Shown here one piece after another: positions 1 through 64,000 of a stretch of 64,000 nt of DNA. The stretch comes from Candidatus Kuenenia stuttgartensis (lineage in GTDB: Bacteria; Planctomycetota; Planctomycetia; Planctomycetales; Planctomycetaceae): the NCBI GenBank assembly GCA_945861865.1, contig CAMAWN010000005.1, positions 1 to 64,000 of the forward strand, given 5' to 3'. A program made the position numbers and the translations under genes. The first letter of the stretch is position 1, and every line of letters begins with the position of its first letter. The notes below the pieces were generated by a model. The model ran no database searches, was not told the DNA's origin, and was given only the letters and a program-made list of their open reading frames with translations.

Positions 1-1317
1 GGTGGTGGTGGTGGTGGGGGCGGCGGCGGTGGTCAACAGGGTCAGCAACAAGGTGGTCTGATTCCGATCCCGCCGTTCGGCTCGCTGCGGTCGAGTCAGC
101 AACAGGGTCAACAGGGTCAACAGGGTCAGCAGGGGGGTCAGCAGGGTCAGCAAGGTGGAGGTGGAGGTGGACAGGCCGGAACATTCTTCACCCCTGGACC
201 GCAACGCGAGTTGACGGATCGGGACAACTACGGCAAGGGTCAGTTCCTCGGCTTGGGAAGCGCGAACTCGTTCACGCAAGACATGGACATCGCGTTTCGG
301 CAAGGCTCGTTCGGCATCGGTGTGCCGGACTTCGGCCGGTTCGATGCCAACGCCGGACTGAATGTCGGCTTCGCGATCCTCAGCGACATCGAGACATTCT
401 TTTTCATCAATGCCGCTCAAGGAGATCGCCGCAACAACATCATGAGCGCTCCGAAGGTGACGCTCTTCAACGGACAAACTGGTTCGGTCTTTGACGGGGC
501 ACAGCGTCCATTCGTGACCTCGTTGATTCCGGTCGTGGGAGCGTTCGCCGTGGGCTACCAGCCGGTCATCACGCAGGTTTTTGAAGGCGTCGGCATGTCC
601 GTGCAGGCCGTGATCTCTGCGGATCGCCGTTACGTTCGGCTGGCAGTGACGCCGTCCTTTTCGACCATCCGCGAAGTGACAGCCTTCACATTCGTGTCCG
701 GCGGCGGCGGCGGCGGGCAACAAGGCCAAGGCGGTGGCCAAGGCGGCGGCCAAGGCGGTGGTGGTCAAGGTGGCGGTGGCGGCGGTGGCGGCGGTGGCCA
801 GCAAGGTTTTGGCGGGATCGGTGGTGGTGCTGGCATGGAATACGGTGGCGTCTACAAACACGGCCTGTTCGGCCAAGCGATGGGAGATCGGACGGATCTG
901 GCGATGGCCGCTCAATCCGGTTTCGGCGGCATCGGCGGCGGCGGCGGCGGCGGCCAAGGTGGTGGCGGCGGTGGCTTCGGTGGCGGCGGTGGTGGTCAAG
1001 GAGGCGGTCAAGGTGGCGGGAATATTCAAGCAGCCGGTGCTGGTGAAATCACTGTGCAACAACCGATCATCGCCCAGACGAACATCTTGACGACGGTCGC
1101 CGTGCCTGATGGTGGCACTGTGCTGCTGGGCGGCGTCAAGCGGTTGAGCGAAAGCCGCAACATGGCCGGCGTGCCGATCCTCAACAAGATTCCGTACCTC
1201 AGCCGATTGTTCAAGAACACCGGCGTCGGTCGCGAAACACAAAGCTTGATGATGATGGTCACTCCCCGCATCGTGATCCTCGAAGAAGAGGAATCGCTGC
1301 TGGGAATACCGAACTAA
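1..1317 (+). CDS. Secretin (GspD/PulD-type) C-terminal part, 5' truncated
   Basis: The reading frame is open at base 1, so the N-terminal part lies outside the window. The visible 438 residues end in the classic secretin C-terminus: a VPDGGTVLLGG segment, then GVPILNKIPYLSRLFKN and a final strand ending VTPRIVIL. Secretins form multimeric outer-membrane pores of type II/IV-pilus systems. Three long Gly/Gln-rich low-complexity blocks (about residues 1-60, 168-200 and 248-275) interrupt the secretin core, much more than in proteobacterial GspD; such blocks are common in planctomycete secretin-like proteins. A strong terminator follows. Family assignment is firm; the substrate is unknown because no other secretion genes are visible. 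Confidence 0.85.
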   Translation, partial: GGGGGGGGGGGQQGQQQGGLIPIPPFGSLRSSQQQGQQGQQGQQGGQQGQQGGGGGGQAGTFFTPGPQRELTDRDNYGKGQFLGLGSANSFTQDMDIAFRQGSFGIGVPDFGRFDANAGLNVGFAILSDIETFFFINAAQGDRRNNIMSAPKVTLFNGQTGSVFDGAQRPFVTSLIPVVGAFAVGYQPVITQVFEGVGMSVQAVISADRRYVRLAVTPSFSTIREVTAFTFVSGGGGGGQQGQGGGQGGGQGGGGQGGGGGGGGGGQQGFGGIGGGAGMEYGGVYKHGLFGQAMGDRTDLAMAAQSGFGGIGGGGGGGQGGGGGGFGGGGGGQGGGQGGGNIQAAGAGEITVQQPIIAQTNILTTVAVPDGGTVLLGGVKRLSESRNMAGVPILNKIPYLSRLFKNTGVGRETQSLMMMVTPRIVILEEEESLLGIPN

Positions 1318-1373
1318 TTCCAAGTCATTCCCACAACCCTGAGGCCAACTGTCTCATTGTCGCTCAGGGTCCG

Positions 1374-1418
1374 GGGCCGTCGCGGATGGCGGGAGTTCGC
1401 GGCGGCCCTTTTTGTTTT
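1374..1418 (+). terminator. Intrinsic terminator of the secretin gene
   Basis: An 11-bp stem (GGGCCGTCGCG with CGCGGCGGCCC, one G-T pair) encloses a 13-nt loop and is followed by TTTTTGTTTT. It lies 57 bases after the secretin stop and before the phosphohexomutase gene. A second weaker hairpin (ACCCTGAG/CTCAGGGT) precedes it at about 1335-1371. Confidence 0.8.
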
Positions 1419-1532
1419 CACAGCACGATCGAGAAACCTCGCGTCGCGCCAGCACAGGCTTGAGACTCCGCATCCGCTCTGAGAGAGTACGCGCCGCCCC
1501 CAAATCGGCGCAACTCTCAGAGACAGTCAACC

Positions 1533-3371
1533 ATGACGAACAATTTGGACGAGTCGGCAGCCCAAGTCGCGGCAGCCGTGCAGAGTGGCAAACTCTCTCA
1601 GGCGGCGGCCGACAACTTGCGGACGTGGCGGATTCAACCGCAGTATGCGGCGTACTTGCCGCGGCTTTCGCAACTGATCGCTGGCGGTGAGTGGTCGGTC
1701 CTGCAAGATTCGTTTTGGGAGCGGATCCCATTCGGCACGGCCGGTCGGCGCGGGCCGATGGCAGAACTCGGCACAGCGACGATGAACGAGCGAACGATTG
1801 CCGAGTCAGCTCACGGTGTCGCCGTCCACGTCAAACAGTCGTTGCCTGCCGAATGGCATCGAGCGGTCATCGGACACGACACGCGAAACCGCTCGCAGGA
1901 GTTCGCTCGCATCACCGCGGGCGTCTTCGCCGCTCACGGCATCAAGACGTTCTTGTTTCCGTCACATCGCTCAACGCCGGAGCTGTCGTTTGCGGTGCGA
2001 CAGTTGAAGTGCGGAACCGGAGTGATGATCACCGCCTCGCACAATCCGCCGGCGGACAACGGATTCAAGGTTTACTCGAGGACCGGCGGGCAAGTGCTGG
2101 ACGACGAAGCGGCGACAATCACTGCCGCCGTCGAGTCAGCCGTGAACATCCCGACGGTCGACTTTCTGACGGCGCTCGGAGACGGCCGCATCGAGTTGGT
2201 CGGCGAGGAAATCGACTCACCGTTCATTCGCGCGGTCATCGACAACTCCCTGTCGGACAAGCGAGACGTCATCGCCCTCTTCAGCCCGTGTCATGGAGTC
2301 GGCGAGACTTCGGTGTATCGAGCTGTTCTCGAAGCCGGTTTCACACAGGTCAAGATTCATCCGTCTCAACGATTGCCGGACGGTAATTTCCCGTTTGCTC
2401 CCGACCGCTTCCCGAACCCCGAACGAAAAGTGGTGCTCGAAGCACTTGCCCCAACGGCCAAGGCGATCAACGCCGATTTGATCCTCGCGTCCGACCCGGA
2501 TGCCGACCGAGTCGGGCTGTCGGCGCGAGCGGCCGACGACAGCTACACGATCATCAACGGCAACCGCACAGGGATTTTGCTGGCGGATTACATCTTGAGG
2601 AAACGTCTCGCCGCAGGATCACTGTCGCCGCGCCATTTTGTGGCAACGACGCTGGTCAGCTCGCCGATGATCGAGCAGATCGCTCGATCTCATGGTGTCC
2701 GCTGCATTCGCGATCTGCTGACGGGCTTCAAATACATCGCCGAAGTCATGGACCGCGAAGGGCCGGATCAGTTCGTATTCGGCTTTGAGGAGTCGATTGG
2801 CTTTCTGGCCGGCACCCACGTTCGCGACAAAGATGCGACCATCGCGTCGCTGCACCTGCTGGAGTTGGCTGCGGAACTCAAAGCATCCGGCAAGACGTTG
2901 CTCGACCGATTGGATGAACTTTTCGTCGAGCACGGCTACTTCTGCGACGGTCAACTTTCGAAAACGTGCACCGGCGAAACGGGAAGGCAGCAAATTCAGA
3001 AAATCAGCGCAACGCTGCGTTCCTCTCCGCCCACGATGGTCGGCCCGACGCGGCTGACTCGCGTCGAGGACTACAAGCAGCATGAAGTCCGATCGTTGCC
3101 CGACAATCGCGTCATCGGCCGAATCGAACAGCCGACCGGCGACGTCTTGATCTTCGACGGCGAGGTTGAACTGCCGGGAGCAACGACCGGAGTCCGCTTT
3201 GCCGCTCGCCCATCGGGGACCGAGCCAAAGATCAAGTTTTACATGTTTGCTCATCCGGCCGACGGCTGCCGCGATCAACTGCCGCTGACCGAATTGAAAA
3301 AGGCTCGCGAAGAGGTTCTCATGTCCTTCCAGAACGCTCTGTCGAAATGGATCGACGCGACAGTCGCGTGA
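1533..3371 (+). CDS. Phosphoglucomutase/phosphomannomutase (alpha-D-phosphohexomutase)
   Basis: This 612-residue cytosolic enzyme interconverts hexose 1- and 6-phosphates through a phosphoserine. The active-site loop TASHNPP places the serine at residue 169, the metal-binding loop DPDADR is at residues 321-326, the sugar-binding GFEES loop is near residue 415, and the C-terminal phosphate loop contains RPSGTEPK. All four signature loops are intact and the length fits the long bacterial PGM/PMM group (about 550-620 residues). It stands alone between two terminator-like hairpins, so it is probably its own transcription unit. Whether glucose, mannose or another sugar is preferred cannot be told from sequence. 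Confidence 0.92.
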   Translation: MTNNLDESAAQVAAAVQSGKLSQAAADNLRTWRIQPQYAAYLPRLSQLIAGGEWSVLQDSFWERIPFGTAGRRGPMAELGTATMNERTIAESAHGVAVHVKQSLPAEWHRAVIGHDTRNRSQEFARITAGVFAAHGIKTFLFPSHRSTPELSFAVRQLKCGTGVMITASHNPPADNGFKVYSRTGGQVLDDEAATITAAVESAVNIPTVDFLTALGDGRIELVGEEIDSPFIRAVIDNSLSDKRDVIALFSPCHGVGETSVYRAVLEAGFTQVKIHPSQRLPDGNFPFAPDRFPNPERKVVLEALAPTAKAINADLILASDPDADRVGLSARAADDSYTIINGNRTGILLADYILRKRLAAGSLSPRHFVATTLVSSPMIEQIARSHGVRCIRDLLTGFKYIAEVMDREGPDQFVFGFEESIGFLAGTHVRDKDATIASLHLLELAAELKASGKTLLDRLDELFVEHGYFCDGQLSKTCTGETGRQQIQKISATLRSSPPTMVGPTRLTRVEDYKQHEVRSLPDNRVIGRIEQPTGDVLIFDGEVELPGATTGVRFAARPSGTEPKIKFYMFAHPADGCRDQLPLTELKKAREEVLMSFQNALSKWIDATVA

Positions 3372-3387
3372 AAATGACGAAGACAAA

Positions 3388-3465
3388 GCTCACGCAGAGG
3401 CGCGCAGGGAAGGGAATGGAGTCTTCCCGAACTCTGCGCCTGCGCGCCTCTGCGTGAGCCTTTTT
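3388..3465 (+). terminator. Large palindrome acting as terminator (repeat-type hairpin)
   Basis: Arms 3388-3408 and 3439-3459 are perfectly complementary over 21 bp (core CACGCAGAGGCGCGCAGG), with a 30-nt loop, followed by CTTTTTG. The CACGCAGAGGCG-type sequence resembles a palindromic repeat seen between genes in many bacterial genomes. It follows the phosphohexomutase stop by 16 bases, so it probably ends that transcript. Confidence 0.7.
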
Positions 3466-3533
3466 GAAGATTCTTCTCCCGCCAGAAAACTCCCGCCTAC
3501 GAATCTCCTTCCTGACTTGGATTGGTTCAGACA

Positions 3534-4748
3534 ATGTCGCAAGAACGTATCGGACTGTGGTTGATTGGAGCTTGGGGCGGCGTCTCGACGACCGTCGCCG
3601 TGGGCCTCGCAGGATTGCAAGCTGGAGTCGCTCCTGAAACGGCGCTGGTCACGACCACGCCGAGGTTCAAACGACTGAACCTGGTGGATTGGTCCCAGTT
3701 CGTCGTCGGAGGCCACGAAATTCGCGAGACAACTTACGCCGCCGAAGCAGAAGTGCTGCGAGATCAATCTCACGTGTTCGACCGAGATTTGCTGAACGCG
3801 GTGGCGTCTCGGCTCGCGGCTTGGGATCAAAACGTCCGGCCCGGCTGCCTGATCAACGTCGGCTCAACCATCGAGAAATTCGCCGGTTCCAAGACGCTCG
3901 CCACGAAGGGCGAGGCGCCGCTGGCCGCCGTCAAGCGGCTGCGCTCCGACATCGAGCAGTTCAAAACCATCAACCAACTTGGCCACGTCGTCGTCTTGTA
4001 CTTGTCCTCCACTGAACCGCCGCTTGCGAGCGATGCCGGTACCTGGGATTGGGAAAAACTGTCGGCAGTCCTGGCCAGCGGTCAGCCCTCGCCGGTTCCG
4101 GCAAGCACGCTGTACGCGATCGCAGCATTTGAAGCAGGTTGCAGCTTCGTCAATTTCACGCCGAGCGTCGGATCGAATCTGCCGGCTCTTGAAGAGCTGG
4201 CTCTCAAACAGAAATGCCTGCACGTCGGCCGCGACGGTAAGACCGGCGAGACGTTGATGAAGGCGGTGCTCGCGCCGATGTTTGCTGCGCGGAATCTGAA
4301 AGTCATGAGCTGGGTCGGCCACAACATCTTCGGCAACATGGACGGCAAGGTGCTCGACGATCCGATCAACAAAGCCAACAAGGTGCGGTCGAAAGATCAT
4401 CTGCTGACCGAAATCCTCGGCTACAAGCCGCAGACGCTCGTCAGCATCGAATACGTCGAGTCGATGGGCGACTGGAAAACGGCCTGGGATCACATCCACT
4501 TCGAGGGCTTCCTCGGTACGAAGATGACTCTGCAATTCACCTGGCAAGGCTGCGACTCGCTGCTGGCTGCTCCGCTGGCGTTGGACTTGGTACGGCTCAC
4601 CGAACGCGAACATCGCCGAGGCAAGTCCGGCGTGATGAATCATCTTGCCGCGTTCTTCAAAAGCCCGATGGGGCTGCACGATCCGGAATTCGCGAAGCAA
4701 TTCATCGCCCTCGAAAAATGGACAGACGAAGTGGCGGCCCAACAATGA
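3534..4748 (+). CDS. Inositol-3-phosphate synthase family protein
   Basis: This 404-residue protein matches the myo-inositol-1-phosphate synthase family, which converts glucose 6-phosphate to inositol 3-phosphate with NAD. Seen in the sequence: an N-terminal nucleotide-binding start GLWLIGAWGGVSTTV, a central FVNFTPSVGSNLPAL segment and the later MSWVGHNIFGNMDGKVL region with the conserved catalytic-core lysine/aspartate surroundings. I prefer ATG 3534 to the in-frame TTG 3522 because homology starts there. Its stop overlaps the start of the UbiA-type gene as ATGA, so the two are translated together. That pairing points to an inositol-lipid or Ebo-type metabolite rather than general inositol supply. 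Confidence 0.85.
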   Translation: MSQERIGLWLIGAWGGVSTTVAVGLAGLQAGVAPETALVTTTPRFKRLNLVDWSQFVVGGHEIRETTYAAEAEVLRDQSHVFDRDLLNAVASRLAAWDQNVRPGCLINVGSTIEKFAGSKTLATKGEAPLAAVKRLRSDIEQFKTINQLGHVVVLYLSSTEPPLASDAGTWDWEKLSAVLASGQPSPVPASTLYAIAAFEAGCSFVNFTPSVGSNLPALEELALKQKCLHVGRDGKTGETLMKAVLAPMFAARNLKVMSWVGHNIFGNMDGKVLDDPINKANKVRSKDHLLTEILGYKPQTLVSIEYVESMGDWKTAWDHIHFEGFLGTKMTLQFTWQGCDSLLAAPLALDLVRLTEREHRRGKSGVMNHLAAFFKSPMGLHDPEFAKQFIALEKWTDEVAAQQ

Positions 4749-5659
4749 GTCCTCGTGTCCTCGCCTATTTGCGTTTGCTCCGCCTTCCAACGCTCTTCAC
4801 GGCGCTCGCGGATATTTTTCTCGGCTTCTTGTTGACGCACTCAACGCTGATCAGTGACGAAGGCCCAAATCCTCTGCCATCGTTTTTGATGCTCTGCGTC
4901 GCATCCGCCGGGCTGTACCTCTCGGGCATGGTCTTCAACGACTACTTCGACCGGCTGATCGACGCTCAAGAACGTCCGGAGCGTCCGATTCCTTCCGGCG
5001 CGATCTCGCCTGTCGCGGCACTTCGCCTGGCAGCCGGATTGATGTTGGTTGGATTGGGGTCTGCTGCCGTCGTCGGACCTCTGAGCTTGGGCATCGCAGT
5101 TGCGGTGTGCGTGTCGATCCTGGCCTATGACGGCGGCCTCAAGAAGACCTGGCTTGGTCCGTTGGCGATGGGGACTTGCCGAAGTGGCAACGTGTTGTTG
5201 GGGGCCAGTGCCGTTGGTTCGCTTTTCGAATTTGTCTCAACCTCTCGTTGGCCGATCGCTGTTTGCCTTGGGGTCTACATTGTCGGTGTGACGATCTTCG
5301 CTCGGCAGGAAGCGACCACCAGCCGCCGAACCGTTCTGGCGGGTGCCGCCGGGGTGATCAATTCCGGAGTCATCGGTTTGGCCATGTTCGTCAATTCGAA
5401 TGGGCTCATGGAACACCGCCGACCTGCATTGGGCATCTTGGCGATGATCTTGTTCACGCTGGATCGTCGATTAGTTGTCGCCATTGCTCAGCCGAGTCCG
5501 CAGCATGTCCAAGTGGCCGTGAAGGTCTTGCTGTTGTCGCTGGTAATGCTCGATGCAACCTTGATCTATGCCTTCAACGGCCGAGTGGAGTTGGCAATGG
5601 CCACCGTGGCGTTGCTGATTCCGGCGGTCGGCCTGAGCAAGCTCATCGCGATGACCTGA
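4745..5659 (+). CDS. UbiA-family prenyltransferase (EboC-like)
   Basis: This 304-residue integral membrane protein has about eight hydrophobic segments and the UbiA first Asp-rich motif NDYFDRLID (N65-D73), followed by QERPERPIPSG, a hallmark of the superfamily. UbiA enzymes transfer a prenyl group to an aromatic or polyol acceptor at the membrane. The second Asp motif is weak (AYDGGLKK), and the short length and preceding inositol-phosphate synthase are typical of the EboC branch. Start ATG 4745 is fixed by the ATGA overlap with the upstream gene. Inference: the pair makes a prenylated or exported inositol-type compound. The substrate is not proven. Confidence 0.82.
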   Translation: MSPRVLAYLRLLRLPTLFTALADIFLGFLLTHSTLISDEGPNPLPSFLMLCVASAGLYLSGMVFNDYFDRLIDAQERPERPIPSGAISPVAALRLAAGLMLVGLGSAAVVGPLSLGIAVAVCVSILAYDGGLKKTWLGPLAMGTCRSGNVLLGASAVGSLFEFVSTSRWPIAVCLGVYIVGVTIFARQEATTSRRTVLAGAAGVINSGVIGLAMFVNSNGLMEHRRPALGILAMILFTLDRRLVVAIAQPSPQHVQVAVKVLLLSLVMLDATLIYAFNGRVELAMATVALLIPAVGLSKLIAMT

Positions 5660-5686
5660 ACGCTCTCGCACTCGTCAGCAGCGAGT

Positions 5687-5965
5687 TCAGCCAACTTTTC
5701 CGACACACCGGAAGCCCATGTCCTGGAATTGAGCCAACTCGATTGGCGAGATCAATTTCACGGTGACGATTTCTTCCCACGGCACAATTGCCGAGCGAGC
5801 TCCCATTGTGTCGGGGCGGTCGCGTTCGAAGAGCACCGCATAGTCAGTGACTTGAAAATTAGAAAAAGTGATCGACTCGTTCAGTGAGGTGACAGCGATT
5901 CCCAGCTTTGGAATGGAATCGGGCCAGCGCTGAAACAACCCCTACCAGCAAATGCTTTTTTCCAT
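5687..5965 (-). pseudogene. Small conserved-looking protein gene interrupted by an in-frame amber codon
   Basis: Reading on the minus strand from ATG 5965 gives MEKSICW, then TAG (5942-5944), then GLFQRWPDSIPKLG and a well-formed sequence to the stop at 5687. The segment after the stop (83 residues from TTG 5938) has a biased, protein-like composition: an early W-x-x-IPKLG turn, an FERDRPDTMGAR motif and a PWEEIVTVK strand, as in a small planctomycete family I recognise only by pattern. The simplest reading is a CAG-to-TAG change at codon 8. It may alternatively restart at TTG 5938 and still be functional. No function is known. It lies downstream of the tRNA-Glu terminator. Confidence 0.45.
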
Positions 5966-6033
5966 GTTTGCTTTGGAGAACGGTCCCGGCATCCGTCGTT
6001 AAAGCCTTCTGGCGATCGTCACTGGGACTCCAA

Positions 6034-6068
6034 GAAAAAACCCGAGCAACCAGTGGCTGCTCGGGTTT
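6034..6068 (-). terminator. Intrinsic terminator downstream of tRNA-Glu
   Basis: On the minus strand an 11-bp stem (6038-6048 paired with 6058-6068) with a 9-nt loop is followed by TTTTTTCTT. It lies just 3' of the tRNA gene. Confidence 0.85.
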
Positions 6069-6079
6069 CCAATTGTGAC

Positions 6080-6154
6080 TGACCCCGAGGGGATTCGAAC
6101 CCCTGTTATCGGATCGAAAATCCGGTGTCCTAGGCCTAACTAGACGACGGGGCC
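6080..6154 (-). tRNA. tRNA-Glu (anticodon UUC)
   Basis: A 75-nt cloverleaf is readable on the minus strand. The acceptor stem is GGCCCCG with CGGGGTC, the T-arm carries GGTTCGAATCC, and the anticodon loop TTTTCGA places UUC at positions 34-36. The first anticodon-stem pair (27-43) is a C-A mismatch. The 3' CCA is not encoded. A strong terminator follows, and csrA lies 61 bases upstream on the same strand. Confidence 0.95.
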
Positions 6155-6215
6155 GTAAAGCGGGGGCACACTTTATAGCCTGAATGATGACTGTCAAGCC
6201 GCCCTCATCAATACG

Positions 6216-6434
6216 CTACGACACTGATGATTCGCCGCCAGCCTCATCAGATTCCGCTGCACCGACGGCTTGCGCGCGTTGAATCGCGGCCATGACCTCA
6301 CTGCGATGAATCGGCACATCGCGCGGTGCTTGAATTCCCAAACGCACTTTGTCGCCTCGGACGTCAATCACGGTCACAACGATATGGTCGTTGATAACCA
6401 CGCTCTCATTGCGTTTGCGGGACAGGACTAACAT
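6216..6434 (-). CDS. csrA: Carbon storage regulator CsrA
   Basis: A 72-residue RNA-binding homodimer subunit that controls translation and stability of mRNAs by binding GGA motifs near ribosome sites. The N-terminal MLVLSRKRNESVVI and central VRLGIQAPRDVPIHR are diagnostic, including the conserved Arg in the VPIHR end of the core. ATG 6434 is chosen because the CsrA fold begins there and GGAGAG sits ten bases upstream; longer in-frame extensions are not coding-like. The acidic tail after residue 58 is longer than in E. coli CsrA. It lies upstream of tRNA-Glu on the same strand. Confidence 0.95.
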   Translation of the reverse strand: MLVLSRKRNESVVINDHIVVTVIDVRGDKVRLGIQAPRDVPIHRSEVMAAIQRAQAVGAAESDEAGGESSVS

Positions 6435-6894
6435 TGCGGGTGACTCTCCAAGTCTCAGTCTTCCAACTTTGCATTTGCGGTGTCCCTTCGGACCAGTCGC
6501 CAAGGAAGTACGAAAATAAATTCGTCCGCCATCGAAAATGGTTCCACGGATATTAGGGAAGTTGATCGCACGGTCAAGCCGCTTCGCTCTCTTGTTCACT
6601 TGACATTCACAGTGCAACTACTTCTTAGGCGGATCGTTTCCCCTAGTTTTCCCGGTCAAACAGAAACGAGGACCGACTAGCAAGTTGCCGATTTTGTCCA
6701 TTTTTTATGTGAGTCAGGCTTCATTGGACTTGAGTTTTCGAGGAACACATGGCCCGCAAAGGCCCGAATTCGGCTGTGACAAGCCTCGCTGAGGTTTGGA
6801 CTTCTCGGTAACTTACCCGCAGCGGCCGAAGATCCGAATTCTTCAAAAACTCCGTTCTGGAGTCCGTGCCGAGTCAGGCACAGGAGACCGAGCA
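6435..6894. other. Divergent intergenic region csrA / response regulator
   Basis: About 460 bases without a supportable gene. It must carry the promoters of csrA (leftward) and the response regulator (rightward). I saw no convincing operator, riboswitch or small RNA; short open frames here have no ribosome site or coding character. Confidence 0.5.
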
Positions 6895-7452
6895 ATGCTG
6901 TTCAGCCATGTCGAAAGCGTATCGACTGGAGCGTTGGCTCATCATATTTTGTTGGTTGAGGACGATTCCGCAGCGGCTGATTCGCTGAAGGCGTTGCTTG
7001 AACAGCACGGCTATCGGGTGCAAGTGGCGAAGGACGGCGGACAAGCGCACTCGGCATTTCGGATGCGGCGCCCGGACTTTGTCATCACGGATTTGATCCT
7101 GCCCGGAGAAAATGGATTTGAGTTGATCGACCGCATGAAACGCTCGGACGAAACGGTTCCGGTGTTGGTGTTGTCGGCAATCTCGTTGGAAGATTCACGC
7201 GTGTTGTCCGAACGACTGGGAGCCGACGGATATTTGACGAAGCCTGTCGCGCCGGACAATCTGCTCGCCGAGATCAAAGAGATTGCTCAGCGTGTTTGGG
7301 AGCGAACACATCTCGGGGTCCAAAGAGAAGAGAAACGCATTCGCTTTAATTGCCGCTGCGGAAAGAAATTCAAAGTGAGTCCCGTGCATCGCGGCCGGAC
7401 ACTAACATGCCCCGATTGTGGTGAACCGCTGATTGTTCCGCGGCACGAGTAG
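6895..7452 (+). CDS. Response regulator with C-terminal zinc ribbon
   Basis: A 185-residue cytosolic protein. Residues 17-130 form a receiver domain: acidic pair VEDD near 21-24, phospho-acceptor Asp66 in FVITDLILPGENGF, a conserved Ser in LVLSAIS and Lys in YLTKP. The C-terminal 45 residues carry CRCGKKFKV and LTCPDCG, a four-cysteine zinc ribbon, in place of a DNA-binding or enzymatic output. ATG 6895 is preceded by AGGAG at eight bases. An FHA protein follows 92 bases later. The partner kinase is not in view. The zinc ribbon could bind protein or RNA; its job is unknown. Confidence 0.85.
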   Translation: MLFSHVESVSTGALAHHILLVEDDSAAADSLKALLEQHGYRVQVAKDGGQAHSAFRMRRPDFVITDLILPGENGFELIDRMKRSDETVPVLVLSAISLEDSRVLSERLGADGYLTKPVAPDNLLAEIKEIAQRVWERTHLGVQREEKRIRFNCRCGKKFKVSPVHRGRTLTCPDCGEPLIVPRHE

Positions 7453-7544
7453 GCCGATGGGCGACGGAAGGGACAGCGTCGCAGTTCTTGGTTCTTTCCG
7501 TCCGAAGTTCGTGGATTCGAGCAACGGCATGAGCACAGTTTTCG

Positions 7545-8135
7545 ATGGCAGCGATCCTCATCATTCTCTCCGGAAAGCATCAAGGGAAGCGGATGACGCT
7601 TCCCGAAGGAGAGGCCGTCATCGGCAGGGATGAGTCGTGCCAGATTCGGCTGGCGACCAACGAAATCAGCCGTCAACACTGTCGTTTGGTGTGCGAGGGA
7701 GATCACGTTGTCGTTCATGATCTCGGCAGCCGCAACGGCACCTTGATCAACAACGTCGCAATTCACAGCCAAGCGGAACTGCAACCGGGAGACATCTTGA
7801 GAGTCGGCCCGGTGACGTTCCAACTTGCCGGAAAGAAGACTGCGGCGACTGCTCCCTCCAAGAAATCTGCCTCCGACGACAGCATCATGGACTGGCTGGC
7901 GGATGAAGAGGGCGAGAGCGAATCTGGAGACACAACCATTGTCCGGCGCGATCCCGCACCGGCACGCTCTGCCCCGCCCACGCCAATCCCAGAAGAACCT
8001 CCCACGTCGCTACCGTCGCCGAAGAAGTTCAAAACGGTCGGCGAAGAGGGCGAAAACATCATTCAGCGGCATCACGAACTGGTTCAAGCAGGCAAGTTGC
8101 CGAAACGGATTCCGGCCTTGAAGACGGACAAATAA
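7545..8135 (+). CDS. FHA domain protein
   Basis: A 196-residue protein. Residues 1-95 form a forkhead-associated domain, which binds phosphothreonine peptides: the GRDESCQIRL, ISRQHCRL and HDLGSRNGTLIN blocks hold the conserved Gly-Arg, Ser-x-x-His and Asn-Gly. The rest is a Pro/Ser/Glu-rich tail ending in a short basic helix (residues about 165-196). It lies between a response regulator and rsmD, all on one strand, and suits a reader of Ser/Thr kinase signalling, which is abundant in planctomycetes. No specific partner can be named. Confidence 0.88.
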   Translation: MAAILIILSGKHQGKRMTLPEGEAVIGRDESCQIRLATNEISRQHCRLVCEGDHVVVHDLGSRNGTLINNVAIHSQAELQPGDILRVGPVTFQLAGKKTAATAPSKKSASDDSIMDWLADEEGESESGDTTIVRRDPAPARSAPPTPIPEEPPTSLPSPKKFKTVGEEGENIIQRHHELVQAGKLPKRIPALKTDK

Positions 8136-8153
8136 GGCGGAAGGCCACAGCGC

Positions 8154-8831
8154 ATGCGGATCATTGCAGGACAATTTCGTCGGCGAAAACTGTTGGCGAA
8201 TCCCGGACTGACGACTCGGCCGATCACCGACTTCGTCAAGGAATCGCTGTTCACGAGGCTCGGCGATTGGATAGAAGGACAGCGTGTTGCGGACATCTTC
8301 TCCGGCACAGGAACAATTGGACTCGAAGCCCTCAGCCGCGGTGCGTCGAGCGTCGTGTTCCTCGAAAAGGACCGGAAAGCGGTCGAACTGTTGAAACACA
8401 ATGTCGCGTCGCTCGGCGAAGAGGCTCAAGCGGCGTGCTTGTGTTGGCAAACGGACATCTTCCGTTGCTCGTTCCGTCCGAAAGGGGACTCGGCCAGATT
8501 CGTCCCGTTCGACTGGATGTTCTTCGATCCGCCGTTTGCGATGATCGAAGAGCTGTCTCCGACCTCGGAATTGTTTCGAGTGCTCAAGCAGCTTGCGCGG
8601 GATGACGTCAGTTCGCCGGACACGCGGTTGGTCTTGCGGACACCGGAAGCGGCACAATTTGTCATGCCCGAAGTTTGGGAATTGGCGCATCATTGGCCGT
8701 TCTCGCACATGGAAATCTTCATCTATCGGAAGGCCAAGCCGCCTGAGCCGGAAACTCACGAAGAACAATCGGCTCCAGTCGCTGAGTCACACGACGAGAA
8801 TCCAATCACATCATCAGAGACCGAAGCATGA
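8154..8831 (+). CDS. rsmD: 16S rRNA (guanine966-N2)-methyltransferase RsmD
   Basis: This enzyme uses S-adenosylmethionine to methylate G966 of 16S rRNA during 30S assembly. The 225-residue sequence starts MRIIAGQFRRRKL, has the SAM-binding ADIFSGTGTIGLEALSRGA (motif I) and the catalytic FFDPPF motif. A 30-residue acidic, Ser/Glu-rich extension follows the usual C-terminus. Its stop overlaps the next start as ATGA (8828-8831), so the SDR gene is translationally coupled. Confidence 0.92.
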   Translation: MRIIAGQFRRRKLLANPGLTTRPITDFVKESLFTRLGDWIEGQRVADIFSGTGTIGLEALSRGASSVVFLEKDRKAVELLKHNVASLGEEAQAACLCWQTDIFRCSFRPKGDSARFVPFDWMFFDPPFAMIEELSPTSELFRVLKQLARDDVSSPDTRLVLRTPEAAQFVMPEVWELAHHWPFSHMEIFIYRKAKPPEPETHEEQSAPVAESHDENPITSSETEA

Positions 8832-9610
8832 GCGTGCTTGACCGATTTCGATTGGATGGTCGGCGGCTCTTCATCACCGGCGGCAGTCGCGGACTCGGAC
8901 GAGAAATGGCACTGGCGATCGCCGATGTGGGGGCCGATGTCGTGCTGGTCGGCCGCGACCGAGACAGTTTGGAGAAGACTGCTGCCGATATCCGGCACCT
9001 TGGCCGAACCGCGAACATCTTGGCGGCCGATGTCGGCGTGCCGAACGAATGCGAGCAAGCCTGCCAACAAGCCCTCGACCAGTTTGGACCGTTCGACATC
9101 CTCATCAACAACGTCGGCGGTCGACGGATCAACGTGCCAGTCGAGGATCAGACGCTCGAACAGTGGCAACAGATTCTGGACATCAACCTGACGAGCACGT
9201 TTCTCTGCACGAAGCTGATCGGCGGAGCGATGGTCAAACGCGGGCAGGGTGGTCGGGTCATCAACATTGCGTCGATCTCCGGCATGGTGGCCAATCGCGG
9301 GATCGGCGGACGCAGTTACGAGACCTCGAAGGCCGCCGTCATCCAGTTCACGCGAGCACTCGCGACCGATTGGGCACCGCATCGGATCACCGTCAATTCG
9401 ATTTGCCCGGGCGGATTCATGACCGAGCCGAATATCCGCTGGGCCGCCCAAAATCCGGCGATCATCGACACGTTCAAGCAGCAAATTCCCGCCGGCGACT
9501 TTGGACAACCTGAGGATCTCGGCCCGCTGGCGGTCTATCTCGCCAGCGACGCCGCCCGCTATGTGACCGGAGCGGCCATCGTCATCGACGGCGGTTACAC
9601 GCTGTGGTGA
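8828..9610 (+). CDS. SDR family oxidoreductase (FabG-like)
   Basis: A 260-residue short-chain dehydrogenase/reductase. It has the Rossmann GGSRGLGRE motif near residue 18, the NNVGG structural motif near 95, the catalytic Ser in NIASISG, the Tyr-x-x-x-Lys pair in YETSKAAV, and the PGGFMTEP segment after the active site. The best guess is an NAD(P)-dependent reductase of the gluconate 5-dehydrogenase or 3-oxoacyl-reductase type. Substrate is not predictable. It is coupled to rsmD by overlap, which looks incidental functionally. Confidence 0.88.
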   Translation: MSVLDRFRLDGRRLFITGGSRGLGREMALAIADVGADVVLVGRDRDSLEKTAADIRHLGRTANILAADVGVPNECEQACQQALDQFGPFDILINNVGGRRINVPVEDQTLEQWQQILDINLTSTFLCTKLIGGAMVKRGQGGRVINIASISGMVANRGIGGRSYETSKAAVIQFTRALATDWAPHRITVNSICPGGFMTEPNIRWAAQNPAIIDTFKQQIPAGDFGQPEDLGPLAVYLASDAARYVTGAAIVIDGGYTLW

Positions 9611-9699
9611 GAGCCGTTTCGATTCGCTTTCAACCGTGCGGCAGGCGACTATACTGCCGCTCGTATCAATTCCTCGATTTCCGCACATCGAAGACCATC

Positions 9700-9945
9700 A
9701 TGGCTGACTTCAATAAGTTCGATCCGCGAGTTGACTCGCTGGTGATTGAAACCAAGACCATTTGGGATGCCGCGATCGGCAATCTGGCAGACGCAGACAA
9801 ACACTGGCTGGCCGACGCCGTCCACCGGCATCCGAACATGGCGAGCAACGTCCAGTACGAGCGTGCTCATACCGGTTTTACTCGGACGATCACCGTCACG
9901 GTGGCCGACATTGAGCGGCTGTACGACGAGAAAATGAACGGCTGA
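9700..9945 (+). CDS. Small uncharacterised protein
   Basis: An 81-residue soluble, mostly helical protein with many charged residues; it has no signal peptide or membrane segment. The composition (balanced acids and bases, few rare codons) and its position before a terminator-like hairpin favour a real gene. I recognise no family. The start ATG 9700 is the first in-frame ATG with coding-like sequence after it. Confidence 0.55.
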   Translation: MADFNKFDPRVDSLVIETKTIWDAAIGNLADADKHWLADAVHRHPNMASNVQYERAHTGFTRTITVTVADIERLYDEKMNG

Positions 9946-9951
9946 CCAACG

Positions 9952-9978
9952 AAAACGCCGCGGAGCAAACCGCGGCGT
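9952..9978 (-). terminator. Intrinsic terminator (hairpin plus TTTTCGTT)
   Basis: A perfect 9-bp stem (9955-9963 with 9970-9978, ACGCCGCGG) with a 6-nt loop. On the minus strand it is followed by TTTTCGTTGGTC, so it ends the lipoprotein gene at 10015; the stem also lies directly after the plus-strand gene. Confidence 0.75.
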
Positions 9979-10014
9979 CGTGAGCGTCTGCCTGAGGCCC
10001 AGTGGCCGTCCAAG

Positions 10015-10320
10015 CTACTCCTTTTTCTCGTCTTCTTTCTTCGCGGCGGGAGCCTCTTCCTTTTTGGCTTGCTCGCCTTCTGGAGATTTTTCGTCGACCT
10101 TTTTCTCCTCGGTCGGCTTGGTGGCTCCGGTGTCCCCTTCAGGAGCGGCCGGAACGTCGGTTCCGCCACCCTTAGTTGAGCCCGCTTCGCCGCCAGTTGC
10201 TTTCACGGGCGAGATTGGCTTGTCCGGGGATGCGGGTTCGCCGCAGCCGATCGTCCAAATTGAGAGCCCCAATACGCTGACCAACGCGGTTAGCTTCATG
10301 TCATTCCAGCCAAGTCTCAT
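10015..10320 (-). CDS. Small lysine/glutamate-rich lipoprotein
   Basis: A 101-residue protein with a lipoprotein signal (hydrophobic VSVLGLSIWTIG followed by Cys), then Gly/Pro/Thr-rich and finally Lys/Glu-rich low-complexity sequence. It should be lipid-anchored and extended. ATG 10320 has AAGGA eight bases upstream and is preferred; ATG 10299 is possible. No domain is recognised. Such short charged lipoproteins are common in planctomycetes and have no known role. Confidence 0.7.
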   Translation of the reverse strand: MRLGWNDMKLTALVSVLGLSIWTIGCGEPASPDKPISPVKATGGEAGSTKGGGTDVPAAPEGDTGATKPTEEKKVDEKSPEGEQAKKEEAPAAKKEDEKKE

Positions 10321-10615
10321 TGGCTGCATCCTTTCGTGTGAGAACGATCAAACCATAACCCACTCGGCCGAACTTCCCAGTTCCTTGTTCCGCCGATTTT
10401 CGGGGAAATCAACCAGCGTCGGTTTGATCAATCCGCCGGCCGCCCGAAGCTTCCCAGCCAGGAAAGCGGCCGGATTAAACGTCGCCGCTCCCTCGAATGC
10501 AACCGAATCGGCTGGTTCACCCGCCCCTCTCTGACCGAGCCATCTTGCGACCGATGCGACCCTCCGGGTCAAGTCGGCACAATCGTCACGACCCGGAGAG
10601 TGCCATCCGCCGGTT

Positions 10616-11839
10616 TCACCGAAACACCCCTCTTCGCAGGACTTCTAACGGATAGAACGTGTCACGCCACCGCACGCCTCCCTGCCGCAGCGTGATCCAC
10701 CCGGACCTCAGGAACGAGAACACGAACGCCAGTCCTGACGGCATCAGCATCGGGAACAGCCAGAACGAATGTCCGAAGAGCCAAGCATTGAAGCCGTACA
10801 ACAGGTGAGACAGCAGGGCGGCGGCGACATAGCCCAACCGCGCCTCGCCGGCGAAGATCGCTCCCGCAATTGGGCCGCAGAACACAATCGTCGTGACGCC
10901 ACAGATCCCCAGAAGCTGAGCCACAGAATAGTTGGCCGACGCAAACGCGTTTTTCTCCAAGCCGGTGATGCAGGCCCAGGCCGAAGACTGCCAGCGAATC
11001 TGGAGACCATCGGCGGCTCGCAGCACAGTACCGGTCGAGCCGGTTCGTTTCAGCAGCTTGCCAAGTTTTACGTCGTCGAGAATGTCGAGCTTGATCGGCT
11101 CAAATCCATTCGCCCGATTCAACGCGGTTCGCCGCACCAGATTGAATGCACCGACGCCGCAATACGCTCGCGGCCACCGAGTCGGAATCAAATACGGCTG
11201 AGTTCCCGCCGCGAAGATCAGCCCGAAACAGGCCACGAATGCGGCCTCGAACAGGCCGTGAGCCTCAATGTCCGGAAACAGCGGCAGATGGTCGATCCCG
11301 CGAGCGACCGCGAACCGCACCGCTCGCCGCAGCGTCTGCGGATCGTGAATGACATCGCCATCCGTAAACAGCAGCCATTCGCCGGATGCCTGCTGAGTTC
11401 CAACCTGCAACGCGTGATTTTTTCCCAGCCAACCCTCCGGCAAATCGGTGATGTGAATGACTCGCAGGCGCGACTGTCCTGCCGCCAGCCGATCCATGAT
11501 CGCGCCGGTTTCGTCGCGCGAGCGGTCGTCGATCGCGATGATCTCAAAATCGGGATAGTCTGCCGCGAGCAGCGACTTCAGTCCCGCTTCGATTTTGTGT
11601 CCTTCATCGCGAGCCGGTACGACCACCGTGACTCGCGGCCACGATTCCGGATCGGGCAATCGGTCGGACAGCCGCTTTAGCGACCGGCCAATCATCCACA
11701 CGGTCGGCACACCCGACAGCCCGGCCCAGATCGCGAACAGAATCCAGCCCACCACTTCGATCGTCGTCTGCAAGGTTGCAACCCCCAAGAGCGTTCTCAA
11801 CAATCCGCGCAACTTAGCGACGCTCTTCACGAAACTCAC
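10616..11839 (-). CDS. Family 2 glycosyltransferase with membrane anchors
   Basis: About 400 residues. One N-terminal membrane helix precedes a GT-A domain: VTVVVPARDEG (nucleotide-sugar site), AIDDRSRDET (first Asp motif), LLFTDGDVI (metal-binding DxD-type) and a downstream GFEPIKLDILDDVKLG acidic acceptor motif. Three or four further membrane helices follow. This matches membrane-bound GT2 enzymes such as those linked to hopanoid or carotenoid glycosylation. The exact start is uncertain (GTG 11839 or a later TTG), since it lies only 17 bases from the divergent apgM start. Confidence 0.82.
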   Translation of the reverse strand: MSFVKSVAKLRGLLRTLLGVATLQTTIEVVGWILFAIWAGLSGVPTVWMIGRSLKRLSDRLPDPESWPRVTVVVPARDEGHKIEAGLKSLLAADYPDFEIIAIDDRSRDETGAIMDRLAAGQSRLRVIHITDLPEGWLGKNHALQVGTQQASGEWLLFTDGDVIHDPQTLRRAVRFAVARGIDHLPLFPDIEAHGLFEAAFVACFGLIFAAGTQPYLIPTRWPRAYCGVGAFNLVRRTALNRANGFEPIKLDILDDVKLGKLLKRTGSTGTVLRAADGLQIRWQSSAWACITGLEKNAFASANYSVAQLLGICGVTTIVFCGPIAGAIFAGEARLGYVAAALLSHLLYGFNAWLFGHSFWLFPMLMPSGLAFVFSFLRSGWITLRQGGVRWRDTFYPLEVLRRGVFR

Positions 11840-11856
11840 TCACTCGCGAAACCACC

Positions 11857-13071
11857 ATGCCCGATCTGCAAGACCTGACTCGGAAACTCAACACGAACAA
11901 CGGCTCGAAGATTGTGCTTCTCGTCGCCGACGGACTCGGCGGGCTGCCGCTGACGCCGGAGGGACTGACGGAACTCGAAACCGCGAAGACGCCGAATCTC
12001 GACGCCCTCGCCAAACGCGGCACGCTCGGTCTGAGCACGCCGGTCTTGCCGGGCATCACGCCGGGCAGCGGGCCGGGACATCTGGGCCTCTTCGGCTACG
12101 ACCCTCTGGAATATCAAATCGGACGCGGCGTGCTGGAAGCGCTCGGCATCGACTTTGAACTCGGCCCGAATGACGTCGCGATCCGAGGCAACTTCTGCAC
12201 GATCGACGCCAGCGGCCTGATTACGGATCGCCGAGCCGGCCGCATCGTCACGGAAGAGGGGGAGCGAGTCGTCGCGAAGCTCGCCAAGGCCATCCAGATT
12301 CCCGGCATCGAAGTCTTCGTCCGGCACGTCAAGGAATATCGACTCGTGATCGTGTTGCGGGGCGAGGGACTCGGCGGCGACGTCGAGGATACCGATCCGC
12401 AAAAGACCGGCGTCGCGCCGCTCGAACCGATCGCTCGCAGCGCGGGATCGCAGCACACGGCCGAGTTGCTCAAAGAATTCCTCCGACAGGCTCGTGAGGT
12501 TCTCAAGGACGAACCGAAAGCCAACTTGCTGACGCTGCGCGGCATCGACAAGAAGCCGCCGATCCCGACGTTTGAAGAAATGTACGGCCTGAGGCCCGGA
12601 GCCATCGCCGTCTACCCGATGTATCGCGGCCTCGCGCGGCTGGTCAGCATGAACGTGCTCGACGCCGGCCAAACTCTCGCCGATCAAATGTCGCGGCTCG
12701 AACAAGCGTGGCAGGACTTCGATTTCTTCTTCGTCCATTTCAAATACACCGACTCGACCGGCGAGGACGGCAACTTCCCGGAAAAGGTCCGCCGCATCGA
12801 GGAACTCGACGCCGCGATCCCGCGCATCACCGCGCTCAAGCCGGACGTCTTAATCGTCACCGGCGACCACAGCACGCCGAGCAAAATGAAGTCACACAGT
12901 TGGCACCCGGTCCCGGTGCTGCTCGCCGCCGAGGAACGCTGCCGCCCTGACCTCTGCGACAAGTTCGGCGAACGCGAATGCCTGAGAGGCGGCCTCGGCC
13001 AATTCCCCGCCAAGTACCTCATGGGCTTCGCGCTAGCTCACGCCGGACGGCTCGACAAATTCGGAGCGTAG
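11857..13071 (+). CDS. apgM: Cofactor-independent phosphoglycerate mutase, archaeal type
   Basis: This glycolytic enzyme interconverts 3- and 2-phosphoglycerate without 2,3-bisphosphoglycerate. The 404-residue length fits the ApgM group of the alkaline-phosphatase superfamily. Seen: metal-binding VADGLGG (Asp25), the PGSGPGHLGLFGYDP loop with the nucleophile Ser71, FVHFKYTDSTGEDG, and the metal-binding VTGDHSTPS near residue 331. All required residues are present. It is divergent from the glycosyltransferase, so a promoter must fit in the 17-base gap or within the neighbour. Confidence 0.92.
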   Translation: MPDLQDLTRKLNTNNGSKIVLLVADGLGGLPLTPEGLTELETAKTPNLDALAKRGTLGLSTPVLPGITPGSGPGHLGLFGYDPLEYQIGRGVLEALGIDFELGPNDVAIRGNFCTIDASGLITDRRAGRIVTEEGERVVAKLAKAIQIPGIEVFVRHVKEYRLVIVLRGEGLGGDVEDTDPQKTGVAPLEPIARSAGSQHTAELLKEFLRQAREVLKDEPKANLLTLRGIDKKPPIPTFEEMYGLRPGAIAVYPMYRGLARLVSMNVLDAGQTLADQMSRLEQAWQDFDFFFVHFKYTDSTGEDGNFPEKVRRIEELDAAIPRITALKPDVLIVTGDHSTPSKMKSHSWHPVPVLLAAEERCRPDLCDKFGERECLRGGLGQFPAKYLMGFALAHAGRLDKFGA

Positions 13072-13099
13072 TAGTTGGTCCGCAATCGAGAGTTCGCAG

Positions 13100-13828
13100 A
13101 TGACCAGCGAATGGCAAGACGAAATCCGCGAGTTTGGATTCGCCATCATCCCCGGCGTGTTCGCGTCCTCAGAAGTTGATGAGTTGAACTCTGGATTGGA
13201 TCGTGCCCTGCACCGCGCCGAAGAAGCAGAAGGTCCAATCCGCGACAAAGCCGGGACTGTGTATGCCGGCCGCAATTTGCTGCGGCTGTTTGAGCCAGTG
13301 AAAACAATTTGGCGGCGATCGCCGCTGCTCGAGCTGCTCAGAGAACTGTTTGGCTCGGAGTTCGGTTTGGTCCGAGTATTGTTCTTCGACAAGCCGCCCG
13401 AACGGACATGGGCGTTGCCGTGGCACAAGGATTTGACGATCGCTGTGCAGCCACATTCCGGCGAGAACGCGGTTTTCAGCAAGCCGACCTTGAAGGCCGG
13501 AGTGCCGCATGTTGAAGCGAGTCGCGAGGTACTCGAAGCGATGCTGACGTTACGCATTCATCTCGACGACATGACGGAAGAAAACGGTCCGTTGCTGGTC
13601 GTACCCGGTTCGCATCGGCTCGGCAAAGTTCCGGTCGCGAGTTACGAAACGGCACGGACTATTCTTGGATCGCGTGGCGATGTTTTAGCGATGCGGCCGC
13701 TGCTCGCTCATCGCAGCATCTCGTCGCGCGAAGGCACGACTCAGCATCGCCGCATCTTGCACTTGGAATTCACCGGCCTGCCGCACTTGCCCGACGGATT
13801 CGAGTGGCACGACTTCATCGCCGCGTGA
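13100..13828 (+). CDS. Phytanoyl-CoA dioxygenase (PhyH) family protein
   Basis: A 242-residue Fe(II)/2-oxoglutarate oxygenase candidate. The iron site is visible as His-x-Asp in LPWHKDLT and the distal His in the LLAHRSISS segment, followed by Arg, which binds 2-oxoglutarate. The VPGSHRLGK loop is typical for the family. Substrates of this family range from lipids to small natural products, and the neighbours give no hint. It ends two bases before the convergent cytochrome/PSD1 gene. Confidence 0.88.
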   Translation: MTSEWQDEIREFGFAIIPGVFASSEVDELNSGLDRALHRAEEAEGPIRDKAGTVYAGRNLLRLFEPVKTIWRRSPLLELLRELFGSEFGLVRVLFFDKPPERTWALPWHKDLTIAVQPHSGENAVFSKPTLKAGVPHVEASREVLEAMLTLRIHLDDMTEENGPLLVVPGSHRLGKVPVASYETARTILGSRGDVLAMRPLLAHRSISSREGTTQHRRILHLEFTGLPHLPDGFEWHDFIAA

Positions 13829-13829
13829 T

Positions 13830-16700
13830 TCAATCGACGAATGCGAACTCGTTCGCCATCAGCAGCGACTGAGCGAAGGCCGTCCAGCGTTCGGGCGTTG
13901 GCGCGTCGCCGAAAAATTCGCGAGCGGCTTGCTGTTCCGCCTCAGTCGGCGTTCGCTGGAAGCAGGTCAAAAACAGTTGTCGCACTCGCGACGGCGAATC
14001 GGCAGCCGCGACGACTTCCGGCCGGCGCAGCAGCCGCGAGGCGCCCTCGAATGTCAGATCGCCGTTCATCAGGAAGAGAGCCTGCGGAGCAACGGTCGTT
14101 GAGTCCCGCTGCGGATTCGTCGCTGCGGGAGTCGGGAAGTCGAACGTCGTCAGCAGATTCGGAACGTCCAGCCGATCCAGTGTGCCGTACAGCGTCCGAC
14201 GAGGGTTGAACCCGCCGAGCAGTTCAACCGACTCGCCACCGATGCGACGATTCATCTCGCCTGAGGTTGCCAGCAAGGCGTCGCGCAACGATTCCCATTC
14301 GAGCCGTCGCCGATTCATCTGCGACAACCAACGGTTGTCAGGATCGAGGGAGAGTGGCAAGTGATGAGCGGCGAGTGGTGAGTCCTGAGTTCCTAACTCG
14401 CCACTCGCCACGAACCACTCACCGCTCCTTTGCTGATAGGTCGCCGACAACACAATCTGCCGATGCAGCCACTTCATCGACCAGCCGGACTTCACGAAGT
14501 TCGCGGCCAGCCAATCGAGCAACTCCGGATGTGACGGCGGATCGCTGCGCAGACCGAAGTCGCTGGGCGTCTTCACGAGGCCGACGCCAAAATGATGCAT
14601 CCACACTCGATTCACGAACACGCGCGCGGTCAGCGGGTTGCGCGGATCGACAATCGACCGCGCGAGGTCCAGTCGTCCGCTGCCTGTCACGAACGGTTTG
14701 CGTTCAGGAGTCGAGATCGCAAGAGGCTGTCTTGGAACGTGTGCGCCAAACCGGTTCGGATTGCCGCGCAGGAAAATTTGCGGATCGAACGGCGTCGCGT
14801 CATCCACCAAGACCATCGCACGAGCCGGTGCTCCGGCGGTCGTCATACTCCACAGTTCAAGTTCCTTGATGAGCTTTTGGTATTCACCCTGCGTCGGCCG
14901 ATCGGGAAACAGCGACAAGAATCCCCAGCCCATCGCCAGCGGCACATCGGGCGGAGCGTCAGGGCCGTACAGCACTCGGCGGATTTCGTCCTCGTGCGGA
15001 TCGGACAGCGAGGTGGTGGCCGGTTGCTGCTTGAGGGCCTCTTGCCACTTCGCGTCAATCCGTTTGAGGAGTTCGCCGTATCGCGTCGCGACCTCGGCGA
15101 GTGACTGCGGCGGAGGTTCGCAGACAGCGGCGACGACGAGCGGGTTGTGGGGCAAGTTTTCAACCTGCCCGGCCACAGTCTTCGCAATCGTTCGCCACTG
15201 ATCCACGCTGATCTCGCGATTGGCGGGCAGGTTGGAAACTTGACCCACATAGGCTGTCCAGGCTTTCCATACCGGATGCGGTTTCTGGCGAGCCGTTTCG
15301 AGCGCGACTTGCCAACGCAGCGTCATCGTCGGATTGACGTCGTTCGTGTCGGCCAGCAGCATGAAGTCGTCCGTCGGCGGCTTCTCCATCTGAGCTTGAG
15401 CGGCCAGCAGATATTCCGCCGCACGAGCACGCGATGACGTCACCAGTGCGGTGTGCTTCGTGGCCACGAAGTCGGTCAGTTTCTTTTGCCGAGCGGTCAT
15501 CTCGGTCGAGAACTTTTCGTAAACCTCGGTTTGTGGTGGCGGCAAAAACTCAGGCGGCAATGTCGGTTCGATCGAACTGCGAAAGACGCCGTACAGCGAG
15601 TAATAATCGGCCTGCGGAATCGGATCGAACTTATGATCATGGCACCGAGCACACGTCACCGTCAGCCCCAGCAACCCGCGCGAGACGACGTCGATGCGGT
15701 CGTCGAGCACGTCGTGCAGATTGTTCATGAATCGTCCGCCGAGCGTCAAGAAGCCCAGCGCCGTGAGTGGCCGCTTGTCGTTGCCAAGTTCCAGTTGATC
15801 TGCTGCGAGTTGCTCGATCACGAAGCGATCAAACGGCAGGTCGTCGTTCAACGAGCGGATGACGTAATCGCGGTACGTCCACGCCCACGGGAATTTCTTC
15901 TCCTCGAAGAAAACGTAGCCCTTCGTGTCAGCGTACCGAGCCACGTCGAGCCAGTGTCGGCCCCAGCGCTCGCCGTAGTGCGGCGACGACAGCAGCCGAT
16001 CGACGACGCGTGCGAACGCATCGGGGGCATCATCCGCCAAGAACGATTCCATTTCCTCCAGCGTCGGTGGCAAGCCGATCAAATCGAACGTGACTCGCCG
16101 CAGCAATGTGCGCTGGTCGGCAGTTGATGACGCTGGCAGGCCCAGTTCACGCAGCTTGGCCATGACGAACAAGTCGATGGGGGTGCGGGACCAATCGTCG
16201 TTCTCCAACTGCGGCAGCGGCGGCACACGCAACGGCTGAAATGCCCAATGCTTGGCCGCCGCGTCGTGGATCGAACCGATCGTCGGCACTGCGGATTCGT
16301 CGGGCCAGAACGCTCCGCGACGCACCCACTCGACCAGCGTGTCGATTTCTGAATCCGGCAGCGGCTTGTCGGGCGGCATCTTGCGTCCCCCTTCGCGGCG
16401 GATCGCCAGGACCAGTTCGCTCTGATCCGGTTGCTTCGCGTCGATCACCGCGCCGTTGTCACCCCCCTTCGTGAATCCGGCCTTCGTGTCGAGCCGCAAA
16501 CTCGACTCTTGCTTCTTGGCTCCGTGACAGCTCTGACAGCGTGCGGCGAGGATCGGCCGCACCTTCGATTCAAAGAACGCCGCGCGGTCGTCGGCTGCGC
16601 GAACATCGGAGAACATGCTGACGGAACAGAGCGCTGGCAAAAAATAGAGGGCAAAAAATGGAACACAGGACATCGAACGACTTGGTTTGTCTGCTTTCAT
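13830..16700 (-). CDS. Cytochrome-like PSCyt1/DUF1549/DUF1553 protein
   Basis: A 956-residue secreted protein of the planctomycete-specific type. A signal peptide (to about residue 36) precedes a heme-type CQSCHG motif (PSCyt1), followed by DUF1549 (LPPTLEEMESFL, HYGERWGRHWLDVARYADTKGY), a spacer, and DUF1553 (NPLTARVFVNRVWMHHFG, PSDFGLRSDPPSHPELLDWLA). ATG 16700 has GGAGG eight bases upstream. Function is undetermined; these proteins often pair with DUF1501 proteins, but here the next gene upstream is a desulfurase-like enzyme. Two segments look like in-frame insertions of repeat DNA (about 14340-14430 and 15146-15249). Confidence 0.9.
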   Translation of the reverse strand: MKADKPSRSMSCVPFFALYFLPALCSVSMFSDVRAADDRAAFFESKVRPILAARCQSCHGAKKQESSLRLDTKAGFTKGGDNGAVIDAKQPDQSELVLAIRREGGRKMPPDKPLPDSEIDTLVEWVRRGAFWPDESAVPTIGSIHDAAAKHWAFQPLRVPPLPQLENDDWSRTPIDLFVMAKLRELGLPASSTADQRTLLRRVTFDLIGLPPTLEEMESFLADDAPDAFARVVDRLLSSPHYGERWGRHWLDVARYADTKGYVFFEEKKFPWAWTYRDYVIRSLNDDLPFDRFVIEQLAADQLELGNDKRPLTALGFLTLGGRFMNNLHDVLDDRIDVVSRGLLGLTVTCARCHDHKFDPIPQADYYSLYGVFRSSIEPTLPPEFLPPPQTEVYEKFSTEMTARQKKLTDFVATKHTALVTSSRARAAEYLLAAQAQMEKPPTDDFMLLADTNDVNPTMTLRWQVALETARQKPHPVWKAWTAYVGQVSNLPANREISVDQWRTIAKTVAGQVENLPHNPLVVAAVCEPPPQSLAEVATRYGELLKRIDAKWQEALKQQPATTSLSDPHEDEIRRVLYGPDAPPDVPLAMGWGFLSLFPDRPTQGEYQKLIKELELWSMTTAGAPARAMVLVDDATPFDPQIFLRGNPNRFGAHVPRQPLAISTPERKPFVTGSGRLDLARSIVDPRNPLTARVFVNRVWMHHFGVGLVKTPSDFGLRSDPPSHPELLDWLAANFVKSGWSMKWLHRQIVLSATYQQRSGEWFVASGELGTQDSPLAAHHLPLSLDPDNRWLSQMNRRRLEWESLRDALLATSGEMNRRIGGESVELLGGFNPRRTLYGTLDRLDVPNLLTTFDFPTPAATNPQRDSTTVAPQALFLMNGDLTFEGASRLLRRPEVVAAADSPSRVRQLFLTCFQRTPTEAEQQAAREFFGDAPTPERWTAFAQSLLMANEFAFVD
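15146..15249. repeat. Paired palindromic repeat inside the PSD1 gene
   Basis: Two imperfect palindromes of the form GGGCAGGTT-AAC-CTGCCC (15146-15170 and 15223-15249) lie in opposite orientation about 55 bases apart. They are read in frame and give the peptides GQVSNLP and GQVENLP. The same unit occurs at 49061-49122. Confidence 0.75.
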
Positions 16701-16734
16701 TTTCCGCCCTCCATTTTTCGCCAGCTCGCCCGTT

Positions 16735-17889
16735 TCAAAACTTCCGCAACGCCGCCACAAGCCGATCGACATCGTGCGTGGTCGTCGTCGCTCCGAAGCT
16801 GATTCGAATCGTCCCGCCATCGGCGAGCGTGTCGAGATGGCGATGCGCTCCGGGAGCACAATGCAATCCGGCGCGAACTTGAATCTGAAAATCGTGATCG
16901 AGGATCGCCACCATCTCCTGCGGATCGAATCCCGCAACGGTCAGGCTGAGTACTCCGACGACAAACTCGTTCGGCAAATCCGCCGCGAACAGCCGCACGG
17001 TTTGCGAGTCGTGGAGCGCGTCGATCAATTGCCGTCGCAGTTCCAATTCGTGCCGACGCCGATCAGCGGCAGGATGTTGCTCGAGCCAAGCCAGCGCGGC
17101 GTCGAGTCCAAACAAGCCGGGAGCGTTGTGATTGCCCGATTCGTACTTGTCCGGTAGACGCTCCGGCTGATGATCGTCCTCGCTGAGTGATCCCGTCCCC
17201 CCTTGCCGGAAACTGGCGACGTGTTGCTCGACACCGGGTCGGAGGTAGAGCAATCCCGTGCCAAGCGAGCCGAGCAAACCTTTGTGCCCCGGACAGGCCA
17301 GTAAGTCGATCGGACTGTTCCGCACGTCGATCGGTAAATGTCCCGCCGACTGCGCGGCATCGACGAGCATCAACGCTCCCGCTTGCCGAGCCATCGCGCC
17401 GACTTCGTCAATCGGCTGGATCACTCCGGTCACGTTGGAAGCGTGCAGCAGCGCGATCAGCTTCGTGTTGGGCCGCAGAGCCTCGCGGAACTTCGTCGGC
17501 TCGACGCGGCCATTGGCTTCCGGTTCGATGAACGTCGTCTCGATCCCGATGCGTCTCCGCAGTTCGCTCAGCGGACGCAGGACCGAGTTGTGTTCCAGCG
17601 CTGAAGCAACGACGTGATCGCCGGGTTGGAGGCATCCGTGAATCGCCACGTTCAGGCTGTCGGTGCCATTGAACGTGAAGAGGATTCGGTCAGACGACTC
17701 GGCGTTGAACAGCCGGGCGGCGCGCAGCCGGCAGCGAGCGATCGTCGCATCGACCTCGGATGCGGCTCGTGTCGCACCGCGTCCAGCGGCGACGCCGAAC
17801 TCGCGGTGGTAGCGGTCCATCGCCGCCAGCACACAATCCGGCTTCGGCCAACTGGTCGCCGCGTTGTCGAGATAGCAGCGCACGGACAT
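16735..17889 (-). CDS. Cysteine desulfurase-like class V aminotransferase
   Basis: A 384-residue PLP enzyme. Typical signatures are the N-terminal YLDNAATSWPKP, TFNGTDSLNVAIHG, the Schiff-base lysine in CPGHKGLLGSLGTG and the C-terminal GLHCAPGAHRHL, which holds the catalytic-loop cysteine position. It could remove sulfur (or selenium) from cysteine (selenocysteine), or be a related lyase. ATG 17889 fits family length. It starts two bases after the Gfo/Idh stop and runs toward the PSD1 gene, so the three could share a transcript. Given the selenoprotein operon in the window, a selenocysteine-lyase role is possible but not shown. Confidence 0.85.
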   Translation of the reverse strand: MSVRCYLDNAATSWPKPDCVLAAMDRYHREFGVAAGRGATRAASEVDATIARCRLRAARLFNAESSDRILFTFNGTDSLNVAIHGCLQPGDHVVASALEHNSVLRPLSELRRRIGIETTFIEPEANGRVEPTKFREALRPNTKLIALLHASNVTGVIQPIDEVGAMARQAGALMLVDAAQSAGHLPIDVRNSPIDLLACPGHKGLLGSLGTGLLYLRPGVEQHVASFRQGGTGSLSEDDHQPERLPDKYESGNHNAPGLFGLDAALAWLEQHPAADRRRHELELRRQLIDALHDSQTVRLFAADLPNEFVVGVLSLTVAGFDPQEMVAILDHDFQIQVRAGLHCAPGAHRHLDTLADGGTIRISFGATTTTHDVDRLVAALRKF

Positions 17890-17891
17890 GG

Positions 17892-19163
17892 TCAGCCCAA
17901 CGTCCAGGGAGCACGATACGGTCGCAAGACCCACTTCGCGGCGTCGTCGTCGCCGACGATTTGCTCGGTGGCCGGGTTCCACTGAATGCGGCGGCCCAGT
18001 CGCAAGGCGATGTTGCCGAGATGACAGATCGTCGCGGCACGGTGTCCGATCTCGACGTCGCAGATCGGCAGCTTGCGGCTCTTGAGGCAGTCCAAAAAGT
18101 TTTGATGGTGATTCGTGCTGACGTAGAGTCGCTCGTCGCTGCCAGTCATCGGCTGCTTGACGATGTCTTCGGGCGTACTCTTGATCTTGCCGCGATCGAC
18201 GAAGATTGTCCCTTCACTGCCAACGAACGTCACGCCGCCGGGGCAGTCCTTCTCGCCCTGACCGACGACCAGAATGACTCCGTTGGCGTAGGTGTGAGTC
18301 ACACGGCACGCCTGCGTGACCTCGTACCATTTTTCAGGATGAAACTTGGCAGTCCCTTCGGTCGAGACCGGGCCGGAGTTATCCATCCCCAAGCCCCATT
18401 GCGCGATGTCGATGTGGTGCGCTCCGAAGTTCGTCATCTGTCCGCCGGAGTAATCCCAGAAGAAGCGGAACTTGTAGTGGACCCGATTCTTGTTGTACGG
18501 CCGCTGCGGAGCAGGACCGAGCCACATGTCGTAATCGAGTTCCTCCGGAGGATCGCTGTCCGGCACCGGCGGCCCGTCGAAATTGGAATTCGGAAGCCCG
18601 ACCATCACACGTTCGAGCTTGCCGATACGGCCATTGCGAACGAGTTCACACGCCTGACGGAATCGCGCATCCGACCGCTGCTGCGAGCCAGTCTGCACGA
18701 TCCGTTCATGCTTGCGAGCCGCCTCGACCATCTTACGGCCTTCGAGGATCGTAAGGCTGAGTGGCTTCTCGCAGTACACATCCTTGCCGGCTTGGCAGGC
18801 GTGAATCGCCGTCAGCGCATGCCAGTGATCCGGCGTCGAAATCACGATGACATCGAGATCTTTTCGATCGAGCAGCTTGCGATAGTCGCCGACCCCTTCG
18901 CAGGTTTTCTGTGTCTCTTTCTCGACTCGCGCCACGGTTTTTGCCAGATGCGATTTATCGACATCGCACACCGCTGCGGGCGAAGCGAGCTTCAAAAACG
19001 CACCCAGGTTCGAGTTCCCTTGGCCTCCGACACCGATGTGCCCGGTGACGATTCGCTCGTTCGCCCCGAAGGCGGAGCTTGGAATAATCCACGGTGCTGC
19101 GAATGCCGTTGCGGCGACCGACGCCGATTGAGTCAGAAACTGACGGCGAGTATTGCGAGACAT
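17892..19163 (-). CDS. Gfo/Idh/MocA oxidoreductase with TAT signal
   Basis: A 423-residue NAD(P)-dependent sugar or cyclitol oxidoreductase, exported folded by the twin-arginine route (RRQFLTQSASVAATAFAAP). The Rossmann GHIGVGGQGNS follows the signal; the catalytic lysine is in YCEKPLSL. The C-terminal beta domain contains the DYSGGQMTNFGAHHID segment common in planctomycete members. ATG 19163 is chosen because the TAT motif follows at once. An MFS transporter lies upstream on the same strand, suggesting sugar-derivative uptake and oxidation. Confidence 0.9.
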   Translation of the reverse strand: MSRNTRRQFLTQSASVAATAFAAPWIIPSSAFGANERIVTGHIGVGGQGNSNLGAFLKLASPAAVCDVDKSHLAKTVARVEKETQKTCEGVGDYRKLLDRKDLDVIVISTPDHWHALTAIHACQAGKDVYCEKPLSLTILEGRKMVEAARKHERIVQTGSQQRSDARFRQACELVRNGRIGKLERVMVGLPNSNFDGPPVPDSDPPEELDYDMWLGPAPQRPYNKNRVHYKFRFFWDYSGGQMTNFGAHHIDIAQWGLGMDNSGPVSTEGTAKFHPEKWYEVTQACRVTHTYANGVILVVGQGEKDCPGGVTFVGSEGTIFVDRGKIKSTPEDIVKQPMTGSDERLYVSTNHHQNFLDCLKSRKLPICDVEIGHRAATICHLGNIALRLGRRIQWNPATEQIVGDDDAAKWVLRPYRAPWTLG

Positions 19164-19293
19164 GAGATTGATCCTCGAAAAGATTCGGAATGTGACTCGA
19201 CGACCAACGATGAACACGACCGCAGCCCGGTCGCACTGGAATTGCTTGCCGGGCTGCGGATGGAATTGTCTGAGAACATTCAGCGGACGGGGC

Positions 19294-20988
19294 TTATCTG
19301 GCGTCGCCGTGTCCCGCATCAATGTGGACCGGCTTGTAACCGCCAATCGACTTGAAATAGATCAACAGCAAGAGGTAGATCGCGGCCATCGTCGCAGGGA
19401 TGGCCGAGTCGGCAACCAACGTGCGACGATCTCCATCGATGCTGGCCCCTTGAACCGCTCGCTCGTCCGCGCTCAACTTCTCCAGAGCCGCGAGCGGAGC
19501 CTTGTTGCCCGCCGCATCCAGTTCCTTTTGAGATGCTGCGAGCTTTGTCTGCACATCACCAAGCTTCTTGCCATCCAAACCTGTCGCATCTGCGAAGATC
19601 AAAAACTTACTCGGCTTGTCCGCTTTATAGGCGTCGAAGGCATCCGCACTCGCAATCTTCAACGCTTCGCCGGAGAAACGATCCTTCGCATAACCCAAGC
19701 CTGGGGCACCGATCAGTCCGGCAGACATCATGCCGACGCCTCCCATGATCGAAATGGCCAAAGCTCCGGTACGTGGGAATCGATCGGACGCGACTGCCAA
19801 CATGGTCGGCCAGAAAAACGTCTTGCCGATGCCGTACACCGACAGCGCCACCAGAGCACCACCAAACGTCGCGATTCCGCTGGCCAGATTCAGTCCCAAG
19901 CAGGCCAATACGGCACACACCAGCAGAATCCCGACCGGTGACAATCCGAGTTTCTTTTCGATGAATTCCGCACAGAATCGCAGTCCGAACATCAGCATGG
20001 ACGTGAACACGAACAACCACTTGCCTTCCTGTGAGGTCAGAATGTTGCCCGTGATGTTTTGAATCCAACTGTCAGTGCCAAGCTCAACAGCTCCAACCAA
20101 AGCGTGCGTCACGAACAACGTGAACAGCAGGAAGGAACCGATCGAGAATCGCGTCAGTACCCCGACGGCGATCAAGCACACGCCACCCACGACGTAGCCG
20201 ATGTTCGCCGCAGTGCTCGCCGCACTCGCCGCTTGCTCCGGCGTCGCGCCAGCCGCCGTCAGGAACGGAGTCAGCACGCTGCTGAAGAACATGGACAACA
20301 AGACGCTCACCACCAGAGCGCCGAGAACTCCGACGTCCTTGAACATCTCGCCCAAGCTCAAGCCTTTTTGGGACGCTTCTGATTTGGGGAAGCTCTGTCC
20401 GAGGAACATCAGCCCGTACAGAACAGTTGGTATCAAAAACAACGCGAATTGCATCTTCCAATGAACGTGGTAAATGTCGTCGAGCACCCAACCCGATGCA
20501 CTCCCCAGCACCAATCCCGCCGGCCAACTGGCGTGCAAGATGTTGAGGTAATGCGTGCGGTTGCTGAAAAAGAGAGTCGCGACAAGCGGATTGGCAACCG
20601 CCTCCAACACGCCGTTGGCCAGTGCAAAGAGGAACGATCCTCCCGTCAACAGTTGTCCGACAGTCTCTTTGCTCATCTCAGGATTTGGAGCAAACGTGAC
20701 GATGGCCGACAAGACATGCAAAGCGAAGGCAGTGATAACCAGTTTTCCATAGCCAATTTTGTCGCAGATGATTCCACCGATGATGATGCCGAAGCAAAAT
20801 CCCGTGAACCCGATGCCGTTGATGTCGCCGACCTCTTTGTCGGTGAAGCCGTACTCCGCCCGCCAGTTGTCGAGAAATCCTCCGCGAATCGAGAATCCAA
20901 TCCCGGCCGCGAGGATCGCCATGAATCCGGCCCACAACAATCGCTTTGCGTTGGATGGTTGCGCAGGAGCTTGCACTGTGTCTTGCAT
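19294..20988 (-). CDS. MFS-type transporter
   Basis: A 564-residue inner-membrane permease with about twelve hydrophobic helices. The loop after helix 2 ([13 protein letters not shown]) corresponds to the MFS signature. Unusually, about 100 soluble residues, rich in Lys, Ala and Asp, lie between the last two helices (residues about 440-540). ATG 20988 has AAGGA five bases upstream. Together with the downstream Gfo/Idh gene it suggests import of a sugar or polyol. Substrate unknown. Confidence 0.85.
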
Positions 20989-21084
20989 GATGTCCTTTTC
21001 GTTGCGAGCTAAAAATATTCGAACCGCCAAAGAGGCAGCATCCTATCGGCGTGTTTTTGACTCGACAACGAAGTCAGACCAACG

Positions 21085-21120
21085 AAAACGTCCGGACCTC
21101 TCGGAGTGAGGTCAGGACGT
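21085..21120 (-). terminator. Intrinsic terminator of the PQQ-propeller gene
   Basis: Stem arms 21088-21100 and 21108-21120 pair over 13 positions with one internal mismatch and a 7-nt loop. On the minus strand TTTTCGTTGGTC follows, the same tail as at 9952. Confidence 0.75.
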
Positions 21121-21153
21121 CGATTGTCGATGAATTGAGGGCAGTTCGCTCCC

Positions 21154-22422
21154 TCACTGATTTGCTGCTGCGTCCGGCATCGGGACCGGCGACGTCAGTT
21201 CGTCGGGTTCGACGTCGGGGACAATCGGCGCACGTTCGGGATATTTGTGGTAGTGAGCGAACTCCGACCCTTGTTCGCGCAGGCACACGACCAAGCCGGA
21301 CGGAGTTGCCAGATACAGCCGATCGGTACGATCGTTTTGCAACCTCACACTGAATGGACGCAGCGGCAACGTCCCCAGCGGGCGGCCGGTGCGCCGTTGC
21401 AACAACACGATATTGCCGGTCACATCCGAGCCGAAGAGCCGGCTCTTGGTGGCACCGAGTAAATCGGTGATGCCCGGCCGCTCCCACTTCTCTTCGCCAG
21501 TGCGGACCAGGAGGTTAAACAGGCCGCCGCGATCCGGCATGATGTAGAGATCCTGTTCGATAATGACTGGGGCTTTGCGGATCGGAAAGCCCGAGGCAAA
21601 CTCCCAACGCACCAGGCCGTTGTCACGGTTCAGGCAATAGACGAAATTATCTTCGGAGGCCAGGATCAGCGAGTCGTTCGTCGTCGCCAAAGGAGCCGTG
21701 ATCGGAGCGCTGGTCTCAAACTGCCAAGTCAGATCGCGCTCCAACGTACCCACGGCGTACAGCGAACCGTCGCGGCTGGCGAAGTTCACCAAGCGACCTG
21801 TCGAATACGCTGTCGTCGTGATTTCTTTGCTGGTCCGATATCGCCAGCGCATGGCCTGATAGGACCACTGCGGCAGCAAACGCTTGTGATACAACTCGTC
21901 AATCTTCCGCAATTCGAACGAATAGATGCTGCCGTCTAACGTGCCGATGTAGATGTGCTGATCATCCACGGAGGGACCGACTGACGGCATCGCGGGTAGT
22001 GCCAGCTCCCACAAAACCTTTCCGCTGAACCGTTCGATGCAGTACAGCGCCATGCCGTTGACTGCCAGGAAATGCTTTTCATTGGACACGCCTGGATAAA
22101 TCGGCTCGTCGCGATTGCCGAGCTGCACGGACCACAGACGTTTGCCGGACTCGGCATCGAACGCCGTCACCGTTCCGCCGGTCCCTTGCAGATAAACGTT
22201 CTCCTCATCGAGCACCATGTACTTCACTTTGTCCCGTTTGGGATTCACCGTGGCTTGGCTCCACCAAGCCCGTTCCAATCCCAAATGGTTGAGCATGCGT
22301 GAAGTCGGCAGCTCGGACGAGACGCTCGTGGATGACGATTGTGCTGGTGCAGACGTGGAGTCCGTCAGGCACATCGCGCCAAACGCCAGACAGGTGAAGA
22401 AGAGAGGACGGAACGTTTTCAT
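21154..22422 (-). CDS. Secreted PQQ-like beta-propeller protein
   Basis: A 422-residue protein with a signal peptide (MKTFRPLFFTCLAFGAMC). Repeated blades carry the form VTAFDAESGKRLWSVQLG, YCIERFSGKVLWELALP and YCLNRDNGLVRWEFASG, matching the PQQ/BamB-like outer beta-propeller family. There are about six or seven blades. It has no dehydrogenase active-site motif, so an assembly or binding role is more likely than catalysis. A terminator follows the gene, and the upstream region is shared with a divergent HEAT protein gene. Confidence 0.85.
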   Translation of the reverse strand: MKTFRPLFFTCLAFGAMCLTDSTSAPAQSSSTSVSSELPTSRMLNHLGLERAWWSQATVNPKRDKVKYMVLDEENVYLQGTGGTVTAFDAESGKRLWSVQLGNRDEPIYPGVSNEKHFLAVNGMALYCIERFSGKVLWELALPAMPSVGPSVDDQHIYIGTLDGSIYSFELRKIDELYHKRLLPQWSYQAMRWRYRTSKEITTTAYSTGRLVNFASRDGSLYAVGTLERDLTWQFETSAPITAPLATTNDSLILASEDNFVYCLNRDNGLVRWEFASGFPIRKAPVIIEQDLYIMPDRGGLFNLLVRTGEEKWERPGITDLLGATKSRLFGSDVTGNIVLLQRRTGRPLGTLPLRPFSVRLQNDRTDRLYLATPSGLVVCLREQGSEFAHYHKYPERAPIVPDVEPDELTSPVPMPDAAANQ

Positions 22423-22735
22423 GGGAGCCTCGTGTCGCCGGAGCGACTTTCGCGGAAGTCTGTCGGTCGCGTCTGAGTTTAACCTCGCGAATCGATCGCT
22501 CAGACAATTCGTGAGCCGACAAGCGAGCTTCGCCTTGGAAAGCGGACTGAACTGCCGAACGTGCTGCTAGTGCAGGTTGCCCGTGCCTCCCACCCCCGGT
22601 CAAGCCTCTGCAAAATTTGCGAAACCTCTGCTGTCGAAATGACCGGCGTGCCGGATACGATGCTCTCGCTCCGAATTCCCGGCAAGCGGTTTTTGTCGGC
22701 GGACCATTTTCCAAAATCAGGCTCAAGTTCGCCGA
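22423..22735. other. Divergent intergenic region
   Basis: About 310 bases between the propeller gene and the HEAT-repeat gene. It must contain two promoters. I saw no convincing inverted repeat or RNA gene in it. Confidence 0.5.
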
Positions 22736-24037
22736 ATGTTCCCTGCGACGACACATCGCTGGTCGCTCTCACTGTGGTTAGCCAGCCTGTCATTGCTGGT
22801 TTCCGCCGATCTCCCCGCCGACGTGGTCAAGTTGACCGATGGTGGCGAGATTCGCGGTCTTGTGAAGTTTCCCGCTGGTAAACCACGGAAGGGTCAGGTC
22901 GCAGAATCGGACGAGGTTGTCGTCGAATCGTTGACTGGTGCGGAGATCACCGTCGCTCGCGAGCAAGTTGCGTTCATCACCAAACGGCCGCGAGCCGTCG
23001 AAGAATACGAATCGCTCGCTCGCCGAGTCGCCGACACGGTCGATGGCCGCTGGCAACTCGCCGAATGGTGCCGGCAGCACGGACTCAGCGAGCCGCGCAA
23101 GGAACAACTGCAACGCCTTCTGGAACTCGACCCCGAACACAAGCCGGCGCATTACGGACTCGGACATCGTCGGCAAGGCACCAACTGGACGACTCCCGAA
23201 GAGGCCGACGCCGAACTGCTCTCCGCCGGTTATGTGCGTTACAAGGGACGCATCATCACGACGCTCGAACGCGATTTGCTGGAATCGAACACGACACGAC
23301 ACCGCGAGCAAAACGATTGGCGTCCGAAAATTCGATTGTGGCTCGGCTGGATCACTGGCCGCGACGCAGCGAGGCGGGCGGACGCGATCGTGAAATTCCG
23401 CGAACTGCGAGATCCCGATGCCGTGCCGGGCATCGTCGATTTTCTGCTCGGCGACTCGAACATCGAAGTTCGTCGTCTCGCAGTGCAGACGCTCGCGCAG
23501 TTCGACGGACAACCGCCCGTTCCGGCGCTGGTTCGTGTCGCGCTCGCCGATGCGGACCCGTCGTTGCAAAGCAGTGCCTTCGGCGCGCTGACTGCGGAAC
23601 AACGCGTCGCCGCCGGACCGATCATTGAGCGTGCCCTCCGCGACGAGTCGAATTTGATTGTGCGCCGCGCCGCCATTCTGCTCGGAAAATGCGGCGTCCG
23701 ACAGGCGATTCCGGCACTGGTCAATGCACTGGCGACCTCGCACAAGATGCGTGTCCCGCAAGGTCCGGCCTACGCCGCAAGCTTCAATCGCGATGGCTCG
23801 CAGAGCCGTTTGAGCAGTGGCCTGCCACCCGACGTCGAAGCCGCGCTGCGAACTGGACAACTTCCCTACGGCGTTGTCATCGACAATTCCAACGTCCGTG
23901 CGCCGCCGGTCAAATGGGTCACAGTTCGCGTCCCGCTTCAGAATTCCGAAGTTCTCGACGCCTTGCGCATGCTCTCTCGACAAGACTTCGGCTACGACAA
24001 ACGCGCCTGGCGATTGTGGTGGCAATCCCAGTTGTAG
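22736..24037 (+). CDS. Secreted HEAT-repeat protein
   Basis: A 433-residue protein with an N-terminal signal (SLWLASLSLLVSADLPAD). Residues 28-75 form a small beta domain (VVKLTDGGEIRGLV) seen before repeat regions in planctomycete proteins. Residues about 215-340 hold HEAT-type helical pairs (DPDAVPGIVDFLLGDSNIEVRRLAVQTLAQF and similar). The C-terminal 80 residues include a DNSNVRAPPVKW turn. It is probably a periplasmic scaffold. The next gene follows 38 bases later and may be co-transcribed. Confidence 0.8.
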   Translation: MFPATTHRWSLSLWLASLSLLVSADLPADVVKLTDGGEIRGLVKFPAGKPRKGQVAESDEVVVESLTGAEITVAREQVAFITKRPRAVEEYESLARRVADTVDGRWQLAEWCRQHGLSEPRKEQLQRLLELDPEHKPAHYGLGHRRQGTNWTTPEEADAELLSAGYVRYKGRIITTLERDLLESNTTRHREQNDWRPKIRLWLGWITGRDAARRADAIVKFRELRDPDAVPGIVDFLLGDSNIEVRRLAVQTLAQFDGQPPVPALVRVALADADPSLQSSAFGALTAEQRVAAGPIIERALRDESNLIVRRAAILLGKCGVRQAIPALVNALATSHKMRVPQGPAYAASFNRDGSQSRLSSGLPPDVEAALRTGQLPYGVVIDNSNVRAPPVKWVTVRVPLQNSEVLDALRMLSRQDFGYDKRAWRLWWQSQL

Positions 24038-24075
24038 GCACCGGCGTCTCACGCTTCCCGTTTGGAAAACTCGCA

Positions 24076-24780
24076 ATGTCCAACACTCTCGACGAACACG
24101 TTTCGGAATCCGACAACACGTTTGATCGGGACGTGCCTGCTCCGCCGCAGCCGAGCGGCTGCCGAAACTTCGCACTCGGCTGTGGCTGCGCCGCCGGGTG
24201 CTTGCTGCTGGTCGTGGCCGGAATTGGCGTGTGGCTCTCCATGAATTGGAAGATCTGGTCGGCCGACTTCACAAAGAAAGTCGCTGCCGATGCCGTCGCC
24301 AAGTCCTCACTGCCCGTGGATGACAAGGCGCGGATTCTCAAACGGATCAACCAACTTGCCGACGACTTCAAGGCCGAGAAAGTCAGCACTCAGCAACTCG
24401 GCCACGTCATGGAACAGATCGCCAAAAGCCCGCTACTGCCATTGGGACTGGTGATGGCGGCCGACGAAAAGTACGTGAAGCCGTCCGGCCTTTCAGGTGA
24501 CGACCAAGACGCCGCCCGCCGCACTCTGCAACGGTTGGCCCGCGGTGCCTTCGAGAAAAGCATTCCCGAAAACGACCTGCAAGAGGCAATGCAACTCGTC
24601 ATGCAACACCAGCCCGATGGCAACCAGCAGCTCAAAGAGCGACTGACCGACGACGAACTCAAAGCGTTCCTCGAAAAAGCCAAAGAGAAGGCGGATGCAG
24701 CCTCCGTGCCCGACGAACCATTCGAGGTCAACATCGCCGACGAACTGGAGAAGGCGATCGACAAGGCGCTCAATCGATAG
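24076..24780 (+). CDS. Membrane-anchored uncharacterised protein
   Basis: A 234-residue protein. After a 28-residue Pro/Asp-rich start comes a Cys/Gly-rich membrane helix (GCGCAAGCLLLVVAGIGVWLS, split here only for description) and then a soluble helical domain rich in Lys, Glu and Gln. The arrangement predicts one membrane pass with the bulk outside. No family recognised. ATG 24076 is the only sensible start, since upstream in-frame sequence overlaps the HEAT gene. Confidence 0.7.
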   Translation: MSNTLDEHVSESDNTFDRDVPAPPQPSGCRNFALGCGCAAGCLLLVVAGIGVWLSMNWKIWSADFTKKVAADAVAKSSLPVDDKARILKRINQLADDFKAEKVSTQQLGHVMEQIAKSPLLPLGLVMAADEKYVKPSGLSGDDQDAARRTLQRLARGAFEKSIPENDLQEAMQLVMQHQPDGNQQLKERLTDDELKAFLEKAKEKADAASVPDEPFEVNIADELEKAIDKALNR

Positions 24781-24827
24781 GATGGGCACTCTTGCCCATG
24801 AGCGATCCTGCCTGCAAAAAGACGTCC

Positions 24828-26249
24828 TCAAAACAAGGCGGTCACTGGTGTGCCGAGGCTGATGCGGTGTGGACGGTTGAGCTGGTCGTAGACGGCTGAT
24901 TCCGGAGCGAAGCCAAAGGCGTGGTGGATCGTGGCCATGAAGTCATCCGGCGTGACCGGCAGGTCTTTGACGTAGGCTCCAATGCGGTCGCTTGCACCGT
25001 AGACCTGACCGCCGCGAATGCCACCGCCCGCTAGAAGCTGGGAGTAGCACGGAGCCCAATGGTCTCGGCCGGCCGTTGCGTTGATGCGCGGTGTGCGGCC
25101 GAATTCGCCCGCGACGGACACCAGCGTTTCGCCCAGCAGTCCGCGTTGCTGAAGGTCTTCGAGCAATGCCGAGAACGACCGATCGAATGACGGGCAGCAG
25201 TACTGATGCTTGAGCATCGCCTCGCCCTTGAGTTGACCGTCGATGCCGCAGACGTCGTTGGGCACTCCGTGGTTGTCCCACAGATTGAACTGGCAACCCT
25301 TCTCGTCAAAGAAGGTCCAGAAGACATTGACCACTCGGACGCCCGATTCGACCAGCCGCCGCGCGAGCAGAAAACTCTGCCCGTATTCGTTGCGTCCGTA
25401 ACGATCTCGCAGGGCGGCCGGTTCGTGGCTCAGATCGAAGGCTCGGTTCGCATTGCCCGAACTCATCAAGTTGAAGGCCTTGTCGTAGTGCCCGGAGAGC
25501 AACGTCGCGGCGGACGCCGGTCGAATCTTGGCCTCCGAACCGTTCGCTGCTCCGAGCATCCGACGGCGAGCGTCGAATCGCGATTGGTCAATTCCCTCGG
25601 GATGGCGAATGGCATCGAGCTTCACATCGCGATCCGAAAGCGAACCCTTCTTTTCCTTGTCGAGCATCAGCGGGTCGTAGGCCGCTCCGAGAAATCCGGC
25701 CGACTGTCCCTTGTACGGTGGCCCGCCGGTCGTGAATGGTCGCGGCAAGATCACCCAGGGAGGCAGTTCGCCGCAGTCCCCTCGCAGTCGATGCAGGATT
25801 GCGCCGAGCGCGGGATGATCGTGCCGCGACACATGCACCGCTCCCGGCTGAGCTGGCAACTGTCCGAGCAACGAGCGCGCGATGGCGGTGTCGTGCCCAT
25901 TGTCGTCATGAGTCATGGACCGAATGACCGCCAGCTTGTCGGCATGTCGCGCGACTTGCGGAATCAGCTCGCCGAAACGAATTCCTGGGACGTTGGTGTC
26001 AATCGCCTGGAAGACACTGCGAATGCCGTCCGGGGCCTCTGGCTTCAAGTCCCACAGATCATTTTGCGACGGGCCGCCGCACAGAAAGATGAAGATGCAA
26101 TGCTTGGCAGTCGCCATCGCTGGCAACTCGATTTCAGCACGCACTTCGCTGGGCAACGACAAACCGAGCAGCCCCAGCGAGCTGAGCCGCAGCAACTCGC
26201 GACGGCTCACGCAACGGTTGGCTCGATGTGCGGTGACCAGCGAGATCAT
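24828..26249 (-). CDS. DUF1501 protein with TAT signal (first of three)
   Basis: A 473-residue member of the DUF1501 family, related to the alkaline-phosphatase/sulfatase fold. It has a twin-arginine signal (SRRELLRLSSLGLLGLSL) and the family start FIFLCGGPSQNDLWDLKPEAP. Later signature: GEFGRTPRINATAGRDHWAP. The metal-site Asp and His positions appear present. ATG 26249 is chosen at the TAT peptide. Only 32 bases separate it from the next DUF1501 gene upstream on the same strand. Role unknown in the family; a function with PSCyt/PSD1 proteins at the cell surface is often suggested by gene pairing. Confidence 0.9.
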   Translation of the reverse strand: MISLVTAHRANRCVSRRELLRLSSLGLLGLSLPSEVRAEIELPAMATAKHCIFIFLCGGPSQNDLWDLKPEAPDGIRSVFQAIDTNVPGIRFGELIPQVARHADKLAVIRSMTHDDNGHDTAIARSLLGQLPAQPGAVHVSRHDHPALGAILHRLRGDCGELPPWVILPRPFTTGGPPYKGQSAGFLGAAYDPLMLDKEKKGSLSDRDVKLDAIRHPEGIDQSRFDARRRMLGAANGSEAKIRPASAATLLSGHYDKAFNLMSSGNANRAFDLSHEPAALRDRYGRNEYGQSFLLARRLVESGVRVVNVFWTFFDEKGCQFNLWDNHGVPNDVCGIDGQLKGEAMLKHQYCCPSFDRSFSALLEDLQQRGLLGETLVSVAGEFGRTPRINATAGRDHWAPCYSQLLAGGGIRGGQVYGASDRIGAYVKDLPVTPDDFMATIHHAFGFAPESAVYDQLNRPHRISLGTPVTALF

Positions 26250-26281
26250 TCGACAACCTTTTGCCGACAGTCTTTTGTTCG

Positions 26282-27691
26282 TCAAATCAATTCGCGAATC
26301 GGCAGTCCCTCGTCCAGCAAGTGCTGCGGGCGGCCTTGCGGGTCGGTGAGTGCAGTGCGATGCGGATCGATGCCGAGGTTGTGATAGATCGTGGCAAAGA
26401 CTTCTTTGTAGTGGACCGGCCGAGCAATCGCCGTGCTGGCGGTGCGGTCGGTTTCGCCGAGTGCAACTCCGCCGCGCAAGCCACCGCCGGCGAGGATCGC
26501 GGGGCCAACTTGCGGCCAGTGATGCCGGCCGCCGCTCTTCGGATCGACGCGCGGCGTGCGGCCGAACTCGCCCCAGGCGACGATCGTCACGTCGTTCAAC
26601 TGGCCACGTTGCTCAAGGTCCGTGATGAGCGCCGACAGGCCGTGGTCGACGATCGGCAGGACGTGTCGCATGCGAGGGAAGTTGTCCGAGTGCGTATCGA
26701 AGTCGCTGATCGACAGGCTGACACAGCGCACTCCCGCGTCGATCAAGCGTCGCGCGAGCAGAAACTTGCGAGTCGATTCCGGGCCTTCCGAGGTGAGGTT
26801 CGGCTGACCGGAAGTTTTCCGTAGCGTGTAATGATCGAGGACTCGTGGGTCTTCCTTGTTGAAGTCGAGCGCGTCGGCGAACCGACCGGAAGTCAGGATG
26901 CCGACCGCTTGCTGCGTGAAGCGATCCATTGCGGTCATCATGCCGGCGGCATCGACCTCGCGGCGGAACGAATCGAATTGGGCCAGCAACGTCGTTCGAT
27001 CGCTCAGCCGATCCACGTTGATCGCGCCATCGAGTTTCAGGCTCACCGAGTGATTCGCGCCCAAGCGAGCCAGTTCATTCTTCATACCCGGTTCGAGTTC
27101 TCTTGCGAACAGATGCGAGATGTCCGGTCGAAACGGTTGAAACGCCGGACCGAGAAATCCCGGCCGAGCACTATTCCGCACCAACGCTCGACCCTGCATC
27201 AGATCGACGAATGACGGAGCGGCATCGGACGTTGAACCGCACAGCTTCGAGACCACCGATCCTAGTGCCGGGCGGCCGCCGAGCGATTGCAATTCCTTGG
27301 CGACGAATCCGGACTGGCATTGAAACGCATCGTGAGCACCCGCCGATCCGACCAGCGACCGCACGAACGTGACTCGATCCGCGATGCTCGCCAGCTTCGG
27401 CAGCAGTTCGCAAATTTGGATGCCGGGGACGGCCGTCGCGATCGGCTGAAAGTCGCCGCGAATCTCGACCGGAGCCTGCGGCTTGAGATCAATCATGTCG
27501 AGCTGCGGCGGGCCACCGTCGAGATGCACAAAGATGACCGCTTTCGATGACGATCGCACGCCGGCAGATTCTTCGGCACGCAGCAGTTGAGCCAACGAAG
27601 TGACTGCTCCGCCGAAGACGCTCGTTCGGAGAAAGTCGCGACGGCTCGAAGCGGAGTCGTGTTGAAAGTCTGAATGTGTTTCCGAAGTCAT
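26282..27691 (-). CDS. DUF1501 protein with TAT signal (second of three)
   Basis: A 469-residue DUF1501 protein: TAT signal SRRDFLRTSVFGGAVTSL, then VIFVHLDGGPPQLDMIDLKP and the C-terminal GEFGRTPRVDPKSGGRHHWP. It differs clearly from the gene on either side, so this is an old duplication or independent recruitment, not a recent tandem copy. It probably forms an operon with the first copy, with which it has a 32-base gap. Confidence 0.9.
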   Translation of the reverse strand: MTSETHSDFQHDSASSRRDFLRTSVFGGAVTSLAQLLRAEESAGVRSSSKAVIFVHLDGGPPQLDMIDLKPQAPVEIRGDFQPIATAVPGIQICELLPKLASIADRVTFVRSLVGSAGAHDAFQCQSGFVAKELQSLGGRPALGSVVSKLCGSTSDAAPSFVDLMQGRALVRNSARPGFLGPAFQPFRPDISHLFARELEPGMKNELARLGANHSVSLKLDGAINVDRLSDRTTLLAQFDSFRREVDAAGMMTAMDRFTQQAVGILTSGRFADALDFNKEDPRVLDHYTLRKTSGQPNLTSEGPESTRKFLLARRLIDAGVRCVSLSISDFDTHSDNFPRMRHVLPIVDHGLSALITDLEQRGQLNDVTIVAWGEFGRTPRVDPKSGGRHHWPQVGPAILAGGGLRGGVALGETDRTASTAIARPVHYKEVFATIYHNLGIDPHRTALTDPQGRPQHLLDEGLPIRELI

Positions 27692-27962
27692 GAGCGTGAT
27701 GCCTCAGGGCACAGATCAATATCGGCTGAAACGTAGCAGACTCTATCGCCGAACTCGGTGTTCGTCACGCAGGATCTTTGTGGTCGATGCGAACGTAGAC
27801 CGGACCACACCTGCCAGCAGACCGCTCAACGCCACGTCACCCAATGCGTCTTCTTCGCCACCACACCTCCTGGCCTTTCCACGGTTGGCTAATTCTTGAA
27901 CCTGGGTGGCATGCCCTACTGTCACACTTGCCACAGGATGTGCTCGAAGGCGGGGGTGTCAC

Positions 27963-29381
27963 TCAGGCCAGTAACTTCTCCACGACACGCCCGGCGACAT
28001 CGGTCAGGCGGAAATCTCGGCCTTGATAGCGGAAGGTCAGTCGCTCGTGCTTGAGGCCGAGCAAGTGCAGCAACGTGGCGTGCAGGTCGTTGACGTGAAC
28101 CGGATCTTCGAGCACGCGCGCGCCCAAGTCGTCGGTCTTGCCGACGGTCACTCCGGGCCGAACTCCGCCGCCTGCCAGCCAGACCGTATAGGCGTCCTTC
28201 TGATGATCGCGACCAGGATTCCCCGCTTGGTCGTTTTCGTCGGAGCCTTGCAGCATCGGCGTGCGGCCGAACTCGGCTCCCCAGACGATCAGCGTTTCGT
28301 CGAGCAGTCCGCGTTGCCGGAGATCGCGAATCAACGCGGCGATCGGCTGATCGACTTGCCGGCACTTGTTCGGCAGCGCCTCGAAGACGTTGCCGTGATG
28401 GTCCCAGCCTTCGTCCATCAATTGCACAAATCGAACGCCTCGCTCGACCAATCGCCGAGCCAGCAGACAGTTGTTGGCGAACGACGCTTTGCCGGGCGTG
28501 GCTCCGTACATTTCCAATGTCGTCTTGGTCTCGCCGGATAATTCCATCAGTTCGGGCACAGAGGTCTGCATCCGAAACGCGAGTTCGTACTGCGCGATGC
28601 GAGTCGCGATCTCCGGGTCGCCGACCTCGGCCAACTGTCGCTGATTGAGCGATTGCACCGCGTCGATGATGCGGCGCCGACCGGTCGAGTCGATGCCGTC
28701 CGGGTTCGAGAGAAACAAGACCGGTTCGCCTTGGGTGCGGAATTCGACCCCTTGATGCACACTCGGCAAAAAGCCGTTGCCCCACAGCGCGTTGCCGGCA
28801 CCGGCGAGTGCTCCGGTCATCATCACGACGAACGTTGGCAGGTTTTCGTTCGCGCTGCCCAAGCCGTAACTGACCCACGAGCCGAAGCTCGGCCGGCCGA
28901 AACGTCCGAAGCCCGAATGAAAAAACAACTGCGCCGGTCCGTGATTGATGAGCTCCGTGTGCAGCGACTTCACGACCGTGATCTCGTCCGCGACGGTGCT
29001 CAGATGCGGCAGCAGTTCGGAAAATTCGAGGCCGCTGTCGCCGTGCTTCGCGAATCGAAATCGCGTCCCCAACAACGAAGGGTGCCCGCGCAGAAACGCG
29101 AACCGCTGCCCTTCGAGCAGATGTTTCGGACACGGCTGTCGGTCGTGCTTTTGCAGTTCCGGCTTGAAGTCGAACAGGTCCAACTGCGACGGCGCACCGA
29201 CCATGTGCAGAAAGATGACATGCTTCGCTCGCGCGGGAAGATGCGGCAACGAGTTGCTCGCCGCGTCAGCCGCAGAGACATCGCGATTCAGCAAGCTGGA
29301 CAGCGCGATGCCGCCGATGCCGATGCTTGACCGGCCCAGCAGCACGCGGCGTGTCATGGAATTGAGATTCGGCTTCCGCAT
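27963..29381 (-). CDS. DUF1501 protein (third of three)
   Basis: A 472-residue DUF1501 protein. N-terminus [16 protein letters not shown] is TAT-like; the family start is [20 protein letters not shown] and the end signature [16 protein letters not shown], with [12 protein letters not shown] 29381 gives the longest signal; ATG 29357 is an alternative. It is separated from the second copy by 271 bases with no supported gene. No cytochrome/PSD1 partner lies beside any of the three. Confidence 0.9.
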
Positions 29382-29473
29382 ACGATGGCTTGCAATCCTG
29401 AAGCGTGAGTCCAATCAACGGCGGCAGCGTAGCACTCGTCGGTCTCGCGCGGGAGCGTGCCAGAGCCACCCGT

Positions 29474-30358
29474 ATGACTGCGACGTGCGTCGACTTCAAA
29501 GTTCTCATGCCGTTGGCCGAGGCGATCCGCCGCTCGTGCGTGTTGGAAGCTTCGGCCGCGAAGCCGGGCAACGTGCATCCGCGAGCGTCCTTTACCGATC
29601 TGACGTTTGAGGATTTCGTGCATTCGGCCGAGGCGGCCTCACCGGTATTGGGTCGCGCCGCGGAGTTGGGAGTCGGCCGAGCGGCCTTTCAAGCGATCGA
29701 GGCGACTCGCGCAGTGGTCTCGTCGAACACAAATCTTGGGATCGTGTTGTTGATCGCGCCGTTGGCGGCGGTCCCGTTGAATCGGTCGCTGCGAGAGGGC
29801 ATCGGCGACGTGCTCGACCGTTTGACTCGAGACGATGCGGCGTGGGTCTATCGCGCGATTCGATTGGCTCAGCCGGGAGGTCTCGGCACGGCGAACGATC
29901 AAGACATTGCAAACGAACCCACGGAAACGTTGCTGGAGGTGATGACTCTGGCGGCCGATCGTGACGGCGTCGCGGCGCAGTACGCGAATGGTTTTTCCTG
30001 GGTCTTGGACGAAGGCTTGCCGTTCTTGGCTTCGGTGGGCCAGGAATTCGGGCAACACTGGGAGTCAGCGATCATCGAACTGCACCTGCGGCTGCTGGCC
30101 AATCATCCCGACACGCTGATCGCTCGCAAGTGCGGCGAGTCGGTCGCGGCGGAAGCCTCGCGGCTGGCACGTCGATGCTTGCCAGAACGTACCGGGAAAC
30201 CGCTCGAATCGGGGGAGCGAACTCGCCGGATCGGCGAGTTCGACCAGTGGTTGCGAGCCGATGGTCACCGCCGCAATCCAGGCACAACCGCCGATCTCGT
30301 TGCCGCGTGCCTCTTCGCCGCGATCCGAGAGCGGGCGATCGAAGTCGTCACGCCTTGA
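29474..30358 (+). CDS. CitG-like triphosphoribosyl-dephospho-CoA synthase family protein
   Basis: A 294-residue cytosolic protein. It has family motifs ASAAKPGNVHP near the start, SSNTNLGIVLLIAPLA (nucleotide-binding loop) and the C-terminal HRRNPGTTADLVAAC. CitG/MdcB condense ATP and dephospho-CoA to make the prosthetic group of citrate or malonate enzymes. No citrate lyase or malonate decarboxylase genes are nearby, and planctomycetes and methylotrophs carry a CitG branch associated with tetrahydromethanopterin genes; that branch is the better guess. ATG 29474 is preferred over upstream TTG/GTG. It is divergent from the DUF1501 genes. Confidence 0.8.
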   Translation: MTATCVDFKVLMPLAEAIRRSCVLEASAAKPGNVHPRASFTDLTFEDFVHSAEAASPVLGRAAELGVGRAAFQAIEATRAVVSSNTNLGIVLLIAPLAAVPLNRSLREGIGDVLDRLTRDDAAWVYRAIRLAQPGGLGTANDQDIANEPTETLLEVMTLAADRDGVAAQYANGFSWVLDEGLPFLASVGQEFGQHWESAIIELHLRLLANHPDTLIARKCGESVAAEASRLARRCLPERTGKPLESGERTRRIGEFDQWLRADGHRRNPGTTADLVAACLFAAIRERAIEVVTP

Positions 30359-30374
30359 ACGCATCGGCGTCCGC

Positions 30375-31553
30375 TCAATGTTGGTTGACACGCCTCAGCA
30401 TGAACAGCCCGGCGATCGCGACCAGAATGTTGGCACTCCACATGGCCCAGACGGGATTGGCCGTTCCCGTGCTCGAAAGATTCTTGGCGAGCAAGACCAA
30501 CGGATAATAGCCCAGCAGGATCGGCAGAAAGCAGACCATGAAGTTCGTCAGAAACTGCCGCTTGGCCTGTAGCACGGCGTACGGACTGCCCACGAGAACG
30601 AAGAAAAAGCAACTGCACGCCATCGCGAACCGGAATTGCACTTCGGTCTTTTGGCCGTTGTAGGCTCTTCGATTGGTACGCATTCGTTTGTCGAGCTGGG
30701 TGAGCGAGCCGTTTTGGAGCACCTTGAAATTTCCGGTGGCGAGCGCGAAAGCGGTTTCGATTTCGCGTCGGCATCGCAAGTTCTCTTGCTGAGCCTCCAG
30801 TGAATCAAGTTCGCTGCGCAGTTCACGGACATCGACATGGCGAGCTTTCGGAGCTTGCTTTCCAATCTGTAACGGAAAGGCTTGTTCGAACTCATCGAGC
30901 TTACTTCGGCCTTGGCCTGGCACATCGAGCACCACCTGCGAGAACTTCACGATCACCTGCTGCTGTTCCAGGTCGAATCGGACAAGTTCCGCTTCTTGTG
31001 CTTGCGCAGTCAACCGTTGTTTTCCCTTGGGAGCGTATCGAAAGGTGGGTCGAATGAGTTTTCCGTCGGCGCTGACGTCGCGGACCGAGATGACATAGCC
31101 GTCGATTGTGATTTGATTCTGATTCCTCAACATGTCGAGCACGATGTCCTTCATGCCCGCGGCGACGATGTGTTGGATTTTCGATTCCGCCCAAGGGATG
31201 ACTTGGTCGGTCAACAACAGCGACCCGACACTCATCACCGCCCCCAGAAACAGCGACGGAGCCAACAGCGACATGATGCTGATCCCCGCGGCTTTGGCGG
31301 CCGTGATTTCCTGATCTCCGGCCATCCGGCCGTAGACCACGCACACGCTCAGCAGCAGTGTTGCTGGAATCGTGTACGGCACGAGGCTGGGAATCAGATA
31401 CGGCAACACTTGCAACACTTGCAGCGGCCCCAGTCCGCGCTCAGTAATCTGCTGAAATACGCCCAAGAAACCCAGCAGCACCGTCAAGACGCTGAGCACA
31501 AACACGAACACGCGCAACAACTCACCCAGAATGTAACGCTGCAACAACCGCAT
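30375..31553 (-). CDS. LptF/LptG family permease (YjgP/YjgQ)
   Basis: A 392-residue inner-membrane protein: N-terminal MRLLQRYILGELLRVF and following two helices match LptF/LptG, with a central ~180-residue periplasmic domain and three C-terminal helices ending in a short charged tail. LptF and LptG are the membrane subunits of the ABC exporter that moves lipopolysaccharide to the outer membrane. Only one copy is present here and no lptB is near, so it may pair with a distant partner. Which of F or G cannot be told. Confidence 0.82.
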   Translation of the reverse strand: MRLLQRYILGELLRVFVFVLSVLTVLLGFLGVFQQITERGLGPLQVLQVLPYLIPSLVPYTIPATLLLSVCVVYGRMAGDQEITAAKAAGISIMSLLAPSLFLGAVMSVGSLLLTDQVIPWAESKIQHIVAAGMKDIVLDMLRNQNQITIDGYVISVRDVSADGKLIRPTFRYAPKGKQRLTAQAQEAELVRFDLEQQQVIVKFSQVVLDVPGQGRSKLDEFEQAFPLQIGKQAPKARHVDVRELRSELDSLEAQQENLRCRREIETAFALATGNFKVLQNGSLTQLDKRMRTNRRAYNGQKTEVQFRFAMACSCFFFVLVGSPYAVLQAKRQFLTNFMVCFLPILLGYYPLVLLAKNLSSTGTANPVWAMWSANILVAIAGLFMLRRVNQH

Positions 31554-31786
31554 CGAAGTTTTCAGCCTCCAGCGCGGCCGTATAGGTCAGCCGCCGTGAA
31601 ACGGTCAAGGCGTGTTGGTGGCAGCCGAGACCAAGGTGTCTGGTTCCGCTTCTGAAGGAATTGACGGCAATTGAACATGGCTCGATTGCGTCATCCAACA
31701 TTCATCGCTGCTGGAGCGTGATCGCTCGGCTTGTTAGCCTTTACGACGTCGAGTTTGCTCTCATTCCCGTCCCAGGAGATCCAATC

Positions 31787-33259
31787 ATGGTCGCGACTGC
31801 TGAAGCCAAATTTGCTGCTCCGAAAATTCGTCAAACCAACATGTTGATCAACGGCAAGTGGGTCGAATCCCGCAGCGGCAAGCGGTTCAAGACGATCAAC
31901 CCGGTCGACGAATCCGTGATCGCGGAAGTGGCCGAGGGGGATTCCGCTGACGTCGATGCCGCCGTGAAGGCCGCGCGAGCTGCGTTTGAAACCGGGCCGT
32001 GGTCGAAGATGGATGCTCGCGACCGAGGCCGCTTGATGAACAAGCTCGCCGATTTGATGGAAGCGAATCTCGATGAACTGGCCGCACTCGAATCGCTCGA
32101 CAACGGCAAACCGATCAGCGATGCGCGGGCCGCTGACTTGCCGCTGTCGATCGACTGCATCCGCTACTACGCCGGCTGGGCCGACAAGCTCACCGGCGAC
32201 ACGATTCCGATTCGCGGCAATTATTTTTGCTACACGCGCCGCGAGCCGGTCGGCGTTGTTGGCCAAATCATCCCGTGGAATTTTCCGCTGCTGATGGCGG
32301 CGTGGAAGTGGGGGCCGGCTCTGGCCGCCGGTTGCACAATCCTCATGAAGCCGGCCGAGCAAACGCCGCTCACCTGCTTGCGGTTGGCCGAACTCGCTCA
32401 AGAGGCGGGCATCCCCGATGGCGTCATCAACGTCATCCCCGGTTTCGGAGCGACCGGAGCCGCGATGGTGAAGCATCCGGGGATCGACAAGATCGCTTTC
32501 ACCGGCCACTACGAGACCGCACAAAAAATCATGGTCGACGCCGCCAGCACGCTGAAGCGACTGACGTTTGAACTGGGTGGCAAAAGCCCGAACGTGGTCT
32601 TCGCCGACGCCGACCTCGACGCTGCCGTCGCCGGGGCCGAGTTCGGTTTGTTCTTCAATCAAGGCCAGTGCTGCTGTGCCGGCAGCCGGCTGTTCGTCGA
32701 GCAATCGGTCCACGACAAATTTGTCGACAAGATGCTCACCAGCGCGAAGGCCCGACGGCTCGGCGACCCGTTCGATCCGAACACGACGCAAGGCCCGCAG
32801 GTCGATTCGGATCAGTTCCACAAAATCATGTCGTACATCGACAAGGGCAAATCGGAAGGAGCCACGTGCCTGACCGGCGGCAGCCGATTCGGCAACAAGG
32901 GCTACTTCATCGAACCGACGATCTTCACCGGCGTGACCGACGAGATGGCGATTGCCAAAGACGAAATCTTCGGCCCCGTGATGAGCATCCTGCCGTTCCA
33001 AGGGATGGACGAGATCATCACTCGCGCAAACAGCACGCAGTACGGCCTCGCCGCCGCCGTGTGGACCAAGGACGTGCAGAAAGCTCACCACTTCGCCGCC
33101 AGCGTCCGCGCCGGCACGGTGTGGGTGAACTGCTACGACGTCTTCGACGCCGCCGCCCCCTTCGGCGGTTTCAAGATGAGCGGCATGGGCCGCGAACTCG
33201 GAGCCGCCGCCCTCGCCAACTACACCGAATCGAAGACCGTGACGGTGAATTTGGGATAG
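31787..33259 (+). CDS. NAD(P)-dependent aldehyde dehydrogenase
   Basis: A 490-residue enzyme oxidising aldehydes to acids. Seen: the [19 protein letters not shown] Asn-containing block, the FELGGKSPN catalytic Glu motif and the nucleophile in [12 protein letters not shown] (three adjacent cysteines, the middle being the likely catalytic one). ATG 31787 has AGGAGAT eight bases upstream; the longer open frame back to 31661 is not needed. It is related to betaine- or retinaldehyde-type ALDH1 enzymes. It is monocistronic; a 230-base upstream gap separates it from the divergent permease gene. Confidence 0.92.
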
Positions 33260-33262
33260 GTT

Positions 33263-33579
33263 GAGGTGGAAGCGGAGTTCCGAAATCGAGAGTTTCTTCT
33301 GGGGCAATCCGTTGGTACTGGCGTCTGCCGGCATCGCGAGCAGTTATTCAAAATCCTCGGAGACGAAGCTGGACTGAGCGTCGTGATCGCGCGAGGCAAT
33401 CTCGGGACCGCAGAAAAGCAGTCGGCCATGTCTGGAACGAGCGGACCATCACCGATGGGAAAAAGCGGATCGTGGATTGCATGAACCCCCAAGGCGGTTT
33501 TGATTTTCCCGAAACGACCGCGGACGTCGCGGCGAAGTACCTCACGGTCGAGAACGAGGTTTTCTATCCAGCCAAGTAG
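33263..33579 (+). pseudogene. Frameshifted transglutaminase-like remnant
   Basis: The frame starting near 33266 encodes REFLLGQSVGTGVCRHREQ and LFKILGDEAGLSVVIARGNL, the beginning of a transglutaminase-like cysteine protease fold, with the nucleophile Cys in GVCRHRE. From about 33420 another frame continues GHVWNERTITDGKKRIVDC and MNPQGGFDFPET, the His and Asp half of the same fold, to TAG 33577. The 5' part is also missing, because the ALDH gene ends immediately before. This is a decayed, 5'-truncated copy. Function lost; the original role is unknown. Confidence 0.75.
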
Positions 33580-33728
33580 GGATCGTTCACCTTCCGTGTT
33601 GTCAGAATTGACAGACGTGCTTGTGACTGGAGTTGCTGGAGTCCTACAATCTTTCGCGAGATCGTTCAAGATTTTCGATGGCTCGTCTCCGACTGGCGGA
33701 ATCGTGAGCGATTGATCGCAGAGGGCAG

Positions 33729-35177
33729 ATGATGGACTTGCGCGGCAACGGTTCGGTTCTGCTGGTCTCGTGCTACGAGCTAGGGCACCAACCAATTGGT
33801 GTCGCCATGCCGTTGGGATTTCTGCGGCGCGCGGGCTATTTGCCAGTCGCGAACGATATTGCCGTCGAGAAGTTTGACGCAGAAATTGCGGCACGGGCGA
33901 GATTTGTCGGGATCTCCGTCCCCATGCACACAGCGATGCGGCTGGGTGTGCGGGTCATCGAGCGGTTGCGCGAGATCAATCCGCATTGCCACATTTGTTG
34001 CTACGGACTCTATGCCGCGTTGAACTCCGAATACCTGCTGACCCACGGCGCGGACTCGTGCATTGGTGGCGAATACGAAGGTCCGCTAGTCGCGCTGGTC
34101 GAGTCGCTGGAATCCAATTCTGCTGCTCCCGTCGCGGGAGTGATTCGTCATCAGCAACCGGGGGGGCCGAATCTCGTGCGGTTGCCGTTTGCGTTCCCCG
34201 AACGAGATGCTTTGCCGGCTCTCGATCAGTATGCGCAGTTGGAACACAACGGCCAGCGTCGGACGGCCGGGTACGTCGAAGCCAGTCGCGGCTGTTTGCA
34301 TTTGTGTACTCACTGCCCGATCCCGCCGGTGTACGAAGGCCGGTTCTTCACTGTGCCGCCTGAGGTTGTGCTGGAAGACATTCGCCGCCAAGTGCATGCC
34401 GGGGCCACTCATATCACGTTTGGCGATCCCGACTTTTTGAACGGTCCCAAGCATTCGTTACGGGTTGTCCGCGCGATGCACGCCGAGTTTCCGACGCTCA
34501 CCTTCGATTTCACGGCCAAGGTCGAACACCTCTTGCATCGCGGGGAAGATTTGCCCGAATTCGCCGCCGCCGGTTGCTTGTTCATCATCTCGGCCGTGGA
34601 ATCGCTCAGCGAAAAAGTGCTGCGGATTTTTGACAAGCAACACACGCGAGAAGACGTCACCACCGCGCTGAAGATCGTGCGTGACGCGGGCATCGCGTTG
34701 CGGCCGACATGGGTCGTGTTCACGCCTTGGACGACGCGGGAAGATTACTGCGAAGTGCTGGACTTCATCGAAGCCAACGGCCTGATCGATCACGTTGATC
34801 CGGTCCAGTACGCGATCCGGTTGTTGATCCCGCCCGGTTCTTGGCTGGCCGAACATCCGGAGACCTTGCCGCATCGCGGGCCGTTGGACGAAGCCGCCTT
34901 CAGCTACCGTTGGACGCATCCCGATCCGCAAATGGACTCCTTGCAAAAAGCGGTGGCGCGATTGGTCGAAGAAGCCACTCGCGCGGGCGAGGACACCGCG
35001 ACGACGTTTTACCGCGTGTCCGATTTGGCTCACGAGCGACAACCCCCGGTCGTCATTCGCTCGCTGCCGCTGGATCGCCGGAAAGCTCCTCGACTGACCG
35101 AATCCTGGTTCTGCTGAGCGGAACCAACCGAGGGTCAGTTGGACCCTCTCAGCAACAGTACGACGAATATGTTTTAG
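33729..35177 (+). CDS. B12-binding radical SAM selenoprotein with CUAEP tail
   Basis: Reading TGA 35115-35117 as selenocysteine, the protein is 482 residues with Sec463 and ends at TAG 35175. Residues about 10-125 form a cobalamin-binding-like alpha/beta domain (VLLVSCYELGHQPIG start). The radical SAM cluster is CLHLCTHC (C189, C193, C196). The tail FCUAEP places Sec in a Cys-Sec-Ala-Glu-Pro end, known from the 'CUAEP/CCAEP-tail' radical SAM family. It is the first gene of an eight-gene operon; DUF169 starts 15 bases later. Inference: an S-adenosylmethionine radical enzyme, possibly methylating or rearranging a small substrate, with the tail as a redox or metal ligand. Confidence 0.88.
35130..35148 (+). 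promoter_or_regulatory. SECIS-like hairpin of the radical SAM selenoprotein
   Basis: Perfect 7-bp stem GAGGGTC/GACCCTC, loop AGTTG (G at loop position 2). The loop begins 20 nt after the TGA. This meets the bacterial SECIS pattern of a G within the first two loop bases at about 16-37 nt spacing. Confidence 0.7.
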
Positions 35178-35192
35178 TCCTTGGACCCTCTC

Positions 35193-35879
35193 ATGAGCTC
35201 AGCAACACAGGTGATGGAGTTATTGTCTTTGCGGACACAACCGGTGGCGATCAAGTTTCAAGACAGGGCACCAGCAGGCGTGCCGCGGATCGAGTCAGCC
35301 GCGTTAGCCGGTTGCACTTATTGGAAGTCAGCGGCTGATGGGCACACCTTCTTCACGGAAGCGTCGGACCACTACGGCTGCCCAATCGGCTCGTACACGC
35401 ACGGCATCGACTTGCCTGCGGAAACCGCGAAGGAATTGGAGGGGCTGGTCGGCACGATGGTGCAACTCGAATACATCAACATGGCGGAAGTTCCTGGGAT
35501 ACCACGGCGAGGGGAGCCGTTCGGCGTTGCAATCTATGCCCCGCTGACGACTGCGGCGTTTGCTCCCGATGTTGTCCTGGTATCTGGCAACGCGAAACAG
35601 ATGATGTTGCTCGCCGAAGCGGCGCACTTGGCGGGTTTCGATTGCGACTCGTCGATGGTCGGCCGTCCCACTTGTGCGGCGATCCCGGCGGTGATGCAAT
35701 CCGGACGCACGGCGACCAACCTGGGTTGCATCGGCAACCGCGTTTACACGGAATTACCGGACGACGAACTGTACTTCGCCATCGCCGGGACACAGTTTGA
35801 AAAGATCGTCGAAAAACTCGTGACCATCGCACACGCCAATTGCGAATTGGAAAAGTTCCATCGCGGGCGCGTGGCGTGA
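35193..35879 (+). CDS. DUF169 domain protein
   Basis: A 228-residue soluble protein of the DUF169 family. Typical features are LRTQPVAIKF near the start, a Cys-rich early block (GCTYWKSAADG, DHYGCPIGSYTHG) and later VLVSGNAKQMMLLAEA and GRPTCAAIPAVM. The five or more conserved cysteines and histidines suggest metal or redox chemistry, although the family function is unknown. It lies 15 bases after the Sec radical SAM gene and 29 bases before the Sec-Sec HMA-like gene, so it is part of the selenoprotein operon. No Shine-Dalgarno is evident at ATG 35193. Confidence 0.85.
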   Translation: MSSATQVMELLSLRTQPVAIKFQDRAPAGVPRIESAALAGCTYWKSAADGHTFFTEASDHYGCPIGSYTHGIDLPAETAKELEGLVGTMVQLEYINMAEVPGIPRRGEPFGVAIYAPLTTAAFAPDVVLVSGNAKQMMLLAEAAHLAGFDCDSSMVGRPTCAAIPAVMQSGRTATNLGCIGNRVYTELPDDELYFAIAGTQFEKIVEKLVTIAHANCELEKFHRGRVA

Positions 35880-35908
35880 AATCAACTCTCAATCAAGGGG
35901 ATCAAATC

Positions 35909-36529
35909 TTGTCCACCGATCGTTGGCTCGCAGCTTTGGCGTGTTCACTGCTGATGGCGTCCACCGCAAACGCCCAAGTGCTCAGCGGAGTGATGACTGT
36001 GACCGGCGCCGAAATGCACTGATGAGCGGGTGTGGCGCGAGATGCCACAGCACGTCTGTATGACGTGGACGCGGATACGATTGCTTTCAAAAGATTCAAC
36101 AAGACCGGCAAGTACGACATCGGCACGGTGACGTTTCGAGCCAAAACGGGAAAATTGATCGACCTCAACAAACTGCACGAGAGCGTTTGGGCTACTCGGC
36201 TTTCGGGGGGAACCAGCAGTGGGCTAGTAAGCCTCGAAGTGACTGCGGCGGGAACTATCGTTGTCGGTGACAAGGAGATGACTCTCAAAGTCGTCGATGC
36301 GGAGCCTGAATTCGTGCTGGCGCAAAACTCGGAGGCCGATTTCAAGAAAGCTTTCGATGAATTGCGAGCCGCCTTGGAACGAGGCGAGAAAGTCACCAGC
36401 GTCAGTGGGCGACTCGACGGTTGGTCCGGACGGTGGCCCGAAATGTTGAAGAAGCTCCCGCCCAAACCACGCCGGATTCTGGTGACGCGTTTTGAAGTGG
36501 CCAAGAACTCGGAAACGAAAGATCCATGA
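35909..36529 (+). CDS. Secreted HMA-like selenoprotein with Sec-Sec motif
   Basis: From TTG 35909 (AAGGGG eight bases upstream) a 206-residue protein is read through TGA TGA at 36020-36025, giving Sec38-Sec39. A signal peptide (WLAALACSLLMASTANA) is followed by VMTVTGAEMHUUAG, which aligns with the heavy-metal-associated (HMA) start 'TVTGAEMHC', with the ligand pair as Sec-Sec. The rest to about residue 135 is compatible with a beta-alpha-beta HMA-like fold (VSLEVTAAGTIV), then a charged helical tail. The downstream frame has no other ribosome site. It is coupled to the next gene by ATGA overlap. Likely a periplasmic soft-metal carrier. Confidence 0.75.
36031..36049 (+). promoter_or_regulatory. 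SECIS-like hairpin of the Sec-Sec protein
   Basis: 6-bp stem TGTGGC/GCCACA, loop GCGAGAT beginning with G. The loop starts 12-15 nt after the two TGAs, somewhat close but within reach. Confidence 0.5.
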
Positions 36530-36858
36530 AACCCATCAACGAACAGAAACGAACGACTGGGAATCGAGCCGTCAGCGCGCTGGGCGCGTTGTTCGGTACG
36601 GCGGCGATTGTGCCCAACTGAACTGCCGCCGCGATTCTTTCCTTGCTCGGGTTAGCAGGGAGTTCAGCCGCAGCGGTCGTCAGTTGGTTGTCGCCAGTTT
36701 TCATAGGGCTGACAGCGGTGCTGTTGGGGCGCGCACACTATGTGCTTTACGTTCTCAACCGCGGCAACCGCGTATCGACCGTCATCACCTGGCTGACGAC
36801 GGCTTTGGTCATTGGTTTTTGGACATGGAAATGGATGAAGTCAACCGGCGCCTGCTAG
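36526..36858 (+). CDS. MerT-like membrane selenoprotein
   Basis: ATG 36526 overlaps the previous stop. Reading through TGA 36619-36621 gives 110 residues with Sec32. Three hydrophobic helices are visible: ALGALFGTAAIVPNUTAAAI, WLSPVFIGLTAVLLG and TVITWLTTALVIGFW. In MerT mercuric-ion transporters the first helix carries a Cys-Cys pair; here Asn-Sec occupies that place. The final residue is cysteine. The gene overlaps the start of the PLP-enzyme gene by 34 bases. The role is inferred: inner-membrane soft-metal transport with the neighbouring HMA proteins. Confidence 0.75.
36641..36660 (+). promoter_or_regulatory. SECIS-like hairpin of the MerT-like gene
   Basis: 7-bp stem CCTTGCT/AGCAGGG (one G-T pair), loop CGGGTT with G second. 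The loop starts 27 nt after the TGA. Confidence 0.65.
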
Positions 36859-38060
36859 AAATCGTTCGCCGCCACGGCACGCCGACCTACGCCTTCGACA
36901 TTCGGCGGTTACGGGCGCAGGTCGAGAAGCTGCGCACCCATTTGCCGCCCGCAATCGAGATCTTGTACTCGCTGAAGGCCAACGCTTCGCTCGGCATTTG
37001 TGATGTGCTGAGGGATTGCGGCATCGGTGCTGACGTCGCCTCCGCCGGAGAATTGGCGACGGCTGTCGAAGCGGGCTTCCCGTCTCAGCGGATTTTCGTG
37101 GCTGGCCCGTTCAAACTTCCGGAAACACTCGCTCAACTGCGTGACTTGCCCGCAGCCGTCATCTCGGTGGATTCGCCGAGCGAACTGCAAATGCTTGCAG
37201 AACATCGCTTGCCCAACCCAATCGTGTTGCGGTTGCGACCCGACTTCGGTTCGCAAGCGGTTGTCGCGGCGGGACACGAGTCGCGGTTTGGCTTTGTCGG
37301 CGAAGATGTCTCCTCGTGCCGAACGCTGGTGAATTCGCGAGCGGTCAACGTCATCGGCTTCCATGTTTTTTCCGGTTCGCAATATCTGAACGCCGAAGGG
37401 ATCGTTGCACATTTGCGCGGCGCGTTGGCGATCTCGCTCCGAGCGGCTGACACTTTGGGGATCACACCCACGCTGCTGAATCTCGGCGGCGGATTCGGCA
37501 TTCCGTACGCATCGACGGCCGGCGAGTTGGATCTGGGAACCATTGGCGAAGAATTGGCGACGCTGACCCAGCGAGTGCCGACGACGCGGATTGTGCTTGA
37601 GCTCGGCCGATATTTGGTGGCACAGGCTGGCTGGTATTTGACATCCGTGCTCGGCCATCAGACCTTTCAAGGCCGGTCAGCCGTGGTGGTCGATGGCGGA
37701 ACTCACCAGCGCGCTGACATGTGCGGTCTTTGTCTGCGCACGAAGGCCAGTCCGCCCCTCGTCTTGGACGCATCAACTTCTGCGGTCACGCCCACCGACG
37801 TGCTCGGTTGCTTGAGCCTGCCGGCCGATGTGCTCACCGAATCTAGCCTGTTGCCGCGTCTCGAACCGGGAAACGTATTGGCGTTCGCCAACGCTGGTGC
37901 GTATGGCCTGTGGTCATCTCCGGCCATGTTCCACGGCAGCCCTTTGCCGGCCGAGGTGGCGTTCGACGGATCAGAAATTCAATTGATGCGCGAACAGCGA
38001 CCGGCGCGAAGTATTCTGGATGATCAACGACACGTGGTTGTGCGAGGTCATGATGCGTGA
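36825..38060 (+). CDS. Fold-III PLP-dependent decarboxylase
   Basis: A 411-residue enzyme of the alanine racemase-fold decarboxylases (diaminopimelate, ornithine and carboxynorspermidine type). The PLP lysine is Lys51 in ILYSLKANAS; GGGFGIPY binds the phosphate; the active-site Cys and Asp of the second subunit are in LGCLSLPADVL; and NAGAYGLWSS is the usual closing motif. ATG 36825 fits family start; ATG 36831 is possible. The gene overlaps both neighbours in the selenoprotein operon, so it is coordinately translated. The substrate is likely a basic or beta-amino acid derivative for a small molecule made by this operon. Confidence 0.85.
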   Translation: MEMDEVNRRLLEIVRRHGTPTYAFDIRRLRAQVEKLRTHLPPAIEILYSLKANASLGICDVLRDCGIGADVASAGELATAVEAGFPSQRIFVAGPFKLPETLAQLRDLPAAVISVDSPSELQMLAEHRLPNPIVLRLRPDFGSQAVVAAGHESRFGFVGEDVSSCRTLVNSRAVNVIGFHVFSGSQYLNAEGIVAHLRGALAISLRAADTLGITPTLLNLGGGFGIPYASTAGELDLGTIGEELATLTQRVPTTRIVLELGRYLVAQAGWYLTSVLGHQTFQGRSAVVVDGGTHQRADMCGLCLRTKASPPLVLDASTSAVTPTDVLGCLSLPADVLTESSLLPRLEPGNVLAFANAGAYGLWSSPAMFHGSPLPAEVAFDGSEIQLMREQRPARSILDDQRHVVVRGHDA

Positions 38061-38952
38061 ATTCTTGGTTTCGGTTTTATTCATTTTTTTGTGCATCGAG
38101 TTGACGGCCATGGGCCGGTCGGCAATGGCGAATGAACCGGCTACCGCGCCGCCCAAGATTGAAGTCTTGACGAACTCGATCGGTATGAAGCTGGCCCGCA
38201 TCCCGGCGGGGAAGTTCGTGATGGGGTCGCCGCGCACTGAACCAGAACGAGTTCGCGGAGAAGTGTCGCACGAAGTGACCATCAGTCAGCCATATTTCTT
38301 GGGCGTGTACGAAGTGACTCAAGCGGAGTTCGCCAAGATCATGGGTGGCCAAATCCAATCGACCTTTGGGAACAACAATGGCGGCGGACCAGATCACCCG
38401 ATGGAAAATCTGGAGTGGGCACAGGCCGCTGAGTTTTGCCGGAAGCTGTCGACACAGCCTGATGAACTCAGCGCCGGTCGCAAATATCGCCTGCCGACGG
38501 AAGCTCAATGGGAATATGCCTGCCGCGCCGGAACTGCCACGGCGTTTCATGGCGGCGCGTCGCTTTCATCGCTCAAGGCCAACTGCAACGGAAAGTCACC
38601 CTACGGCGATGCGGAGCCGGGACCGTATTTGCGACACACGGCCAAGGTCGGTTCGTATCCGGCGAATGCGTTCGGCCTGTATGACATGCACGGTAATGTC
38701 TCTGAGTGGTGCGCCGACTGGTACGCCCCGGAAGCCTACGATGAGAACGCCCAGATAGACCCGCGCGGTCCGCCGGTGGGGACGTTCCCGGACGACTTCG
38801 GCAATTTCTATTTGGTGGTCCGCGGCGGGTCGTGGCTGGATGATGCTCGTGCGTGTCGTTCGGCGTATCGGCAGCGAGCGATGCACAAAAACCGTTATCC
38901 TTGGATCGGCTTCCGCGTCGCGTGCGACGTCGACACGAAACAGTTGAAGTAG
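38050..38952 (+). CDS. Secreted FGE-sulfatase domain protein
   Basis: About 300 residues: an N-terminal signal (LVSVLFIFLCIELTAMG region) followed by an FGE-sulfatase domain with LARIPAGKFVMGS, YEVTQAEFAKIM, YRLPTEAQWEYACRAG, LYDMHGNVSEWCADW and VVRGGSWLDDARACRSAYR. True formylglycine-generating enzymes have two copper-binding cysteines in the last segment; only one is here, so it is probably not FGE in the strict sense. It is not SenA, which lacks a signal peptide and has a DinB domain. ATG 38050 is preceded by GAGG; it overlaps the PLP gene stop. Inference: exported tailoring or binding protein. Confidence 0.8.
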   Translation: MMREFLVSVLFIFLCIELTAMGRSAMANEPATAPPKIEVLTNSIGMKLARIPAGKFVMGSPRTEPERVRGEVSHEVTISQPYFLGVYEVTQAEFAKIMGGQIQSTFGNNNGGGPDHPMENLEWAQAAEFCRKLSTQPDELSAGRKYRLPTEAQWEYACRAGTATAFHGGASLSSLKANCNGKSPYGDAEPGPYLRHTAKVGSYPANAFGLYDMHGNVSEWCADWYAPEAYDENAQIDPRGPPVGTFPDDFGNFYLVVRGGSWLDDARACRSAYRQRAMHKNRYPWIGFRVACDVDTKQLK

Positions 38953-39008
38953 ACCGCTCACGTCGCAGGACTCTCCGAGTCGATCTACTTTGTGAGGGAG
39001 TTGACATC

Positions 39009-39347
39009 GTGAACCTCGCAACAACACGACGGATTGGTATTGCTCTGTTCGTGGCGGTGTCGTTTTCCGGATGCGGACGTTCTTCCGCACCCGAGACGCC
39101 GACGACGGCCGGCACCGAAACGGTGATGTTCCATGTGAAGGATATGGGCAAGCGATTGGCCTTGATGTGAGAAGATTGACCCAATCGGGTGAAAGAGGCC
39201 CTGGTAGGGCTTCCTGGCGTTGAGTTGGTCCGCGACGAATGGGACCATGATCTGTTGACGGTGACCTTCGACCGGCAGCAGATGACGGTGGAAAAGCTGC
39301 ACGCAAGAATCGTCCAAGAAGGCTTTGAAGCGGACGTGAAGAAGTAA
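39009..39347 (+). CDS. HMA-domain lipoprotein selenoprotein with Sec-x-x-Sec
   Basis: GTG 39009 has GAGGGAG eight bases upstream. The 112-residue product has a lipoprotein signal (VAVSFSGC, lipid-Cys about residue 22) and a linker, then VMFHVKDMGKRLALMUEDU. TGA 39168-39170 and 39177-39179 give Sec54 and Sec57 in the metal-binding loop that is Cys-x-x-Cys in MerP/CopZ/Atox1. The rest (PNRVKEALVGLPGVELV, then VTFDRQQMTVEKL) is a standard HMA fold to TAA 39345. Two in-frame TGAs at exactly the ligand positions are strong evidence against decay. It would be a membrane-anchored periplasmic metal-binding protein with a diselenol site. Confidence 0.85.
39195..39213 (+). promoter_or_regulatory. SECIS-like hairpin of the Sec-x-x-Sec lipoprotein
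   Basis: 8-bp stem GAGGCCCT/AGGGCTTC (one G-T pair), loop GGT. The loop starts 24 nt after the second TGA and 33 nt after the first, so one element could serve both. Confidence 0.65.
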
Positions 39348-39380
39348 TCGTTGAATCCCACGAAACCCTGGAGTCATTCC

Positions 39381-40088
39381 ATGTCGAGCGATCTTGATCG
39401 CCCCTCGTTACCCGTCGCCAATTGCTGAACGACGAAAGCCATGCCGTTGCCGGGCGCAACGACGACACCTTCGAAACCTGCGTCCAATCGCGTTGAATTG
39501 ATCGCCAAGATCGGCACGATCGTCTCGGCGCTCATGGCGTCGAGCTGTTGCTGGCTGCCGGTCCTGCTGTTGGCGGTTGGCGTCTCTGGCGCGGGGATCG
39601 CTTCGACCTTGGAAGCCTATCGGCCGCTCTTCATGGTCGTGACGTTCAGCTTCCTCGGCATGGCGTTTTACTTCACCTACCGGCCACGGCGCGCGGCCAA
39701 CGCAACGGTCGATTGTTGCACACCGTCCACCGGCAAGCGGCGGTTCAACTTGATGGCGTTCAACAAAGTCATGTTGTGGACCGTCACGGTGATGGCTGTC
39801 GTGTTTCTCTTCTGTCCGCAGTTCGTGACCGGGTTGATCGGCACGGGCAGCGACAAGATCACTGCGGACATGACTTGCACCGAAATCAAAATCGTCGGCA
39901 TGACGTGTTATGGCTGAGCGGCCAAGGCCGCAGCGGCCCTGCATCAAGCACCGGGTGTGCTTGCCGTTGAAATTGATTATGAAAAGCGTCTCGCCAAGAT
40001 CGGCACTCCGCGCGACAAAGTTGTGCCGCGAGACGAACTGATCGAATCGCTCAAGTCGATCAGGTATCGCGGCGAGTTCGTGAAATAA
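39381..40088 (+). CDS. MerT-MerP (MerTP-like) fusion selenoprotein
   Basis: ATG 39381 (GGAG seven bases upstream) gives 235 residues, reading TGA 39426-39428 as Sec16 (ANCUTTKA) and TGA 39915-39917 as Sec179. Residues about 45-165 are MerT-like: helix 1 carries the mercury-binding SSCCWLP pair, followed by two more helices and a loop with another CC. Residues 168-235 are an HMA (MerP-like) domain whose loop is GMTCYGU, a Cys-x-x-Sec. The later ATG 39441 is less likely: it has no ribosome site and lies 10 bases into the hairpin after the first TGA. Mercury or other soft-metal uptake into the cytosol is inferred from family. Confidence 0.85.
39445..39461 (+). promoter_or_regulatory. SECIS-like hairpin of MerTP (first TGA)
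   Basis: 6-bp stem CGTTGC/GCAACG, loop CGGGC. The loop starts 23 nt after TGA 39426-39428. It supports the upstream start and a genuine Sec16. Confidence 0.6.
39945..39963 (+). promoter_or_regulatory. SECIS-like hairpin of MerTP (second TGA)
   Basis: 7-bp perfect stem CAAGCAC/GTGCTTG, loop CGGGT, nearly the same loop as at the first TGA. The loop starts 35 nt after TGA 39915-39917. Confidence 0.6.
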
Positions 40089-40103
40089 ACCCGGCGCGAC
40101 GCG

Positions 40104-41219
40104 CTACGGCTTACCAACGGGGCGTTCTGCGAGCAGTGTGTCGACCGCTTTGTCCAATTCATCGCCCTTCACATCCTTGAACCGGATCACTCCGCGAGCA
40201 TCGAGGACATAGATGGCGGGGCGTTCGGTGACGTCCCATTTCGTCTGGATTGGCCCGTCCGGGCTGCCTTGGTCCCACCAGCTTCGCCAGGTGATTTCTT
40301 CTTTTGCGAGCGTCTTCTTCAGTTCGTCACGGTCTTCGTCGCTGTTGATGCCGAGAAGGACAAATCGCTTTTCTTGATCTTGCAGACGTTTCACGAGCGA
40401 CCGCTCGTGCGGGTACATCTCCCGGCAGGGGCCTCACCAATGCCCCCAGAAGCTGAGCACCACAACCTTGCCGCGATGTTCGCTCAGCTTGAACGTTTTT
40501 CCGAAGAGGTCTTCGCCGACGATCTCCGGAGCGACTCGGCCGATCGACAAGTGGCGGATTCGAAAGAGGGCCTTCTCGGCAATTTCGCCCAACGTGCCAT
40601 CGGAGGTCGGTACGTCGGCAAACGACTTGAGCATCAGTTCGTAATGTCGTTCGCGTTTCTTTTCCAACGGCTCCCGATCGAGCGACTTCAGGTGCTTGCC
40701 GTACTCAGCGCCGTAGAACTGCAACACGCGATCGGCCGACTCCGGTTCTTTTTTCAATTGGTCAACGACGCTCGCCTGTTGGTCGAGCAAAAATGCCAAC
40801 TGCCGACAGGCTTGGCCGCGCACTTTGTCGTGCTTGCTCGTTTCCATCGCCGTGCGCAACAACTTTTCTGCACCCAGAGCGGGAGTCCGCGCAACGTGCC
40901 GGCAAGCCGCTGCGAATTGTTCGTTGTTGAGATGATCGCGTTCGAGTATTTCCAAAGCGCGAGTCGCTTCGGGGCGGATGCGGAGTTTCGTCAGCACCCA
41001 GACCAACGCATCGATCGCGACTGGATCGCCGGCATGATTGCCCGCAAGGTCGAGAAATCGCGCGGCCAACTCTGGAGCCGTTGCGCCTCCTTCGTATTCG
41101 TCGAGCAGCTTCTGATATCGAGCGGCTGGTGCAGTCGTCTCTTTCTGCGACGCATTCGCCGGGTCGACGCAGAAAAGAATCAGCATCAAGCTCAAGCCGT
41201 CGATGATTTTCGATGACAT
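40104..41219 (-). CDS. TlpA-like thioredoxin selenoprotein with WUGPC active site
   Basis: Reading TGA 40434-40436 as Sec262 joins two halves into 371 residues. ATG 41219 (AAGGG seven bases upstream) starts a signal peptide (LSLMLILFCVDPANA), then about 190 residues of alpha-helical repeats, then a TlpA/AhpC-TSA-type thioredoxin fold: LGEDLFGKTFKLSEHRGK and VVVLSFWGHWUGPCREMYP. The normal WCGPC of thioredoxins is WUGPC, with Cys265 resolving. The C-terminal part continues VLLGINSDEDRDEL and ends RPAIYVLD...VIRFKDV as in TlpA. It is convergent with the MerTP gene, 15 bases apart, and follows a diheme cytochrome gene by 31 bases on its own strand. Likely a periplasmic reductant for the Sec or Cys metal proteins. 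Confidence 0.88.
40392..40409 (-). promoter_or_regulatory. SECIS-like hairpin of the TlpA-like selenoprotein
   Basis: Perfect 7-bp stem CACGAGC/GCTCGTG on the minus strand with loop GGTC, matching the GGUC core known from the E. coli formate dehydrogenase SECIS. The loop starts 32 nt after the TGA. Confidence 0.75.
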
Positions 41220-41250
41220 GTTCTGCCCTTTCAGCGGTTCGACCCCGGCG

Positions 41251-42549
41251 TCACTTCGCAGACTTGAGTCGCACAAACGGATCCGAAAACTTCGGGTCGG
41301 AAATCAGCGTCCCGTCGGTGAGCGTTTTCATGAAGGCGACCAGCGCCGCTTTTTGTTCAACGGTCAGTTGGAATCCCAAAGTGGCTCCCTTGACCGGCTG
41401 TTCGCCGAATGCCAAGCCGAGATTCTCGTGAGGATGAACGCCGCGACTGTAATGTTCGACGACTTCGTCCAAGGTTTTGAATCGCCCGTCGTGCATGTAC
41501 GGCGCGGTGAGCGCGATGTTCCGTAACGACGACGCTTTGAACTTGCCGTCGTTGGACGGCGTGAACGGGTCGTTCGACGGTCGGTCCAGCGTCCCCAGTC
41601 CTTGATCCTTGGATTTCAAGTCGAGCCCGTTGTTGAATGCTTTGGGCATGCCGAACGTCGGCGGGATGTGACAATGCGCGCAGCCCATTTCGGCGACTCC
41701 ACCAATGCCGTCGATGAACAGTGACTTGCCGAGATTCTCCTGGTCCGTGAATTTGTCAAACGGGACCGAGTAATTTCCGCCGGCGGCGTCCGCAGCGTGA
41801 TCAAACTTGGCATTCCATGCGACCATGCTGCGCAGGAATTGAGCGACGGCTTTGGCAAGACGGTCGCTGGTTACTTCGGGAGAGCCGAACGCGGCGGCGA
41901 AGAATGGCGGGTAATACGGAAGCTTTTGAAGCTTGGTTTCCAGATCGCTCAAGTCCATGCCCATTTCGATGCGGTCCTGAATCGGCATGAGCACCTGCGC
42001 CTCCAGAGTCGCGGCTCGTTCGTCCCAGAAGAACCCCGGCCGTGCTCCATTGAAATTCGTGAACCGCAGGTTTGCCAATCCCATCGAATTGCGAGAGGTG
42101 CGGCCCCTTTCGAAGCCCACGCTGAATGGTTTCGGATCGGAGAAGCCGGCTCGCTGATCATGACACGCAGCGCACGACACGGTGTTGTTGCGTGAGAGGT
42201 GAGTGTCGTGGAACAACACCCTGCCCAACTCCGCACCCGCGTTGGTCAACACGTTTTGCTCGGTCGAGTTATCGCTCTGTGCGAACTCCGCCGCAGCAAC
42301 ATGCTTGGGGAGTCGAACCGACGTGTAGTCATCCGACCGTTGCGGCAGCAGCGGCACATCGACACCGCCGAACGCCTCGCGCAGAGCGGTTCGCTCGTGA
42401 TTGTTGAGAGTGCCGTCCTGATCCGCGTCAAATCGGCTCAGCAGAGCGTCGCGACGAAACATTTTAACGGACAGTGCCGGCTCCTCAGCCAAGACACTCA
42501 GCGCGAGCAAGCAGATCGCAAAAACAAGGCTTGTTCGGAGTCTGGACAT
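41251..42549 (-). CDS. Diheme cytochrome c peroxidase/MauG-family protein
   Basis: A 432-residue secreted protein (signal SLVFAICLLALSVLAEE). Two c-type heme sites are seen: SCAACHDQ (residues about 130) and MGCAHCHIPP (about 300). An EF-hand-like FDADQDGTLNNHE lies at about residue 40. These match MauG/CcpA-type diheme peroxidases, which reduce peroxides or modify proteins. It shares a strand with the Sec TlpA gene 31 bases downstream, so the two probably form an operon. That suggests electron exchange in the periplasm. The normal reductive partner is not identified. Confidence 0.85.
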   Translation of the reverse strand: MSRLRTSLVFAICLLALSVLAEEPALSVKMFRRDALLSRFDADQDGTLNNHERTALREAFGGVDVPLLPQRSDDYTSVRLPKHVAAAEFAQSDNSTEQNVLTNAGAELGRVLFHDTHLSRNNTVSCAACHDQRAGFSDPKPFSVGFERGRTSRNSMGLANLRFTNFNGARPGFFWDERAATLEAQVLMPIQDRIEMGMDLSDLETKLQKLPYYPPFFAAAFGSPEVTSDRLAKAVAQFLRSMVAWNAKFDHAADAAGGNYSVPFDKFTDQENLGKSLFIDGIGGVAEMGCAHCHIPPTFGMPKAFNNGLDLKSKDQGLGTLDRPSNDPFTPSNDGKFKASSLRNIALTAPYMHDGRFKTLDEVVEHYSRGVHPHENLGLAFGEQPVKGATLGFQLTVEQKAALVAFMKTLTDGTLISDPKFSDPFVRLKSAK

Positions 42550-42591
42550 GCTCGCCTTTTATCACGCGGGGCGGACGCCTGAAAGCAGTCG

Positions 42592-42688
42592 CGACAGAAT
42601 CATGAAAACCAAATCCGCTCTCGATTCCGGGCTGTTGCCTGGAATTCTCCCGTCGGTTTGCATCATTCTGTGAAACATGATTCTGTCG
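42592..42688. repeat. Perfect 13-bp inverted repeat in divergent promoter region
   Basis: CGACAGAATCATG (42592-42604) is perfectly complementary to CATGATTCTGTCG (42676-42688), spaced by 71 bases. It lies between the cytochrome gene (leftward) and senB (rightward). Either a spaced operator or a large hairpin; nothing else is visible in the 164-base gap. Confidence 0.6.
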
Positions 42689-42713
42689 TTCCCTTCAGCC
42701 AAGATCGAGAACC

Positions 42714-43661
42714 ATGCATCTGCTGATCGTCACACCGGCACCGAAGGGATCTCGCAAAGGAAATCGCATCACGGCGGATCGTTGGGCGCGACTGTTACGA
42801 AAACTGGGGCATCGTGTCGCAATTGCCGATGATTTCCGCGATCAGCCCTGCGATGTGCTAATTGGTCTGCATGCTCGCAAGAGCGCCGTCTCGATTCGGC
42901 GCTATCGAGCGAAGCGGCCTGACGGACGGCTGATCGTCGTGCTGACCGGGACCGACTTGTATCACGATTTGCCGCAGAGCCGCGCCGCTCAGCGCTCGAT
43001 TGAATTGGCCGATCGGCTTGTCGTGTTGCAAGCTCAAGCGGTCGACTCACTGCCACACGGATTGCGGGCCAAAGCGCGAGTCATCGTCCAATCGGCGGTC
43101 GAACCGGAATCGCGTTTGACCAAGCCGCAAGACGGATTTGAAGTGTGCGTGGTCGGCCACTTGCGACCCGTGAAGGATCCGTTTCGCACGGCAATGGCCA
43201 CGCGGCGGCTGCCACCGCAATCGCTCATCATCGTCTCGCATTTGGGAGCGGCGCTCGACCCGAAAATGGAACACCGAGCTCGCGCCGAGATGCTCCGCAA
43301 TCCGCGCTATCGCTGGCTGGGTGACCTGCCGCACAGGCAAGCTCTACGCGTGTTGGCTCGCAGCCGATTGTTGGTCAATAGCTCGGAAATAGAAGGGGGG
43401 GCGAATGCCATTTGTGAAGCGTTGGCGTGCGGTGTGCCTGTGCTGTCCTCGCGGATCGCTGGTTCCATCGGACTGCTGGGCGAAGATTATCCGGGCTACT
43501 TTGAAGTCGGCGATACGTTGGGATTGGCGTCCCTGTTGAGTCGCTTCGAGTCGGATGCCGCGTTTCGAGAGCGGCTGAAGTCCCGCTGCCGGGTTCTCGC
43601 GCGGATTGTGGAACCGAAACGCGAGCGGGCTGCGTGGCGGCGATTGTTGACGGAATTGTGA
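42714..43661 (+). CDS. senB: SenB-family selenosugar synthase (TIGR04348 glycosyltransferase)
   Basis: A 315-residue GT-B glycosyltransferase. The N-terminal LLIVTPAPKGSRKGNRITA, VLTGTDLYHDLP and ADRLVVLQ, and the later NSSEIEGGANAICEALACG nucleotide-sugar site, match SenB, which makes a selenosugar from selenophosphate and a UDP-sugar in the selenoneine pathway. No SenA (hercynine ligase) or SenC/SelD is in the window. It lies next to the selenoprotein operon and so links a second kind of selenium use to this locus. It starts at ATG 42714; no strong ribosome site is seen. Other TIGR04348 members could have slightly different sugar donors. Confidence 0.75.
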   Translation: MHLLIVTPAPKGSRKGNRITADRWARLLRKLGHRVAIADDFRDQPCDVLIGLHARKSAVSIRRYRAKRPDGRLIVVLTGTDLYHDLPQSRAAQRSIELADRLVVLQAQAVDSLPHGLRAKARVIVQSAVEPESRLTKPQDGFEVCVVGHLRPVKDPFRTAMATRRLPPQSLIIVSHLGAALDPKMEHRARAEMLRNPRYRWLGDLPHRQALRVLARSRLLVNSSEIEGGANAICEALACGVPVLSSRIAGSIGLLGEDYPGYFEVGDTLGLASLLSRFESDAAFRERLKSRCRVLARIVEPKRERAAWRRLLTEL

Positions 43662-43687
43662 CGTCACGTTGCGAGTTCGCAGTCGGT

Positions 43688-44626
43688 TCAATTGTCGGCC
43701 ACGACTTCACGGCTGCGCGGAGTGATCAGTCGGGCGACGACGCGGATGGCGGTGCTGGCCGAGAGGAGTTTGGCGTGGCCGTCCGCGAAGAGCACGTTCG
43801 CGATGCCTGGGTGAAAGCTGTAGATCTCGCCGTCGTTGTGGCAGTTGATGGCGCATGGGCCGGGAGGGGTTGCCAGAGCGTCGCTCTTGGCTCCGTGCAA
43901 AAAGAAGTCTTGTTCGTCGTCGGCCCAGCCACCTCCGGGAAGCACCGTGTTCATCGGATCAATCCTTCCGCGGATGTACCACATCGGGCGGCCGGCGTCC
44001 TCGGCGATCGTGATTGTCGAACTGGTGCCGTCGCGAATGTCGCCAATTCGGCATTGAGTGAAGTTCACTTGCAAGGCTCCTGCGCCTCCTTCGGACTGCA
44101 TGTCGACCAAACCCGTTCCGTTGAGCAGCGAGCCGACCCCTTCCACCGGTGCGTAATCCGCGCAGGCTCGTGGGCCTGAAAAGGAAACTCCGCCCACAGT
44201 GATCGGTTTGGTGTCGATCCGATTCGAGTTCGGCGTCGAGGGGCATTGGAAGACGGCAAGCTGCGTCGGAATGACGGACGTATTCGGAGCCTCAAACCAA
44301 TTCACTCGGAAGTCGAAGCGCTTGGCCAAGCTGCTCTGTTCCACGAACGGCAACAGTCTGGCGAGGGCTGCGGCCTGCTTGCGTCCCGTCTGCGTTGGCG
44401 TCGAGCGAGTTGCGGTGGGGAACATCCGCCACTGGCCCTCGTAGGTGTGCAGCGCCAGGCCGATCTGCTTCAGGTTGTTCGAGCATTGCGACCGGCGAGC
44501 GGCTTCACGAGCCTGCTGCACAGCGGGCAACAACAGCCCGATCAACAGGGCGATGATGGCAATCGCGACGAGCAGCTCGATCAAGCTGAACCCAGTTCGT
44601 CGCCCAGGTGCGATGTGACTACTCAT
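43688..44626 (-). CDS. DUF1559 prepilin-like protein
   Basis: A 312-residue protein with a type-IV prepilin-like N-terminus: [20 protein letters not shown], cleaved after the Gly before Phe, then the DUF1559 body ([27 protein letters not shown] at the start and [13 protein letters not shown] at the end). These are planctomycete surface or pilus-like proteins processed by a prepilin peptidase. ATG 44626 (GAGG upstream) is chosen; ATG 44653 is also possible. It is a single gene, convergent with senB. Confidence 0.88.
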
Positions 44627-44854
44627 CGGCCGCCTCGCTTGCGGAGTTTTCATCTCGGACCCCACGGAAAACTAGGTGCGCGACAGCCGGATTACAACCT
44701 CGGAGATCGTTGAGGAGCGGACTTGGGACGTGGTATCCATCCCTGAGTTGACCGATTGGTTCAGCTGGCTTGGAGTGACCGTGCAGGTTTCTTCCCGGAC
44801 TCTGGCCTGCGAAACGGAATAAGCGGCTTCTTTCTGGATTCCTTGACGCATAAT

Positions 44855-46225
44855 ATGCTCGACGCAATCCTGGTCCGAGTCACGGACTTTTCGGGAGTTC
44901 TTCCGAACCAGTGCCTTTCGTTTGATCGGTGCATTGCCTTGACGACTCTCGCGAACGCCACCGAATTCTTTGAGCATCTTCAGCAGAGCAAACTGCTGAC
45001 GGACGCTCAGTTTGACAGTGCGCTCGAGATGCTGGGAGAACTGTGCGAGAGCGACGCGATGACGGTTGCGAAGGCTCTCGTCAAAGCGGGCATCCTGACT
45101 CGATTGCAAGCACAGCGACTGTTGGAGGGACGGACTCGCGGGTTCTTCATCAATCAGTATCGCATTGACGAGGTGCTCGGTTCGGGAGGCATGGGCTGGG
45201 CCTACATCGCTCGCGATCTGAAGACGGGCGAGGAAGTCGCCCTGAAAATGTTGTGCGAGCAGAACTCCGAGGATGCCGGTCTGGTGACTCGGTTTCGCCT
45301 GGAGGCCGAGGCCGGGCAGCGGCTGAATCATCACGCCATCATTCGCACGCGCGAAGTCGGGACGTCGGTCGTTCTGTACGGGCAAGTGCATTACATGGTG
45401 ATGGACTTGGTTCGCGGAGTTGGCATCGACGAATTCGTGGCCCTGGGAGGCCCGATCGCCTGGCCGGTGGCTTGTCATATCGCGCAGCATGTCGCGGCGG
45501 GGTTGCATCACGCTCATCGCACCGGGCTGATCCATCGCGATCTCAAACCGTCCAACGTTCTGGTGGATGAGTTTAGCAACGCGCACATTTTGGATTTCGG
45601 CTTGTCGTTGGCATCGAAGTCTGTGCTCGATGATGAGTATTCGCTGGCGATGATCTTCGGCCAAGATTGCCTGGGGACCGCCGACTACATCGCCCCTGAG
45701 CAAGCTCGCGACAGTTTTCAAGTCGATTGCCGCGCCGACCTCTACAGCCTGGGCGCGACGATGTATTTCATGCTCAGCGGCCAAGTCTTGTTTCCCGATT
45801 GTGAAAAACGGTCTGAAAAAATCGACGCGCATTGGAATCGAGAGCCACGGCCGATTGGCGAACTGGTTCCCGGACTGCCGGACGAAGTTGCTCGGATCGT
45901 CCACAAACTGCTGGCGAAGGATCGAGAACTGCGATTTGCCACGGCTCGCGATGTGGCGATGGCGTTGGAGCCGTTGGCTGAACCGAAACGCGTGACGTTC
46001 AATTTTCAGCAAGTTTTGGATCGCCGCTTTGCGATCGCTCGGCAACGTGAACGATTGTGGAACGAACGAGCCAAGCGTGCCGCTGCGGCCAGCAGCCTCT
46101 CGGTCTGTTCGGTCGATTCGAAGGCGACTCGGCCCACGCAGGCCCAGATGGAAACGGTCATTCGCAAAGATACGAAATTGGGGCCGCAGGCTGACGGATC
46201 GAAGATGACTCCGCCGACACCGTGA
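44855..46225 (+). CDS. Ser/Thr protein kinase (planctomycete Hanks type)
   Basis: About 456 residues. After an N-terminal region with the LTTLANATEFFEHLQQSKLL segment, typical of planctomycete kinases, the kinase domain has Gly loop LGSGGMG, VALKML (ATP Lys), HRDLKPSN catalytic loop, DFGLSLA and APEQA. All key residues are there. There is no C-terminal sensor or membrane helix, so it is cytosolic. The tail is basic and low-complexity. The start is uncertain: ATG 44855 has no strong ribosome site and longer in-frame starts exist upstream. Confidence 0.88.
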   Translation: MLDAILVRVTDFSGVLPNQCLSFDRCIALTTLANATEFFEHLQQSKLLTDAQFDSALEMLGELCESDAMTVAKALVKAGILTRLQAQRLLEGRTRGFFINQYRIDEVLGSGGMGWAYIARDLKTGEEVALKMLCEQNSEDAGLVTRFRLEAEAGQRLNHHAIIRTREVGTSVVLYGQVHYMVMDLVRGVGIDEFVALGGPIAWPVACHIAQHVAAGLHHAHRTGLIHRDLKPSNVLVDEFSNAHILDFGLSLASKSVLDDEYSLAMIFGQDCLGTADYIAPEQARDSFQVDCRADLYSLGATMYFMLSGQVLFPDCEKRSEKIDAHWNREPRPIGELVPGLPDEVARIVHKLLAKDRELRFATARDVAMALEPLAEPKRVTFNFQQVLDRRFAIARQRERLWNERAKRAAAASSLSVCSVDSKATRPTQAQMETVIRKDTKLGPQADGSKMTPPTP

Positions 46226-46275
46226 CGATGCCCGTCCTGGCGATGCGTGTTTTGCTTCGGAGAAAAGGATTCGCC

Positions 46276-47826
46276 ATGCGAGGGTGTTTGGCTTGTCTGA
46301 GTGCCGTCGGTTTGCTGTTGATCGCCGCCGCCTTCGCGCCGAATGGAATGTGCCGAGTCACGCTGACGCTGACCGATGCCGAGACTGGTCGTCCCCTGTC
46401 GGGAGTCGTGCGGATCACGCACCAAGAGGGGGATCAACGAGTGGTGTTGAAGCCGGCCGCACTGGATTCGCGTGGCTGGGGACTCCTCGCCAAGCAACCG
46501 GACATCGCCGATTGGTTGGTCGTGCCGCAAGCGGTAACGATCGAATTGCTGCGACAAGCCGTGACCCTCGAAGCGTTTTCGGGACTTGAAACGGAGATTA
46601 CGAAAGTCGAATTGGATCTCTCCAACGGTCAGGCGCGCGACGTGTCGATTCCGCTGAAACGGTTCCGCAAGTCCCACGAGCGAGGCTGGCGATCGGCCAA
46701 CACGCATTTACATTTGATGAAGCTGACTCGCGAGGAGTCCGATCGCTACTTGCGAGACTTTCCGGCGGCCGATGGTTTGGACGTGCTGTTCGTCTCGCAC
46801 TTGAAGCGAGCCGGTGCGGATCAGGATTACATCACGAACCAATACCCGACCGGTCGGCTCAAATTCTTGGAGACGCGCGGCGTGCAGGTCTCCAACGGCG
46901 AAGAGCATCGCCACAACTTCGGTGCCGGCGGCGAGGGTTACGGTCACGTCATGTTGCTGGGCCTGAAGGAACTCGTGCAACCGGTCAGCATCGGCGAAGG
47001 CATTGCGAAGACGCCGCCGGATTTCCCGCCGCTGGCGATGGGACTGGAGAACGCTCATCAGCAGGACGGCACGGCGATCTGGTGCCACAACAATTGGGGC
47101 TTCGAAGACATTCCCAACTGGCTGGCCGGGCGACTGGATGCTCAGAACATTTTTGACGGCGGCAGCCACGGGAGTTTCGCGGACAGTTTTTATCACTACT
47201 TGAACGCGGGGCTGAAAGTCCCGTTCTCGACCGGCACCGACTGGTTCATGGACGACTTCGCTCGTGTGTACGCCAGGATGAGGGTGGATCAGCAACTCAC
47301 TCCCGAAACCTGGCTGGCTGCGCTGCGAGCCGGACGCACCTTCATCACCAACGGTCCGCTGCTGGACATTCAAGTCAACAAGGCTGGAATCGGCGACACG
47401 CTCGACCTGCCAGAGCCGGGCGAAGTCACCATCACGGCGAGCGCAACTGGCCGTGGCAACTTTGAATTACTGGAGATCGTCCAAAACGGCCAAGTCATCG
47501 ACAGCCAATCGTCGGTTGCGGAATCGAGACATTTCACAGCGAGAATCCGCAAATCAATCAATGTTTCCGAGCCGGGCTGGCTGGCCGCTCGCATCAGCAC
47601 CGCGAACAAGAATGAATACGGTCGTCCGCTGTTCGGCCACACGTCGGCGATCTACGTCACGATCGACGGCCGCACAATCCGCCGCGCCGCCGATGTCGCT
47701 TGGCTCCGTCACGAAGTCGAAGCCGCCCGCGCGTCGCTCTCCGAGAAAGCTCAATTCGACACCGCCGAGCAACGAGCAAAAGTGCTCGGCTTGTACGATC
47801 AAGCACTTCAGAAATTATCGGAGTGA
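46276..47826 (+). CDS. CehA/McbA-like metallohydrolase, secreted
   Basis: A 516-residue protein. ATG 46276 has AAAAGGA seven bases upstream and starts a signal peptide (LACLSAVGLLLIAAAF). Residues about 20-115 form a beta domain. The hydrolase part carries NTHLHLM, a metal-binding His-x-His as in the PHP superfamily, EEHRHNFG and a late GPLLDIQVN segment found in CehA-like proteins. CehA-type enzymes hydrolyse esters or carbamates, but this group is broad and the substrate is unknown. It follows the kinase gene by 50 bases. Confidence 0.8.
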   Translation: MRGCLACLSAVGLLLIAAAFAPNGMCRVTLTLTDAETGRPLSGVVRITHQEGDQRVVLKPAALDSRGWGLLAKQPDIADWLVVPQAVTIELLRQAVTLEAFSGLETEITKVELDLSNGQARDVSIPLKRFRKSHERGWRSANTHLHLMKLTREESDRYLRDFPAADGLDVLFVSHLKRAGADQDYITNQYPTGRLKFLETRGVQVSNGEEHRHNFGAGGEGYGHVMLLGLKELVQPVSIGEGIAKTPPDFPPLAMGLENAHQQDGTAIWCHNNWGFEDIPNWLAGRLDAQNIFDGGSHGSFADSFYHYLNAGLKVPFSTGTDWFMDDFARVYARMRVDQQLTPETWLAALRAGRTFITNGPLLDIQVNKAGIGDTLDLPEPGEVTITASATGRGNFELLEIVQNGQVIDSQSSVAESRHFTARIRKSINVSEPGWLAARISTANKNEYGRPLFGHTSAIYVTIDGRTIRRAADVAWLRHEVEAARASLSEKAQFDTAEQRAKVLGLYDQALQKLSE

Positions 47827-47835
47827 GTCTGAACG

Positions 47836-48981
47836 CTATTTTCCGAACGCTTCGTTCGCAGCTTTGACGAACGCTCCCTGACTCTTGTTGCCGTCACCGG
47901 GGAAACCGGCGTGTTGCACGAGGAAGACGGTGATCAGTCCACGCTGCGGGTCGATCGTCATGTTGGTGGCGAGTGCTCCGCCGTGGCCGAACGTCATGCC
48001 GTTCTTGGACCAGCCGATGCCGTAGCCATTATTGAGAGCATCGCCCGTTTGTTTGCTGGTCATCGCCTTGAGCGCCTCTTCGGAGAGATAACGCTTGCCA
48101 TTCAGTTCGCCACCATTGAGCAACATGCGACAGAAGATCGCGACGTCGGCTCCGGTCGAGAACAATCCACCTGCCGGCATCGGATAGCGATTGTGACGCT
48201 TGCTCAACGGGTAGGTGAGCTGCGAGATCGTGGTCTCTTCCAGCTTCGTCTTGTCGGCGCTCGGCTTGTACGGCTTCGCGAGTCGCGAGACCTGCTCCTC
48301 GTTGGGCCAGAACGTCGTGTCCTTCATGCCGAGCGGTTTGAAGAGCCGCTGATCCATGAAGTCCTCGTAGCTCAGGCCGCTGACGACTTCGATGATCCGC
48401 GCCCCCGTGTTGATGCCGGCGTTCGAGTATTGGTACTTCGCGCCCGGCTCGGATTGCAGCGGCGTGATCGCGTAGCTGCGCACCGCGTCGCGCAGCGGCA
48501 GCCCGTCGAGCGTCGGCTGTTCCATCTCCGACTTGAACGGCATGCCGCTGGTGTGAGACATCACATCGCGAATCGTCACCAACCGCGACGGATGCTTGAG
48601 CAAAACATGCTCGGCATCTTTCTCGACCTCCACCCACATCCCTCGGAACTCCGGCAGATACTTCTCGATGGGATCGTCGAGCTTCACCTTGCCTTCATCG
48701 ACCAACAGCATCAGCGCCGTACCGGTGATCGGCTTGCTCATCGACGCGATCCAAAACAGCGAGTCCGCCTTCATTGCCTGCTTCGCGCCGACATCCATGA
48801 AGCCGACGGTCTCAAGGCTGAGCACCTTGTCTTTGTTCGCGACAACCGTGACCGCGCCGGCCAGCGAACCGCTCTCGACGAACGGCTGCAACGCCCCAGG
48901 AATACTCGGCTCAGCGGCCGGCAGAGGTGCGGATGCGACGACGAACGACAAACAGATGAGCCAAACGCAACAGAATCGCAC
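47836..48981 (-). CDS. Serine hydrolase of the class C beta-lactamase family
   Basis: A 381-residue secreted protein (signal CVWLICLSFVVASAPLPAA). The catalytic SxxK is SMSK in WIASMSKPITG, YxN is YSN in YQYSNAGIN, and the third motif is HGG in FGHGGALATN. These belong to the AmpC/EstB/DD-peptidase group. Esterase or peptidase activity is more likely than beta-lactamase action. It has no nearby peptidoglycan genes. It is convergent with the CehA-like gene, with a 9-base gap. Confidence 0.88.
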   Translation of the reverse strand: MRFCCVWLICLSFVVASAPLPAAEPSIPGALQPFVESGSLAGAVTVVANKDKVLSLETVGFMDVGAKQAMKADSLFWIASMSKPITGTALMLLVDEGKVKLDDPIEKYLPEFRGMWVEVEKDAEHVLLKHPSRLVTIRDVMSHTSGMPFKSEMEQPTLDGLPLRDAVRSYAITPLQSEPGAKYQYSNAGINTGARIIEVVSGLSYEDFMDQRLFKPLGMKDTTFWPNEEQVSRLAKPYKPSADKTKLEETTISQLTYPLSKRHNRYPMPAGGLFSTGADVAIFCRMLLNGGELNGKRYLSEEALKAMTSKQTGDALNNGYGIGWSKNGMTFGHGGALATNMTIDPQRGLITVFLVQHAGFPGDGNKSQGAFVKAANEAFGK

Positions 48982-49060
48982 GATGCCAACTCCCCGAAGA
49001 GGATCGAAACAGTCAAAGCTGCCGACAAGTTAGAAAGAGGACGCAGCGGCGGCTACTTCG

Positions 49061-49122
49061 CGGGACAGGTTTTCAATCTGCCCGTCAAGATTGGCCAGGC
49101 AGGTTGAAAACCTGCCCCACGG
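49061..49122. repeat. Paired palindromic repeat at the 3' end of gluQ
   Basis: Two copies (49061-49084 and 49095-49122) of the palindrome GGGCAGGTT-GAAAA-CCTGCC type lie in tandem. They supply the last residues of gluQ (GQVFNLPGQ). The same unit is found inside the PSD1 gene at 15146-15249. Confidence 0.8.
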
Positions 49123-50074
49123 AGAACACGAATGGCTGCCTCGGCACGCGGCACAAATCGAAGTCGGCCATGAGTGCCTTCGCACGAATCGGCTCGCGAG
49201 TCGGCCGCAGGCCGCACGACCACGCCAGTAGACCGATCAGTTCACTGGACGTGACCCCTTGTTGCCGCAGCGTCGCAAGTCGCGTGTCGCCGTGCCTCTT
49301 CGCGAGGCGGCGTCCGTCTGGTCCGATAACGAGCGGGATGTGGGCGAACATCGGCGGCATCCAGTCGAAGGCGGCGTACAGTTCGAGTTGTCGAAACGTG
49401 CTTGGCAAGAGGTCGTCGCCGCGCAGGACTTCGGTCACTCCCATCGCGTGATCGTCGCACACGACTGCGAGTTGATACGCCGGCGAGCCGTCCATCTTTC
49501 CGATGACAAAATCTCCCAGAGCCTGTCGCACATTCGCCTCTTGCGACCCGGCAATGCGGTCGTCAAATCGAAACGCCTGATCGGTCGTGCGAAACCGCCA
49601 AGCGAACGGCGGATCGCGCAACTTGTCCACGTCACCAGCCGAGCGTTTCGCGCAGGTGCCCGGATAGATCGGCCCTTCGTGTTCGACATGCGGCGCGCTG
49701 GCGGCGGATTCGATGTCCGTGCGTGTGCAAGTGCAGGGGTAGACACGCTCGTCCCGCTGCAGACGAGCCAATGCTTCACGGTACGAGTCGATCCGTTCGG
49801 TTTGCACATACGGGGCGTGTGGCCCGCCGATGTCGGGGCCTTCGTCCCAGTCGAGTCCCAGCCAGCGAAGGTCATCAATCGCCTGCTGAGTCGCTCCGGC
49901 TTTCACACGCGGCGAGTCGATGTCTTCGATCCGCAGAATCAATCGGCCGCCTCGCGAACGAATCGACAACCACGCCAGCAAGTACGTCCGCGCGTTGCCG
50001 ACATGCTGCGCTCCGGTCGGCGACGGGGCAAGCCGGCCCACAGGAATCGCGGAGATCGTCGAAGTCGTGTTCAT
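49085..50074 (-). CDS. gluQ: Glutamyl-Q tRNA(Asp) synthetase
   Basis: A 329-residue paralogue of glutamyl-tRNA synthetase catalytic domain that attaches glutamate to queuosine in tRNA-Asp. Class I signatures are GRLAPSPTGAQHVGNARTY (HIGH-like) and LAKRHGD (KMSKS-like). The Cys-x-Cys zinc ligands in YPCTCTRTD fit GluQ, and the missing anticodon domain fits too. ATG 50074 overlaps the stop of hisF. The last about ten residues are encoded by a repeat and are not part of the family fold. Confidence 0.88.
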   Translation of the reverse strand: MNTTSTISAIPVGRLAPSPTGAQHVGNARTYLLAWLSIRSRGGRLILRIEDIDSPRVKAGATQQAIDDLRWLGLDWDEGPDIGGPHAPYVQTERIDSYREALARLQRDERVYPCTCTRTDIESAASAPHVEHEGPIYPGTCAKRSAGDVDKLRDPPFAWRFRTTDQAFRFDDRIAGSQEANVRQALGDFVIGKMDGSPAYQLAVVCDDHAMGVTEVLRGDDLLPSTFRQLELYAAFDWMPPMFAHIPLVIGPDGRRLAKRHGDTRLATLRQQGVTSSELIGLLAWSCGLRPTREPIRAKALMADFDLCRVPRQPFVFSVGQVFNLPGQS

Positions 50075-50841
50075 CAAAGTCGCATCGGTACGCCGCGATC
50101 CGCCATGTACCGCTTGGTCTCGACAATCGTGTATTCGCCGTAGTGAAAGATGCTGGCCGCGAGCGCGGCACTGGCGTGGCCAGTCGTCACTGCCTCGAAC
50201 AAGTGTTGCGGGCCGCCCGCTCCACCGCTGGCAACGACAGGGATGCTCACGGCATCGGCGACCGCGCGAGTGATCTCCAAGTCATAGCCGTCTTTCGTGC
50301 CGTCGGCATCCATGCAGGTCAGGACAATCTCGCCGGCACCCAGCCGTTCGACTTCGCGAGCCCATTCGACGGCTTGCAAACCGGTGGGAATACGGCCGCC
50401 GCTGATGTGGACATCCCAAAACTCTCGGCCCTCTTTTTGGACACGCTTCGGGTCGATATTCACGACCGTTGCACAACTGCCAAACTTGCGAGCTGTCTCA
50501 GTGATGAGCTGCGGCGTGCGCACTGCGGCCGAGTTGATGCTGACCTTTTCGGCTCCCGCTTGAATCAGTTGTGTGACATCCTCGATCGTGCGGATGCCGC
50601 CGCCAACGGTGAACGGCATGAAGATCGTGTCGGAAACTCGCTGCACGACATCGAGCATGATCTGTCGCGCCTCGTGGCTGGCGGTGATATCGAGGAACAC
50701 GAGTTCGTCCGCCCCTTGTTCTTCATACCGAGCCGCAACTTCGACGGGATCGCCCGCGTCGCGCAGGTTCAGAAAGTTGACCCCTTTGACGACTCGCCCG
50801 GCGTGAACGTCGAGGCACGGAATAATTCGCTTGGCAAGCAT
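50074..50841 (-). CDS. hisF: Imidazole glycerol phosphate synthase subunit HisF
   Basis: A 255-residue TIM barrel that closes the imidazole ring in histidine synthesis with glutaminase subunit HisH. The catalytic Asp pair is in [11 protein letters not shown] and [12 protein letters not shown]; phosphate sites are VGGGIRT and [14 protein letters not shown] 50841 fits the family start. It is translated together with gluQ by overlap. No other his genes are in view. Confidence 0.93.
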
Positions 50842-50855
50842 GATCGCGGTTTTCG

Positions 50856-50919
50856 TGTGCCACGGCTGTGTCAGCCGTGAAGGTGGCGAGCAGCCACGGT
50901 TCAAAGAGCCGTGGCACAG
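50856..50919. repeat. Interspersed palindrome between hisF and the FAD gene
   Basis: TGTGCCACGGCT (50856-50867) pairs perfectly with AGCCGTGGCACA (50908-50919), with a shorter internal palindrome. A GTGCCACGGCT-type repeat is common between planctomycete genes. It may terminate the FAD gene and lies upstream of hisF. Confidence 0.6.
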
Positions 50920-50925
50920 GACAAG

Positions 50926-52995
50926 TTACTTCTCGGACGGCAGCAATTGCACGGCGTCAACGATGACGTAGCCGTCAGTGTCGGTGTTGCTGATGACGAT
51001 CTTGGCGGGTTTCGAGGCTTCAAAGCGATAGACACCCAGCGAGCGGAAACCGTCTTTCGCCTCTTTCTTCTGGTCGAGCTTCACGGCTTTCTCGCCGTCG
51101 GCGGACGTGATCGTGATCGGGACGTTTGTCGCGCGATTCGGATTCTGCGTGTACGCGACGCGCACATCGTACTTGCCGTCCTTCGGAATCTTGAACGTGA
51201 ACTCGGCGCGGCAGTTTCCCTTGGCGGAGTTGTTGTCGTGGATGTAGTCGGCTCCGACAAAGCCACTGGTCGAGGAACTGCGAGTCCAATCGCCGGTCAG
51301 CTTCGCGTCGGTGTTGTCGATCACGATGCCGGGAAGCTTTGCGGCATCGAGACCAGGATTCCGTTTCGGGCCGGTCCAGTCGAGAGTTTGTTCATCAGCC
51401 AGCAGTCGTTCGCGCAGCTTCGGGTACGGGACGTCTTGCACGCTGCTGTTGGCATCAATCGCCATTGCAGCAGCGGTCGCGGCCGATTGGCCGAGCACCA
51501 TGAAAACTGGCTCCATGCGGATCGAGCCGTAGGAAATGTGCGTCGCAGCGAGGCAAATCGGCACCAACAGATTCGAGCACTGCGATTTCTTCGGCACGAT
51601 GGAGCGATACGAAATCGGGTACGGGCTGAAGCCGCCGACTTGCACGTCTCCTTCGTTCCAGACGCGACCGTCCTTCGCGTAGCGCTGCGTGTTGTGCGAA
51701 TCCATCGTGTAGGCGGCGAGACCGACTGAGTCCTCGGCGACGACGCGGCCTTGGCAGTTGTGCTGCGTCATCACGTAGTCCGAGATCAGCCGCCGAGCCT
51801 CGCGGACGTAAAGCTGATGCGGCCAGTTGTCGTTGTCGGTGAACTCGTCTTTCGCCAGGCCCAGACGCTGGAAGTGCGACCGCACGGATTCCGGCACTCG
51901 CGGGTGATTCGCTAGAGACCACAGCAGGCCGCTCGTGTAGCTGATGTGCTCTTTGTAGATGCGTTCGCGAGTCGCGTAGTCACCGTCCGGGTAGTCGTAG
52001 TTCGCTCCGATGAAGTCGGTGCTGATCGCGAAATTGTTGTTCGTGTCGGTCTTCCGATTCGGCATGAAGATCGGATTCCACGGAATGCGAGTGTCCCCCG
52101 CCTCGCAATTGCGGAAGAGCACCTCCCAACGCTTTTCGTCGTAGTCGGCAGGCTTCGGCCACGCTCGGCGGTTCTCGGCGACATCGGTCGTGCAGAGCCG
52201 CAAGTTGTACGTCTGCACGCGGCGATCCTCGGCTCCCTCTTCGCCCGGCCCGTCCTTGTGGACGAGCGGCAGCAGCCCGCTCGTCGGATCGCCCGGCTTC
52301 ACGAACGGATCGACGGCCTTGATGAATTGATGATGCGTGGCGTTCTTGGTCTGCACTCCGTTGAGTGTCTCGCCGTACTTGGCGTTCGCCTCGCGGCCGA
52401 CGTGATAGTCGATGCCCGCCTTCGCCAGCAGATCCCCTTCGTAGGTCGCGTCGATGAACATCGAGCCGGTGAACGTCAGCCCGCTTTCCAGTCGGATGCT
52501 GACGATTCGCTCGCCCACTTTGACGACGCCGCTCTTCAGGTCCAGGCGGCCGGTGACGATGGGCACCTTCGCGGCCTTGAGCATGTCGCGATAAATTGCC
52601 TCGGCAACGTGCGGTTCGAAGGTCCACATCTCGGTCTCGCCCGACTGCCGATTGCTGCGATACGCCTCACGCTTCTCCCACTTCCAGGCGTCGTCCTTGG
52701 TGTAGTGCTCGGCGACCGCCCGATAGAAACCGCGCGACAGGCCGCCGATCGCAGATTTGTTCCCGATGTCGGTCGCTCCCAATCCTCCGGAGGTCAATCC
52801 GCCGAGATGTTTTGAGGGCTCGATGAGCACGACCGACTTCTTCATCTTCGCGGCCTGCACCGCCGCAATGATCCCGCCGGACGTGCCACCATAAACTACG
52901 ATGTCGTACGGTGGACTCTTCGTCGCCACGTCCGCCGCCAACAGCGAGGACGGGCACACCAGAGCAATCACAATCAAACCGACAAGCCCACGCAT
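50926..52995 (-). CDS. FAD-dependent oxidoreductase, secreted, with C-terminal golvesin/xanthan-lyase-like domain
   Basis: A 689-residue protein. ATG 52995 (AAAGGA eight bases upstream) starts a signal peptide (GLVGLIVIALVCPSSLLA). The FAD motif is IVVYGGTSGGIIAA, followed by IEPSKHLGG and MFIDATYEGDLLAKAG, as in the FAD_oxidored family. The last about 130 residues hold a beta-sandwich (YDVRVAYTQNPNR, VIVDAVQLL). The electron donor is unknown. Planctomycetes have many of these exported flavoproteins, probably for polysaccharide use. It is alone on its strand, between two palindromes. Confidence 0.85.
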   Translation of the reverse strand: MRGLVGLIVIALVCPSSLLAADVATKSPPYDIVVYGGTSGGIIAAVQAAKMKKSVVLIEPSKHLGGLTSGGLGATDIGNKSAIGGLSRGFYRAVAEHYTKDDAWKWEKREAYRSNRQSGETEMWTFEPHVAEAIYRDMLKAAKVPIVTGRLDLKSGVVKVGERIVSIRLESGLTFTGSMFIDATYEGDLLAKAGIDYHVGREANAKYGETLNGVQTKNATHHQFIKAVDPFVKPGDPTSGLLPLVHKDGPGEEGAEDRRVQTYNLRLCTTDVAENRRAWPKPADYDEKRWEVLFRNCEAGDTRIPWNPIFMPNRKTDTNNNFAISTDFIGANYDYPDGDYATRERIYKEHISYTSGLLWSLANHPRVPESVRSHFQRLGLAKDEFTDNDNWPHQLYVREARRLISDYVMTQHNCQGRVVAEDSVGLAAYTMDSHNTQRYAKDGRVWNEGDVQVGGFSPYPISYRSIVPKKSQCSNLLVPICLAATHISYGSIRMEPVFMVLGQSAATAAAMAIDANSSVQDVPYPKLRERLLADEQTLDWTGPKRNPGLDAAKLPGIVIDNTDAKLTGDWTRSSSTSGFVGADYIHDNNSAKGNCRAEFTFKIPKDGKYDVRVAYTQNPNRATNVPITITSADGEKAVKLDQKKEAKDGFRSLGVYRFEASKPAKIVISNTDTDGYVIVDAVQLLPSEK

Positions 52996-53110
52996 GAAGT
53001 CGTCCTTTGGAATTTGCACGGACCGGACATCAGCCAGGAAAGGCTGATCTACGAGCCGAGTATTTTCTCCAAAATGGCGATCCTCTTGCGAGTCACTTGA
53101 AGACGAACTT

Positions 53111-53180
53111 GGCCGCAAAGAACACAAAAAGACTCAAAGAAGGGAATCCCTCTTTGAGTCTTTTTGTGTTCTTTGTGGCC
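53111..53180 (-). terminator. Long near-perfect hairpin between two minus-strand genes
   Basis: Arms 53116-53140 and 53151-53175 pair exactly over 25 bp; the flanking GGCC/GGCC adds four more with one wobble. The 10-base inner segment adds a GGG/CCC pair. It lies between the stop of the gene at 53194 and the start of the FAD gene at 52995, so it may end the upstream transcript. Its CAAAGAACACAAAAAGACTC-type arm resembles a widespread hairpin repeat. Confidence 0.65.
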
Positions 53181-53193
53181 AATCAACCGCAGC

Positions 53194-53991
53194 CTAGTTT
53201 CGGCTGGTGCTCGGTTTTGTCGGTAGCGCGGTGCGCACCGGATTTTGGCCGGCACCTTTGAAGCTGGGGCCGATGGCTGGCTTCGTGGATGTGGGCTGCT
53301 CGTCGTCGTCGTCGTCGTCATCGTCCGGATCGGTTTGCGCGATTTGCGGCTTGGCCGTTGTGGCCGGAGCGGCTTTCGTGCTGGCAGTGCTGCCAGTTTC
53401 GCTGGCTTTCCACGCGGCGACGGACCAGTGCTCGTAGGTATCGACCACGCCGGTACCGAGATCATCGAGCCAACCTCGGAAGGCCTTGGTCGTCACGGCT
53501 TCGTTCGAGATGACTCGTTGCAGGACGAAGCGGCGGTTGGTCGCGACGTAGGCAAAGAACTTGCCGTTGCCGAGTCGGTCATTGTCGGACAGCAAGCGCA
53601 ACAGCGCGGTGCGCGGCACGTCGGCCGACGACTTCGGCAACTGGTCGAGCCACGCCATCAGCCAGATGGACGAGCCGTCTTGGCTGAGCACGGCCGTCAT
53701 CGAGAGATTCCATTCCTCTTTGTTTTGCACCGCTTTGAACTCGAAGTCGTAGCGGCTTTCGGCCTTCTTGGCTTCGAAGCCCATCGCTTTGAGCAAATTG
53801 CCGAGTTGCTCTTCGGTGATCGAACCGGGCTTGGTCACTTTTGGAGCGGCATCGGCCTTGGCGGCGCTCGTGGTTGTCGGCTTCGGAGTCGGGTCGGCCG
53901 CCGGCAGCGACGGCACGCCGAGGAAGGTCCACGCCGTCACCAGCACGGTGACAGCTCCAGCCCAGAATTCATTTCGCAGAGAAATCTTCAT
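53194..53991 (-). CDS. Secreted protein with YbjN/type III chaperone-like fold
   Basis: A 265-residue protein. The signal peptide is LVTAWTFLGVPSLPAAD; a Pro/Thr/Ala linker follows, then residues about 62-190: EEQLGNLLKAMGFEAKK, YDFEFKAVQNKEEWN and FVLQRVISNEAVTTKAF. That pattern fits the CesT/YbjN fold. The tail is Asp-rich then Pro/Ser/Thr-rich and ends with Asn. No catalytic site is seen. ATG 53991 is the first start with a signal peptide. Neighbour: a NUDIX protein begins 93 bases upstream. Confidence 0.7.
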   Translation of the reverse strand: MKISLRNEFWAGAVTVLVTAWTFLGVPSLPAADPTPKPTTTSAAKADAAPKVTKPGSITEEQLGNLLKAMGFEAKKAESRYDFEFKAVQNKEEWNLSMTAVLSQDGSSIWLMAWLDQLPKSSADVPRTALLRLLSDNDRLGNGKFFAYVATNRRFVLQRVISNEAVTTKAFRGWLDDLGTGVVDTYEHWSVAAWKASETGSTASTKAAPATTAKPQIAQTDPDDDDDDDDEQPTSTKPAIGPSFKGAGQNPVRTALPTKPSTSRN

Positions 53992-54084
53992 CGCGTGACA
54001 CTCCTTTGTCGCAATTTGCCACGCCCCCCGTGGCACATTTTGCCGCTGGACGTCTCGGCCGCGAATCCGTTCCGGCATCGAGCA

Positions 54085-54696
54085 TCAAGCTGAGGCAAAC
54101 AGGTGATCCAGACAAATTTGGGACCACGTCTCGAACTGGTCGCGATCGTGCGCCAGTTCCGCAGGCGTGGCAAAGCCTGTCTGGATTATCGACTGTTCGC
54201 GTGGACGAACTTGGGGCGCGTCCAACTCAAAAATGTGAACGATGCCCAGATGCACTTTGCCAACTTCGGTCAAGTCGTCGTTGATCAGCCCGACACAGCG
54301 ATGTCGGTAGCCGGCTTCCAGGAAGACTTCCTCCTCGATCTCGCGACGCATGCCTTCGAGGTACGACGAGCCGCCGGCGTTCTCATCAATCGAACTGATG
54401 TGTCCGCCGATTCCGACCGATCGCTTGCCGAGCAATCGCGATTCTCCCTGCCCCTTGTCTCGGCGGTACGAAAAAATCTGATCGCCGCAGCGGAAGACGC
54501 AGTACGGGATGAGCTGCTTGAAGCTGGGGTCTTGCTCCATCGTGTCACGCGGCCGGTAGCTGGTGTAGGCCGGATCGAGCAGCGTCTTCAGATAGCGATC
54601 CGCGTCCGGATTGAAACCTTGAAAGTACCCGACCTCGTGAAACAGTAGAGTCGGGACAACGAGCACCTGCTCGACGGCAGTGGCGATGGCAGTCAT
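54085..54696 (-). CDS. NUDIX domain protein
   Basis: A 203-residue cytosolic protein. The NUDIX box is recognisable: GGHISSID, a 7-residue insertion, then [14 protein letters not shown], with the two catalytic Glu of REIEEE present. NUDIX enzymes cleave nucleoside-diphosphate compounds. The preceding [21 protein letters not shown] loop is typical of a planctomycete subgroup labelled phosphoesterase. Substrate unknown. Start ATG 54696. Confidence 0.8.
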
Positions 54697-54883
54697 GAAT
54701 CCTCCTGGTTGAGTCTTCGGGGGAGTCCGAAAGTGACCGGCGGAGTTTGACGCGACCGCTGTCCGCCGTGAAGTTCGCCGGGGTGACAGTGAATTCTGGC
54801 GAGCCCGCTGCCTTGCCGCATGGGAATGGGATCGCTCTGCTCACAAACGACTGGCGGAATGGACGAACGCTGCGAGCATCACA

Positions 54884-56314
54884 ATGACACTTGTCGGTTG
54901 GTTACTTTCGATTCTCGGATACGGGCTGACGCTGTTGTTGTTGCCCGTCGTGTTGTTGGTCAAAAAGCGGCAGCCGGTGTCGAGCGTGGCTTGGATGCTG
55001 TCAATCGTGTTCATTCCGATTGGCGGGGCCGTGTTGTTCTTGGTGTTCGGAATCAATCGAGTCGAGCGGCGCAAGGCTTCGAAACAGCGTTCAACGGAAC
55101 AATTGGCGGAGCAGCGCCCGCAACGATTGGAATTTCCTAGGGAACCGCGCGACGATGATCGAGTGGAGACATGCCGACTGATGCGGTTGGCTCAGCGACT
55201 GACCGAAACCTGGCCGACCTACGGCAACGACATCGAACTGTTGACGGACACGAATCGTACGCTGGGATTGATCGAACAGGCGCTGCTCAACGCGCGCGAG
55301 TCGATTCACCTCGAATATTACATCTGGCAGTCCGACCGCACGGGCACGCGGATTCGCGACTTGTTGATCTGCAAAGCTCGCGAAGGGGTGCGTGTGCGAT
55401 TCCTGTACGACGGGTTTGGTTCGTTCTGGCTGACGAATCGTTTCTTGAGGCCGATGCGCGAGGCGGGAATTCAAATCGCGACCTTCTTGCCCGGCCAGTC
55501 GTTTCGCGAGCGGTGGTCCCTGAATTTGCGGAATCATCGCAAGATCGTCGTGGTCGATGGCCGCGTGGCCTTCACCGGCGGCATGAACATCGGCGACGAG
55601 TACATCGGCCGCAGTTCGGCGTTTGGCTTTTGGCGGGACGCGCACTTGCGAGTCGTCGGGCCGGAAGTGCGGCAACACCAGTTGGTCTTTGCCGAGGACT
55701 GGTTCTTCGCGACCGGTGAAGTGCTGCCGGAGGCCGAATCGTTTCCACCCTCGGAGGCTGCCGGTGTGGTGACGGCTCAGACGGTCAGCGGCGGTCCCGA
55801 AGAGGAGACGTCGATCTTTCAAGCCTTGATGCTGGAGGCCATCAATCAGGCCCAGGACCGAGTGCTGTTGGTGACGTCGTACTTTGCTCCGCCCGGTGCG
55901 ATCATCAGCGCGCTGGAGAACGCAGCGTTTCGCGGAGTTCGTGTGCGGCTGTTGTTGTCGGGCCGAATGAATCATTTCTTGACCCTACTGGCTGGCCGTG
56001 CAATCTACGATTCGCTGCTGAGAGCGGGCGTTGAAATCTCGGAATACCAGCGAGGCTTGTTGCACTCGAAGACGCTGACCATCGACGGGCATTGGTCGCT
56101 CGTCGGTTCGGCAAATGTCGATTGCCGCAGCCTGTTCTTGAACTTCGAGGCGGGCATGGTTCTGTACGATGAACGTCTCGCGGAACAGTTAGAGCAACAG
56201 TTCGAACGGGACGCTCAAGACTCGATCCGCATCATCCCAGAGGTTTGGGATCGTCGTCCGTGGTTCCACGTCATGGGCGAGAACTTCTGCCGGTTGTTTA
56301 CGCCGGCCTTGTGA
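54884..56314 (+). CDS. cls: Cardiolipin synthase
   Basis: A 476-residue membrane enzyme that joins phosphatidyl groups to form cardiolipin. Two N-terminal helices (LVGWLLSILGYGLTLLLL and VAWMLSIVFIPIGGAVLF) precede two phospholipase-D HKD motifs: NHRKIVVVDGRVAF and LHSKTLTIDGHWSL, each with downstream GxxN (GGMNIGDEY and GSANVDCRS). Both catalytic His, Lys and Asp are intact. It is followed 9 bases later by a small membrane gene and an EEP-family gene, which together make a likely operon. Confidence 0.9.
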   Translation: MTLVGWLLSILGYGLTLLLLPVVLLVKKRQPVSSVAWMLSIVFIPIGGAVLFLVFGINRVERRKASKQRSTEQLAEQRPQRLEFPREPRDDDRVETCRLMRLAQRLTETWPTYGNDIELLTDTNRTLGLIEQALLNARESIHLEYYIWQSDRTGTRIRDLLICKAREGVRVRFLYDGFGSFWLTNRFLRPMREAGIQIATFLPGQSFRERWSLNLRNHRKIVVVDGRVAFTGGMNIGDEYIGRSSAFGFWRDAHLRVVGPEVRQHQLVFAEDWFFATGEVLPEAESFPPSEAAGVVTAQTVSGGPEEETSIFQALMLEAINQAQDRVLLVTSYFAPPGAIISALENAAFRGVRVRLLLSGRMNHFLTLLAGRAIYDSLLRAGVEISEYQRGLLHSKTLTIDGHWSLVGSANVDCRSLFLNFEAGMVLYDERLAEQLEQQFERDAQDSIRIIPEVWDRRPWFHVMGENFCRLFTPAL

Positions 56315-56323
56315 GAACGCATT

Positions 56324-56745
56324 GTGTTCGGCATTTCGCAAAATCTGATCGGCTGGTTCCTCGTGACCTCGCTGGCGACGTTTGTGATCAGCGGGGTCGC
56401 TCTGCCGTGGCTGCTGACGCGACTGCCGGAGGATTATTTCCTCGAGACGGATCGCGCGGTTCGTCCGCCGTGGCCTCGTCATCGCGCGTTGTACTGGGCG
56501 TGGCGTCTGCTGAAGAATCTGTTGGGAGTCGTGCTGTTGCTGGCGGGATTCGTGATGCTGGTCACTCCTGGCCAGGGGATTCTGACGATCTTGGCCGGAC
56601 TCTGGCTCATGGACCTGCCCGGCAAACGTCGCTGCGAGCGACACTTGATCGGCCGGCCCAAAGTGCTGGCGTCGGTCAACTGGATTCGCCAGAAATCCGG
56701 AAAGCCACCGTTTCAAGTTTCCACAGAGCGGGAGGAAATCGCCTC

Positions 56746-56749
<4 letters not shown>
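56324..56749 (+). CDS. PGPGW-type small membrane protein
   Basis: A 141-residue protein starting with GTG 56324. It has two or three membrane helices (LIGWFLVTSLATFVISG, LGVVLLLAGFVMLV) and the family block TPGQGILTILAGLWLMDLPG, a PGPGW-type motif. Function unknown. It lies between cls and the EEP gene and overlaps the latter by four bases (stop TGA 56747-56749, next ATG 56746). Confidence 0.75.
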
Positions 56750-57465
<716 letters not shown>

Positions 57466-57480
57466 TCCAGATCACGCGGG

Positions 57481-58782
57481 TTAGCGGAATCGTAATTCGC
57501 CACCGACGGTGATTCCCTGCCAGACCATCTGCTGAAAGCCGGCGTTGGCTACGATCGCGGCCGGAGGCGCGGAACCATTGTCGTTGTAATAGATGTTGTT
57601 CGCCGGCCGAGAAATGCCGTTCGCAACCATGATTTGATAGCTGCCGAAGAGCGAGAAATTATCCCGCAGATTTACTTTGCCGTAGAACGAGAAGTCTCCA
57701 ATCGGAGCAAAGTGCGACCCGCTTTGCGTCGTTTCGACGACCGGGTCGCCAGGGCTTCGCAATCGTTCCGTACGAACCTTCGCGTCGTAGTTGTTGATGC
57801 CGAACGCGACCTTCGGTTCAAAACCCAGCGTGGCCCAACGATTGACAATCTCAAATCGCATACCGATTTGCGGGGCATAGATGCGGTTTGTGGCGTCGGA
57901 ATCGATCTCGCTGACCAACGGTGGGGCCAACAATCCTTGCTGATTGATCTCGCCGCGTTGGGTGAGCCGTTCATTGAGGTCGATGAATCGAAACCCGGCC
58001 ATCGGACGCACAACAAATCCCTGCTCGTACGGCGAATTCGCCACCCAGTTGGCTTCAGCGCCAAACATCTGAGTCGTCTGAGACATCTGAAACGAACTGT
58101 CATACAGGAACAAATTGTTACTCGGCTGTCCGCTGAGCAGCGTGCTGGTTGCGTATTGAATCTGAGTTTCCGGAGCGAGCACCGGAGCGGGCAGCACACC
58201 CAAGAACTGACCACTTTGAGCACGGCTGAACGTGAAGTAGTTGGCTTCCAACGATCCTGCAGTTGTGGTCAATCCCACAGTGCCACGAAATCCTTGGACG
58301 TTTCGGAAGTGCAAGGCATTCGTGGTCGGAACTTGAGCGGTCGCGGGCTGCCCAGCGACCGTCGCTTGAAATGGTTTCGAAGCATCGACAACACCGGCAA
58401 CGGCAGAACCCAGCAGTTGGTTCCCCGGTCCCTCAAAATTCCATTGCAGGTATTCAGTCCGGAGCCAAGTTGACTTCGCGGTCGCAATCAGAAATCGATC
58501 GACCGGCGTGTCCTCGTAATCAAAGCCTTTGTCGCCAGCGATTCGCTCCGTCACCAACCCGTCTGGACCAATGCCGTATTGCGGATCACCGGCAAATGGG
58601 CCGTCGGCGTAGTTGTCGTAAGCAGGCACACCCCAGGCTGGCCAACTGTTTGAAGCGTCATACGGAGCAGGAGCGTAGATCCGCGGCGACGCGATCGTGC
58701 CCGGAGGCGACTGGGCTTGCGCCGTTCCCGACGCGACCAAGCTCCAAACTCCAAGCACGCAGAATACGAGGCGGCTGCCCAT
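57481..58782 (-). CDS. BBP7-type outer-membrane beta-barrel protein
   Basis: A 433-residue protein with a signal peptide (SRLVFCVLGVWSLVASGTAQA) and a short Pro/Tyr-rich segment, followed by an antiparallel beta pattern with aromatic ends (VRPMAGFRFIDLNERL, RFEIVNRWATLGFEPK) and a C-terminal strand GGELRFR ending in Arg. That pattern fits the planctomycete BBP7 barrel. ATG 58782 has GAGGA five bases upstream. A structured leader or separate RNA candidate lies 210 bases upstream. Function: presumed outer-membrane porin. Confidence 0.8.
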   Translation of the reverse strand: MGSRLVFCVLGVWSLVASGTAQAQSPPGTIASPRIYAPAPYDASNSWPAWGVPAYDNYADGPFAGDPQYGIGPDGLVTERIAGDKGFDYEDTPVDRFLIATAKSTWLRTEYLQWNFEGPGNQLLGSAVAGVVDASKPFQATVAGQPATAQVPTTNALHFRNVQGFRGTVGLTTTAGSLEANYFTFSRAQSGQFLGVLPAPVLAPETQIQYATSTLLSGQPSNNLFLYDSSFQMSQTTQMFGAEANWVANSPYEQGFVVRPMAGFRFIDLNERLTQRGEINQQGLLAPPLVSEIDSDATNRIYAPQIGMRFEIVNRWATLGFEPKVAFGINNYDAKVRTERLRSPGDPVVETTQSGSHFAPIGDFSFYGKVNLRDNFSLFGSYQIMVANGISRPANNIYYNDNGSAPPAAIVANAGFQQMVWQGITVGGELRFR

Positions 58783-58989
58783 AATCCTCTTCCTGCCTGA
58801 ACGATCAATCTCGAAGATCCGGCGGTGAAACCAGACCCACCACCATGACGACATGTCGGGATGTACCAGAGGTATCGGTCGTGACAATCAGAGAACTTGG
58901 GAGAAATCGACCAGTCGTGCCGAGAGGATGATCCAGTTGCCTGAACGAGGCCTTCACTCTGGCAAATTCTGCCGAGCGAGATGTGACCC

Positions 58990-59167
58990 AAACAAAAAAG
59001 ACCCTCAACGGTAGCAGGCCGAAGACTTGGGTGGCTGTTGACGTGCTGAACGCTGATTACAGAGTGGGTCAGGCTGCAATCAGAAAGACCAGTCAAAAAA
59101 CCAAGTCAACGACGGCCTGTATTGCCCGTTGAGGGCCTCGGCTGGGTCGGTTAATGCGGAACTTCAT
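58990..59167 (-). ncRNA. Structured RNA or attenuator candidate upstream of BBP7 gene
   Basis: Three nested arm pairs close one long imperfect hairpin: 59002-59011/59126-59135 (10 bp), 59016-59020/59114-59118 (5 bp) and 59024-59030/59101-59107 (7 bp). Within the loop 59053-59058 pairs with 59087-59092. On the minus strand the outer arm is followed at once by GTCTTTTTTG, as in a terminator. So the element can end a transcript, either as a small RNA or as a leader that attenuates the barrel gene. No known family is recognised. Confidence 0.4.
59093..59167 (-). CDS. Possible 24-residue leader peptide
   Basis: ATG 59167 with GGAGG six bases upstream opens a 24-codon frame ending TGA 59093-59095. 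The peptide is basic (about five Arg and one Lys in its first 14 residues). Its codons overlap the 5' arms of the hairpin described above, so translation would reshape the RNA. Too short for homology; evidence is the ribosome site and overlap only. Confidence 0.35.
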   Translation of the reverse strand: MKFRINRPSRGPQRAIQAVVDLVF

Positions 59168-59331
59168 ACGCATCCTCCGTACCAGGACTTGAATTTAATC
59201 GGCGGTTCGGAGATTTCGTTCTAACTCAATTCCTACAATTAGTTTGTTCGTCGAACGCGTTGTGATTTCGGCGCTGAAGTCGTAAGATATCGGCGCTCTT
59301 TTGCGGTTTTTCAGCGCCGAGAACCACAGCA

Positions 59332-62415
<3,084 letters not shown>

Positions 62416-62447
62416 TCGAGACCTCTGTTCGCAGGAAGGATGATGTG

Positions 62448-63239
62448 ATGAGCCGACTCACCGGCACACGACTCTCGTTGGTCAGCTTGCTGGTCGCAAT
62501 CGCTTCGACCGTGGCGAATGCCGCCGATTGGGGAACAGTCAAAGGCCGTTTCGTGTTCGATGGGACGCTGCCAGAACGGCCGAAGCTGGTGCTCAACAAA
62601 GATGTCGAGTTCTGCGGCAAACATGAGCCACGCACGGAAAAACTGGTGGTGCATGCAGACGATCGCGGAATCGCGAACGTCGTGATCTGGCTCGACACCA
62701 AGCCGGGCGAGAAGTTCGCGATACATCCGTCGTTCGAGGAATCTGCGTCGGCGAAAATCAAGCTGTCGAACAAGGGTTGCCGCTTCGATCCGCATGTCTG
62801 TGTGCTGCGAACCGGGCAGACGCTCTTGATCGAGAATTCCGACCAAGTCGATCACAACACTGCGGCGGGCTTAGATCGCAATGCACCGTTCAACGATTTG
62901 ACACCGGCCGGCAAGTCCGTCAACCGGCCGCGTTTCACTCAATCCGAAAAACTTCCGGCTCAAGTGCAGTGCTCGATTCATCCGTGGATGATCGGCTGGC
63001 TGGTTGTGAAGGATCATCCGTACGTCACCGTCACCGACGAACATGGCCGCTTCGAATTGAAGAAGCTGCCTGTCGGCGAGCACACGTTTGTCGTTTGGCA
63101 CGAACTCCCCGGCTTCGTGCAAGAAGTGACTCGCAACGGCCAGACGGAATCCTGGAAGCGCGGCAAAGTGACGGTACGAGTCGCTGCCGGCGAGACTGAA
63201 TTTGGCGAGGTACGAGTGTCGGCGGAGTCCCTGAAATAA
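62448..63239 (+). CDS. Secreted cupredoxin/methylamine-utilization-like protein
   Basis: A 263-residue protein. ATG 62448 has AAGGA eight bases upstream; the signal is LVSLLVAIASTVANA. The fold looks like a cupredoxin-type beta-sandwich (GQTLLIENSDQVDHNTAAG) with CSIHPWM, the Cys-x-x-His copper-ligand spacing, followed by a second beta domain (HGRFELKKLPVGEHTFVVW). In plastocyanins the His and Cys-x-x-His-x-x-Met set binds copper; here VDHNT and CSIHPWM satisfy it. Electron-transfer or copper-binding role in the periplasm inferred. Lies 32 bases after the sigma-54 gene. Confidence 0.78.
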   Translation: MSRLTGTRLSLVSLLVAIASTVANAADWGTVKGRFVFDGTLPERPKLVLNKDVEFCGKHEPRTEKLVVHADDRGIANVVIWLDTKPGEKFAIHPSFEESASAKIKLSNKGCRFDPHVCVLRTGQTLLIENSDQVDHNTAAGLDRNAPFNDLTPAGKSVNRPRFTQSEKLPAQVQCSIHPWMIGWLVVKDHPYVTVTDEHGRFELKKLPVGEHTFVVWHELPGFVQEVTRNGQTESWKRGKVTVRVAAGETEFGEVRVSAESLK

Positions 63240-63260
63240 CCGCCTCGTTCGCCACCGACC

Positions 63261-63287
63261 GTGGCGCAGGCGAGACGCCTGCTCCAC
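63261..63287. terminator. Bidirectional palindrome between convergent genes
   Basis: GTGG-C-GCAGGCG-AGA-CGCCTGC-T-CCAC pairs over 11 of 12 positions with a 3-nt loop, between the 3' ends of the cupredoxin-like and DUF1080 genes. Resembles the GCAGGCGAGACGCCTGC-type repeat common in planctomycete genomes. No T-tract. Confidence 0.55.
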
Positions 63288-63299
63288 AATCGACGACAT

Positions 63300-63983
63300 T
63301 CATTTCTTCGCGGCCAAATCCTTGATGCGAACGTTGCGGAAGACGACCGCGTCACCGTGGCCAGCAAAGCCGAAGTGGCCTTTTTCGCGATCCTTTCCGG
63401 GATGCGGCGAGTTGGCCATGAATTCCTTCACGTCTTTGAGATCGCAGTCGAGGATCACCGTGCCGTTCAACACGACCTTGATCGTCGAGCCTTTGACGGT
63501 GACTTCCTGAACGTTCCACTCGCCATTCGGTTTTTGGAAGCCCCGTTTGGCGGCGACCATGCCATAGGCTGAGCCATGCACTTGTCGCGGATCGAGTTTG
63601 CCTTTGACCTTGTCGTAGTTGTCGTCGAGCACTTGCAGCTCGCACATGCCGACGTAAGCGGTGTCTCCCTGGCCCGGATATCGGATGGCGAGTCCATTGT
63701 TTCCACCGGATGGGACTTTGAAATCCAGACGCACGACGAAGTCGCTGTATTCCGCTTCGGTGAAGATCGTGCCTCCCTTGCCCGCTTTACAGGAGATCGC
63801 ACCCTCCGAGACGTCGTAGTTATCGACGGGGCCTTTCCAGCCGGCGAAGTCCTTGCCATTGAAGATGCTGACGAAGCCGTCCTTCTTCTCTTCGTTCGAC
63901 AGTTCGGCGGCCACGAGTCCGCAGACTGAGGCGATCAACGTCAACGACAAACTCAAGCCGATCCAGGCAGACAAGCGACGCAT
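63300..63983 (-). CDS. DUF1080 (3-keto-disaccharide hydrolase-like) protein
   Basis: A 227-residue secreted protein (signal LSAWIGLSLSLTLIASVCGL). It has the DUF1080 concanavalin-like fold: GFVSIFNGKDFAGWKG at the start, FVVRLDFKVPSGGNNGLAIRYPGQGD in the centre, and HFGFAGHGDAVVFRNVRIKDL at the end. Some DUF1080 proteins bind or hydrolyse sugars (3-keto-disaccharides); planctomycetes have dozens. The start ATG 63983 is 17 bases from the window edge, so upstream context is unseen. Confidence 0.88.
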   Translation of the reverse strand: MRRLSAWIGLSLSLTLIASVCGLVAAELSNEEKKDGFVSIFNGKDFAGWKGPVDNYDVSEGAISCKAGKGGTIFTEAEYSDFVVRLDFKVPSGGNNGLAIRYPGQGDTAYVGMCELQVLDDNYDKVKGKLDPRQVHGSAYGMVAAKRGFQKPNGEWNVQEVTVKGSTIKVVLNGTVILDCDLKDVKEFMANSPHPGKDREKGHFGFAGHGDAVVFRNVRIKDLAAKK

Positions 63984-64000
63984 CGGAAACTCCCCTCGAG

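Follow-up and report, generated by a model that had tools for sequence, protein, structure and literature searches.

The window (the whole stretch of 64,000 nucleotides analysed here, from a draft assembly of 351 contigs that is 90% complete) contains a short gene at positions 39009–39347 on the forward strand, with a GTG start, a TAA stop and a predicted product of 112 aa; an RBS-like GAGGGA, read directly, is positioned 5′ of the GTG at 38994–38999. Translation of the window shows that the frame is interrupted by exactly two TGAs, at 39168–39170 and 39177–39179 (predicted Sec54 and Sec57), giving the local sequence ...DMGKRLALMUEDUPNRVKEALVGLPGVELV... These align with the first and second cysteines respectively of the CxxC motif in HMA domains. 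Pfam HMA (PF00403) covers residues 52–107 with a score of 31.8 bits (gathering cut-off 24.8), and an AlphaFold2 model built from a 57-row alignment (mean pLDDT 73.7) has the beta-alpha-beta-beta-alpha-beta fold, placing the protein in the HMA family by both score and structure. The closest solved structure is MerP (1osd; E 1.5e-6), among matches to MerP/ATX1-type structures. The model also has an additional helix at residues 46–52 within the metal loop, a region of modest confidence (pLDDT about 69 around the two Sec residues). The N-terminal signal carries a lipobox-like FSGC (39063–39074, forward strand; LSGC, FSGC or ISGC among congeners), and the protein is therefore likely a lipoprotein. 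We agree with the first-pass annotation that the HMA fold and the lipoprotein signal are intact.

The two genes that follow also appear to encode selenoproteins, which the first-pass annotation does not mention. Immediately downstream on the same strand is a MerT-HMA gene (39381–40088) conserved in five congeners, with a MerT domain (PF02411) scoring 57.1 bits against a gathering score of 32.9 and containing SSCCW, and a C-terminal HMA domain. The ORF caller places its start at 39441 and its end at 39917, but the ATG at 39441 is missing in four of the five congeners, whereas that at 39381 is common to them and is the probable start. The frame from ATG 39381, with a TGA following NC, is kept in all five congeners, including its amino acid sequence, and the equivalent motif in relatives is NCU or DCU (e.g. 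DCU in Fuerstiella and in another Planctomycetaceae record, loci L129 and L147) and DCC in distant ones; for these reasons we regard this TGA (39426–39428) as probably encoding Sec16. A hairpin 22 nt past it (CGUUGC-CGGGC-GCAACG; 39445–39461) would be a marginal SECIS, as its energy is marginal and it fails a strict scan. The second TGA (39915–39917; predicted Sec179) lies in the HMA motif, with a hairpin (CAAGCAC-CGGGU-GUGCUUG; 39945–39963) 34 nt past it. This motif is GMTCYGU in all congeners, and distant relatives have CxxC, with GMTCEAC in distant neighbours of the UxxU genes. Four other loci (L080, L081, L198 and L199) show a further Sec-containing form of this loop: their MerT-HMA or MerP-like proteins have U-x-x-x-C, with three residues rather than two between Sec and Cys.

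Convergent with these genes is a TlpA-like thioredoxin-fold gene (40104–41276, reverse strand) with the motif FWGHW-U-GPC. Its TGA is at 40434–40436 and a SECIS hairpin (CACGAGC-GGUC-GCUCGUG; 40392–40409, both on the reverse strand) is 31 nt past it; the motif is UGPC or USPC among congeners, and UGPC in L129 and L147. There are thus five predicted Sec residues across three adjacent genes. Upstream of the UxxU gene is a gene for an FGE-sulfatase-domain protein (38020–38952, forward strand) that is a conserved neighbour in three genera. The order of FGE-domain protein, UxxU lipoprotein and MerT-HMA, with the UGPC TlpA gene nearby, also occurs in L129 and L147, and a locus titled Akkermansiaceae (L115) has the first three of these genes in the same order.

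A single hairpin at 39195–39213 on the forward strand (8 bp stem, apical GGU, about -11.3 kcal/mol) is 23 nt past the Sec57 UGA and 32 nt past the Sec54 UGA. The constraints described for bSECIS elements are a 3–9 nt loop, a 4–16 bp stem, a G among the first two loop bases, a distance of 16–37 nt from the UGA and an MFE of at most -7.5 (PMC13188914), and the hairpin satisfies all of them with its 3 nt loop, its stem, its energy and its distance from either codon. The earlier proposal that one hairpin could serve both codons is therefore well founded. Among the 2038 TGAs of the window that could be tested by the same rules, only 1.6% have a hairpin at -11 kcal/mol or better. A small second hairpin (CCC-GGG; 39180–39189, forward strand), in which alignment pair 15–20 covaries (CG/GC/UA), immediately follows the second UGA. 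Alignment of 22 family genes shows that the position of the SECIS hairpin is constant, and that for the two hairpins together 93% of cells are paired, with 17 double-change cells. Shuffled alignments give 7.0 ± 1.6 double changes (none of 500 reached 17) and slid controls at most five; the slid controls carry more weight because shuffling ignores relatedness. Synonymous change is also depleted in codons 54–72 (3/19) relative to codons 36–53 (10/15; Fisher p about 0.004–0.01).

Intact UxxU genes with both TGAs are present in four further congeneric genomes at 77–88% identity, although the distribution within the genus is patchy: of the twelve members searched, five have an intact copy and one more (G009) has a remnant. 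In this remnant (L031, near 2890–3018 of contig C151) the UxxU gene is cut to its C-terminal third while the MerT-HMA and TlpA regions are intact, a pattern of loss of the lipoprotein alone. We note that one record titled Candidatus Kuenenia stuttgartiensis (L124, CAMDPK010000045.1) has the locus of a close congener of the source genome, and the title is probably wrong. Two profile searches across the phylum, the first with a profile from 5 sequences and the second from 57, both found the double TGA in genomes from many families. Among the 30 strongest matches in the second search (59.7 bits or more) all have at least one TGA and 29 have two; the all-Cys matches that we sampled below 59.7 bits have a short canonical loop. 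CxxC is absent from the sampled long-loop group, and the exceptions seen there are UxxC, with Cys at the second position (L056 and L190). At L190 (G161, contig C298, about 7.8–8.0 kb) the UxxC long-loop HMA gene adjoins a UxxU one, and genomes G080 and G299 have similar neighbour genes carrying one TGA. The assignment of both Cys positions to TGA in the first-pass annotation is thus borne out by congeners and distant relatives alike. Homologues with non-Cys residues at both sites had been named as evidence that would count against it, and in our alignments the two positions are always U or C.

Relatives were also sought using a 20-base SECIS pattern from the RNA of the UxxU gene, scanned over genome_contigs. 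The scan returned 86 stretches, 80 of which were examined, and 77 of these encode UxxUP HMA proteins in relatives that span several phyla; the other three (L087, L136 and L157) are chance matches. The pattern itself requires both TGAs and the proline, and cannot give the frequency of Cys, which was judged from the profile searches instead. A C-terminal Trx domain is fused to the HMA domain in 50 of the 77 loci, and in 13 the Trx is itself UxxC. Within the DNA available around each locus, 23 of the 77 have a MerT-like gene on the same strand, usually adjacent; MerT is a soft-metal transporter and is the most often identified neighbour of UxxU genes here.

Two loop types can be distinguished. 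In 66 of the 77 loci GM is separated from the first Sec by seven or eight residues; the window protein has seven, with DM (residues 45–46) standing for the conserved GM and M53 immediately before U54. The other 11 have the short canonical GM-x-UxxUP, and all are titled Rokuibacteriota, Methylomirabilota or NC10. The window protein does not have canonical G-M-x-C-x-x-C spacing, and because the planctomycete loop exceeds that of canonical HMA domains by 6–7 residues, the earlier description of a canonical M-x-C-x-x-C loop does not hold.

The report of a UxxU metal-binding protein reportedly traces to Zhang and Gladyshev's study of the Olavius symbiont. Such proteins are represented by NCBIfam NF041115 (UxxU_metal_bind), listed as 'Metal-binding protein (putative mercuric reductase), UxxU, 2 Sec' (PMC13188914), and are also described in a review (PMC9312934), and a di-selenol HMA loop is therefore not the unusual first case that it had been taken for. 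The window protein shares with NF041115 the HMA domain and Sec at both ligand positions, but it scores only 31.7 bits against a curated cut-off of 95, its loop is longer, it has an evident lipobox, and many of its relatives have the C-terminal Trx. Long-loop relatives tested score 26.7–61.5 bits, and short-loop members found with the pattern 90–112 bits, three of the six tested exceeding the cut-off; none of the long-loop members tested passes the cut-off of any NCBIfam model. The protein resembles MerP (TIGR02052) in its fold, its best PDB match and the adjoining MerT, but has Sec in place of Cys, a long loop and a probable lipid anchor, and scores 30.9 bits against 92.55. Selenoproteins linked to mercuric transport are also known, including a 'putative mercuric transport protein' with C/SxxU (PMC13188914) and examples in the GOS data (PMC2398784). 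The neighbouring MerT-HMA is, like the MerT/CopZ fusion-like heavy metal transport selenoprotein NF045683, a MerT relative with Sec, but scores 57.4 bits against 375; it shares with the MerTP fusion NF033556 a MerT followed by a C-terminal HMA, but scores 99.5 bits against 180 and carries one Sec within its HMA motif and probably another towards the N-terminus.

The source genome encodes tRNA-Sec, SelA, SelB and SelD, all above cut-off; the first-pass annotation had named absence of SECIS machinery as grounds for rejecting its reading, and the machinery is present. No protein in the genome reaches the cut-off for MerA; the best candidate for a mercuric reductase scores 369.5 bits against 454.45 and is without the C-terminal Cys pair. 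A classical mer operon was rejected on these grounds, and detoxification of mercury in its classical form finds no support. Judged by MerP score and mercuric reductase, the gene does not qualify as MerP or as part of a mer operon, and without a MerA above cut-off the metal need not be mercury. A plasmid near-match search gave no match.

Taken with the co-localised MerT and TlpA selenoproteins, the conserved double TGA, the covarying SECIS, the Sec machinery and the HMA fold suggest a probable role for the product as a periplasmic soft-metal-binding lipoprotein that relays metal to MerT and is kept reduced by a thioredoxin partner. We infer that SelB reads both UGAs as Sec, directed by the one SECIS hairpin in range of both, and that the HMA domain of a periplasm-facing lipoprotein would then carry a Sec-x-x-Sec-Pro loop. 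With two selenols in place of cysteines, binding of a soft metal such as Hg, Cu(I) or a similar ion would most likely be tighter, and the metal could then be handed to the MerT encoded next door, which itself has a CxxU HMA domain. The reduced form may be kept or restored by a thioredoxin-fold protein, either the UGPC TlpA-like neighbour or the Trx fused in most relatives. Diselenides have low potentials, and a periplasmic di-selenol site would need a reductant, which fits a Trx partner. Counting against a metal relay are the lack of a MerA above cut-off, the patchiness of the gene, the modest confidence of the structural model in the metal loop, and the fact that the Trx fusion and the chemistry of Sec suit a redox role equally well.

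It is possible, but rather unlikely, that UxxU is instead a redox centre, with the HMA fold turned into a selenol/diselenide exchange domain partnered by the fused or neighbouring thioredoxin and acting on substrates such as metal or metalloid oxyanions, or the cysteines of MerT. The frequency of the Trx fusion (and its own UxxC motif in some loci), the maintenance of the UGPC TlpA neighbour across three genera, and the combination of a longer loop with a proline conserved after the second Sec, unlike canonical metal-binding HMA domains, are all consistent with this. However, the Sec residues are exactly at the HMA metal-ligand positions, and the adjoining MerT itself has a CxxU or CxxC HMA domain. 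We think it improbable that Sec is efficiently inserted at one UGA only, or that the UGAs chiefly serve as a switch by which low selenium gives a shortened protein; sharing of one SECIS by UGAs 9 nt apart could limit yield, and UxxC members do occur, but nearly all long-loop members keep both UGAs, the hairpin spacing is constant and in range of both, and the protein downstream of the UGAs is under strong purifying selection. Sequencing error, a pseudogene or a chance frame can be dismissed, in spite of the draft assembly, because the identical two TGAs are conserved among homologues in dozens of independent assemblies together with a covarying SECIS.

A literature search turned up no account of the locus, of the long-loop proteins as a family or of their fusion to Trx, although the source papers of the NCBIfam models were outside its scope and priority is uncertain. 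What may be new is the long-loop subfamily, in which we saw no all-Cys member, the commonness of its Trx fusion, and the locus with MerT-HMA and the UGPC TlpA-like gene. Because short-loop UxxU proteins have been catalogued previously, the surprise is limited. The preferred reading of a metal relay extends, at about even odds, to a pathway by which planctomycetes and their neighbours would handle soft metals with selenium, composed of a long-loop UxxU lipoprotein that apparently always uses Sec, a MerT with Sec in an N-terminal CU and a C-terminal CxxU, and a UGPC thioredoxin-fold partner, with one SECIS for two UGAs nine bases apart. Ordinary annotation breaks all three genes at the UGAs, and the pathway would be hidden by it. 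The long-loop family offers a natural case in which two Sec are apparently decoded via one SECIS. Most roles assigned to Sec in bacteria are in redox catalysis, and a locus with Sec at the metal-ligand positions of both a binding protein and a transporter would test whether Sec is selected for metal binding.
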